From: Ruminococcus sp.
GTDB taxonomy: Bacteria > Bacillota > Clostridia > Oscillospirales > Ruminococcaceae
Direction: 5' to 3'
NCBI GenBank assembly: GCA_015066845.1
Contig: SVNO01000014.1
Location: 1 to 39,593 of the forward strand
DNA: 39,593 bases
Shown: positions 1 to 39,593 of the stretch, piece by piece
How the letters are laid out: each line of letters starts with the position of its first letter
How positions within the stretch are numbered: the stretch's first letter is position 1
Notes under the pieces: model-generated
What the model saw: the letters and a program-made list of their open reading frames with translations, nothing else
What the model was told of the DNA's origin: nothing
Database searches by the model: none
Program-made: the position numbers and the translations under genes

Positions 1-262
1 AGTTTCGGTCACTTCGGTGGTCGTTTCCTCGGAAGTTTCGGTCACTTCGGTGGTCGTTTCCTCGGAAGTTTCGGTCACTTCCGTGGTCGTTTCCTCAGAA
101 GTTTCGGTCACTTCGGTGGTCGTTTCCTCGGAAGTTTCGGTCACTTCGGTGGTCGTTTCCTCAGAAGTTTCAGTCATTTCCGTGGTCGTTTCCTCGGAAG
201 TTTCGGTCACTTCGGTGGTCGTTTCCTCAGAAGTTTCGGTCACTTCGGTGGTCGTTTCCACA
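1..262 (-). repeat. 33-bp in-frame tandem repeat (TTTEVTETSEE stalk)
   Basis: Seven complete 33-bp units start at 1, 34, 67, 100, 133, 166 and 199, with an eighth, partly diverged unit from 232. Units differ at only a few positions (for example cggtgg/ccgtgg and ctcgga/ctcaga). The period is a multiple of three, so copy-number change would keep the frame. The array continues off the left edge. Confidence 0.95.
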
Positions 263-1605
263 GTTGTTGTTTCCTTCGGTGTGGTTTCAGTGGAAACAGG
301 TGCAGAGAATGCGTAGGTTCTGTACAGATGATAGTACACATCACCGCTGCCATCTGCGAGCAGGTTCATCGGGAGGGAGATCTCCAGCGTTTTCGCAGTG
401 GATGCAAGCGTCATGCCGTCCTCATATGCAGCAAGTCCGGTCAGTTCCGCATCGCCAAGAGCCTTGGCAGCAGCGGCAAGCTTTGCAAGACCATCCGCAT
501 TGTCCGCATAATATGCCTTCACTGCGTCAGATTCTGCGTCCTCAAGTGTACCGGTAATGTATGCAACGCCGTTGCTCAGGGAGATGGAAACATTGGTCAG
601 GCTGTCAAGGATTGCAGCGATTTCCTGCACATCCAGACGCAGAGAACCGCCCTCCGGAACGACATTTGTGTTAATCTGTGCCATCAGTGAATTCCAGCTG
701 TTTTCCATCAGCACTGCCACGGTCTGTGCAGATGCCGGAATGCGCTGTGCATAATCCGGATAGGACTGCTCAAGCTGGGAGAGTGCGTCTGCGAGGGTTG
801 CGCCGGACACGTTCACAGTCTGTTCGGACAGTGTGAGTCTGCCGAATGCAGCGTAGCTTTCCAGCTGGCTGCGGCAGTCGCTCATGATGGCAGCGAAATC
901 CTCTGCAAATGCCTGTGCACCTGTCGGGATGGATGCTTCCACATAAGCAGCATAGGCATCGAGCTGTCCGAGCAGGTAGTCGAACAGATTGTTTTCGCCT
1001 ACAAGCTTGTAAGTGCCGTCCGCTGTTTCAAATCCATAGGAAATATGCACTGTATTGCTTGTCATAACATCATCGCAGTCACAGGTGATGGTTGCGCGGC
1101 AGGTATCGTTTAACACTGCATTCGTATCCAGTGTGATTCCATAGCTCTCTGCAAGCTCCTGCGTCAGCTGTGTAAGCGTCACGCCGTTTTCATTGGTGAT
1201 TGCATCTGCAAGGGATGCAAGCTCTGCACTGATTACGAACTTGTTTTCTGCATATTCCAGAGTCTCGTTGGAAGCTGCTGCGAACATTGCCTCAAGGCAG
1301 GGCGCATAGCTGCCGGAATTTGCCAGAATTTCTGCATAAACAATGTCAAGGTCCATCGGGCAGGTAGTGGGGGAGCAGTACCACAGTCCGGTGCTCACGA
1401 GCATGTTCCAATTGCTGTGGTAGTCAGATTCGCGGATTTTGATAAAATCCTCGGTGTCCATTTCAATGAGGATGGGGGAGGATTCTGTCAGTTCAGCGGC
1501 ATTGGCATTCAATGCGACAGCATCAGTTGTCGGGAGGGATACGGGCGCAACAGCAATTGGGAGAGCTGCGGCTGCGGCAATCATTTTCATAAATCTCTGT
1601 TTCAT
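1..1605 (-). CDS. Secreted repeat-stalk protein, partial (C-terminus beyond window)
   Basis: The frame is open from the ATG at 1605 to the left edge (535 codons, no stop), so the C-terminus is missing. Residues 1 to about 36 form a signal peptide: a basic start (MKQRFMK), an Ala-rich core, and a likely cleavage near NANA/AE. Residues about 40-435 are a mixed, mostly helical domain that I do not recognise; it holds a few Cys residues (CSPTTCP, CDCDD). From about residue 440 the protein becomes a Thr/Glu-rich stalk of 11-residue repeats, TTTEVTETSEE, at least seven copies and continuing off the edge. Such stalks usually space a domain from the cell wall or link to a dockerin or sorting signal; neither is visible. 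The ribosome site is weak (AAGTGAG, about 5 nt upstream). A surface or extracellular role is inferred from the signal peptide and stalk only. Confidence 0.85.
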   Translation of the reverse strand, partial: MKQRFMKMIAAAAALPIAVAPVSLPTTDAVALNANAAELTESSPILIEMDTEDFIKIRESDYHSNWNMLVSTGLWYCSPTTCPMDLDIVYAEILANSGSYAPCLEAMFAAASNETLEYAENKFVISAELASLADAITNENGVTLTQLTQELAESYGITLDTNAVLNDTCRATITCDCDDVMTSNTVHISYGFETADGTYKLVGENNLFDYLLGQLDAYAAYVEASIPTGAQAFAEDFAAIMSDCRSQLESYAAFGRLTLSEQTVNVSGATLADALSQLEQSYPDYAQRIPASAQTVAVLMENSWNSLMAQINTNVVPEGGSLRLDVQEIAAILDSLTNVSISLSNGVAYITGTLEDAESDAVKAYYADNADGLAKLAAAAKALGDAELTGLAAYEDGMTLASTAKTLEISLPMNLLADGSGDVYYHLYRTYAFSAPVSTETTPKETTTVETTTEVTETSEETTTEVTETSEETTTEMTETSEETTTEVTETSEETTTEVTETSEETTTEVTETSEETTTEVTETSEETTTEVTET

Positions 1606-1682
1606 AAGCTCACTTCTTTCATAAGTCTGTACCCATGCAGCCCACTGCTGCTTCGGTCTATAGTCATATTCTACCAGTTCTA

Positions 1683-1720
1683 TCTTAAAAGAGTCTTAAA
1701 TTAGATTAAAAATTCTTTAA
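1683..1720 (-). promoter_or_regulatory. Phased direct repeats upstream of the stalk-protein gene
   Basis: TCTTAAA occurs at 1683-1689 and again at 1694-1700, exactly 11 bp apart, followed by weaker matches (ATTAAAA at 1705, TCTTTAA at 1714). On the coding (minus) strand they read TTTAAGA. They lie just upstream of a possible -10 (TAGAAT near 1670) that has no good -35. Two heptamers on one helix face are typical of sites for OmpR/PhoB-family activators; that assignment is inference. Confidence 0.35.
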
Positions 1721-1759
1721 GGAAAGGATTTAAGGAACATTGAGTTTTTGGAATAAAAT

Positions 1760-1784
1760 GAACCAGTGGAAAACCCACTGGTTC
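1760..1784 (-). terminator. Rho-independent terminator after the tail-fibre-like gene
   Basis: A perfect 10-bp stem (GAACCAGTGG / CCACTGGTTC, 5-nt loop), followed on the minus strand by ATTTTATT. It lies about 50 nt after the stop codon at 1833. Confidence 0.8.
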
Positions 1785-1832
1785 ATGCATCCTATCAAAA
1801 ACTGCCCGAATCAGCCGCCCCCTAAACTTCAA

Positions 1833-2906
1833 TTATTCATTGGAGTTTACAGGAACAGCATCAGAAACAGACATTGTACTCATATCCACCGGAACTCGCT
1901 GAATGCCGTTGTGACAGTAAATAGACGCGTGTCCGGCAATCATATACACGCCGTAATCCGTGCCGATCTGGTTATAATGTGAGCCGGTTTCCAGTCTTGC
2001 AATATTCTGTACGACAGAATCTTCCGCAATGGTACAGTCCTTTGTAACCGCCTCCGCATTGCCGAACAGATACATACATGCCGCATTGGCTGCAGGGGAG
2101 TTGGTGCGGAATGTGGTGCTGACAACATGGGCTCTTGAACAACCGCGCACCTCGATATTATTACCGAAATTCAGGCTTTCTTCTGCCTGTCCGAATACAA
2201 CGCCGCTGCAATAGAGCGTAGAACCGAACGCCATGCGGATAACACCATAACTTGCTGCTGTGTGGTTGTGATTGCCCAGCATGTTCAGATTCTGCAAGCT
2301 CAGTGCAGTATTCTGGAGGTGCAGATTGCTCGTTGAGGATGTCTGCTCAAACGTGATGGTATTGCTGTTGACACCGTTCACCTGCTGACCGGTAATGGAT
2401 ACGGTCGCATTGCGCAGATAGATGGACGGAATCGTCACATTCAGATTCGCCGCCAGTGTAATGCTCAGATAACAGCCCGGATTTTCAGCCGCAAACTGTA
2501 ATGCCTGCCGCACCTGTTCCTCGGTCGCTGCATTCAGAGTGCGAATCATGTTTTTGGTATTGTACTGCAAATCCGCAATATTTTCCGCATTTGTCGTTAC
2601 ATCATTCTGGACATTGCCCACCAGCACGTCCACCTGCTGCATCGTGTAGAAATTCTCAGGGTCTAAACCATTCTCACCCCCTTCCCCGATATTATCGAAA
2701 TTTACAGGCTTCCATTCTCTGCTGTTGCTCAGTCGATAGCAAGAACCGCCGCCCTCAAGTACATAGAGCTTGCTGCCTGCCTCCCAGTTCGGATGCTCCG
2801 CAGGGGAGGGGATATCCTCTTGCGTGTCGCAGGTGATTTCTGCATAATAGGTGAATACCCCGTCCACATAACGTGCATGTTCCAGTACGTTTTCATTGAA
2901 TGCCAT
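1833..2906 (-). CDS. Phage tail-fibre-like beta-helix protein
   Basis: A 357-residue protein with no signal peptide. Residues 1-75 resemble the small N-terminal module of phage tail or baseplate proteins (PNWEAGSKLYVLEGG, then CYRLSNSREWKPV). Residues about 85-120 look like a helical or coiled-coil linker (VDVLVGNVQNDVTTNAENIAD). From about 145 on, a repetitive Asn/Thr/Ser-rich beta pattern (ISITGQQ, LHLQNTALSLQNLNMLG) suggests a right-handed beta-helix. Start at 2906 is set by AAGGAGG about 9 nt upstream. It has its own promoter, leader stem-loop and terminator, and no phage gene adjoins it. The domain reading is based on pattern, not alignment. It could be a domesticated receptor-binding protein or a relic of a lost prophage; its function is unknown. 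Confidence 0.75.
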   Translation of the reverse strand: MAFNENVLEHARYVDGVFTYYAEITCDTQEDIPSPAEHPNWEAGSKLYVLEGGGSCYRLSNSREWKPVNFDNIGEGGENGLDPENFYTMQQVDVLVGNVQNDVTTNAENIADLQYNTKNMIRTLNAATEEQVRQALQFAAENPGCYLSITLAANLNVTIPSIYLRNATVSITGQQVNGVNSNTITFEQTSSTSNLHLQNTALSLQNLNMLGNHNHTAASYGVIRMAFGSTLYCSGVVFGQAEESLNFGNNIEVRGCSRAHVVSTTFRTNSPAANAACMYLFGNAEAVTKDCTIAEDSVVQNIARLETGSHYNQIGTDYGVYMIAGHASIYCHNGIQRVPVDMSTMSVSDAVPVNSNE

Positions 2907-2948
2907 AATAAATCCTCCTTGTGTCGCCTTTTACTACCCATATCCATT

Positions 2949-2988
2949 ATAGAGGGCATATGCAAAAAAGAAACATATGTTCCTCTAT
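2949..2988 (-). other. Leader stem-loop of the tail-fibre-like gene
   Basis: ATAGAGG plus CATATG (2949-2962) pairs with CATATG plus CCTCTAT (2974-2988), with small internal mismatches and an 11-nt loop. By the promoter at 2995-3023 it would form at the very 5' end of the transcript, where such hairpins often stabilise mRNA. Confidence 0.55.
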
Positions 2989-2994
2989 CTATTT

Positions 2995-3023
2995 ATTCTA
3001 CCATAGAAATCAGGATTTGTCAA
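2995..3023 (-). promoter_or_regulatory. Sigma-A promoter of the tail-fibre-like gene
   Basis: On the minus strand, TTGACA (3018-3023), 17-nt spacer, TAGAAT (2995-3000). Confidence 0.8.
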
Positions 3024-3059
3024 GGGGTTTATGGAAAATTTTTCTTTACGAAATAAGAA

Positions 3060-3083
3060 ATGACCGGACATGCATCCGGTCAT
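3060..3083 (-). terminator. Terminator of the ribose operon
   Basis: The stem ATGACCGGA / TCCGGTCAT with a 6-nt loop lies directly after the rbsK stop codon and is followed on the minus strand by TTTCTTATTTC. Confidence 0.8.
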
Positions 3084-3089
3084 TCACTA

Positions 3090-3980
3090 CTATTCAGCCT
3101 TCAGTGCTTCCTCAACCTCCGCACGATAGGGGATGGACTGCACTGCACCATTTCTTGTCACGGCAATGGACGAAGCCTTTGCACTCATGCGCAGGATGTC
3201 CGGTACTGCCATGCCGTCAATCAGACCGGCAAGGAAATAACCCGTGAACGTGTCGCCGGCTGCGGTGGTATCCACTGCCTGTACCTTGAAAATAGGCTGC
3301 GCATAACGTTCGCCCTTGTGCGCATACACTGCGCCATCCTTGCCAAGCGTCAGGACAATTCTTGCCTCCGGATACAATTCCTGCAATTTGTCCAGAATTG
3401 CCTCTGGCTGTGTTTCACCTGTAATCTGTCCGCCCTCAATTTCATTGAGCAGGAAAATGCTGATTTTCGTCAGGTCGCAAGCATTGAGCTTGTCATCGAA
3501 CGGGGAGGGGTTGAGTGCGATCTGCATTCCCTTTTCGTATGCCTTGTCGATGATATATGGCAGGAGATTTACCTCATTTTGCAGCAGCAGAATGTCGTCC
3601 TTTTCAAAATTCGCCAGAACCTCATCCACAAATTCTTCTGTCAGGCATTGATTTGCGCCGCCGTAGAGCAGGATGCAGTTCTGTGCATTCTTATCCACCT
3701 GAATGATGGTGTGTCCTGTCTTTTCGTTGATTTTGCGAATATAATCGGAATTGACACCATATTCCCTGCAAGCCTCCAGAAATACCGTGCCGTCCCTGCC
3801 GATCATGCCGCTGTGGTAGACCTCTGCGCCTGCCTTTGCCACTGCCATGGACTGGTTGATGCCCTTGCCGCCGAGGTAAATGTTCATGCTGCCCGTGGTC
3901 AGGGTTTCGCCGGGCTGTACAATGTGGTCAACACTGTACACATGGTCAATATTCATTGAGCCGATGGTTAATACTTTCAT
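3090..3980 (-). CDS. rbsK: Ribokinase
   Basis: Phosphorylates D-ribose at O5 with ATP in the cytoplasm, feeding the pentose phosphate pathway. The pfkB/ribokinase fold is clear: N-terminal VLTIGSMNIDHV, substrate motif GGKGINQSMAVAKAG near residues 38-52, and the C-terminal signature DTTAAGDTFTGYFLAGL, in which the second Asp is the family's catalytic base. Length of 296 residues fits. I start it at 3980 (MKVLTIGSMNID) because GGAGG lies 8 nt upstream; the frame remains open 14 codons further upstream but without a ribosome site. It is last in the rbsDACBK order and separated from rbsB by a strong hairpin, so it may be made at lower level than RbsB. Confidence 0.93.
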   Translation of the reverse strand: MKVLTIGSMNIDHVYSVDHIVQPGETLTTGSMNIYLGGKGINQSMAVAKAGAEVYHSGMIGRDGTVFLEACREYGVNSDYIRKINEKTGHTIIQVDKNAQNCILLYGGANQCLTEEFVDEVLANFEKDDILLLQNEVNLLPYIIDKAYEKGMQIALNPSPFDDKLNACDLTKISIFLLNEIEGGQITGETQPEAILDKLQELYPEARIVLTLGKDGAVYAHKGERYAQPIFKVQAVDTTAAGDTFTGYFLAGLIDGMAVPDILRMSAKASSIAVTRNGAVQSIPYRAEVEEALKAE

Positions 3981-4004
3981 TTCAATCGTTCCTCCATGCT
4001 TGGT

Positions 4005-4035
4005 AAAAACCCTGCCCTGCAAATGCAGAGCAGGG
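4005..4035 (-). terminator. Intercistronic hairpin/attenuator between rbsB and rbsK
   Basis: CCCTGC (4010-4015) and CTGCA (4017-4021) pair with TGCAG (4024-4028) and GCAGGG (4030-4035), with one mismatch. On the minus strand the hairpin is followed by TTTTT (4009-4005). It begins 8 nt after the rbsB stop and ends about 25 nt before the rbsK start. It may partly end transcription or stabilise the upstream rbsB message. Confidence 0.7.
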
Positions 4036-4042
4036 CTTGGAA

Positions 4043-4981
4043 TTATGCGTTGTCCTTGGTCACCAGTGTTACTTCTACAGGGATGGACTTTTCAACAGTT
4101 TCGCCATTCATCAGGCGAATCGCAGTTTTAACGGATGTTGCACCGATAAGGTCGGGCTGCTGTGCGATGGTTGCGCCCATTTTGCCGTCCTTGATGGATG
4201 CGATCGCGTCATCAGTCGCGTCAAAGCCAACGACCAGAATGTTCTTACGGGATGCGGCAATTGCCTCCATTGCGCCGAGTGCCATTTCGTCATTTGCTGC
4301 GAAAACTGCCTTGATGTCGCCGTTAGCCTGAAGCATGTTCTCCATTACAGTCATGCCCTTGGTTCTGTCAAAGTCTGCCGGCTGGCTTGCAACAACTTCG
4401 AGCTTTTCGTCTGCGATGTTGTGGAAGCCCGTGCCTCTGTCGATGGCTGCGGATGCACCGCTTGTACCCTGCAGCTCAGCAACCTTTGCGCCTTCACCAA
4501 CCATGTCCACGATGTACTGTGTTGCAAGCTCTGCACCGAGTACATTGTCCGATGCGATCTGGCAGTCAATGTCTACGCCGTTTACCACACGGTCAGCGGA
4601 AATCACCTTCACGCCCTTGTTCACTGCGTCCTGAACTACGGAAGAAACCGTGTCGGAGTCTACGGGATTGACGATCAGAACGCTGACATTCTTTGCAATC
4701 AGGTCCTCAATATCGCTGACCTGCTTTGCGGAGTCGTCACCTGCGTCTACAACAACGAGCTGTACGCCGTTTTCTGTTGCAGCAGCCTTTGCACCCTCAA
4801 CGAGCGTTACAAAGAACGGGTTGTTCTGTGTGGATACGGACAGACCAATTGAGCCATTGCCCGTGTAATCGGAAGCTGCGCCGTTGTTTTCACCGTCAAT
4901 GGTAATCAGCGCACAACCGGATGAAAATGCCAGAGTTGCAGCACTTACAAAAAGTGCAAATAATTTCTTAATGGATTTCAT
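4043..4981 (-). CDS. rbsB: Ribose ABC transporter substrate-binding lipoprotein
   Basis: Extracellular sugar-binding protein of the periplasmic-binding-protein 4 family (ribose/galactose type). The signal sequence MKSIKKLFALFV ends in a lipobox (LAFSSGC), so it should be a membrane-anchored lipoprotein, as expected for a Gram-positive. The mature part has the family landmarks GLSVSTQNNPFFVTLVEGAKAAA, a DAGDDSAKQVSDIEDLI stretch, NPVDSDTV, and AANDEMALGAMEAI followed by VVGFDATDD. Start at 4981 is set by AGGAGG 7 nt upstream rather than the ATG 11 codons earlier. Ribose is inferred from the neighbouring rbsD and rbsK. Confidence 0.92.
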   Translation of the reverse strand: MKSIKKLFALFVSAATLAFSSGCALITIDGENNGAASDYTGNGSIGLSVSTQNNPFFVTLVEGAKAAATENGVQLVVVDAGDDSAKQVSDIEDLIAKNVSVLIVNPVDSDTVSSVVQDAVNKGVKVISADRVVNGVDIDCQIASDNVLGAELATQYIVDMVGEGAKVAELQGTSGASAAIDRGTGFHNIADEKLEVVASQPADFDRTKGMTVMENMLQANGDIKAVFAANDEMALGAMEAIAASRKNILVVGFDATDDAIASIKDGKMGATIAQQPDLIGATSVKTAIRLMNGETVEKSIPVEVTLVTKDNA

Positions 4982-5015
4982 GGAATTACCTCCTGTGTTG
5001 GAAATATGAGTCAAA

Positions 5016-5999
5016 TCATCTCTTGCGGTCGGACAGAACAGCTACGAGAATTACCGCTGCCTTGATAACATCCTGATAGTAGGTGGAAACTTCGAGCAGG
5101 TTCATACCGTTGTTGAGTACTGCAATAATGAGAACGCCTGCGATGGTGCCGGTAATCTTACCACGGCCGCCGGACATGGATGTACCACCCAGAGCAACCG
5201 CTGCGATAGCGTCCAGTTCATAGCCATCACCGAGTGTGGGCTGTGCGGAGTCCAGACGGGAAATCAGAATCAGACCTGTGAGGGCTGCCATAAAGCCGGA
5301 AATTGCGTATACGATAATCTTTGTCAGGGAGATGTTAACACCCACGAGCTTTGCGCACTTTGCATTGCTGCCGGTTGCGTAAATCTTACGGCCGAATGTT
5401 GTCTTGTTCAGTACGAAGAAGAACACGAGCAGTGCAAAGATGAGCAGGATTGCCGGAATCGGAATGTTGCAGAAATTACCCTTACCAATGAGCTTGAACG
5501 GGAAGGAGCTGCTGCCGTTTGCTTCAAGGGACTTTGCAATGTTGGAAATCGGCTTACCATCGGTGAGAATCATGGCAAGACCTCTGTAGGCTGTCATGGT
5601 GATCAGGGTTGCGATGAACGGCTGGAGTCTGCCCTTGGTAACCAGCAGACCGCTGATAACGCCAAGGAGTGTGCCGGCTACCAGTGCGATGAGCATTGCC
5701 GGAATTGCGGGCATACCCTGCATAATCAGCTTTGCGCAGATAACTGCACTCAGCGCGAGTGTTGAACCAACGGACAGGTCAATGCCGTCAGAGAGGATAA
5801 CGCATGTCATACCGAATGCAATCAGACCATTGAACGTTGCCTGACGCAGCAGGTTCAGAAAGTTTCCAGTGGTTCGGAATTCGGGGCTGATAATACTGAT
5901 GACAATGACCAGCAGCACAAGCGCGATAAACGCGCCGTATTCACCTAAGTATGAAGTCCAGCTCTTTTTGTTGAGCGATTTTGTTGCTGTATTTCCCAT
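5016..5999 (-). CDS. rbsC: Ribose ABC transporter permease
   Basis: Polytopic inner-membrane subunit (327 residues, many hydrophobic segments) of the BPD_transp_2/RbsC family. It contains FNGLIAFGMTCVILSDGIDLSVGS near the N-terminus, typical of ribose/xylose permeases, and the conserved ALGGTSMSGGRGKITGTIAG loop towards the C-terminus. The start overlaps the rbsA stop by one base (TAATG), and AGGAGG lies 9 nt upstream, so translation is coupled to rbsA. The stop is 34 nt before the rbsB start. Confidence 0.95.
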   Translation of the reverse strand: MGNTATKSLNKKSWTSYLGEYGAFIALVLLVIVISIISPEFRTTGNFLNLLRQATFNGLIAFGMTCVILSDGIDLSVGSTLALSAVICAKLIMQGMPAIPAMLIALVAGTLLGVISGLLVTKGRLQPFIATLITMTAYRGLAMILTDGKPISNIAKSLEANGSSSFPFKLIGKGNFCNIPIPAILLIFALLVFFFVLNKTTFGRKIYATGSNAKCAKLVGVNISLTKIIVYAISGFMAALTGLILISRLDSAQPTLGDGYELDAIAAVALGGTSMSGGRGKITGTIAGVLIIAVLNNGMNLLEVSTYYQDVIKAAVILVAVLSDRKR

Positions 6000-7486
6000 T
6001 ACAATGTACCTCCTGTAGCTAATGTCATGACCTTTTCCTGATCTGCCTGTGCGGCATCAATGATGCCCGTTACCTTGCCTTCATGAACAACCATGATGCG
6101 GTCGCTCATGCCCAGTACCTCCGGAAGTTCGGAGGAAACCATGATAATGGCAACGCCCTTTGCCGCCAGATCATTGATTACATTATAGATTTCTTTCTTT
6201 GCGCCGATATCCACGCCGCGTGTCGGTTCGTCCAGAATCAGAACCTTGGGATCTGTGTAAACCCATTTTGCAATGACAACCTTCTGCTGGTTACCGCCGG
6301 AGAGGTTGCTGCACTCATGCTCAGGGCCGAAGCACTTGATATGGAATTCTTCAATTCCCTTTTTCACAAGCTCCTTGCCCTTTGCCTTGGACAGTACGGA
6401 TCTGCTCGAAACCTTGCCCAGATTTGCAAGCTCAATATTTTCCGCAATGCTCTTTTCCAGCAGCAGACCTTCCGTTTTTCTGTCCTCCGTGATAAACCCG
6501 ATACCGGCATTGATAGCATCACGGGCACATCTGATTTCCATTGCCTCGCCGTTAATCAGCACTCTGCCGCTGTCGTAGGGGAGATTGCCGAAAATGGCGT
6601 GCATAATCTCCGTGCGTCCTGCGCCCATCAGACCGGAAACGCCCAGAACTTCGCCGGCATGAACGCGGAAATTGACATTCTCGAACACCTTGTTCTTCGT
6701 CAGATTCTCCACACACAGCACCTCGTCACCGATTTTCACACCTTCGCGCTTAGGGTAACGTTCGCCGATTTCTCTGCCGATCATCATGCGGACAATATCG
6801 TCCATGTTGATGTCCTTGATATTTTCCGTACCAACATAGGAACCGTCGCGCAGAATGGTGATTCTGTCGCAAAGCTCGAAGATTTCTTCCATTCTGTGGG
6901 AAATGTATACGATGGAAACGCCTTTCTTACGCAGGTCCTTAATCAGGCGGAACAGACCTTCTGTTTCACTCTGCGTCAGGGCAGCGGTCGGCTCGTCCAT
7001 AATCAGCACCTTTGCGTCCACCATCAGAGCCTTGCAGATTTCAACCATCTGCTGCTGACCAACGGACAGGTCGGACATTACCGCGTTAATCGGGATATTC
7101 ACGCCCATTTTGTCCATGACTTCCTGCGCCTTTTTGCGCATTGCCTTGCGGTCACAGATACCGAATGCCTTGGTAATTTCCTTACCCATGAACAGGTTTT
7201 CCTCAACTGTCAGGTCAAAGAGCACGTTCAATTCCTGATAGATAAAGACAATGCCTGCTTTTTCCGCTTCCTGCGGTGATTTATAGACAACTTCCTTACC
7301 GTCCACGAGGACTGTGCCAGCGTCACGGGTATAAACACCGGTGAGAATTTTCATCAGTGTGGATTTACCGGCACCATTCTCACCCATGAGCGCGTGGACT
7401 TCACCGTCCTTCAGAAGGAATCCGGCATCCTTGAGCACCTGATTTGAGCCGAAGGCTTTATTGATTCCTTTCATTTCAATGTTCAT
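5999..7486 (-). CDS. rbsA: Ribose ABC transporter ATPase (double ABC cassette)
   Basis: A 495-residue protein with two nucleotide-binding domains, as in RbsA/MglA/XylG. Domain 1 has Walker A GENGAGKST (residues 35-43), signature LSVGQQQ and Walker B VLIMDEPTAAL. Domain 2 has signature LSGGNQQKVVIAKW and Walker B VLILDEPTRGVD, while its P-loop is degenerate (SGLMGAGRTE), the usual asymmetry of this family. It powers ribose import with RbsB and RbsC. Its ribosome site (GGAGAGGTG) lies in the short gap after rbsD. Confidence 0.95.
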   Translation of the reverse strand: MNIEMKGINKAFGSNQVLKDAGFLLKDGEVHALMGENGAGKSTLMKILTGVYTRDAGTVLVDGKEVVYKSPQEAEKAGIVFIYQELNVLFDLTVEENLFMGKEITKAFGICDRKAMRKKAQEVMDKMGVNIPINAVMSDLSVGQQQMVEICKALMVDAKVLIMDEPTAALTQSETEGLFRLIKDLRKKGVSIVYISHRMEEIFELCDRITILRDGSYVGTENIKDINMDDIVRMMIGREIGERYPKREGVKIGDEVLCVENLTKNKVFENVNFRVHAGEVLGVSGLMGAGRTEIMHAIFGNLPYDSGRVLINGEAMEIRCARDAINAGIGFITEDRKTEGLLLEKSIAENIELANLGKVSSRSVLSKAKGKELVKKGIEEFHIKCFGPEHECSNLSGGNQQKVVIAKWVYTDPKVLILDEPTRGVDIGAKKEIYNVINDLAAKGVAIIMVSSELPEVLGMSDRIMVVHEGKVTGIIDAAQADQEKVMTLATGGTL

Positions 7487-7503
7487 ACGTTCACCTCTCC
7501 TTA

Positions 7504-7908
7504 CTATGCAAAAATACAGCCAGCCTGCAGAATGATATTCGCATACGGGGTGGTTTCGCCCGTCCGGATTACTGCCTTACAGGTTTTTGTGCATTCTTTT
7601 AATGCAGCATGGCTGATGAATGTCATCTCCGGTGCTTCATCTGCGAACAAGGCTTTGACCTGTTCCAGAATTTCGGGATTCTGGGTTTTGATTTCTTCTG
7701 CGAGAATGATTTTTTCAATTTTCATGTCCTGTGCAATGATTGTGAGTGTTTGCATGAATGTTGGGATGCCAAAGGCGAGTGCAAGATCAATGCGTTCTGT
7801 TTCATCCGGAATCGGAAGTCCGCAGTCGCCAACGGCAATCTGGTCGGTGTGTCCGAGATAAGACAACACTCGTGAGATGTCGCTGTTCAGAATGCCTTGC
7901 TTCTTCAT
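7504..7908 (-). CDS. rbsD: D-ribose pyranase
   Basis: Interconverts the pyranose and furanose forms of ribose, supplying the form used by ribokinase. The 134-residue length is typical. Landmarks: MKKQGILNSDISRVLSYLGHTD with the family's catalytic His in LGHTD, GDCGLPIP, and the C-terminal RTGETTPYANIIL. It is the first gene of the operon, with AAGGAGG 9 nt upstream and a consensus promoter about 60 nt upstream. The gap to rbsA is 17 nt. Confidence 0.95.
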   Translation of the reverse strand: MKKQGILNSDISRVLSYLGHTDQIAVGDCGLPIPDETERIDLALAFGIPTFMQTLTIIAQDMKIEKIILAEEIKTQNPEILEQVKALFADEAPEMTFISHAALKECTKTCKAVIRTGETTPYANIILQAGCIFA

Positions 7909-7964
7909 TTGTCTGTTCCTCCTTTATTAGATTTGTTTCGACAATTTCTGCAATTGCTTTATAT

Positions 7965-7993
7965 ATTATATCATTTTTCACCAACTTTGTCAA
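7965..7993 (-). promoter_or_regulatory. Promoter of the rbsDACBK operon
   Basis: On the minus strand, TTGACA (7988-7993), 17-nt spacer, TATAAT (7965-7970). A perfect consensus promoter, which suggests control by repression; no rbsR is present nearby. Confidence 0.9.
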
Positions 7994-8030
7994 TGATTTT
8001 TGTGCAATGTATAGAAATTGTAAATTCAAC

Positions 8031-8065
8031 TTTTTGTAAACGGGAGAGTGTTAACACTTTACAAA
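8031..8065. promoter_or_regulatory. Palindrome upstream of the rbs promoter (possible operator)
   Basis: AGTGTTAACACT at 8047-8058 is a perfect 12-bp palindrome, nested between TTTGTAAA (8033-8040) and TTTACAAA (8058-8065), an outer inverted repeat. It lies 40-70 bp upstream of the -35 box. The protein that binds is unknown. Confidence 0.4.
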
Positions 8066-8112
8066 GGTGAAAAAAAGGTAAAAACATCGAAGGGAGGAGG
8101 CTGTATAGAAAA

Positions 8113-8137
8113 ATCCCCCTTGAATTTCAAGGGGGAT
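8113..8137 (-). terminator. Terminator of the ABC-2 exporter operon
   Basis: The near-perfect stem ATCCCCCTTGA / TCAAGGGGGAT is followed on the minus strand by TTTTTC. Confidence 0.9.
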
Positions 8138-8159
8138 CCGGTCTGTCGAAAAAGTATTT

Positions 8160-8194
8160 TTGTGCCCAAGGGCACAAAGGCGCGGATTCCGCGC
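8160..8194 (-). other. Two extra hairpins in the exporter 3' UTR
   Basis: TTGTGCCC-AA-GGGCACAA (8160-8177) and GCGCGGATTCCGCGC (8180-8194, overlapping the permease stop codon) precede the terminator, giving three hairpins in a row. They have no T-run of their own, so they more likely protect the message 3' end. Confidence 0.5.
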
Positions 8195-8997
8195 TATGAG
8201 CCGGTTCCGCTGTATTTCATTGCGCCATACATCCAGAAGCGATAACTGCCCCAGAAGAACAGTACCCCAATCAGCGGTGAGAACCACGACAGAAGCGGTA
8301 CTTCATCCGGACGAAGAATCACAATGCTCGGATAATAGGCAATAAATGCAATGGGCATGACGAATGTGAAAATAAATCGGAATACGGGGCTGAAAATCGT
8401 AATCGGATATTTTGCGTAATCCTTGAATCTTGTCACCAAATCCAGCACATAGAATGAATTCTGAATCCAGAAACAAGTTGCCGCCGCCGCATTCTGCAAT
8501 GCAATCATAATCAGCGAGGCAGTCAGCAGAAACAGCATCAGTTTGAGCAGCATCAGCAGCGAAAAGCCAAGCTCCAGATGATACCATGAATAGGCAATCG
8601 TACCAATGCCAAAGGCAAGCTGTCCCAGCCCTTTGATGTCAAATACCTCGGACTGATAATAGAAAAACAAGTTGATCGGACGGAAGCAGTATTTCACAAA
8701 ATCCCCCGAATACACATACATTCGCAGGCTCCAGTTGTTGTCAAAGAAGCACTGTACCGGCGTGAGCGATACCAGAGAGAAGCCGTACAGGAACAGCATC
8801 TCGTAATAGCTCCAGCCATTGATGGACGGGAAGTTCCGGAACAGAATCCAGAAGCTCACAAAGCCTGCAATATTGGTGAAAATCATACCGATGGTGGAGA
8901 TGATAAAATCCGCACGGTAGCTCATTTTGCTCTTTATGTCCTGCGCAAGGATTTTCCCGTAAATGCGCAGATAAAAGCCAATTCCTTTACGTTTCAT
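8194..8997 (-). CDS. ABC-2 family transporter permease 2
   Basis: A 267-residue membrane protein with about six hydrophobic segments. It resembles the COG3694-type permeases that accompany COG4587 permeases and COG4586 ATPases. Recognisable stretches are SYRADFIISTIGMIFTNIAG near the N-terminus and SPVFRFIFTFVMPIAFIAYY near the C-terminus. I start it at 8997 (MKRKGIGF) because GGGGGGTGA lies just upstream; an ATG five codons earlier sits inside that site. It follows permease 1 by 4 nt. With the ATPase it should form an exporter. The substrate is unknown. Confidence 0.8.
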   Translation of the reverse strand: MKRKGIGFYLRIYGKILAQDIKSKMSYRADFIISTIGMIFTNIAGFVSFWILFRNFPSINGWSYYEMLFLYGFSLVSLTPVQCFFDNNWSLRMYVYSGDFVKYCFRPINLFFYYQSEVFDIKGLGQLAFGIGTIAYSWYHLELGFSLLMLLKLMLFLLTASLIMIALQNAAAATCFWIQNSFYVLDLVTRFKDYAKYPITIFSPVFRFIFTFVMPIAFIAYYPSIVILRPDEVPLLSWFSPLIGVLFFWGSYRFWMYGAMKYSGTGS

Positions 8998-9001
8998 CCC
9001 A

Positions 9002-9802
9002 TCACCCCCCATTCACAGTAATCTGCCGCAGCGATACCTTCCAGAACAGCTTGCTCAGAATTGTCATGGCAATGCACCAGAACAGCTGTACGCCAAGCGT
9101 TGTCAGCACTGTCTGCGGCTGTGAAGCATCATCAAGCAGCATGGTCAGCGGTGCATTGTAGATGGACTGGAACGGCAGATAATATACAATTGTTTTCAGC
9201 GGTTCCGGGAAGAATGCAATCGGAACGGTTGCCCCCGACAGGAGCATCACAATGACCTGTTTCATGATGTTGATACCCCAGATGGATTCGGTGTACAGAC
9301 AGATTGTTCCCACAAGGAAGTCAATGCTGTAATTGATGGACACTGCCATTACAACGGAAATCACGAAAAACAGGAGATTCCACCCGAAATGGATTGCGCC
9401 GTGCGTGACGATCGCCACAACTGCAAAGGTCGGCAGGAATGTAAAGAAAAACTGTGTGACAAATGCGCCAGAGCAAGCCCAGAATTCATAACTGCGGTAT
9501 TCCATGGGCTTGAGCAGGTTGAGCGCGATTTTTCCCGATTGGATGTCCCTGCCCATTTCCCAGACAATGTACATTTCCATGAAATTGAACAGAGCCGTAG
9601 CAAGTACCAGGTAAATGAGCGTATCTGAAAAGGTCATGCCATTCACAATGTCTGTTCCTGCCGAAGCATAGATGGCTTTCCACAAGAAATACACTACGAT
9701 CAGGTAGAGTATGTTTCCGGCAATCAGCACCAATGTACCCAATCGGAATTGCAGGGATTCGATGATGCCGGCACGGGTGAGGGTGATATATTTTTTCAGC
9801 AT
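9002..9802 (-). CDS. ABC-2 family transporter permease 1
   Basis: A 266-residue polytopic membrane protein of the COG4587 type. The cytoplasmic N-terminus (MLKKYITLTRAGIIESLQFR) leads into a first membrane span, and further spans follow. GRDIQSGKIALNLLKPMEYR is the conserved loop of this family. Its start overlaps the ATPase stop by one base (TAATG), with GGAGGGGGTG upstream, so it is translationally coupled. It partners with the downstream permease to make a heterodimeric channel. Confidence 0.82.
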   Translation of the reverse strand: MLKKYITLTRAGIIESLQFRLGTLVLIAGNILYLIVVYFLWKAIYASAGTDIVNGMTFSDTLIYLVLATALFNFMEMYIVWEMGRDIQSGKIALNLLKPMEYRSYEFWACSGAFVTQFFFTFLPTFAVVAIVTHGAIHFGWNLLFFVISVVMAVSINYSIDFLVGTICLYTESIWGINIMKQVIVMLLSGATVPIAFFPEPLKTIVYYLPFQSIYNAPLTMLLDDASQPQTVLTTLGVQLFWCIAMTILSKLFWKVSLRQITVNGG

Positions 9803-10803
9803 TACCGCACCCCCTCCTCGTAGATTTTCTTGATAATCTCCTCGGTGGAAATTTCCTGTAGCTGCATATCGCGGATTTCGTAGGATTTCTGGAGCTGTGA
9901 TAGCACTTCCATCACCTTGGATTTCTCCTCGTCTACGAGAATGGAGATCCAGTCCTCATCCGCGTCAACACTGCATTCAGGGAGAAGCCTGCCGATGTCC
10001 TGCGCCAGCTGTGCAGGGCTGCCGTCCATGCGGATTTTCAACGTTCTGTAAGAGCCGAAAAATCCTTTGAGATGGGAAATATCATTATCATAAAGCAGCT
10101 TGCCCTTGTCGATGATGACAATGCGCTGACAGAGCGCGTCCACATCGCCCATATCGTGGGTGGTGAGGATGACGGTCGTGTTCTTTTCCTTGTTCAGCGC
10201 GTGGATGAGTGTACGGATTTTCGCTTTCATGGATACATCCAGTCCGATGGTCGGCTCATCAAGAAACACGATTTTCGGGTTATGCAGAAATGCTGCCAGT
10301 ATATCGCTGAGTGTGCGCTGTCCAAGGGACATCTGGCGGACGGGTTTGTGCAGCAGCGGTTCAAGGTCCACAAGGGACTTGTAGAGCGTGAGCATCGCTT
10401 CATAGTCCGCATCACTGACACCGTAGATGTCTTTGAGAATCTTGAAGGACTCCACAAGCGGCAATGCCCACCACAGCTGTGAACGCTGTCCGAATACCAC
10501 GCCGATTTCCTGTGCATTGCGGGTTCTGTTCTGATAGGGGACATTGCCGCCCACGAGAATATCGCCGGAAGTCGGTTCCAGAATGCCCGTCATCATTTTG
10601 ATGGTGGTTGATTTTCCAGCACCATTCGGGCCTAAGTAGCCGACAATTTCGCCCTGCTGAATGTTCATGCTGATGTTGTCCACCGCACGGACGATCTTGT
10701 AGTCCCTTGAAAACAGGTCTTGCAGACTGCCTTTCAGTCCCTCGCGGCGGTTCAGTACTTTGAATTCTTTGGTGACGTTTTTGATTTCAATGATGTTTGA
10801 CAT
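9802..10803 (-). CDS. ABC exporter ATP-binding protein
   Basis: A 333-residue cytoplasmic ATPase of the COG4586 group (DrrA-like). It has an N-terminal insertion before the core (LNRREGLKGSLQDLF), Walker A YLGPNGAGKSTT, signature RQMSLGQR, Walker B IVFLDEPTIGLD, and a His switch in TTHDMGD. The C-terminal 70 residues form a DUF4162-like extension. It is first in a three-gene operon and drives transport by the two permeases downstream. These sets are often annotated as multidrug or antibiotic exporters; nothing here shows the substrate. Confidence 0.88.
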   Translation of the reverse strand: MSNIIEIKNVTKEFKVLNRREGLKGSLQDLFSRDYKIVRAVDNISMNIQQGEIVGYLGPNGAGKSTTIKMMTGILEPTSGDILVGGNVPYQNRTRNAQEIGVVFGQRSQLWWALPLVESFKILKDIYGVSDADYEAMLTLYKSLVDLEPLLHKPVRQMSLGQRTLSDILAAFLHNPKIVFLDEPTIGLDVSMKAKIRTLIHALNKEKNTTVILTTHDMGDVDALCQRIVIIDKGKLLYDNDISHLKGFFGSYRTLKIRMDGSPAQLAQDIGRLLPECSVDADEDWISILVDEEKSKVMEVLSQLQKSYEIRDMQLQEISTEEIIKKIYEEGVR

Positions 10804-10977
10804 AGTATTACCTCGCTTTCATGTGAGTGGAAATTGAGGGCGTTGGATTTGCGGCAGTACCGGCATAAAGCGGCAGCTGCCTGTAGTTTACCTGCAAAGC
10901 CTGGCGAGGGGTTCTGCGGCAGCTGTACGGACGGAATTTTGCGCATTTCCGATAAAATCCACCGTCAGCATAAACAT
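10804..10977 (-). other. Long leader of the ABC exporter operon
   Basis: About 170 nt separate the promoter from the ATPase start. The leader holds two copies of GCGGCAGCTG (plus-strand 10870-10879 and 10916-10925), 46 bp apart, and several short complementary stretches. I recognise no known riboswitch and no leader peptide. Confidence 0.4.
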
Positions 10978-11006
10978 AGTATAGCATAGGGGCACTGGAA
11001 AGTCAA
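10978..11006 (-). promoter_or_regulatory. Promoter of the ABC exporter operon
   Basis: On the minus strand, TTGACT (11001-11006), 17-nt spacer, TATACT (10978-10983). Confidence 0.8.
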
Positions 11007-11040
11007 GGAAAAAATAAATTTGTATCGATTTTGTAATAAA

Positions 11041-11173
11041 GCGCGGGACCCGCGCCGGCAGACGCGTTTGATGGTCTTTTGGTGCACAATATACACTTTT
11101 TCGCGGAGCGCGGAGCCCGCGCTGGCAGACGCGTTTGATAGTCTTTTGGTGCACAATATGCACTTTTCGCGAA
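11041..11173. repeat. Tandem 67-bp intergenic repeat
   Basis: Two units start at 11041 and 11108. Each holds a GC-rich palindrome (GCGCGGGACCCGCGC, GCGCGGAGCCCGCGC), then GGCAGACGCGTTTGAT, then GTCTTTTGGTGCACAATAT and TTTTCGCG. In unit 2, GTGCA-CAATA-TGCAC is itself an inverted repeat. The unit is not coding: short frames across it are repeat artefacts. The rest of the gap between the exporter and pnuC shows nothing else. Confidence 0.8.
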
Positions 11174-11203
11174 ATAATACAGCAAGCGGCACAAAGCGAT
11201 TGT

Positions 11204-11890
11204 CTAAACGGTGCTTTGTTGTGTACGCATCCTGCGCCAGTTGACAAAGCCGTACAAATCATTGACCAGAAAAACGACAAAGCAAAGCACCATGGGCAGG
11301 TATCCTGCATTTGAAAGCGAAGCGAGTACCCACAGGACGATCAGCACAATATCATTTGCCGCATAGAACAGCGCGTAATAGGGGCTGCGCAGGACGGTGA
11401 GCATGGAGGCAAGGAAACTGGTTGTTACGGACAGGGTACTGACCATGAGATTTGCCGTACCGAAGAAGCGCAGGACAAAGAACATGAGGGATGTAACGAG
11501 CACTGCACCGGACAGGAGGAGCAGCCAGCTGCGCGGTCGCAGTGCAGCGACTTTGACCTCGCATTCGGCATAGGGATGCCGCAGCCAAGTGATGAGTGCC
11601 CAGAGCGCGGACGGGGCAGTCATGCCGAGGTAGGTGATCATCTCCCCGTAGTAGTGAAATCCCCATGAAACGGCAGCATAGAGAATGCCGAAAAAAATGG
11701 TAACGAGCTGACCGAGGGGGTCGCCTTTTCCGACAAATATCAGGGCAGTTGCGCCGATAAGGGATGTGAGAACGGAGAGCCAGTCCGCAGTGGGGGATAG
11801 GACGGACGAGAGGAAAATGATGGACAAAGAGCCGATCCAGATGCATTTTTCAATACGCGTGAGATTGGCAATGGATTTTTTGAGGTTCAT
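11204..11890 (-). CDS. pnuC: PnuC-type nicotinamide riboside transporter
   Basis: Integral membrane transporter (228 residues, about seven hydrophobic segments) of the PnuC family, which takes up nicotinamide riboside by facilitated diffusion for NAD synthesis. The C-terminal half has family landmarks: YYALFYAANDIVLIVLWVLA and FLVNDLYGFVNWRRM. The start at 11890 has AAAGGAG about 6 nt upstream. A weak promoter may lie directly upstream (TATAAT near 11914, poor -35). No NAD-II or NMN riboswitch is visible, and the leader would be too short. It appears monocistronic. Other vitamin transporters of the fold (PnuX, PnuT) cannot be fully excluded. Confidence 0.85.
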   Translation of the reverse strand: MNLKKSIANLTRIEKCIWIGSLSIIFLSSVLSPTADWLSVLTSLIGATALIFVGKGDPLGQLVTIFFGILYAAVSWGFHYYGEMITYLGMTAPSALWALITWLRHPYAECEVKVAALRPRSWLLLLSGAVLVTSLMFFVLRFFGTANLMVSTLSVTTSFLASMLTVLRSPYYALFYAANDIVLIVLWVLASLSNAGYLPMVLCFVVFLVNDLYGFVNWRRMRTQQSTV

Positions 11891-11962
11891 GGGGGACTCC
11901 TTTTACTTATATTATATTCTATTACTATGTAAAATCTAAATCTTGAATGAAAAAGCGGGACT

Positions 11963-12025
11963 CGGGGGTGCAACCCCCGCATATCCCTCCCCCGCTTCGC
12001 GGGGGAGGTGCCGCCGAACGGCGGC
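11963..12025. repeat. GC-rich triple-hairpin intergenic element
   Basis: Three hairpins in a row: CGGGGG-TGCAA-CCCCCG (11963-11979), CCTCCCCCGC-TTC-GCGGGGGAGG (11986-12008) and GCCGCC-GAAC-GGCGGC (12010-12025). They stand in an AT-rich gap between pnuC and the LRR gene. The very high GC and lack of coding sense suggest an interspersed repeat of the REP/MITE kind. The flank 12045-12119 shows nothing else. Confidence 0.7.
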
Positions 12026-12119
12026 GGAGGGGGCAGCTCTTGCTATCTGTTCAAGTTAAGAAGCATCATCAAGTTTTAGCTTTTACAAACTACTAAAAAG
12101 CAGTAACAGACAACAGGAA

Positions 12120-12141
12120 AGCCTTCGGTTTTCCGAAGGCT
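12120..12141 (-). terminator. Hairpin terminator after the LRR-dockerin gene
   Basis: The perfect stem AGCCTTCGG-TTTT-CCGAAGGCT lies 8 nt after the stop codon. The T-run beyond it is short (TTTCCTGTT), so termination may be incomplete. Confidence 0.65.
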
Positions 12142-12148
12142 ATCCCTC

Positions 12149-14686
12149 TTATTCTTCCGGCATTGCCGTACCGCCCCACTCGACCACGGTAAAGCCCTTT
12201 CTTTCAAAGGCTGTCAATTCCTGCGGTGCGATTTCCACGGGGCTGTCAAGCGGTACATATACCATGAAAATACGGCACAGGCTGTCAGGTGTGGGGGTAA
12301 TGTGCAGCTTAGCTGCATCCGTGTAAGCTTCCTCCTGGAATGTGATCAGGTTGTACGCATTGCGCTCCATCAGCGGCAGCCAGTACACGATGAATTCATT
12401 CATTTCCTGTTCATTCAGCCCCATATAGGTCAGCTTTTCTTTCAGGAATGCTTCCGTGTCTTCGCCTGCAATGCAGAAACCTCTGGATAAATCAAATCTT
12501 GTGCGGCAGTTTTTCGCATCCCAGAACAGGTACTTGTGATGAGAACCATCCGCCTTGTTCAGCAGTGTACCATCCGGATATGCCACAACATCCCAGCCGT
12601 TATTGTATTTCGGATAGGTCGTTGCAAGCTCGGATTCCGTCAGCTCCAGTTCCACATGTACCTCTGTTTCCTCCTCAGGATAGAGGTAGATGACGGGCTT
12701 ATCTTGATAGATTTCAAACATCACCGTCATATCGCCGTTTTCGTCATAGATTTTCAGCCAGCCGTGCTGTCCGCCGTATACTGTGAATACCCAGTCATCA
12801 ATATTTTTCTGATAACCGCGCTCAAACAGCCTCATATGTTCCGGCACTGTGCCGACGACCTCTGCGCCAAGGTCGGGGGCAGCGTACAGCTTGAGTTCAT
12901 CAACGAGAGTGATGAACGGCGCACCGTATTGTACTTCCACTTCCGGCTCAAGATAGGGCTTTTCGAGGAGCTTTTTCTTGAGAAGTGCCATGTCGAAGCC
13001 ATCAAGCTTCCCGTCACGGCAGAAGTCCACAGCATTCCAGTTGGCAAATCCGGCATCAGCCTTGGCAAGCAGCCATTTCTGCAATGCGAGTGCGTCAAGA
13101 ATGCCGAATTCACCGTCACCGTTTGCATCGCCCCTTGCCTTCCACTTGAAATAGCCGTTGTAATATTTGACATTCGATACTTCATCTTCAAATGCAAACC
13201 CTCTGAATGTGTATGTGCCTGCCGATGATGTCATGTCCAGAGAATAATCATAATCCCCATCGAAGAAATCATACGGCAGATAGCTGGGATAGTCAGAAAT
13301 GGTGTAGTACCGTTCGGACAGGTTGCCTTTGTAGGGTATTGCTTTCAATTCCACATCCTGCGAAAACGTGATTTCCTCGTTTGTGTCCTCATCGATCCAT
13401 TTCACGATTGCGTAGTTGTAATCGACATAGAACAGCATATCCAGAGAGCCGTTCTCATGGGGGATATATATCGGCTCTTCGCCGTTTTTCAGCCCACTGA
13501 CCTCAAAAATGTCCGCGCTGCTGAAAAGGCTTGCCAGCTGCTCCTTGTCCACGATACAGGGATTGGAGTCGATGGTGTAAAGAGGGCCAGTATACATCCA
13601 TCCGCCCGGCACGTTCGGATTCTTAATACCGATATTTGTACAGAATTCCCAATTGCTCTGTGCAAGCGGTGCGCTCGGTACAAGCTTGCCCGTCTGTCTG
13701 TCATAGAGTGTGACTCTTGTCGCGCCCTTGGGCAGGTTATCTGCCGGATAGGGGTCCGCGATGCAGAGGATAAAGGTTTCCGTCATGCCATTGCCGAGGT
13801 CATAGGAATAGGTAACGGACTGCTGCATATCTTTCACTGTCAGCATCGTACCCGAAACGCTTGCATTTGTCCATTCCACAACCTTTGCAGCGTCAAAATC
13901 CGCAGGCAGTATGGACAGATCCACTGTCGGTTCACTGGTGTGCACCATGGAACGGTTTTGATGTGCATTCAGCATTTCCAGTTCTTCGTTCTTGCTCAGG
14001 TCAAGTCCTGCAAGGTTGTTGTGGTCGCAGGAGAAGGTCTGCAAGTTTTTCAGATGGCGCACGTCCAGTGTTGTCAGCTGGTTATAAGCACAGCACAGGT
14101 CGGTCAGTTCTGTACAGTCCTTAGTGTCAAGGCTTATCAGGCGATTGGAATTGCAGTAGAGCTTTTGCAGCGATGTACAGCCATCCAGCATGAGATTATC
14201 CAGCTCTGCATTGTTGACATCAAGATAAACAAGCTTTGTCAGACCGCTGACATCGAGCCATGTCAGGTCGGTGCCGCTGCATCGCAGGCGTTCGAGGGCG
14301 GTAAGGGCACTGACATCGAGGGAGGTAATCTTCTGATTGCCGCAATCGAGGGATTGCAGTGCTGTGAAATGCTCGATACCTGACAATGTGTAGATGAGGG
14401 GGGCTTCATCGGATTCCTGAAATACATCTCTGCCGAGGGAAAGCTCCGTGACTGCGGCAATTTCTTTTTCCGTCAGAACGCCGTCCTTTTCGGTGTCGAA
14501 ATTGTCCGAAACATAGATGCGGAATGCTTCATCGGGGAAGAATTCTTCGTTAATGGCAATCCCTTCCTGCGCCGCCGAAACGGGGAGTTCCGACTTGCTT
14601 TGGCTGGTGGGAATCGGGCAGACCATTCCCGTGCACACGGCTTGTGCTGCGAGTACGGCAATGAGCTTCTGGAATGTGTGTTTCAT
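12149..14686 (-). CDS. Secreted LRR-dockerin protein with conserved C-terminal domain
   Basis: An 845-residue exported protein. In order: signal peptide (1 to about 25); an EF-hand-like segment (FDTEKDGVLTEKEI, about 63-77); short leucine-rich repeats of the type LTxLDVSxLxxLxxL (about 100-250); a bacterial beta-sandwich region; a type I dockerin (about 518-578; loop 1 GDANGDGEFGILDALALQKW, loop 2 CRDGKLDGFDMALLKKKL); an SH3-like stretch (about 585-650); and a long C-terminal domain beginning KPVIYLYPEEETEV and ending GFTVVEWGGT. The dockerin would attach it to a scaffoldin cohesin. I recognise the C-terminal domain only as one recurring in secreted Firmicute proteins. AAGGAGG 7 nt upstream sets the start. 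It follows the DUF3021 gene by 39 nt with no promoter seen. Confidence 0.88.
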   Translation of the reverse strand: MKHTFQKLIAVLAAQAVCTGMVCPIPTSQSKSELPVSAAQEGIAINEEFFPDEAFRIYVSDNFDTEKDGVLTEKEIAAVTELSLGRDVFQESDEAPLIYTLSGIEHFTALQSLDCGNQKITSLDVSALTALERLRCSGTDLTWLDVSGLTKLVYLDVNNAELDNLMLDGCTSLQKLYCNSNRLISLDTKDCTELTDLCCAYNQLTTLDVRHLKNLQTFSCDHNNLAGLDLSKNEELEMLNAHQNRSMVHTSEPTVDLSILPADFDAAKVVEWTNASVSGTMLTVKDMQQSVTYSYDLGNGMTETFILCIADPYPADNLPKGATRVTLYDRQTGKLVPSAPLAQSNWEFCTNIGIKNPNVPGGWMYTGPLYTIDSNPCIVDKEQLASLFSSADIFEVSGLKNGEEPIYIPHENGSLDMLFYVDYNYAIVKWIDEDTNEEITFSQDVELKAIPYKGNLSERYYTISDYPSYLPYDFFDGDYDYSLDMTSSAGTYTFRGFAFEDEVSNVKYYNGYFKWKARGDANGDGEFGILDALALQKWLLAKADAGFANWNAVDFCRDGKLDGFDMALLKKKLLEKPYLEPEVEVQYGAPFITLVDELKLYAAPDLGAEVVGTVPEHMRLFERGYQKNIDDWVFTVYGGQHGWLKIYDENGDMTVMFEIYQDKPVIYLYPEEETEVHVELELTESELATTYPKYNNGWDVVAYPDGTLLNKADGSHHKYLFWDAKNCRTRFDLSRGFCIAGEDTEAFLKEKLTYMGLNEQEMNEFIVYWLPLMERNAYNLITFQEEAYTDAAKLHITPTPDSLCRIFMVYVPLDSPVEIAPQELTAFERKGFTVVEWGGTAMPEE

Positions 14687-14725
14687 CGTATTTCCTCCTT
14701 TTCTTGTGCAAACGGCATTGCAGTA

Positions 14726-15145
14726 TTATTTGAAATACCGTTTTCTGAGTTTTTCATTCATCAATGCGACGTGACTTTTGTCCATGAGGTAGTGCAGATA
14801 ACTGGTAAACAGATAGATAAATACAACAGCCAGAAAGGTAATGAACACGGATTTCATCGTGATGGCACATAAGCCGAACAGATGGAGCATCAGCAGTGCA
14901 ATGCCGAATATCAGCAAAAAATGCAGCAGCCACAGCAAAAACTGCACCTTGCCGCTTTTGATATCCAGACAGACAAGGGCGGCGGACGGGAGGGCAGTGA
15001 TCAGACCGCTGAACAGGATTTCCCACAGGATGCTGCTGTCCGTCTGCTTGCCGGTGAATGTCAGATAGACTGCAAGCGTGATAAGCACAGCGGTGTTGAT
15101 ATTGACAAAATAACGCAGAAAGGACGAGAAAAATTCTTTTATCAT
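14726..15145 (-). CDS. DUF3021 family membrane protein
   Basis: A 139-residue protein with four predicted membrane spans, a pattern and size typical of DUF3021. Members are almost always encoded next to a LytTR-domain regulator, as here (11-nt gap to the upstream LytTR gene), and are thought to act as its membrane partner or inhibitor. AGGAGG lies about 8 nt before the ATG at 15145. Function beyond that pairing is unknown. Confidence 0.82.
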   Translation of the reverse strand: MIKEFFSSFLRYFVNINTAVLITLAVYLTFTGKQTDSSILWEILFSGLITALPSAALVCLDIKSGKVQFLLWLLHFLLIFGIALLMLHLFGLCAITMKSVFITFLAVVFIYLFTSYLHYLMDKSHVALMNEKLRKRYFK

Positions 15146-15156
15146 GTTTGTGCCTC

Positions 15157-15594
15157 CTAAACGCCGAGTTTGATTTTCAGGTTGTGTGCATAATGCCTTG
15201 AAATGATGATATTTTCGCCGTTTTTCAGATGCGCTTCCAATTTTCCGCTGAACTGCGGAGCAAGGTATTCAATTTTCTCCAGATTTACGATCATCGACTT
15301 TGAACAGCGTTCAAAATCCAGTGGCGCAAGCAGTTCCTCCAGCTCATACAGCTTATGCTTGATTTCGTACACATCCGAATGGGAATAGGCAAACACACGG
15401 CTGTCAATCGCTTCAAAGTAGTAAATGTCCTGATAATTCAAGGGCACGATCGTCCCATTGAGATAACCTGTCAATTCGCTTTTTACTTTATGAAAAGTGC
15501 AAAGCATAGCGATAAGCCGCTGATCCGGTGATTTGCACCTGACAATAACAACATCCTCTTCATCCGGCTGAGGGGATTCGATAATGATTTTCAT
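15157..15594 (-). CDS. Stand-alone LytTR-domain transcriptional regulator
   Basis: A 145-residue DNA-binding protein. Residues about 45-143 form the LytTR domain (YFEAIDSRVFAYSHSDVYEI, then RCSKSMIVNLEKIEYL and ISRHYAHNLKIKLG). There is no receiver domain, so it is not a classical response regulator; it belongs to the short LytTR group that pairs with DUF3021 membrane proteins. It opens a likely three-gene operon (LytTR, DUF3021, LRR-dockerin) behind a near-consensus promoter. An inverted repeat in the leader may be its own target or a structural element. Confidence 0.87.
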   Translation of the reverse strand: MKIIIESPQPDEEDVVIVRCKSPDQRLIAMLCTFHKVKSELTGYLNGTIVPLNYQDIYYFEAIDSRVFAYSHSDVYEIKHKLYELEELLAPLDFERCSKSMIVNLEKIEYLAPQFSGKLEAHLKNGENIIISRHYAHNLKIKLGV

Positions 15595-15655
15595 ATACAG
15601 ACTCCTGAAAAGTAATCACGCAACGCATACAGCGTTCCGGATTGCATGAAACGGG

Positions 15656-15678
15656 ATTTGAACGCTTTACGTTCAAAT
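15656..15678. promoter_or_regulatory. Inverted repeat in the LytTR operon leader
   Basis: ATTTGAACG (15656-15664) and CGTTCAAAT (15670-15678) form a perfect 9-bp inverted repeat with a 5-nt centre. It lies just downstream of the expected start of transcription, suiting either a roadblock operator or an RNA hairpin. LytTR proteins usually prefer direct repeats, so binding by this regulator is uncertain. Confidence 0.45.
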
Positions 15679-15694
15679 CGGAGGCTTTAGTATT

Positions 15695-15723
15695 AGTATA
15701 TCATTTTTTCCTTCTCCTGTCAA
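15695..15723 (-). promoter_or_regulatory. Promoter of the LytTR-DUF3021-LRR operon
   Basis: On the minus strand, TTGACA (15718-15723), 17-nt spacer, TATACT (15695-15700). Confidence 0.85.
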
Positions 15724-15802
15724 TGCAACTTATTGTATGAAATTAACCACTTGTTGATGGAGGACATACAAAGAACATCGGGAATCGGCGTGCATTGCTT
15801 TA

Positions 15803-15831
15803 TTGACTTTTACAGAAAAATCTGGTATAAT
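15803..15831 (+). promoter_or_regulatory. Promoter of the lipoprotein gene
   Basis: TTGACT (15803-15808), 17-nt spacer, TATAAT (15826-15831). It diverges from the LytTR promoter, and its -35 overlaps a spurious upstream TTG start. Confidence 0.85.
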
Positions 15832-15880
15832 TAAAAATACAGAGGGCAACACCTCTGCCAAACAGAATGGAGGAAAAATA

Positions 15881-16732
15881 GTGAAAAAGACAAACATGGT
15901 TTTCATCGCAGCACTGCTTTCCCTGCTCCTGACCGGATGTGGTCCGGCTACAGAAAGCATAGCAGACGCTGCAAACCCCACTACCACAGCACAGAAAGCA
16001 ACCGAGAACGCAACGGAACAGGCAGCTGAAACAGAAACCGAGAGCGTAACAGAAACCGAGAGCGTAACAGAAACCGAAAAGCCTACCGATGCAGAAACGA
16101 CGGAATCTGCCGCAGAAACGACAGGCGCGGCTGAGAATACCACTGAATCCGCAACATCCGCAGCAGCTGAACAGAACGAGGTGTTTGCACTGAATGGACC
16201 GTTGGGACGTTATCAGGGACCGGACGAATTCGGCAGCGCAACCTTTGCTGCATCCTTTGAGAAAGAGGACCTTGTAAAAGCGGATGACGGTACGATTACA
16301 CTGAACGTCATGATTTACAGATACGAGCTTTTCAGTGCAGATGACATTGAAACGCTGAAAAAAGGCGATGTTATCTGGTGTTTGGGCAGTGACGTTCTGA
16401 TTGATACGATCGAAAAAACGGACAGCGGCTTAATTGTCATCAACGGCGGCATTGAAAACGGCGGCCGTGTTCTCAAAACCGATGATGGTGCAGTGTACTT
16501 TGAATCAGGTATGAGTGATGTCAAATCCTACTATGAAATCGGTGAAAAGGCTTTTGTTCTCGCGGATGATTTCGTATTGACGGACAGTTCTGATCTTGAC
16601 AATCCCGTCACATACACAGCAGAAGAATTCCTCAGCTTTGACCATGGAGCAGCCGGATTTATCAATGCAAATACATTGGTAACAACGAGCAGCGATGTGA
16701 TTACCGCAATCGAACGCGTGTACATTCCGTAA
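15881..16732 (+). CDS. Lipoprotein with Thr/Glu-rich linker
   Basis: A 283-residue secreted lipoprotein. I start it at the GTG at 15881 because GGAGG lies 9 nt upstream; the longer frame would begin inside the promoter. The signal peptide ends in LLLTGC (lipobox). Residues about 25-90 form a low-complexity Thr/Glu/Ala linker with a repeated TESVTE. The C-terminal 190 residues (from about NEVFALNGPLGRYQ) form a beta-rich domain I cannot assign; it includes the stretch LKKGDVIWCLGSDVLIDTIE. It is monocistronic with its own promoter and a terminator shared with the opposing operon. It could be a sensor or surface-binding lipoprotein; no function is claimed. Confidence 0.85.
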   Translation: MKKTNMVFIAALLSLLLTGCGPATESIADAANPTTTAQKATENATEQAAETETESVTETESVTETEKPTDAETTESAAETTGAAENTTESATSAAAEQNEVFALNGPLGRYQGPDEFGSATFAASFEKEDLVKADDGTITLNVMIYRYELFSADDIETLKKGDVIWCLGSDVLIDTIEKTDSGLIVINGGIENGGRVLKTDDGAVYFESGMSDVKSYYEIGEKAFVLADDFVLTDSSDLDNPVTYTAEEFLSFDHGAAGFINANTLVTTSSDVITAIERVYIP

Positions 16733-16768
16733 CAAGCAATGTGCAATTGCATTTGTCAGTGAATTGCA

Positions 16769-16806
16769 AAAAACCGCTAAGAATGAAAATTCTCAGCGGT
16801 TTTTGA
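16769..16806. terminator. Bidirectional terminator
   Basis: AAACCGCT-A-AGAAT / ATTCT-C-AGCGGTTT around a short loop, with T-runs on both strands. It serves the lipoprotein gene (plus) and the eight-gene operon (minus). Confidence 0.85.
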
Positions 16807-16837
16807 TTTTAGAGGATGGGGGAGGAGCTGTTTTCCA

Positions 16838-16909
16838 TCACCAAAATTTTATCACAGAAACGGCAGCTTGCAGGAGTATGCCGAGCAGGATGATGCATAG
16901 AATCCTCAT
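16838..16909 (-). CDS. 23-residue hydrophobic peptide
   Basis: A short cistron whose ATG (16909-16907) overlaps the TGA of the ParB-motif gene as ATGA. A full ribosome site, GGGAGG, lies 7 nt upstream inside that gene. The product starts MRILCIILLGILLQAAV and ends VIKFW: one uninterrupted hydrophobic stretch with one basic residue near each end, so a single-span membrane peptide. Size and composition recall small membrane proteins and type I toxin-like peptides, but I see no antisense RNA. It ends about 30 nt before the bidirectional terminator. Translation is inferred from the ribosome site and coupling. Confidence 0.55.
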   Translation of the reverse strand: MRILCIILLGILLQAAVSVIKFW

Positions 16910-18162
16910 GCTTCATCCTCCCAATAGGATGTTACAATCTCCCAGTATCGGCTTGTTTTGTCATGGGAAACCAGATAATCCAAAAACAGCTGCTCCGTTT
17001 CCGGTGATTTGTGTTGCAGAAGCACCGCAAATGCCGTCTTTGTCGGAAAGAGCGTATCATCCTTTGCCGCAATCACAAGCTTTGCAAATGTGCAGGCTCG
17101 CTCTGGGTTGGTTTTCGCAAGATACAAGAGAGCCGACTCCAGTTTATCCTTATCCCTGCTTTCACAGCTTCCGATCCATTCCTGAATCAGTGCCTCTGTG
17201 ATAGCGGATTCATCCAAGCCTGCTGCAAAAAAGCCCGTCAGCACGTCAATCGGGATATAATTCTCAAGATGCAGATCTTTCTCGGAAATCGGCTGATTCG
17301 GGACAGCAGGCGGTTCAATCGTGATCTCCTGCGGCTGACGCTTGGGGATGCCTTTGAATTTCGGCAGCTCACTTTTCAGGAAATGAATATCGGAAAAACT
17401 ACAGTAATCCGCATTCTTAACCCCATGATGCCACATCGCTGTCATGGGAATGATTGTCAGGCAGGGCAGCTGTACGCCGAGCAAAGCAGCGGCATATGCC
17501 TTGTGATGTCCGTCCAGTAATGCACTTGTGAATCCGCGGTGATGATAGGCAATGGCTCTTGGTGCGTTCGGTTGCTTCATTCGTTCGAGATAGCTTTCTG
17601 CGTGTTTCTGATTCAGACAAGCATTGGACTGTGTGGGGTAAAGGTACTTCGGGAATCCGTATATTGCACACATAAATGCATGATTGTAATACGAATCACA
17701 AGCGGGTGAAAAATACGCCAGTGCATCGGGGACGTTGGCGAAGTAGCGGTTTTCTCCGTCCGTCGGCGTATGATACACATCCGCAAGAAGATAATATCCA
17801 TCCTCCAGAAGTCCAAGAAGGGGCTTGAGCGTTTCCGCAGAAGTTCGGATGTTCACATAGTCCTGATTGATGCGGTCACGCACTTCCAGAAGTTCCGGAC
17901 AATCTGCCTGTTCAATGCCATACCCCCTTGCCAGCATTGCCGTGCAGGTAGGACAGCCGGGATAATTCCCCTGAATCAGCGGCGTACCGTTCAGCAGAAG
18001 CTGACCCTTGCACGAATAATCACAATCGTACTCGCTGGATCGTTTTGTCAATACAGCAAGTCCGTTTTTCACATAAATCAGCAACGCTTCATTGCACCAA
18101 TGATAAGCCGCCGTGTCAATTTCTTTCACAATTTCTATTTTGGGTTTGCTGCTAAAAATCAT
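16906..18162 (-). CDS. Protein with ParB-like DGHH motif, function unknown
   Basis: A 418-residue, probably cytoplasmic protein. I start at the ATG at 18162 (MIFSSKPK), where GAGGTG lies 6 nt upstream; an upstream TTG would lengthen it by eight residues. Around residues 210-240, SALLDGHHKAYAAALLG matches the ParB/sulfiredoxin-type motif DGHHR-x-AA. N-terminal Cys residues (CDYSC, later CPTC) could bind a metal. The C-terminal third is helical (LLYLAKTNPERACTFAKLV). Its start lies inside the preceding half-LytTR cistron. The molecular role is unknown: the motif suggests a nucleotide-binding fold but not a reaction. Confidence 0.75.
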   Translation of the reverse strand: MIFSSKPKIEIVKEIDTAAYHWCNEALLIYVKNGLAVLTKRSSEYDCDYSCKGQLLLNGTPLIQGNYPGCPTCTAMLARGYGIEQADCPELLEVRDRINQDYVNIRTSAETLKPLLGLLEDGYYLLADVYHTPTDGENRYFANVPDALAYFSPACDSYYNHAFMCAIYGFPKYLYPTQSNACLNQKHAESYLERMKQPNAPRAIAYHHRGFTSALLDGHHKAYAAALLGVQLPCLTIIPMTAMWHHGVKNADYCSFSDIHFLKSELPKFKGIPKRQPQEITIEPPAVPNQPISEKDLHLENYIPIDVLTGFFAAGLDESAITEALIQEWIGSCESRDKDKLESALLYLAKTNPERACTFAKLVIAAKDDTLFPTKTAFAVLLQHKSPETEQLFLDYLVSHDKTSRYWEIVTSYWEDEA

Positions 18163-18349
18163 TCTGTTCACCTCGATAATAGTCAATAAACGCCCGATTC
18201 ACGCTCTCATACAGCCTCCGTGACAGCGGCAGCTCCTGTCCGTTGTCCATGGTGACCGCCGTTTTGCCGATACCGCGGATGTACCGCAGGTGAATGAGAT
18301 AGGAACAGTGGCACGGGATAAAACCACTGCTGCGTGTTTTTTCATTCAT
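18152..18349 (-). CDS. Half LytTR domain (C-terminal part only)
   Basis: A 65-residue frame whose residues about 8-58 match the C-terminal half of a LytTR DNA-binding domain: GFIPCHCSYLIHLRYIRGI, then VTMDNGQELPLSRRLYESVN. The N-terminal strands of the domain and any receiver are absent. The ATG follows the TAA of the GyrI-like gene directly (TAAATG), with GGGGTGAG just upstream, and the 3' end overlaps the next gene by 11 bp, so it sits cleanly inside an operon. It may be a remnant of a LytR/AgrA-type regulator kept by chance, or a mini-regulator or dimerisation competitor. I favour a remnant that is still translated. Confidence 0.6.
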   Translation of the reverse strand: MNEKTRSSGFIPCHCSYLIHLRYIRGIGKTAVTMDNGQELPLSRRLYESVNRAFIDYYRGEQNDF

Positions 18350-19054
18350 TTATCTCACCCCGTACTTGATAGGATGCCGTATCACCGTTTTCCATTTCTC
18401 CGGAGCCGCTTTCCTTGGATCGGACAGATAAATTTCATGATGCAGACGTTCTGCATTCAGATCATTCACATAGCCATTTTCTGCAAGGTAAGCATCCATC
18501 AGTGCGACAGTTTCCGGCTCTGCATCATAACTGCCGTGGTGCATGATCTGTACGCATAAGCCCTCCTCGATGGTCAGAAATTCTGCCATGGAGCAGTCAA
18601 GCTTTTTCTTTTTCGCAGCTGTTTCCACCGCCCATGCAAAGTCCTTTTCCGTCACAAAGTCCGGCAGGCGGATGACCGAAATCCAGTTGAAATTGTCCTT
18701 ATTGGCATAATCCACGCCTGCCACACCATCCTGCCGCCTTAAATCCTGTGGCGACACGCCCTCGCACACAGACAGCATCCTATCTTTCACTCCGGTGTGC
18801 CACCAGAAACCCTCCAGTGGCGGCACAACATATTCAAAGAAGCCTTCTATCTTGTAATCGGTCTTATAGCTCATCTTCAGCGTGTACGCCACTGCATACA
18901 GTACACTGATTGCCTGCTGATATGCACCGCCCTCCTCGTTGGGATTTCCCTTACCACGAACGGCGATGTAGTTCATTTTCGGAATCGTCACAATTTGCGG
19001 CTTGTTTTTTGGCATGTACAATTCCTTGTACTCTTTTTTGAAATCGAATGGCAT
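18350..19054 (-). CDS. GyrI-like small-molecule-binding protein
   Basis: A 234-residue protein of the GyrI-like (SOUL/BacR effector) superfamily. Landmarks: MNYIAVRGKGNPNEEGGAYQ and IGGF-type core replaced by IEGFFEYVVPPLEGFWW, with a C-terminal HHGSYDAEPETVALMDAYL and HEIYLSDPRKAAPEKWKTVI. Stand-alone members lack a DNA-binding domain and are thought to bind or hydrolyse small ligands. It follows the pyrophosphatase-like gene by 2 nt, and AAGGAG lies inside that gene's end. Confidence 0.83.
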   Translation of the reverse strand: MPFDFKKEYKELYMPKNKPQIVTIPKMNYIAVRGKGNPNEEGGAYQQAISVLYAVAYTLKMSYKTDYKIEGFFEYVVPPLEGFWWHTGVKDRMLSVCEGVSPQDLRRQDGVAGVDYANKDNFNWISVIRLPDFVTEKDFAWAVETAAKKKKLDCSMAEFLTIEEGLCVQIMHHGSYDAEPETVALMDAYLAENGYVNDLNAERLHHEIYLSDPRKAAPEKWKTVIRHPIKYGVR

Positions 19055-19056
19055 TG

Positions 19057-19401
19057 TTATTTCTCCTTATTCATAATCATTTCCGACTGAAAATACTGTT
19101 CCTGAAAGCGCACAGCTTCCATGATTTCGTCCTTGGTAAATGTCACCCCATCCGGTGCGACCACCCATTTTTCCTCTACATCGTCAGAACGCCGGATGAT
19201 GGCGATGATTCTGCCTGTAAACTCCTTCACAGGCTCGTCCACACCAAGGATATAGGCATCCTGTTCCTCGCCGTCCGGTGCTATAATTCCCTTGATATAG
19301 CCATAATTGATGGGGTAATACATATCCTTGTATTCTGGATGAAAGCTGCCAAGCGGGCGGTCTACGGTGACGGTGACGAGTTTGCCAGGCATGTAGTTCA
19401 T
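19057..19401 (-). CDS. Small inorganic pyrophosphatase-like protein
   Basis: A 114-residue relative of family I inorganic pyrophosphatase. It keeps the core order VTVDRPLGS, then YPINYGYIKG, then DGEEQDAYILGVDEP, where Asp residues of family I enzymes bind metal; it is much shorter than the classical 170-180 residue enzyme. These short proteins are common in Firmicutes and annotated by similarity only, so activity is unproven. Start at 19401 is set by AAGGAGG 6 nt upstream; a frame seven codons longer lacks one. Confidence 0.75.
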   Translation of the reverse strand: MNYMPGKLVTVTVDRPLGSFHPEYKDMYYPINYGYIKGIIAPDGEEQDAYILGVDEPVKEFTGRIIAIIRRSDDVEEKWVVAPDGVTFTKDEIMEAVRFQEQYFQSEMIMNKEK

Positions 19402-19411
19402 GCGATCCTCC

Positions 19412-19852
19412 TTATGTATCAATCCTCACCATCTCCGTGATCGTCCGGTTCCGATACACCAGATCCTCCCGTGTGGTGAAGCCCATTTTCTCCCAGAAGG
19501 CATTGCCGGTTTCGTTCCGGTCAAATACCACCAGTGCCGCCTTGTGAATGCCATTGGCTTTCAATGCCGTCATGCCGGCTTCGACAAGTGCTGCCCCGAT
19601 GCCCTGCTTCCGGCAGTCCGGATGCACGGCGGTATGGTAGATATAGCCCCTGCGCCCGTCATTGCCGACCATGATGCAGCCGACGATTCTGCCCATGTTT
19701 TCGGCAACAAAGCAGGTATCGGGATTGCGTTTGAGAAAACGTTCAATGCCCTCTCTGGAATCATCCAGATCGTTCAGCCCCATGCCCTTGCAGGAGAGGA
19801 ACAGGGCATAAATTTCGTCATAGTCGGTGATTTTCATTTGTCTGATGTGCAT
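19412..19852 (-). CDS. GNAT family N-acetyltransferase
   Basis: A 146-residue acetyltransferase with the acetyl-CoA-binding motif A (VHPDCRKQGIGAALVEAG, about residues 78-95) and the C-terminal NETGNAFWEKMGF motif B. It resembles the YpeA-like group; the acceptor is unknown. It lies 10 nt upstream of the pyrophosphatase-like gene and 15 nt downstream of the kinase gene. AAAGGA lies about 9 nt before the ATG. Confidence 0.87.
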   Translation of the reverse strand: MHIRQMKITDYDEIYALFLSCKGMGLNDLDDSREGIERFLKRNPDTCFVAENMGRIVGCIMVGNDGRRGYIYHTAVHPDCRKQGIGAALVEAGMTALKANGIHKAALVVFDRNETGNAFWEKMGFTTREDLVYRNRTITEMVRIDT

Positions 19853-19867
19853 GATAAAAGTCCTTTC

Positions 19868-20674
19868 TTATGTTTCTGATGCTACCCATTTTCTGATGGT
19901 ATCATATGCGTTATTCCAATCCCTCTGCGGATTCTCAATCACATGACTTGTCACGGGAAGCTGTGACAGAATCTCCAGTTCACGTTTCTGTCTTTCCTCC
20001 AGACAGCGGATGTATCCGTCAAAGCCCTCTGCACCAATGCTTTTTCCGTAGGCACTGTTCACATGATAATCGATGACGGCATCCAGCCAGCCCTCACGTT
20101 CCTTTGCTGCCATTTCAACAGATGCCTGCATATCGTCATTTTTCAGATAGATCACAGCCGGATGCAAGGGCTGTATAATCTTTGCAATTTCAGAAATATA
20201 TGTCTTTGACTGTTCAACTGTAAATCCAAACCGCATCATGGTTTCGCACATGGGATTCTGGAGCAGGACGCAGTTGAACACATAAACCGTGTCCGACTGC
20301 ATCGCCTGTTTGCAGAAACGCTCCCATTTTGCAAGTATCACCGGCATTTCGGTTTCCCATGGCAGGAAGTCATAGATTTTATGCGAAAGAAGTCGCTCAA
20401 ACAACTCTCCCTCAAATCGGGCAAGCGGTACAATGTAACCTCCTTGCATAGATTCTGCTGATATTTTGATTTTCTCCTGTTCCTCCACCGAAAAGCCGGA
20501 CAACTCTGATTCGGAAAGATATGCATGAAATTCAAAATCCGCCGGATGTTCGCCGCTGCCCTCATCCACAAAACAAACCGGATGCTCTGCTTTCAGCAGA
20601 TCGGCAACAAAAGCAGATGTGGTGCTTTTGCCGGAACAGGGCAGTCCTTCAATGATGTAAAGTTTATGGTTCAT
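19868..20674 (-). CDS. P-loop kinase-like protein
   Basis: A 268-residue cytoplasmic protein with an N-terminal Walker A (GLPCSGKST, residues 10-18) and FVDEGSGEHPADFEFH soon after, typical of AAA_33/zeta-toxin-related small-molecule kinases. The rest is helical with no recognised substrate site. The start at 20674 is preferred because AAAGGAG lies about 6 nt upstream. It overlaps the hydrolase gene by 11 bp. The phosphate acceptor is unknown. Confidence 0.78.
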   Translation of the reverse strand: MNHKLYIIEGLPCSGKSTTSAFVADLLKAEHPVCFVDEGSGEHPADFEFHAYLSESELSGFSVEEQEKIKISAESMQGGYIVPLARFEGELFERLLSHKIYDFLPWETEMPVILAKWERFCKQAMQSDTVYVFNCVLLQNPMCETMMRFGFTVEQSKTYISEIAKIIQPLHPAVIYLKNDDMQASVEMAAKEREGWLDAVIDYHVNSAYGKSIGAEGFDGYIRCLEERQKRELEILSQLPVTSHVIENPQRDWNNAYDTIRKWVASET

Positions 20675-21215
20675 GGGTACTCCTTTCATTTCCATTCTTC
20701 ATAATTCCCAGCATTTCCTCCATAGAAATGCACTCCGCATACCTGCCGTTCCATATAAATTCATTGTAATAGCGGTAGGTTTTCTCCGCTGTCATGAATG
20801 CATTGTCAAACGTGGAATTGGTGCAGGCAGGCACATATACCTTGAAACCATGCTCAAATCCGCATTTTACCGTGGCATCCATGCAGTAGTCCGTTTGCAG
20901 ACCTGTAGCGATCAGTTCTGTTTCGCCTTTGGATTGCAAGTATTCCAAAAGTCCTGTATCACGAAACGGGCTGTTGACGGTTTTATCAAAAATCATTTCA
21001 CCCTCATCAGGTGCAAATGCTTCACAGATCTCAAAGCCGTCCGTGCCTTTGGTAAGAGGCTTGCCTTCACCGTCATCGTGACGGATGTAGAGCACTTCAA
21101 TGCCGTTTTGCCTTGCGGTATGGATGAGGGCTCTGATGTTGGCTACAAACGCCTCGAACCTGTATAATTTTTCGTTTGTGATGAGTTTTTGCGTGTCTAC
21201 AATGAGCAGAACCAT
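20664..21215 (-). CDS. Isochorismatase-like cysteine hydrolase
   Basis: A 183-residue enzyme of the isochorismatase/nicotinamidase superfamily. The catalytic triad is visible: Asp7 (LLIVDTQK), Lys78 (FDKTVNSPF) and Cys111 (GLQTDYCMDAT). Members hydrolyse amides, thioesters or isochorismate; the target here is not shown. It is the first gene of an eight-cistron operon behind a consensus-like promoter, with GGGAGG about 7 nt upstream of the ATG. Confidence 0.9.
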   Translation of the reverse strand: MVLLIVDTQKLITNEKLYRFEAFVANIRALIHTARQNGIEVLYIRHDDGEGKPLTKGTDGFEICEAFAPDEGEMIFDKTVNSPFRDTGLLEYLQSKGETELIATGLQTDYCMDATVKCGFEHGFKVYVPACTNSTFDNAFMTAEKTYRYYNEFIWNGRYAECISMEEMLGIMKNGNERSTHEP

Positions 21216-21245
21216 GATGAACCTCCCGAAAAATAGGATACTTCC

Positions 21246-21274
21246 ATTATATCACATCCGGCACTTTTTTTCAA
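21246..21274 (-). promoter_or_regulatory. Promoter of the eight-cistron operon
   Basis: On the minus strand, TTGAAA (21269-21274), 17-nt spacer, TATAAT (21246-21251). No other promoter-like sequence is seen before the downstream genes, which abut or overlap. Confidence 0.82.
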
Positions 21275-21320
21275 TAGGCTTATGGCTGCATTGTAGTGTT
21301 ACAACAGATGTGAGACTAAA

Positions 21321-21365
21321 GGCAATACCGCACTGAGCCGCAGACGGTTTTTGTGCGGTATTGCC
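21321..21365 (+). repeat. Palindromic element, copy 1
   Basis: Perfect 13-bp arms, GGCAATACCGCAC (21321-21333) and GTGCGGTATTGCC (21353-21365), enclose TGAGCCGCAGACGGTTTTT, in which CCG-CAGA-CGG is a smaller hairpin. It is the best-preserved copy of a family found five times in the window. Confidence 0.9.
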
Positions 21366-21373
21366 TTAGGTTC

Positions 21374-21417
21374 AAAGGACGGAGTCCTTTGGCGGGTTGG
21401 AGGGTACGCAGTACCCT
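21374..21417. repeat. Pair of short hairpins next to copy 1
   Basis: AAAGGAC-GGA-GTCCTTT (21374-21390) and AGGGTAC-GCA-GTACCCT (21401-21417) directly follow the palindromic element. Both have 7-bp perfect stems with 3-nt loops and a non-coding context. The remaining sequence to 21497 shows nothing else. Confidence 0.65.
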
Positions 21418-21497
21418 TGCAATATAACTCCTCCCTCAAATTATGAAAAAACCATGACCGAATCCTCACATTCTCCACCAAATCTGCAATTTTGGGG

Positions 21498-21526
21498 TTG
21501 TATTTTGTTTATGAAATGTTTACAAT
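21498..21526 (+). promoter_or_regulatory. Promoter of the GH43-esterase gene
   Basis: TTGTAT (21498-21503), 17-nt spacer, TACAAT (21521-21526). Expected transcription start near 21533, at the edge of palindromic element copy 2. Confidence 0.6.
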
Positions 21527-21534
21527 TAAGATAG

Positions 21535-21591
21535 GGCAATACCACGCAATGAGCAGTGCTGCGCCGCAGGCGGTGTTTGTACGGTATTGCC
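21535..21591 (+). repeat. Palindromic element, copy 2
   Basis: Arms GGCAATACCACGC (21535-21547) and GTACGGTATTGCC (21579-21591), centre with GCCGCAGGCGG. It is about 10 nt longer in the middle than copy 1. It would form the 5' end of the mRNA of the downstream gene, 92 nt before its start codon. Confidence 0.85.
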
Positions 21592-21682
21592 ATGGGCAAT
21601 CTTGTTTTGAAAGATGCAGTGCGGTGAATGGAAGAGCACCGGTGCTGCAAGGGAAAAAATCAATGAAAGGGAGGCGTATTCG

Positions 21683-24600
21683 ATGATGAAATTCAGAAAA
21701 CTTGTGAAACGCATTTTCATGTCGATGACGGCAATCGCAGTTCTCGCATCCTCCGCTGCTTGGATGCCTGAACCTCAAACAGCAGAAGCAGCAGCCACCA
21801 CTGTCAGCAATCCGTTCATCTGGGCGGACGTTCCCGACGTGGATGTTATCCGCGTAGGGGACACCTACTACATGGTCAGCACGACCATGTATTTCTCACC
21901 CGGTGCACCCATTATGAAATCCAACGACCTCGTTTCGTGGGAAATCTGCAACTATGTCTATGATGAGTATGCGGACGGGGATGTGCAGAATCTTGCAAAT
22001 GGGAAGCATGACTATGCCCATGGACAGTGGGCAACCAGCCTGCGCTATCATAAGGGTACTTATTATGTATTCTTCGGCAGCTACGGTTCGGGTAAATCCT
22101 ACATCTATAAAACGGATGACATTGAACACGGTACATGGACGCGCAGTGAAATCAATGGCATGTACCATGACGCATCGCTCTTTTTCGATGATGACGGCAG
22201 AAATTACCTCATCTACGGTGGCGGCGGCAACATCGAAATCAAGGAACTGAATGCGGAAATGACCGGCTTTAAGGAGGGCGGCGCATCCAAAACCCTCTTC
22301 CGGACAGGACTTTCCGGACTTGCCGGTGAGGGCGCACATGTGCACAAAATCAACGGTTATTACTATGTGTTCATCATCGCATGGCCTTCCGGCAGCAGAC
22401 GTATTGAAATCTGCTACCGCAGCAAGGAGCTGCTCGGAACTTATGAGAACAAGACCGTGCTTGACTCCGGTCTGGGTACTTACGGCGCAGGCGTTGCGCA
22501 GGGCGGTATTGTCGATACCCCCAATGGCGACTGGTACGGTATGCTGTTCCAGGACCACGGTGCAGTCGGCAGAATTCCCGTGCTCGTGCCCGTGACATGG
22601 CAGAATGACTGGCCGATTATGGGCGTGAACGGTGCAGCACCGCTGACCATTTCCGTGGACGGTACATCCGGTACACCTGCCGGCACCTACCTTGTCCGCG
22701 ATGATGCATTCGATTACAAGAGCAACGACCTCGCGCTGCAGTGGCAGTGGAACCACAACCCTGACAATACCGCATGGTCATTGACCGAGCGTCCGGGCTA
22801 CCTGCGGCTGACTAACAAGACCATTGCAAGCCATCTGCTTAATGCGCGAAATACTCTGACCACGCGCACGGAAGGTCCTTCCTGCAGCAGCGTGATTAAG
22901 CTTGATACCACCGGCATGAAGCCCGGCGACCGTGCAGGTCTTGCTGCATTCCAGTACAATTTCGGTCAGGTCGGCGTTCTGGTGGACGATTTCGGCGCGA
23001 AGAAAGTGTACTATGCCAATAACGGCAATTATTCCGGTGATTCCGATGTCCTGATGAGCAAGGAAAATATCGTACAGCAGGAAGCACTTGCCGGCGATGA
23101 GGTATACCTGAAAGTTGACTTCCAGTTTTCATCCGTAACAAACGGCAGCAGCTCGAATAACATTGACAAGGCGAATTTCTTCTATTCCTATGACGGTGTG
23201 ACATGGACGAAAATCGGTGATACACTGGGCATGACCTACGACCTCAAGCTCTTCACAGGCTACCGCAGCGCGATCTACAGCTACGGCACAAAATCCACCG
23301 GCGGCTATGCGGATATTGATTTCTTCGATTATGAACGCGCAGACTGGAACGAGGGCACGGACGCAGATAAGATGGCAGGTGCAGTCGCTCCCATTGAGCC
23401 GGATGAAAACGGTTATTTCTACCACAGCACCTACGAAAACTCCACCGACAGCTGGACTGGCAGAGGTGCAGCCGCAGTGGAAATGAGCAGCAATGCTGCC
23501 TATGCAGGCAAAAATGCCCTGTTCGTATCCGGCAGAACCTCCGCATGGAACGGCGCGACCAGAGCTCTGAATCCGCAGGCATTCAAGCCGGGCGAAACTT
23601 ACAGCTTCAGCGCGGATGTCATGTTTGACGCTGGCACAGCAACGGATACGTTCTTTATGAAACTCCAGTACACGGACGCAAACGGCGAAACCATGTATTC
23701 CTCCATTGCAGAAGCAACCGTCATCAAGGGCGAATGGACGCAGCTGTCCAATCCGGAGTACACCATTCCGGCAGACGCGAGCGATATGCAGGTTTATCTC
23801 GAAACTGCCGACAGTACGATTGATTTCTATGTGGATGAAGCCATCGGCGCGGTATCCGGCGTTGCACCGGATGGCCCGAAGCCCATTACCTATATCCGCG
23901 GTGATGTCACCTGTGACGGTGTGATCGACGGCTTTGATTTGGCAATGGCAAAGCGCGGCATGACGAAAAAACTCCCGAATGCAATTGCAGAACTTGCAGC
24001 AGATGTCAACGGAAACGGCAAGCCCGATGACGATGATATTGTACAGTTACAGGCATACATTCTCGGACAGATTACCGAATTTACAGCCAAAGCCCCCGAA
24101 AACAACGTAGCCGGTGACTGGGACAATTATGTGGAAACCGCAGCACCGGCAATGCAGACATTCTATGCTGACGCAATTTACAACATGGGCAACACCGCGC
24201 GTCTGCGCAATAAAATTGCCAAGGCGCAAAGCGGAGAAAAGACAACTGTTGCTTACATCGGCGGTTCGATTACCGAGGGCGTGGGCATGGCAGAAACCTG
24301 CTACGCAAAGCGTTCCTACAATTATTTTGCAGAAACATTCGGCACAGGAAGCAATGTATCCTACATCAATGCCGGCATGTCCGGAACATCCTCCGCAGTT
24401 GGTCTGATGCGCGCACAGCGTGACATTCTCAATGCAAGCCCCGATGTCATTTTCATTGAATTCTCGGTCAATGACCATCCGGGAGATACCTACACCAAGA
24501 GCTTTGAGGGGCTTGTGAAAAAATGTCTGATGCAGGAGAACGAGCCTGCGGTCATCATCCTCATCAACCGTTCCAAGGGCGGCTATTCGATGCAGGAGCA

Positions 24601-25222
24601 GATGGCAAAGGTCGGCATGAACTACAATGTACCGATCATCAGCATGGACAATGCTCTGACCAAGGCATTTGACAGAGGCACGCTCACAGCATCCGATTAT
24701 TTCTCTGACGAATACCATCCGCACGAAAACGGCAGTGCACTGATTGCCGATGCGATTGCTTACTATTATCGTCAGGCATTGAAAACAGAGAACATTGCCG
24801 AGAGCTACACCATCCCGTCCACAACAGCATATGGCGATGAATATGCAGACGCATCCATCGTTCCCGTCAGCGAGCTGACAGGACTGAACACCGGTTCTTT
24901 CAAGTCCGACAGAGCCAATACACGCTTTGAGTACGGCTTTACCTACCAGCCGAACACGGGCAATGCGCCGCTGACATTCACCACACAGGGCAAGGGCATT
25001 TATATTGTGTTCAAGTCCAACCAGAATTCCAGCCTCGGCGACCTTGTTGTGACAGTCAATGGCAAGTCCTCGACCGTCAGCGGCAACCGCCAGTATGCAT
25101 GGGGCGGCCCTGAAGCGGAGGTTGCCTACATCCAGAACACTTCCGGCACACTGGAAGTTTCCATGCAGATGAAGAGTGCAGGCAGCGATTTCAATATTTA
25201 CGGTATCGGTGTTGTACGATAA
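21683..25222 (+). CDS. GH43 - CBM22 - dockerin - SGNH esterase (cellulosomal)
   Basis: A 1179-residue secreted multidomain enzyme. In order: signal peptide (to about 36, ending AEA/A); GH43 five-bladed propeller (about 38-340) with WADVPDVDVIRV, YHDASLFFDDDG and GEGAHVHK, carrying the base Asp, the pKa-tuning Asp and the acid Glu; a GH43-associated beta-sandwich (about 360-560); a CBM22/CBM4_9-like module (about 576-727); a type I dockerin (about 737-800: GDVTCDGVIDGFDLAMAKRG, DVNGNGKPDDDDIVQLQAYI); an SGNH/GDSL esterase (about 850-1040: GGSITEG, NAGMSG, FSVND, DEYHPHENG); and a final beta-sandwich. It likely removes xylose or arabinose side chains and acetyl groups from xylan while docked on a scaffoldin. 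The start (21683, or the next codon) has GGGAGG upstream. The exact GH43 and CE subfamilies were not determined. Confidence 0.92.
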   Translation: MMKFRKLVKRIFMSMTAIAVLASSAAWMPEPQTAEAAATTVSNPFIWADVPDVDVIRVGDTYYMVSTTMYFSPGAPIMKSNDLVSWEICNYVYDEYADGDVQNLANGKHDYAHGQWATSLRYHKGTYYVFFGSYGSGKSYIYKTDDIEHGTWTRSEINGMYHDASLFFDDDGRNYLIYGGGGNIEIKELNAEMTGFKEGGASKTLFRTGLSGLAGEGAHVHKINGYYYVFIIAWPSGSRRIEICYRSKELLGTYENKTVLDSGLGTYGAGVAQGGIVDTPNGDWYGMLFQDHGAVGRIPVLVPVTWQNDWPIMGVNGAAPLTISVDGTSGTPAGTYLVRDDAFDYKSNDLALQWQWNHNPDNTAWSLTERPGYLRLTNKTIASHLLNARNTLTTRTEGPSCSSVIKLDTTGMKPGDRAGLAAFQYNFGQVGVLVDDFGAKKVYYANNGNYSGDSDVLMSKENIVQQEALAGDEVYLKVDFQFSSVTNGSSSNNIDKANFFYSYDGVTWTKIGDTLGMTYDLKLFTGYRSAIYSYGTKSTGGYADIDFFDYERADWNEGTDADKMAGAVAPIEPDENGYFYHSTYENSTDSWTGRGAAAVEMSSNAAYAGKNALFVSGRTSAWNGATRALNPQAFKPGETYSFSADVMFDAGTATDTFFMKLQYTDANGETMYSSIAEATVIKGEWTQLSNPEYTIPADASDMQVYLETADSTIDFYVDEAIGAVSGVAPDGPKPITYIRGDVTCDGVIDGFDLAMAKRGMTKKLPNAIAELAADVNGNGKPDDDDIVQLQAYILGQITEFTAKAPENNVAGDWDNYVETAAPAMQTFYADAIYNMGNTARLRNKIAKAQSGEKTTVAYIGGSITEGVGMAETCYAKRSYNYFAETFGTGSNVSYINAGMSGTSSAVGLMRAQRDILNASPDVIFIEFSVNDHPGDTYTKSFEGLVKKCLMQENEPAVIILINRSKGGYSMQEQMAKVGMNYNVPIISMDNALTKAFDRGTLTASDYFSDEYHPHENGSALIADAIAYYYRQALKTENIAESYTIPSTTAYGDEYADASIVPVSELTGLNTGSFKSDRANTRFEYGFTYQPNTGNAPLTFTTQGKGIYIVFKSNQNSSLGDLVVTVNGKSSTVSGNRQYAWGGPEAEVAYIQNTSGTLEVSMQMKSAGSDFNIYGIGVVR

Positions 25223-25245
25223 ATCGCGAAAACAATACAAAAACG

Positions 25246-25275
25246 CTCTCCCTGCCATTGGTGGGGAGAGTTTTT
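25246..25275 (+). terminator. Terminator of the GH43-esterase gene
   Basis: CTCTCCC / GGGAGAG stem with an inner CC-ATT-GG, followed by TTTTT. Confidence 0.85.
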
Positions 25276-25295
25276 GCGGATGGGGTATCAGCCAC

Positions 25296-25324
25296 TTGAC
25301 AAATCTTCCGGTATATGGTATAAT
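25296..25324 (+). promoter_or_regulatory. Promoter of tRNA-Leu
   Basis: TTGACA (25296-25301), 17-nt spacer, TATAAT (25319-25324): perfect consensus, typical for a stable RNA gene. Confidence 0.9.
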
Positions 25325-25356
25325 AGTAATGCTGCATCGGGTGCAGCAATTCTTTA

Positions 25357-25445
25357 GCCGCCGTGATGGAATAGGCAGACATAGCGGACTTAAAATCCGC
25401 CGGAATTCAAACTCCGTACCGGTTCAAGTCCGGTCGGCGGCACCA
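25357..25445 (+). tRNA. tRNA-Leu (anticodon UAA)
   Basis: An 89-nt class II tRNA. The acceptor stem GCCGCCG pairs with CGGCGGC (25435-25441), followed by A and an encoded CCA. The anticodon stem GCGGA/TCCGC closes the loop CTTAAAA, giving TAA at 25391-25393. A long variable arm follows, and the T-arm is CCGG-TTCAAGT-CCGG. It reads UUA codons (and possibly UUG). It has its own promoter and terminator. Confidence 0.96.
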
Positions 25446-25475
25446 AAGCTGCAATGAAGCAGCGGAATCCATACA

Positions 25476-25506
25476 AGAGCTTCTGAGTGATCAGAGGCTC
25501 TTTTTC
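25476..25506 (+). terminator. Terminator of tRNA-Leu
   Basis: AGAGC-TTCTGA / TCAGAG-GCTCT stem with a GTGA loop, followed by TTTTTC. Confidence 0.85.
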
Positions 25507-25554
25507 AATAGAGTGGGGAGCTTAAGCTGCACTCAAAAATTTTTTTCAAAAAAA

Positions 25555-25586
25555 TGAAACCTTTTCCATACCACAGGTGTATAGTA
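25555..25586 (+). promoter_or_regulatory. Putative ECF-type promoter of the sigma factor gene
   Basis: TGAAAC-CTTTT (25555-25565), then 17 nt after the C of TGAAAC a TGTATAG element (25578-25584). The TGAAAC plus T-rich run resembles -35 regions used by SigW/ECF30-like sigma factors, suggesting autoregulation. Confidence 0.5.
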
Positions 25587-25602
25587 TATGAAAAGCTTTT
25601 CA

Positions 25603-25661
25603 GAGCAATCCCGAACAAAGACGATGTGCACAGCCGCAGGCGGTCTTTGTGCAGCATTGCC
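25603..25661 (+). repeat. Palindromic element, copy 3 (degenerate)
   Basis: GAGCAATCCCG at the left and GCAGCATTGCC at the right are decayed arms. The centre AGCCGCAGGCGGTCTTTGTG is almost identical to copy 2. It lies between the putative ECF promoter and the sigma factor start codon (about 40 nt before it). Confidence 0.75.
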
Positions 25662-25702
25662 TTGGAACATTTATCAAATGCAATTGCAGTAGGAGAGAGG
25701 AT

Positions 25703-26179
25703 ATGTCGGACGAACAATTTACCCGAAGTTATCAGATGCATAAAAACAGCGTGTATGCAGTAATTTTCCACTATGTCCGGAATGATGCGGACGCGTCGGA
25801 GCTGCTGCAGGAAACTTTTATGCGCCTGTATACGAACGAAAAGCCCTTTGATAGCGATGAACACGAAAAAGCATGGCTTCTGCGCGTTGCCATCAATCTG
25901 AGCAAAAATCACCTGCGCCGGATGAAATTCAACGCGTATTCCGAAATTGACGAAAACATCCCCGCACCCATTCAGGAGGACTACAGCGACCTGCTTCGCG
26001 CCGTGCATGAGCTGCCGGAAAAATACCGCATCCCGATTCACCTCTTTTATTATGAGGACTATTCCGTGCGGGAAATTGCAGGACTGCTTGGCATTCTTGA
26101 AGCAACCGTCAAAACAAGACTCAACCGCGCCAGAAGTATGCTGAAGAAAAAATTAGGAAAGGAGTACGCTGTGGCATGA
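25703..26179 (+). CDS. ECF-type RNA polymerase sigma factor
   Basis: A 158-residue sigma-70 family protein of group 4. Region 2 is in residues about 8-75 (DASELLQETFMRLY, then KAWLLRVAINLSKNHLRR, the -10-binding helix). Region 4 is in about 98-150 (LPEKYRIPIHLFYYEDYSVREIA, then TVKTRLNRARSMLKKKL, the -35-binding helix-turn-helix). I start at 25703 (MSDEQFT), after AGGAGAG; an upstream ATG would run into the palindromic repeat. It overlaps the next gene by 4 bp (ATGA), the classic sigma/anti-sigma arrangement. The signal sensed is unknown. Confidence 0.92.
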   Translation: MSDEQFTRSYQMHKNSVYAVIFHYVRNDADASELLQETFMRLYTNEKPFDSDEHEKAWLLRVAINLSKNHLRRMKFNAYSEIDENIPAPIQEDYSDLLRAVHELPEKYRIPIHLFYYEDYSVREIAGLLGILEATVKTRLNRARSMLKKKLGKEYAVA

Positions 26180-27339
26180 ATATGAAACAAGATTACCGCA
26201 GACAGACTGATATGTTCTGTCAGACAAAAACACCTGATGCACAGGAAATGCTCGAAGCTGTCAGGCAGGGCAGCGCAACCATCCGTATGAGTACATCCGG
26301 CAGAAAACGCAGACTTCCCATCCGTAAAACACTGGTAGTACTTGCTGCTTGCTTCTCACTGCTCTTCGTCAGTGCACTGACTGCCGGTGCAGCAGGCTAT
26401 GGCCCGTTTGCAGAGCTGTTCCGTAAGGAATTTCAGGATGAAGTTACTGCTGGTATTGTCGAAGAAGGCTATTGGCATGAGATTAACCAGACAGCACAGG
26501 ACGGCGATTTTCAGACAACACTGGTTGCAATTACCGGCGACCAGCTCAACCCCAAGCTCCTGCTGGACATCTATGTGCAGGATGAAACCATCGTGCAGAA
26601 TAATGCGATCCTCGGCGTATGCGCCTATACGCTCGGTCCGGAGGCGTATGAAAACGATCTTGACCAGTACGGTACTTTTGATACACTTGCCTATCAGGAT
26701 GAAAACGACCCGCATCTCTACCATGCCAGCCTGCATTGTGCTTCTGCATGGGTATGCTATGGTGAGGAATTCGTGGTGGATGTGTGCGAAATCATTCTCG
26801 GATTGGATGAGGATTTCACCAAGGAGGATATTACCCTTGCCAATGGCCCGTACCTCAGCCTGAGCGAATATCTGATGAACGAAGAAAACGAAGTACACCA
26901 CACGAATCTTGTATACCGTCTGTCCGTTCCGGAAGAAAACTATGCAGAGGTATCGCAGAATTATTACGGTTATGCCTTTGAACACAATGGTATGCAGTAC
27001 ATCTTCAGTTGGGGTGAATTATCCCACTACAATACAATGCTCTCATTCGAGTTCCATCGTTATGATGCGGACGAAAACATCACACCGGATAATGTTTACT
27101 ATCTGGAAGACGAATTGCAGCAGGATTGGGACAGCTTTGTTGACGCACTCGTGCTGACCGTTGATGGAACGGAGTGCCCTTTGATGGAGGAAATTCCCCA
27201 TTTTGCGTGGATTGATATAGAAGCAGAGTGCGGACAGAAGAACACCTGCTATGCAACCCTGACATTTCCGGCAATTGACTACAATGCCGCTGAGAGCATC
27301 ACGCTCTCTTGCGGTGACACTTCTTACAATTTGAAATAA
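26176..27339 (+). CDS. Membrane-anchored anti-sigma-like protein
   Basis: A 387-residue protein with a short cytoplasmic N-terminus (about 1-48; TPDAQEMLEAVRQGSATI), one membrane span (about 49-71; RKTLVVLAACFSLLFVSALTAG follows RRLPI) and a large external domain. Coupling to the sigma factor through ATGA and this topology suggest it holds the sigma factor at the membrane until a signal releases it. The outer part is beta-rich with paired acidic stretches; it resembles DUF4179-type proteins in layout, but I cannot confirm the family. No zinc anti-sigma motif (HxxxCxxC) is seen. Confidence 0.7.
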   Translation: MNMKQDYRRQTDMFCQTKTPDAQEMLEAVRQGSATIRMSTSGRKRRLPIRKTLVVLAACFSLLFVSALTAGAAGYGPFAELFRKEFQDEVTAGIVEEGYWHEINQTAQDGDFQTTLVAITGDQLNPKLLLDIYVQDETIVQNNAILGVCAYTLGPEAYENDLDQYGTFDTLAYQDENDPHLYHASLHCASAWVCYGEEFVVDVCEIILGLDEDFTKEDITLANGPYLSLSEYLMNEENEVHHTNLVYRLSVPEENYAEVSQNYYGYAFEHNGMQYIFSWGELSHYNTMLSFEFHRYDADENITPDNVYYLEDELQQDWDSFVDALVLTVDGTECPLMEEIPHFAWIDIEAECGQKNTCYATLTFPAIDYNAAESITLSCGDTSYNLK

Positions 27340-27340
27340 A

Positions 27341-27363
27341 GGCAATACCACTGCTTTTTGTAA
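27341..27363 (+). repeat. Palindromic element, copy 4 (left arm remnant)
   Basis: GGCAATACCACTGCTTTTTG keeps the left arm and the T-rich part but lacks the right arm. It sits between the anti-sigma stop codon and the protease start, 23 nt before the latter. Confidence 0.45.
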
Positions 27364-27385
27364 AGAGAATCTGATGGAGGATATT

Positions 27386-29767
27386 ATGAAAAAGTTCAGA
27401 AAAACAGCCTGCCTTCTGGCAGCAGCCATGACAATGACAGCCCTGCCGGTGCTGACGACTCATGCCGAGGAACAGCCGGTGCCCACACTGCACTTTACCG
27501 GACAGCAGGACGGTAAAAGAAAGCCCATGACCTATGCGTCCGATGGCGTGACACAGGAAGCACAGAACGCACAGCTCCCTGCTGCCTATGACCCCCGTCC
27601 TGCCGGCGAGGTAACAAGGGTGCAGAATCAGGACCCATATGGCACATGCTGGGCATTCGGTGCACTTGCATCCCTTGAAAGCTCCATGCAGGAGCGCGAC
27701 CCCTATATCGACCTTTCGGAATGGTATCTGGCTTACTATACCTATTGCGAGGAATTCGGTTATCTGCTTCCGGAATCAGATGGACCGTGTCCGTACCTCT
27801 GGGCGGAAGTCGGTTCATCACTGGACGCGACTATCGGAAGCATTATGAATATCGGCGTAGTTGATGAGGCAGAGTTCCCCTATCTTCTGGAGGAATCCGA
27901 GGACTGGAAGAAGGATCTGCAAACTGTTCGTGCGCAGGCAGATTACCGCGTAACCGATGTTACCTACTTCCCCTATGACATCAACAGCGAGGATTTCGCT
28001 GCACAGTGCAACGCCATGAAGCAGGTGCTCATGGAGGGCAGAGAAATCTGTCTGAGCTATGTTGATGATGATATATACCACGATTATATGAAGCACAGCT
28101 ATTACAATGATGGTATGCCGGCAGAGGATGGAATCTATTATGGCTTCGGTCATGCGGTTTCGGTCGTCGGTTGGGATGATACGTTCTCCAAGGACAATTT
28201 CAACATCACACCGCCCGGTGACGGTGCATGGCTCATCAAAAACAGCTGGGGCACGAGTATGGATGACGGCGGCTATTTCTGGATGTCCTATTATGACGCG
28301 TTAATTTTCGATGTCTTTGCATTGGAAGGTGCACCGGCAGAGGAATGCGGCACGGTTTATATGTACGATGAACGCGGTTATGGCAGCGCGTTCCACAACA
28401 AGGAATACGTCACGATCGAAAGCCCTGCTTCAGCGGAAACAGAGAGCGCGTACATGGCAAATGTTTTTACTGCGCAAACGCATACTTTACTGACCGCTGC
28501 CATGATTGGTACTGCACAGACGGATGAAACCTATGAAATCACCGTCTATACCGGTCTGACGGATGAAACCGACCCGACCTCCGGTACAGTTGTGAACGAA
28601 ACCACGGGCACATTGTCCAACATCGGCTACCATACTGTGGAGCTGTCCGAACCGGTACCGCTGGCTGCCGGTGAGAAATTCTCCATCGTTGTCAAGCTCA
28701 GCGGTAAGAAGGGCGTACACCTTACCGGCGAAAATGGCGAGATTTCACACCAATACTATTCTGACGGCAGAGAGGAGCTGGGCTATTTCGGTGCTACCAC
28801 GGTGGAAATGGTGGAGAATCGTCCGGCAAATACCAGCTTTATCAGTCTCGATGGTGAGGAATGGAACGACACCACACAGTACACATATTCTGAAGAATCA
28901 TCCATGACGCGCGATGAAATTCTGGAGTTCTACGGTGATGACTGGGGCTTGCCGGAGGGCGGCACATTCACATGGGTGAATGAAGAACGCTATGGCAGCG
29001 TCTGCGTCAGAGCAGTGACGCACGATTTGGACACCGTGCTCTTTTCCGAATATGCGCCGGAACTGAAAATCGGTACAGAAATCAGCCTTAGCTCTCCTGC
29101 GAAAAAAGCCATCATGGTATCCATCAACGGCGGCGAATTTCAGCCCTATGAGAGTCCGATCGTATGCAATGAACCGATGACAATTTCCGCGCATGTGGAG
29201 GGCAGCGACAAAACCTACACAGAATCCTACGAGCTGCGTCAGGCAAAGATTCTGAACATGACATGGGCAGAGCAGATTGAGTATGAGGACTATTATTACA
29301 CCACATATGATATCGCATTCACAGAAACCGCTGAAAACCACTTTGAGGGTACTGTGCATTACTGGGGAAGCAGCGAACCGTCAATGATGATTATTTCGCC
29401 GGCACAGGTGAACTATGAGGGAGGAGAGCTGCAAAAGGGCACTTACTTCCACATTGATACAAAGGGCTATGATGGTATACCGTACGTTTTCAAAGTATCC
29501 GCAGATGGCTGTGTGGACACGGAATATGTGCTCCATCTTGTGGAAGCAGAGCCGTTGAACAACGGTGACGTGGATAACAACGGTGTAGTGGATGCAAAGG
29601 ATGCCGCAGCAATTCTGATTTATGCAGCAGCCGTTGGTTCTGGTCAGACACCGGAGCTGCCCGATGAGCAGTGGCTCGACCGCGGTGACGTAGTATATAA
29701 CGAAGCTGTTGACGCTTCTGATGCCGCAGCAGTGCTCCAGCGCGCAGCGGAGGAAGGCTCAAAGTAA
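27386..29767 (+). CDS. Papain-like (C1) cysteine protease with dockerin
   Basis: A 793-residue secreted protein. The signal peptide ends near THA/EE. A C1A peptidase domain (about 55-320) shows the full active site: Cys88 in YGTCWAFGALAS, His256 in GFGHAVSVVGWD, Asn286 in WLIKNSWGTSMDDGGYFW. A lectin-like beta-sandwich follows (about 350-500), then further beta-domains, then a dockerin (about 725-793; GDVDNNGVVDAKDAAAILIY and GDVVYNEAVDASDAAAVLQ). The protease would be carried on the cellulosome, perhaps to process or turn over its proteins, or to attack plant or competitor proteins. It lies 46 nt after the anti-sigma gene, so it may share the ECF operon. GGAGG 6 nt upstream sets the start at 27386. 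Confidence 0.92.
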   Translation: MKKFRKTACLLAAAMTMTALPVLTTHAEEQPVPTLHFTGQQDGKRKPMTYASDGVTQEAQNAQLPAAYDPRPAGEVTRVQNQDPYGTCWAFGALASLESSMQERDPYIDLSEWYLAYYTYCEEFGYLLPESDGPCPYLWAEVGSSLDATIGSIMNIGVVDEAEFPYLLEESEDWKKDLQTVRAQADYRVTDVTYFPYDINSEDFAAQCNAMKQVLMEGREICLSYVDDDIYHDYMKHSYYNDGMPAEDGIYYGFGHAVSVVGWDDTFSKDNFNITPPGDGAWLIKNSWGTSMDDGGYFWMSYYDALIFDVFALEGAPAEECGTVYMYDERGYGSAFHNKEYVTIESPASAETESAYMANVFTAQTHTLLTAAMIGTAQTDETYEITVYTGLTDETDPTSGTVVNETTGTLSNIGYHTVELSEPVPLAAGEKFSIVVKLSGKKGVHLTGENGEISHQYYSDGREELGYFGATTVEMVENRPANTSFISLDGEEWNDTTQYTYSEESSMTRDEILEFYGDDWGLPEGGTFTWVNEERYGSVCVRAVTHDLDTVLFSEYAPELKIGTEISLSSPAKKAIMVSINGGEFQPYESPIVCNEPMTISAHVEGSDKTYTESYELRQAKILNMTWAEQIEYEDYYYTTYDIAFTETAENHFEGTVHYWGSSEPSMMIISPAQVNYEGGELQKGTYFHIDTKGYDGIPYVFKVSADGCVDTEYVLHLVEAEPLNNGDVDNNGVVDAKDAAAILIYAAAVGSGQTPELPDEQWLDRGDVVYNEAVDASDAAAVLQRAAEEGSK

Positions 29768-29797
29768 GGGTAATACCCAAAATCATTTTCTCCTGAT

Positions 29798-29831
29798 GAG
29801 CAGTATCGCAGAAATGCGGTACTGCTCTTTT
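29798..29831 (+). terminator. Terminator after the C1 protease gene
   Basis: GAGCAGTATCGCA-GAAA-TGCGGTACTGCTC hairpin (one G-T pair), followed by TTTTAT. Confidence 0.8.
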
Positions 29832-29835
29832 ATGC

Positions 29836-29864
29836 TTGATTTTGCAGGGGAAATGTGGTATAAT
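29836..29864 (+). promoter_or_regulatory. Promoter of the S41-like peptidase gene
   Basis: TTGATT (29836-29841), 17-nt spacer, TATAAT (29859-29864). Confidence 0.8.
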
Positions 29865-29906
29865 GGGGGAGAATGATTCGCAAATTGCCCGAAGAAAGGA
29901 CTCCCC

Positions 29907-31370
29907 ATGAAACACATTCTCCCCATCCTTATCACCATCGCCCTTTTTGCCGCGCTGGTGCTCTGCAATTTCTACTACATCCCTGCCTACATCCCCGAAG
30001 CGGTGAGCCTGCTGTTTGCGCTGGTGCTTCTGCTGCTCAACATCCGCCTTATCGCCAAGGGCAGAACCAAAGCCCCGAAAATCATCATGACAACCGTCAG
30101 TGTTCTTGCGGTCTGCTGTGGATTTGCGGCAACCTATCTGTCCCCCTACTGGAATTCCATCGTCTACCTGCAATCTCCTGCACAGAAGGTTGCTTACAGC
30201 GAAATCCTCACCAGTGAACAGGCTTTGCAGGATATTGCTACCGCCAGAAAATACCTGACAAAGGTGCATCCAGCCGCATTGGGCGGTTTGCCGCAGAATG
30301 CCGCCGAAATGTTTGATGAAATCGAACAGACTGTCCGTGCGCAGGAATCCGTTACTGTCAGTGAGCTGCAGCGTGCACTGTCCGCAGCCGTTTCATGCTT
30401 TCAGGACGGGCATACCAATGTATACAGCAACTTCCCCGAATACCGCTATCTGAAGTGCATCTACGCCCATAATGAGGCAGGTGACAGGATGGCAGCCGTC
30501 AACGGCATCCCCCTCAGAGAGCTGTATGAGCAGAACAAGGCATATTTCAGCTATGACGAAGAAGCGGAGGATTACGGTTATATCGCCTTCCGCAACATCT
30601 TCACACGTCCGGATGGTCTTGCATTTCTCAATATTCCCATCGAGAACGGCGTTGTCTATACTTATGAGCATCCTGACGGAACGACAGAGGATGTCGTGGC
30701 ATATGATGAGGACTTCCTTGTCTATGCGGAATACGCGGCATACAACCAGATTCCCGACAGCACGGAGGAAACCTCGTTCGTGTCCTACGAGATTGACACG
30801 GCGCACGATCTTGCCGTGCTCACACTCAACAAATGCATCTGTAATGAGGAATACCGCAATGTACTGCACGAGATGTTTACCGCAGTCAAGGAACAGGGGA
30901 TCACACGGGTTGCCGTGGATTTGCGGGAAAACGGGGGAGGTTCGTCCGCAGTCGGAACGGAATTCATCCGGTATCTGCCCGTTGACCGCTATTGGGGCTG
31001 GGCGGCGGCGCACAGAATGGGCTGCCTGAATCTGAAAATCAAGGCAATGCAGGTGGCGAACAAGAAGCACAGCGACCTGACCTTTGACGGGGAGGTGTAT
31101 GTGCTGACAAGCGGGATAACCTACAGCTCGGCAATGGATTTTGCAATGTATATCAAAGACAACAAGCTGGGGCAGACTGTCGGCGAAGCACCGCTGAATG
31201 ATCCGCGCGGCTATGGTATGGTGACGCAGTTCAGAATGCCCCATTCCGGATTGAACCTGCAAATTTCTACCGCAAAATGGTCCAGAATTGACGAGAGCAA
31301 TCCCACCCGTTTCATTGAACCTGACATCCCGTGCGATGCGGAGGAGGCATTGGAAATGCTGAGGAGATAA
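29907..31370 (+). CDS. Membrane-anchored S41-like peptidase
   Basis: A 487-residue protein with two to three N-terminal membrane spans (to about 75) and an external S41 domain. Landmarks: SCFQDGHTNVYSNF (the DGHT motif), LRENGGGSSAVGTEFI and VLTSGITYSSAMDFA, with the candidate nucleophile Ser in TYSSA. The position where C-terminal processing proteases carry the catalytic Lys reads GEAPLNDPRGYG, so it belongs to the Lys-less S41 group, and activity is less certain. No PDZ domain is evident. AAAGGA lies 7 nt before the ATG. It is monocistronic with its own promoter. Confidence 0.82.
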   Translation: MKHILPILITIALFAALVLCNFYYIPAYIPEAVSLLFALVLLLLNIRLIAKGRTKAPKIIMTTVSVLAVCCGFAATYLSPYWNSIVYLQSPAQKVAYSEILTSEQALQDIATARKYLTKVHPAALGGLPQNAAEMFDEIEQTVRAQESVTVSELQRALSAAVSCFQDGHTNVYSNFPEYRYLKCIYAHNEAGDRMAAVNGIPLRELYEQNKAYFSYDEEAEDYGYIAFRNIFTRPDGLAFLNIPIENGVVYTYEHPDGTTEDVVAYDEDFLVYAEYAAYNQIPDSTEETSFVSYEIDTAHDLAVLTLNKCICNEEYRNVLHEMFTAVKEQGITRVAVDLRENGGGSSAVGTEFIRYLPVDRYWGWAAAHRMGCLNLKIKAMQVANKKHSDLTFDGEVYVLTSGITYSSAMDFAMYIKDNKLGQTVGEAPLNDPRGYGMVTQFRMPHSGLNLQISTAKWSRIDESNPTRFIEPDIPCDAEEALEMLRR

Positions 31371-31386
31371 AAATTTTCCAAAAAGG

Positions 31387-31416
31387 TGTAACACTTTGTT
31401 CTCCTGTTCCGTTTGT
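31387..31416 (+). promoter_or_regulatory. Putative ECF-type promoter of the small dockerin protein gene
   Basis: TGTAAC-ACTTTG (31387-31398), then 17 nt after the C of TGTAAC the element CGTTTG (31410-31415). It has the same layout as the region before the ECF sigma gene. Confidence 0.4.
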
Positions 31417-31439
31417 ATTGATAGAGGAACAAATTGCAA

Positions 31440-31482
31440 GGCGATACCGCGTGAACCGCAGGCAGTTTTTGCGGTACTGTTC
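31440..31482 (+). repeat. Palindromic element, copy 5 (degenerate)
   Basis: Left arm GGCGATACCGC (31440-31450), centre GTGAACCGCAGGCAGTTTTT, right arm GCGGTACTGTTCC. It lies 57 nt before the start codon of the next plus-strand gene. Confidence 0.7.
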
Positions 31483-31538
31483 CAATGGTCAGCAGGATGA
31501 TGCAGAATGCTGATTATCAATAGAAAGGATGAATTTAA

Positions 31539-32627
31539 ATGAAACACATACTTGCCGCAGCGATCTCCCTCACTCTTTTAGCAGGAATGCTCCCTGCATC
31601 CGTATCCGCCCTCGAAGAACCGATACCTCCCTACATCATTGAAGCTGACAACGTGATGTTTACGTCCGATGTGGACTCGACCATGTTCAATCTCATTGTC
31701 AGCAGCAATGAGGAGTCCTCCGTGTTCTTTATGAACAACGGCTGTGCGTTTATGCCTTATGAGGATGGACGGTTTGTCGTTTCCACAAGGGAGTACTATG
31801 AGAAAATTGTGGAATGCACAAACGGACATTTCCACTATTTCTATCCCGTGGTCACCAATTACACGGTGGATGTGGAAAACGGCGAAATTTCCGTGCAGTA
31901 TATGGGGGAAAAGAGCTGGTATTCCGAGAAGGAGATCAACGCAGAACGCGAAGTACTCGAAGCCCGTGAAGGTGCTGTTTCGTGTTATGACGTATATGCC
32001 GGAGAACCCGATGATGTGCTGAATAAGAACATCTACTACACCTTCGTCAACGGTCAGCTGCGCGGCGATGAGAACGGCTACGACAGCTACATCATGAATG
32101 TCTATAAGGATTACGGAACGGATTCCTATTTCTGCGTCAACTACGAATCAAGGGACGTACAGCAGGACATGTACGGCAACGAGCCGCAGCGCGTTACCGC
32201 ACTGGAAATGGACATTTCCTCCCTGATCACGCATTTTTTCACCTCAAGCACCTGTGACGGCAATCTGGAGATGCCATCTCCCGATATCAAGGAATTATCC
32301 CGTATCGCTGCCCCCATGAACAGCGATGAGCCGTCATTGGAGGACGGCGGTTCGAGCTTTCCACTGAATGTGGTGGTGGATGACGAAAAAACCTACCGGC
32401 TGACGGTGGATGAGGGGATATTCCACATCCGGAAAGACAAAATCATGGGGGACTGCAATCTGGACGGGAAACTCTCCGTACTCGATGCCATCATGCTGCA
32501 AAAATACCTCCTGTGCAATGGCACACTGACCGCCCCTGAATGCGCGGATGTGCTGCCTGACGATGTCATCGACGGATTCGACCTTGCAATGCTGAAACGC
32601 AGACTGATGGAAATCGGCGCGCTCTGA
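31539..32627 (+). CDS. Secreted dockerin protein of unknown function
   Basis: A 362-residue exported protein. Signal peptide MKHILAAAISLTLLAGMLPA to about SVSA/LEE. The central part (about 30-290) is rich in Tyr, Asn and acidic residues, beta-like, and unassigned; no catalytic motif is apparent. A type I dockerin covers about 304-360 (GDCNLDGKLSVLDAIMLQKY and VIDGFDLAMLKRRL, the second loop shortened), so it should be displayed on a scaffoldin. AAAGGATG lies about 10 nt upstream. It could be a structural or binding subunit. Confidence 0.82.
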   Translation: MKHILAAAISLTLLAGMLPASVSALEEPIPPYIIEADNVMFTSDVDSTMFNLIVSSNEESSVFFMNNGCAFMPYEDGRFVVSTREYYEKIVECTNGHFHYFYPVVTNYTVDVENGEISVQYMGEKSWYSEKEINAEREVLEAREGAVSCYDVYAGEPDDVLNKNIYYTFVNGQLRGDENGYDSYIMNVYKDYGTDSYFCVNYESRDVQQDMYGNEPQRVTALEMDISSLITHFFTSSTCDGNLEMPSPDIKELSRIAAPMNSDEPSLEDGGSSFPLNVVVDDEKTYRLTVDEGIFHIRKDKIMGDCNLDGKLSVLDAIMLQKYLLCNGTLTAPECADVLPDDVIDGFDLAMLKRRLMEIGAL

Positions 32628-32660
32628 GCAGGGGAGAAGTGAATATGAACAGGCTCTGAA

Positions 32661-32697
32661 AAATGCCCCTGACAGCATCCAACTGTCAGGGGCATTT
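32661..32697. terminator. Bidirectional terminator
   Basis: A perfect 15-bp stem, AAATGCCCCTGACAG / CTGTCAGGGGCATTT, with a 7-nt loop, between the convergent dockerin and VOC genes. Confidence 0.88.
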
Positions 32698-32742
32698 CTC
32701 TGTCGATCCAATAAAGAGATAGGGGAGGGGTTACAGCAGTAT

Positions 32743-33126
32743 TCAAATTGTAATTTCAACCTGATTCCCCTCAATCCCGACAATGCAGCTTTCATAATAG
32801 CCGTCCCCCGTTGTTCTTGGGTCGGACAGCACCTCATAGCCATCGCTTTTCAATTGTCGGGTGAGCGCGTCCACATTTTCCTGCGAACCAACACTGAATG
32901 CAATATGCGCATACCCCGTTCTGCGGAGTGCTTTTGGCATGTCCTGTATGTCGGGATGCGTCATAATCTCAAGCCTTGCACCATCCTCAAACGTCAGGAA
33001 ATAGGAGCGAAAATGGGTGGACTTGTTCTCGTATCCATCATTGGATGCTGCATTGAAGTACTTCATAAAAAAGAGTCGCGCTTTCTCAATGTCCGCAACA
33101 TACATCGCGATATGTTCAATATGCAT
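32743..33126 (-). CDS. VOC family protein (glyoxalase-like)
   Basis: A 127-residue protein of the vicinal-oxygen-chelate fold with two beta-alpha-beta-beta-beta halves. Possible metal ligands are His5 (MHIEHIAMYV), Glu53 (RLEIM), His74 (YAHIAF) and Glu124 (QVEITI), the usual H-E-H-E set, so it could be a glyoxalase I or lyase type. It has no signal peptide, so it is cytoplasmic. Its ATG overlaps the TAA of the GH43 gene (TAATG), so it is translationally coupled to an exported enzyme, an odd pairing. Confidence 0.87.
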   Translation of the reverse strand: MHIEHIAMYVADIEKARLFFMKYFNAASNDGYENKSTHFRSYFLTFEDGARLEIMTHPDIQDMPKALRRTGYAHIAFSVGSQENVDALTRQLKSDGYEVLSDPRTTGDGYYESCIVGIEGNQVEITI

Positions 33127-35219
33127 TACTCTGCTGCCTCCTCTGTCATAATCACGAATCGATCTTTCTGTCCCATCAAAAACTGTACAAGCTGAACGAC
33201 ATCTGCTACACTGACATCATCGCTTTCGTCAATGTCTGCGGCTGCCTCTGCTGCCAGATCCGGAAAGCCCTTGACAAGCCCCCTCTTTGCAAAGGCAAGG
33301 TCGAATGCGTTAACCTTGCCGTTCTGGTCAATGTCCGCTTTGCGCACCGTCAGAGAACCGGAGCCATCCACCGCAATGTCCGGCAATGCGGCAATGACTT
33401 CATCCACATAAAAGCTCGTTCTGCTCATCCCCGTTTCGATATATACTTCCATCTCCGTGGCATCCGCAGGAATCGTGTAGCTCTGGTTGAGCAGCTGCGC
33501 CCACTGTCCCTTGACGGCACTTGTCGTTGCAATGGTATCGTACTGCGTTTCACCGTCTGCATCCGTGTATTGCAGCTTCATCATGAAATTCACAAATAGT
33601 TTCTCATCCTGCATTACTTCCGCACTGAATGTGTAGGTTTCGCCCTTTTTGAAATGCGTTGTGCTCAGCTTCTTTGTCGCGCCGTTCCATGAAGCTTCGC
33701 GCTCGCTGACGTAGAGGGAGGATTCACCTGCAAGGGATGCCTTGTCCGTGACCGCAGTAACGGCACTGCCCCTGCCCGTCCAGCTGTCCTCGCTCTTTTC
33801 AAACGTGCTGTTGAAATAGTGACCGTCCGCATTGGGCAGACTGCCTGCACCGCTGAACTGCCACCAGTCCACATTGAACAGGAAACCACTGCCGCCGGTG
33901 TACTTGAAATACAGGTCGTGCTCACCCTCTGCGCCGGAAATTTCACAGGAGACTTCTTCCCAGTTCTGCCAGCCGCCTGTGCCTGACACATCGCATGTGC
34001 CGATTTTCGTGCCACTGATGCTGTCAAGGTAGATTTCAATCTGACCGCCGCTTTCTGCCGATGCCACGCTTGCGGTGAATCCTGTCGCACCGCCGCCGAA
34101 ATCAACGCCCTTTACCTTGATGTAATCACCGTTCTCGATGTTGGCAACATTCATTCCGCCGGCAGAGCATTTTTCCGTTTCTACACCGGATTCCCAGCAG
34201 ATTTTCTCCGCTTCATTGCGGATATACGGGTCAACTGCCTCAATCTGCGCAGGGCCTTCGTCCGTCATGGAAAGCTCTGGAATTGTGCCGTCCGGATGAT
34301 AAGTGAACTCCTCAATTGCCACGGAACGTGTAAAACCGCCGCCGCCGGGGAGCTTGCCGTTATGGTAGGCAAAATAGGACTTGCCCCTGTAATCGACAAT
34401 ACCGCAGTGATTGGTGAAGCTGCCGCCGCCGGAGGGCATAATGACACCGCGGAACGTCCACGGCCCCGTGGGTGTGGGGCTTGTCGAGTAGCAGATATTC
34501 TCCGGAATACCGGATGCTGCATATACCATGTAATACAGCTCGCCGCGCTTGTAGAGCCAAGGACCTTCCTCATACAAGGTCTGATGACGCTCATCGCCGT
34601 CCGGTCTTGTACCGAAAGCAGCGGTTGTCATTTCTATCTGGTTGACCTGTCCGGAATAGGAAATCATATCTTCATTGAGCTTGACATAGTTGAGCGTGGG
34701 ATTACCGAAATAGAGGTATGCCTGCCCGTCATCGTCAATGAAAACAGTGGGGTCGATATAGTCCCAGTTTGGGCCGCAAAGTGGCTTGCCGAGTGCGTCC
34801 TTGAACGGGCCGGCAGGATGATCCGCAACGGCAACGCCAATGGCGCGGCCTCCGGTTGCAGCCGGAACGAGGGTGACGTACAGGTAGAATTTGCCGTTCC
34901 GTTCAATGCATTGTGCAGCCCAAGCAGTATTTTCCTCTGCCCATGAGAAATCGGTATAACTGAGCACAGTGCCGTGATCCGTCCAGTTCTGCATATCCGT
35001 TGACGAGTAGCATTTCCAGTCGGGCATGGTGAAATAGGTTGAGCCGTCAAGGTCGTGGCTGGTGTAGATGTACATGGTATCGTTGTACACCATGGGTGCC
35101 GGGTCCGCGGTATAGTTTGTCTGCACGATGGGGTTATCCGCATGGACAGTGGGGATGTGCGAGAGCATGGAAGTCACAGCAAGCACAGCCGCGGTGAGAA
35201 TGCGAAGTGGTTTTTTCAT
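33126..35219 (-). CDS. GH43 - CBM6 - CBM22 - dockerin enzyme (cellulosomal)
   Basis: A 697-residue secreted glycosidase. Signal peptide 1-27 (PTVHA/DN). GH43 domain about 30-330, with the base Asp39 (YTADPAPMVY), Asp156 (YIDPTVFIDDDG) and acid Glu218 (YEEGPWLYKR). A CBM6-like module about 335-458 (EAEKICWESG to FLFNVDWWQFSG). A CBM22/CBM4_9-like module about 465-610, very similar to that of the 21683 enzyme (STFEKSEDSWTGRG against STYENSTDSWTGRG). A dockerin about 622-690 (KADIDQNGKVNAFDLAFAKRG and DIDESDDVSVADVVQLVQFL). It is probably an arabinofuranosidase or xylosidase on arabinoxylan. TTAGGAGG upstream sets the start. Confidence 0.92.
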   Translation of the reverse strand: MKKPLRILTAAVLAVTSMLSHIPTVHADNPIVQTNYTADPAPMVYNDTMYIYTSHDLDGSTYFTMPDWKCYSSTDMQNWTDHGTVLSYTDFSWAEENTAWAAQCIERNGKFYLYVTLVPAATGGRAIGVAVADHPAGPFKDALGKPLCGPNWDYIDPTVFIDDDGQAYLYFGNPTLNYVKLNEDMISYSGQVNQIEMTTAAFGTRPDGDERHQTLYEEGPWLYKRGELYYMVYAASGIPENICYSTSPTPTGPWTFRGVIMPSGGGSFTNHCGIVDYRGKSYFAYHNGKLPGGGGFTRSVAIEEFTYHPDGTIPELSMTDEGPAQIEAVDPYIRNEAEKICWESGVETEKCSAGGMNVANIENGDYIKVKGVDFGGGATGFTASVASAESGGQIEIYLDSISGTKIGTCDVSGTGGWQNWEEVSCEISGAEGEHDLYFKYTGGSGFLFNVDWWQFSGAGSLPNADGHYFNSTFEKSEDSWTGRGSAVTAVTDKASLAGESSLYVSEREASWNGATKKLSTTHFKKGETYTFSAEVMQDEKLFVNFMMKLQYTDADGETQYDTIATTSAVKGQWAQLLNQSYTIPADATEMEVYIETGMSRTSFYVDEVIAALPDIAVDGSGSLTVRKADIDQNGKVNAFDLAFAKRGLVKGFPDLAAEAAADIDESDDVSVADVVQLVQFLMGQKDRFVIMTEEAAE

Positions 35220-35249
35220 AAGTATCCCTCCTAATTTATATGTGGTTTT

Positions 35250-35278
35250 ATCATAGCAGATTTCAGAGAGAAAAACAA
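35250..35278 (-). promoter_or_regulatory. Promoter of the GH43-VOC pair
   Basis: On the minus strand, TTGTTT (35273-35278), 17-nt spacer, TATGAT (35250-35255). Confidence 0.6.
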
Positions 35279-35354
35279 CCCATATTTTGACGATTTGGTG
35301 GATAAAATAACATTTTTAAGGGGGGATGTGAATGATTTACGGTAGTTTGGCAGA

Positions 35355-35376
35355 TACAGGGGTACTGACCCCTGTA
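35355..35376. other. Intergenic hairpin upstream of the RHS pseudogene
   Basis: TACAGGGGT-ACTG-ACCCCTGTA, a perfect 9-bp stem with no T-run on either strand directly after it. The surrounding gap (35279-35466) holds nothing else I can assign. Confidence 0.45.
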
Positions 35377-35466
35377 AAAGACTTTTTCAACAAACAAAAC
35401 AGGGTCACCATGAATAACCGGTGGGTATGGATTTTTGTAATTTGACGTGTACCAATTTCCGTCAAT

Positions 35467-36455
35467 ATGCCCATTTCTGAGTACGAATATTCGTATTATC
35501 TTGATGGTTCTGACGCTTGCAAAACCCGTACCGAAAATGGTATAATGGAAGTAACATCCTACGAGTATGACGGTCTGAAACGGCTGACCAGTGAGTCCGT
35601 GACAGCGGGCAGCACAACCGACACCTACACATACAAGTACGATGACTACGGCAACCGTGCTGAGATGACAGTAACTGGTTCTGAGAATTACACCACTGTT
35701 TACAGCTATAGCGATTCGCAGGGCAAATACAAAGCACTGCTGATGAGCGAAAGCAAGACCAGTGCGGACGAAAAGCCCCTGCCCGGCTTTACGACAACAG
35801 CGGAAAAGACAACCTACACCTACGACAAGAACGGCAGCCAGCTCACCAAGACTACTTCGGAAAAGACAGAAACCAACACCTACAATGCGGTAAATCAGCT
35901 TGTCGGCTTTACCGACGGCGAAACCACTGCAAGCTATGCTTACAATGCAAGCGGTCTGCGATATGAAAAGGCTGTGGACGGCGAAACCGTACACCATGTA
36001 TGGGACGGCAATCAGCAGATTATCGCAGACGTAGCGGAGAGCCAGTTCTATGAGGCAAACTGTTATATCCGTGGTACGAACCTTCTTGCAACTTATAGTT
36101 ATGTCAATGGTGCAAAGTCCGATTACACCTACTATGTGCAGAACGCTCATGGTGATGTGGTGAACCTGACGGATGCAGACGGTGCTGTGACTAAGACGTA
36201 TCATTATGATGCGTTTGGGGTGGAGCTTGACCCGACGACCGGCGATGTGAATGTTTTCAGATATTGTGGCGAGTATTTCGATACCGAAACCGGAACAGTC
36301 TATCTGAGGGCAGATATTATCAGGCGGCTATTGGACGGTTTACGCAGAGGGATAGTTTCACAGGTAAATTGGCTGATCCGCTTTGGTATAATTTAAATAC
36401 CGAAAAGAATACCCGAAAGGAGGTTGAATGCGATTACTTCCATAATGGCTGCTAA
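35467..36455 (+). pseudogene. RHS/YD-repeat protein, truncated and frameshifted
   Basis: Remnant of a large RHS-repeat protein. The frame 35467-36396 carries YD repeats (YEYDGLKRLTSE, YKYDDYGNRAEM) and the core-end motif (YVQNAHGDVVNLTD, YHYDAFGVELD, FRYCGEYFDTETGTVYLRA). After GCA at 36310-36312 one base is missing: the expected continuation (RYYQAAIGRFTQRDSF) is read in the next frame to 36455. The 5' end is cut: TGA lies in frame at 35443 and there is no signal peptide or N-terminal shell. The 3' end breaks after DPLWYNL, where NLYTYCxNNP is normal, and no toxin tip follows. Confidence 0.85.
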
Positions 36456-36487
36456 TAACTAAACGAGAAAAGTAGGAGGATATGACT

Positions 36488-37141
36488 ATGAATCAGGTAA
36501 CAAGAAAAAAGACACTTTTGGCGGTTGTGCTGTCTGCTGTAATGGCTGTGTCAGCAGCACAAACACAGTTTGTTTTTGCTGAGGAATCCGCTGTACAGCT
36601 TGGAGCTGCCAAGCTTGAGGGGACATTTAATGATTCCAGTTTGCAGGACTATTATCTTGAAGGAGAAGGCATCTATGCAAATGGACAGTATGATATGACA
36701 TGGGACATTTCAGGTGCAGAGAATTTTGATGATGCGGACAGTATTGAATTGCGTGTCAATAATATTGATCCCAACCCGCTGGGTATCAACGGGAACGTGA
36801 AGATTGTCATTGATGAAGTGTGGCTGGATGGTGTGCAGGTAACAACGCTTACCGGCGAGCCGGGCTATGCGACAAAAACGGATCATGGTTATGAAATCGG
36901 AGAAATCACAACGATCTGTGTGCCGTTGCGAAATGCAAAGCTGAATGATCTTGACATGGAATTCACGGAAAGTGTCCGGATCGTTTTTACTCTTTCAAAT
37001 CTTTCCGGTGCTCCTGCGGTGTACGGTGATATCAATGCTGACGGCATTGTCAATGCCTCGGACGCTGCCTGCATTTTGCAGTATGCTGCAGCAGTGGGAG
37101 CTGGATATACTGGCACACTGGAAGAATATATGGCGAAGTAG
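36488..37141 (+). CDS. Secreted protein with half a dockerin
   Basis: A 217-residue exported protein: signal peptide MNQVTRKKTLLAVVLSAVMA to about FVFA/EE, then a beta-sandwich of about 150 residues (CBM- or cohesin-like in composition; IELRVNNIDPNPLGINGNVK). The C-terminus has one dockerin segment only (about 179-217; GDINADGIVNASDAACILQY), then stops, so one of the two Ca-binding repeats is missing. The start at 36488 is 8 nt after AGGAGG; the ATG two codons earlier is too close. It directly follows the RHS remnant. Confidence 0.82.
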   Translation: MNQVTRKKTLLAVVLSAVMAVSAAQTQFVFAEESAVQLGAAKLEGTFNDSSLQDYYLEGEGIYANGQYDMTWDISGAENFDDADSIELRVNNIDPNPLGINGNVKIVIDEVWLDGVQVTTLTGEPGYATKTDHGYEIGEITTICVPLRNAKLNDLDMEFTESVRIVFTLSNLSGAPAVYGDINADGIVNASDAACILQYAAAVGAGYTGTLEEYMAK

Positions 37142-37204
37142 AAATGCATCAGCAAGAACCCAGTATGTCAACAGAAATAGTATTGCCCCAAGAAAATCAG
37201 GGTG

Positions 37205-38551
37205 CTATTCTGTTTGTGTTGAATGCAGAGATGGACGAGCAAAAAATTTCCGCGCCATCAGACAGCCAATGATTCCCACAATGCCATCCGTGACAGGATA
37301 AGTGAACCAGAAATAGCCAAGCCCGAACCGCGAGAACAGGTACGCAAGGGGAACGAACAGGAAAACCGTGCGGATGATGGTTAAAAGGGAGCTTTTGATG
37401 CTTTCCCCGACAGCCTGAAACAGTACCGGATAGGACAAAGAAAATACCATGGGCACAAATCCAAGCCCGATGATGCGGAACGCAGGAATGCCGATAGCAA
37501 TGACCTGTTCATCCGAGGAAAAAAGCCGGAGCATCGGTTCTGGAATGAGGGCAAAGCACAGCGTTCCCAGAAACATCAGCGCAGTGCCGAAAATCAGCGA
37601 AAAATGCAGTGTTTTCCTGCATCGCTGCGCGTTTCCTGCAGCAAAGTTGTAGCTGATAACGGGAACAATGCAGGTCTGCATTGCACCAAGGGGAATGAAG
37701 AAAAACGTCTGCCATTTGTAATACAGCCCCAGTACCGTTACCGCAGCGTCCGAAAAGGCAGCAAGTATCATGTTCAGTCCGAAAATATACAGCGTATATG
37801 CCGACTGCATGAGGATATTCGGCAGACCGAGGGAGAAGATTCTTCCGGTATCACGCGGATAATTCCGGATGGGCGGTGATTTGCAGAATCCCTTTTTCAT
37901 CACAAGCAGAGCCGCTGTGAACTGTCCGCAGACAGTTGCAATCGCCGCGCCGGCAATCCCAAGCTTCGGCAGACCAAACATACCGAAAATCAGCAGGGGG
38001 TCAAGGACGATATTCGTGACAGCACCGACAATCTGCGCAAGCATCGGCAGGCGCATATTTCCACGCGCCTGAAGCACCTTTGTCCAGACGCTTTCCAGAA
38101 ACAAGCCAAGGCTGAAAACACAGACGATTCTGCCATAGACGATCACATCCGCGGTTACTTCGGGCGAATCCGTTTGCAGTCTTGCATAGGCAGGCATGAG
38201 AAAATAGCAGATTGCTGCGAAAATTCCCCATAATGCGGCAGCAATCGGCATTGCCATGCCTGCATAATCGTCCGCACGTTCCTCCTTGCCGCTGCCAAGC
38301 TTTGCAGCCATGACCGTGTTGATGCCCACACCCGTACCGACTGCAAGGGCAATCATCAAAAGCTGCAAGGGATAGACGATGGACAATGCCGTCAGCCCCA
38401 CATCTGAATATTTCCCCACAAACATGCTGTCAATGATGTTGTACAATGCCTGTATCAGCTGCGCAAGCATGACGGGCGGTGCCATTTTCAGCAGAATCCG
38501 GCTGATGCGCTCCGTACCGAATGCATTTGTCATTTCTCCGTGCGTTGCCAT
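37205..38551 (-). CDS. MATE family efflux transporter
   Basis: A 448-residue membrane protein with about twelve spans, typical of the NorM/DinF (MATE) family that exports cationic drugs or metabolites with Na+ or H+. Landmarks: APPVMLAQLIQALYNIIDSMFVG at the N-terminus and the repeat-two equivalent GLPNILMQSAYTLYIFGLN. The frame is open far upstream, but AAGGAGG (about 12 nt before) and homology-like length support ATG 38551; a start six codons later (MTNAFGTERI) is possible. It has its own promoter. Confidence 0.9.
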   Translation of the reverse strand: MATHGEMTNAFGTERISRILLKMAPPVMLAQLIQALYNIIDSMFVGKYSDVGLTALSIVYPLQLLMIALAVGTGVGINTVMAAKLGSGKEERADDYAGMAMPIAAALWGIFAAICYFLMPAYARLQTDSPEVTADVIVYGRIVCVFSLGLFLESVWTKVLQARGNMRLPMLAQIVGAVTNIVLDPLLIFGMFGLPKLGIAGAAIATVCGQFTAALLVMKKGFCKSPPIRNYPRDTGRIFSLGLPNILMQSAYTLYIFGLNMILAAFSDAAVTVLGLYYKWQTFFFIPLGAMQTCIVPVISYNFAAGNAQRCRKTLHFSLIFGTALMFLGTLCFALIPEPMLRLFSSDEQVIAIGIPAFRIIGLGFVPMVFSLSYPVLFQAVGESIKSSLLTIIRTVFLFVPLAYLFSRFGLGYFWFTYPVTDGIVGIIGCLMARKFFARPSLHSTQTE

Positions 38552-38602
38552 GCTGTGAAATTTCCTCCTTTTGGTGGGAATGCTGTTCCCTGATTCTTTT
38601 CC

Positions 38603-38631
38603 ATTGTAGCACTGCTTGTCTGAAATGTCAA
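38603..38631 (-). promoter_or_regulatory. Promoter of the MATE gene
   Basis: On the minus strand, TTGACA (38626-38631), 17-nt spacer, TACAAT (38603-38608). It diverges from the CPBP promoter about 30 bp away. Confidence 0.85.
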
Positions 38632-38660
38632 CTGCAAGGCGGTGCTTTTTGGTTTTATGC

Positions 38661-38689
38661 TTGCATTTGCACCGCTTCCATGGTATAAT
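38661..38689 (+). promoter_or_regulatory. Promoter of the CPBP protease gene
   Basis: TTGCAT (38661-38666), 17-nt spacer, TATAAT (38684-38689). Confidence 0.75.
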
Positions 38690-38747
38690 ATGGATATACT
38701 GCATAGGGATTTTTCCCCATCTGTGCAATCCCTGAAAGGAGTCCGCA

Positions 38748-39422
38748 ATGGAACAAAAACGGAAAAACGCGGTTTTCATCATTGCTCTTGTCCTGCTCAG
38801 CTGTGCGGTGATGGCAGTGATTGAAACCGTCATTGAACCGGCATATGCCATAAAATCCGCTTGGAAGGTTGTATTCTTTCTCATTCTTCCCCTCATTCTT
38901 CTGCTCACGCAGAAAACGCAGGCACTGCAAAAAGCCTTTACCCTGCATAAAAAAAGCGTCCCGAAGCTATTGGGACTTGGACTGCTCATTTATGCGGTTA
39001 TTATGGGGGCATACTGCCTGACAAAAGGGGTATTTGACTATAACGCGCTGGTTTCCTCGCTTTCCGCTGACCAGCAGGTATCGCCTGAAAATTTCTTCTG
39101 GGTTGCCGGTTATATTTCGTTCGGTAATTCGCTGCTGGAGGAATTCCTGTTCCGGCTTGCCGCATTTCTCGCACTTTCCGCATATCTCAGCAAAAAAGCC
39201 GCGTATCTGTTCAGCTCGCTGCTGTTCGCGCTCTACCATGTGGCAATGATTGGCGGTTCGTTCCCCATTCCCTTGCTGCTCCTGTCCCTGCTCGGCTTGA
39301 CAGTCGGCGGCTTGATTTTCGACTATGTGGATGAAAAGGACGGTACGATCTACCATTCGTGGTTCATTCATATGTTCGCGGATTTTGCCATCATGACAAT
39401 CTGGTATTTGCATATCGTGTAG
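38748..39422 (+). CDS. CPBP family intramembrane metalloprotease
   Basis: A 224-residue polytopic protein of the CPBP (CAAX protease/bacteriocin-processing, Abi) family. The conserved motifs are present: EExxxR in NSLLEEFLFRLAAF, FxxxH in LLFALYHVAM, and a C-terminal HMFADF, which form the intramembrane glutamate/histidine site. Members process prenylated or bacteriocin peptides or give self-immunity; no peptide substrate gene lies next to it. AAAGGAG lies 6 nt upstream of the ATG. Confidence 0.88.
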   Translation: MEQKRKNAVFIIALVLLSCAVMAVIETVIEPAYAIKSAWKVVFFLILPLILLLTQKTQALQKAFTLHKKSVPKLLGLGLLIYAVIMGAYCLTKGVFDYNALVSSLSADQQVSPENFFWVAGYISFGNSLLEEFLFRLAAFLALSAYLSKKAAYLFSSLLFALYHVAMIGGSFPIPLLLLSLLGLTVGGLIFDYVDEKDGTIYHSWFIHMFADFAIMTIWYLHIV

Positions 39423-39433
39423 CATTTAGCCAC

Positions 39434-39466
39434 ACCCCCGATTCCGACCGGAAACGGGGGTTTTTC
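39434..39466 (+). terminator. Terminator of the CPBP gene
   Basis: ACCCCCG / CGGGGGT outer stem with inner TCCG / CGGA, followed by TTTTT. Confidence 0.88.
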
Positions 39467-39479
39467 ATTGGCAAGAAAA

Positions 39480-39593
39480 CCCCCAGCTATGCTGGGGGAT
39501 AAAAAGCTTATAGCTATGGTGGAAAAAGAGAACCTCCAATGTTATAATGAAGTTAAGGTCTGCCAACCTAACTTAGAATAACAGAGGAGGTAT
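39480..39593 (+). mobile_element. Probable left end of an IS200/IS605-type element
   Basis: A subterminal hairpin CCCCCAGC-TAT-GCTGGGGG (39480-39498) resembles the imperfect end hairpins recognised by Y1 (TnpA) transposases. It is followed by TGGAAA-17-TATAAT (39520-39548), a leader hairpin AAGTTA-A-GGT / ACCTAACTT (39550-39574) and a ribosome site GAGGAGG at the last bases. The transposase start codon would fall at or just past the window end. The assignment rests on layout; no transposase residue is visible. Confidence 0.55.

Follow-up and report, generated by a model that had tools for sequence, protein, structure and literature searches.

Palindromic repeats upstream of genes in a Ruminococcus contig as probable short derivatives of a MITE with IS5-type ends and a strand-specific fold

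The palindromic repeats lying at 21–32 kb of the window (the whole analyzed stretch, 39,593 nucleotides of Ruminococcus sp. contig SVNO01000014.1) are, with a probability that we put at about 85%, short and mostly worn derivatives of a MITE of approximately 172 bp that is moved in trans and whose strand-specific fold is selected as RNA. The MITE is very likely moved by an IS5-family transposase or a close relative of it; double-stranded DNA would be cut and then inserted at AT-rich 4-bp sites, with TTAA preferred, whereas the short forms would be produced by internal deletion. On statistical grounds, the full-length element as a whole, and not just its terminal repeats, is kept as a long hairpin, more stable on one strand, via compensatory changes and G·U pairs.

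Four copies in the window, all on the plus strand, are supported. Copy 1 (21321–21365) is an internally deleted MITE of 45 bp with the perfect 13-bp arms claimed for it and with the side hairpin CCGCAGACGG; the distance to the next called start is 317 nt. Copy 2 (21535–21591, 57 bp) and copy 3 (25604–25661, 58 bp, with a decayed left arm) are internally deleted as well, and copy 5 (31440–31482, about 43 bp) is a degenerate MITE. According to Pfam, copies 1 and 2 are followed by a plus-strand gene with GH43, GH43_C2, CBM_4_9, dockerin, and GDSL esterase domains (21683–25222), copy 3 by a gene of an ECF-type sigma factor (25703–26179, plus strand), and copy 5 by a gene of a dockerin protein (31539–32627, plus strand); these assignments and that of a C1 peptidase agree with the original prediction, as does the orientation of all four real copies toward the next gene. 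The short distances to start codons proposed there hold for copies 2, 3, and 5 (91, 41, and 56 nt, the last counted from the copy end at 31482); the C1 peptidase gene comes after copy 4. This claimed half copy (copy 4, 27341–27349, plus strand) is a bare 9-mer, GGCAATACC, recovered in the window search neither by the end profiles nor by the covariance model, so that four of the five copies stand.

The right-end profile, trained on own-genome copies with the window copies among them, yields E = 2.5e-12, 1.2e-10, 6e-12, and 2.4e-5 for copies 1, 2, 3, and 5, respectively. A covariance model built without the window copies finds copy 1 (E = 1.1e-7), copy 2 (1e-6), and copy 3 (2.1e-6); copy 5 reaches no better than E = 0.19. 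On the minus strand, copies 1–3 score almost equally well with the same model, and thus the short copies are uninformative on which strand the full element favors. Stable folding had been expected of all the copies: this is true for copy 1 (−35 kcal/mol, z = −7.6 versus shuffles) and modestly so for copies 2 and 3 (z = −2.4 and −1.6), while copies 4 and 5 fold like shuffles (z = −0.5 and −0.1). A further plus-strand hairpin at 29799–29826, which looks like an intrinsic terminator with TTTT after the hairpin, weakly matches the covariance model (E = 0.0017, fold z = −7.05) and gives no match with the end profiles; it may be a strongly reduced copy or simply a terminator. No exact 4-bp duplication is present around the window copies, which counts against our reading.

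Confinement of the family to 21–32 kb is true only inside the window. Genome-wide, the 13-base arm with at most two mismatches, each arm being counted, occurs at 363 sites in the 2.21-Mb genome, compared with 34 for the reversed pattern. The end profiles identify 78 elements (E ≤ 0.05, the threshold for all reported element counts) in 1.244 Mb of the own genome, window included, and zero matches at E < 1 in the reversed-sequence control; since the sample partly consists of contigs already known to carry matches, this density is not the genome average. All but one of these elements (77 of 78) are intergenic, while about 88% of the sampled DNA is called coding; a first pass over 0.69 Mb at E ≤ 0.3 had given 54 elements, one of them inside a gene. 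The division of the copies among tandem, divergent, and convergent intergenic regions follows the length of each class: the fractions are 0.625, 0.25, and 0.125 for the 72 elements with called genes on both sides, and 0.649, 0.243, and 0.108 for intergenic bases, with gene starts taken from a simple codon-usage caller, not from annotation.

Many copies elsewhere are full-length, about 172 bp, with 17-bp terminal inverted repeats and the ends GGCAAYACCGCACAAAG. Clean-edged full-length elements are common in named genomes, mostly of Ruminococcus or uncultured Oscillospiraceae, where the scan returned at least 118 stretches, one of them in Flavobacterium and probably due to chance. Among the matches listed, identical 4-bp flanks surround 64 of 90 named-genome elements, TTAA in 32 cases, whereas shuffling of the flanks yields on average 16.6 and at most 26 exact 4-bp matches; other duplication lengths (2, 3, and 5–9) are seen in at most two elements each. 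The 4-bp duplication is also found in 22 of 30 elements of R. callidus and in six out of 20 of a further set composed mostly of older copies. The short forms have both ends in common with the full element and lack the middle; by inspection, losing the stretch between two TTGTGCG repeats would turn the full element into the 33-bp form. In single genomes, forms of 71, 81, and 82 bp recur, and thus some short forms may themselves move.

The likely source of the transposase is an IS5-family insertion sequence of relatives, whose ends match those of the MITE and read GGCAAYACCGCAYA in most copies. A Pfam search revealed at one R. callidus locus (L229) a truncated IS5-family transposase with MITE-type ends on both sides and unequal flanks; its plasmid relatives, among the matches listed, are mostly annotated as IS5 family. 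With the 108 N-terminal residues of this transposase as the query, relatives were found in four of 38 genomes of the genus (L230–L233): an interrupted frame flanked by TTAA/TTAA (L230), a 325-aa transposase with the DDE_Tnp_1 and DUF772 domains (PF01609, PF05598) and GTAG/GTAG flanks, its second end being read by eye (L231), a full-length frame with both ends and unequal flanks (L232), and a copy with one end found (L233). Thus, two out of four two-ended insertion sequence copies carry a 4-bp duplication. Other DDE_Tnp_1 matches (L226–L228) had no convincing MITE ends, and the long spans at L176 and L210, considered as possible autonomous elements, proved by inspection to contain ordinary genes and no recognizable transposase.

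Several observations on this partner count against our reading. By inspection, only about 14 terminal bases are common to the MITE and the insertion sequence, with no common sub-terminal sequence beyond them; hence the MITE borrows the ends and is not a deleted copy of the insertion sequence found, and a different parent insertion sequence is possible. In the own genome, there were zero matches to PF01609, PF05598, or the transposase protein and no autonomous copy, and in the MITE-rich genomes of the genus no match to the transposase protein.

Within the genus, the covariance model detects copies in at least 18 of 38 genomes, own included, these counts being lower bounds, as at most 73 candidates were scored per genome. 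A pattern search was positive in 15 genomes out of 61, counting the own genome, and every positive one is from the same genus; right ends with up to three mismatches number 324 in R. callidus and eight in R. bicirculans. An exact 28-base scan of the named genomes gave zero matches, and a plasmid scan for the element gave no match; partial model matches in two genomes (G012 and G005) turned out to be mostly copies cut by contig ends. Among 20 copy-bearing regions of relatives, six have both flanks matched in the sampled own genome, and in none of the six does the own genome contain the element, with the caveats that one of these regions holds only the sub-family-B form and that diverged flanks blur the exact junctions. 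Taken with the inverted terminal repeats, the 4-bp duplications, and the IS5-family match in the ends, these element-free syntenic regions bear out the suggestion of a spreading MITE-like repeat.

To analyze the fold, we assigned a direction to each full copy from the side hairpin close to its right end, a feature independent of the folding energy. The forward strand of the full-length element forms one end-to-end hairpin. Its stability exceeds that of the reverse complement in 29 of 29 full copies (mean −86.4 versus −60.9 kcal/mol), in 20 of 20 further full copies (−93.1 versus −65.1 kcal/mol), and in three out of three full copies of R. callidus; the further 20 have a nearest identity of 0.79–0.93 to the first set and were picked by top model score, a choice that counts against our reading. 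Complementary terminal repeats are expected of any transposon; the inner helices and the strand asymmetry are the unexpected part. In the alignment of 29 chosen full-length copies, from which N-containing and several near-identical copies were left out, 96.8% of cells are paired, compared with 87.8 ± 0.4% for shuffled partners and 38–48% when the partners are slid; both sides have changed in 22 of 49 pairs, including 19 of the 30 inner pairs, which lie beyond the terminal repeats.

Neutral models do not reproduce this pattern. When the observed changes were placed randomly on the tree (200 runs), the mean forward energy was −64.7 ± 2.2, compared with the observed −85.9. When neutral change was simulated along the tree with both strands treated symmetrically (300 runs), 78.8 ± 2.2% of the inner pairs remained paired, whereas 96.3% are observed; inner helices contain three A·C cells versus 39.8 ± 11.1 simulated, and 109 G·U cells versus 137; the observed strand difference of −25.5 (simulated −12.4 ± 2.2) was reached in none of the 300 runs. 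In the further 20 copies, there are 68 G·U and four A·C cells. The reverse strand exceeds the simulation too (−60.9 versus −50.9 ± 2.3), which counts against our reading and is expected from Watson–Crick compensation or from a DNA-level process. Likewise to be held against it are the shared ancestry of the copies, some of which may recombine, and the prediction of the forward structure on the forward strand, which favors G·U over A·C. With a strand-neutral definition of pairs, there are 156 G·U and 67 A·C cells, although two column pairs, probably out of register, account for 45 of the A·C cells, and Watson–Crick pairs changed to G·U versus A·C in the ratio of 35:16 (p = 0.011); with the structure predicted without G·U pairs, G·U and A·C cells are in the ratio of 11:3 (p = 0.057). 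In an Rfam search of the window and nine loci with full copies, only tRNA reached the gathering score, with no such match over the element, and one copy searched at a permissive threshold yielded three matches, all far below the gathering scores.

The same strand preference could arise if the folded strand acted as single-stranded DNA, for example while a replication fork passes or during a step of transposition that is specific to one strand, in the manner of REP elements and their Y1 transposases. DNA hairpins tolerate G·T pairs too, and the side hairpin on one arm recalls the hairpins read by Y1 transposases. Still, the 4-bp duplications speak for a cut-and-paste mechanism on double-stranded DNA, as does the DDE transposase of an IS5-family element whose ends match, and we consider this explanation unlikely; single-stranded DNA seems a less likely form for selection to act upon than RNA.

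Quasi-palindromes are known to be corrected by template switching or gene conversion, and a DNA-level process of this type might by itself, with no selection on the fold, keep the arms complementary. Several observations are consistent with this: the fold is kept equally well in 12 old insertions, recognized by their decayed duplications, and in 28 young ones, although 10 of the old ones belong to the copies picked by model score; some of the old insertions (L392, L388, L386) have paired changes in the terminal repeats; and, as noted above, the reverse strand also surpasses the neutral expectation. Such a process, however, treats the strands alike and should yield Watson–Crick pairs, yet G·U and A·C cells stand at 109:3 in the inner helices and 68:4 in the further set, and hence we regard it as improbable as the sole cause.

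The possibility favored by the gene context in the window, that the repeats were recruited before starts as a shared cis-acting 5′ UTR element functioning as sense RNA in the transcript of the following gene, fares somewhat worse and we hold it for quite improbable. Besides the four real window copies, all directed at the next gene, and the strand specificity of the fold, it is favored by the own genome, where 20 of the 26 copies that bear a right end and lie no more than 120 nt from a start codon are same-strand, window excluded (p = 0.009). This distance, however, is one of five tried, and no clear bias emerges when two-ended copies (6:3) or left-end copies (11:6) are counted separately; in a further 287 kb of this genome, there are four left ends and no right end. 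Within 100 nt of starts, a slight same-strand lean is seen in named genomes (13:10), R. callidus (9:6), and five relatives (9:5), and in the named genomes it is gone within 150 nt (17:17).

In tandem regions, the same-to-opposite ratio is 29:16 in the own genome (p = 0.07; 20:11 for right-end-bearing copies, p = 0.15), 11:20 in named genomes, among the matches listed, 7:9 in R. callidus, and 4:3 in the five relatives. The last three samples overlap in part, as R. callidus scaffolds are in two of them and the relatives' sample has two genomes (G004 and G010) in common with the named-genome sample; elements with indistinguishable ends were dropped from the counts (five of 30 in R. callidus), 12 of the 67 elements kept in the named-genome sample lie at locus edges, and 14 of 30 loci in the five-relatives sample lie at contig edges. 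Convergent regions hold copies about as often as their length predicts, and antisense copies are as stably folded as sense ones (9 and 5 copies). Gene-directed orientation is not a family trait, and the 5′ UTR role proposed by the original prediction is not supported for the family as a whole; the same-strand excess near starts in the own genome is unexplained and we do not treat it as evidence of a general role. The prediction had also reasoned that copies scattered without regard to genes and lacking covariation in the arms would be a plain mobile repeat: the scatter is largely there, while the covariation is strong and strand-specific.

Finally, that the repeats are chance palindromes of an ordinary intergenic region, which would suit the weak copy 4 and the weak covariance score of copy 5, is already refuted for copies 1–3, given the excess of arm-like sites over the control and the right-end profile having no match at E ≤ 0.01 in 100 Markov-resampled windows, and has a negligible probability overall.

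We return to a MITE that would be moved in trans and kept as a folded RNA. Selection would act on the RNA folded from one strand, e.g., if transcripts that run through the element contain a hairpin that is stable or is cut by RNase III. As the orientation of neighbors matters little, it would probably operate not via the neighboring genes, and rather via lineages of still-moving copies or via tolerance of insertions; the equally good folding of old and young insertions favors neither side, given that most of the old ones were picked by model score.

At two loci (L422 and L423), a clearly similar core lies within other terminal repeats, GGAAKCACCGATGAAATC, and at one more locus (L436), a similar apical part is bounded by yet another pair of ends, different from both. 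Scanning for the second type of ends gave 28 places, of which few are convincing, in 18 of 38 genomes. A tentative idea, which we consider possible and on balance doubtful, is that this DNA transposon is a strand-specific structured RNA under selection over its whole length, its folded core having been passed between different transposon ends. If true, the element would owe its success to the RNA, which might, for example, help the host to tolerate insertions.

For bacterial MITEs, predictions of hairpin transcripts usually start from a single sequence. The many natural copies compared here, some of them from named isolates (R. callidus ATCC 27760 and R. bicirculans 80/3), indicate that the fold of one strand is maintained, and the question of whether MITEs carry functional RNA becomes directly testable. 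A practical consequence is that, in genomes of this type, a palindrome in front of a dockerin, sigma-factor, or esterase gene is not necessarily regulatory.

Compared with known systems, the element resembles structured RNAs of Rfam in having a long covarying hairpin on one strand and differs from them in having no gathering-score match over the element at the nine loci with full copies. With REP/REPIN elements and their RAYT transposases, it shares the short length, intergenic location, palindromic structure, and high copy number; unlike them, it has target duplications and paired terminal repeats, and the partner found by the DDE_Tnp_1 and DUF772 searches is a DDE transposase, not Y1. IS5-family insertion sequences have matching terminal bases, the 4-bp duplication, and, in the partner, a transposase with DDE_Tnp_1 and DUF772, whereas the MITE has no transposase gene and only about 14 terminal bases in common with that partner.

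Bacterial MITEs are described as short, non-coding, intergenic elements with inverted repeats and target duplications, for which hairpin transcripts have been described or predicted (PMC3733652, PMC10969869); among the literature results listed, which included PMC2267715, no description of this or any other Ruminococcus MITE family turned up. Our element qualifies as a bacterial MITE whose ends are of the IS5 type, and by its duplications it is not a REP/REPIN. Like ERIC, NEMIS/Correia, RUP, Nezha, and QMITE, it is short, non-coding, intergenic, and hairpin-forming, with inverted-repeat ends and target duplications; unlike those MITEs, it is a sequence family of Ruminococcus and its kin, with IS5-type ends, 4-bp duplications, and a strand-specific fold kept by compensatory change.

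In the assembly's own genome, right-end copies of the MITE lying no more than 120 nt from start codons show an excess on the same strand as the gene (20 same-strand against six opposite-strand copies, with those of the window excluded); this excess is slight or absent in genomes other than this one.

The IS5-family element with the 325-aa transposase frame (locus L231, positions 847–1824 plus flanks), whose ends match those of the MITE, seems to sit within an interrupted gene: open frames lie on either side of it on the same strand, and GTAG is found at both flanks. At another locus (L176, 4025–5465), two short MITE copies in inverted orientation enclose ordinary genes, with no recognizable transposase among them.

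A full-length MITE copy is present in the unannotated human-faecal phage record MT835572.1 (L073, 4001–4172), and matches to the MITE ends occur in four viral contigs (L222–L225).

Within the window, a terminator-like hairpin at 29799–29826 has a stem similar to the MITE ends, and it is possibly a MITE copy turned terminator. Two other repeats were observed there, namely, a G+C-rich one at 11040–11167, forming two neighboring copies spaced by 67 nt and having similar copies at about 1670–1820 of L001, and a 33-nt tandem repeat present seven times at 1–330, within a called gene.

Folded cores similar to that of the MITE also occur inside different terminal repeats (GGAAKCACCGATGAAATC), at about 1768–1939 of L423 and about 1497–1669 of L422. 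A scan for ends of this type yielded 28 places in 18 out of 38 genomes of the genus, few of them convincing. A hairpin element with a third type of ends (AGACTTYCTCGGAAACTGGAGAAGTGTC), at about 150–320 of L436, resembles the MITE in its apical part.
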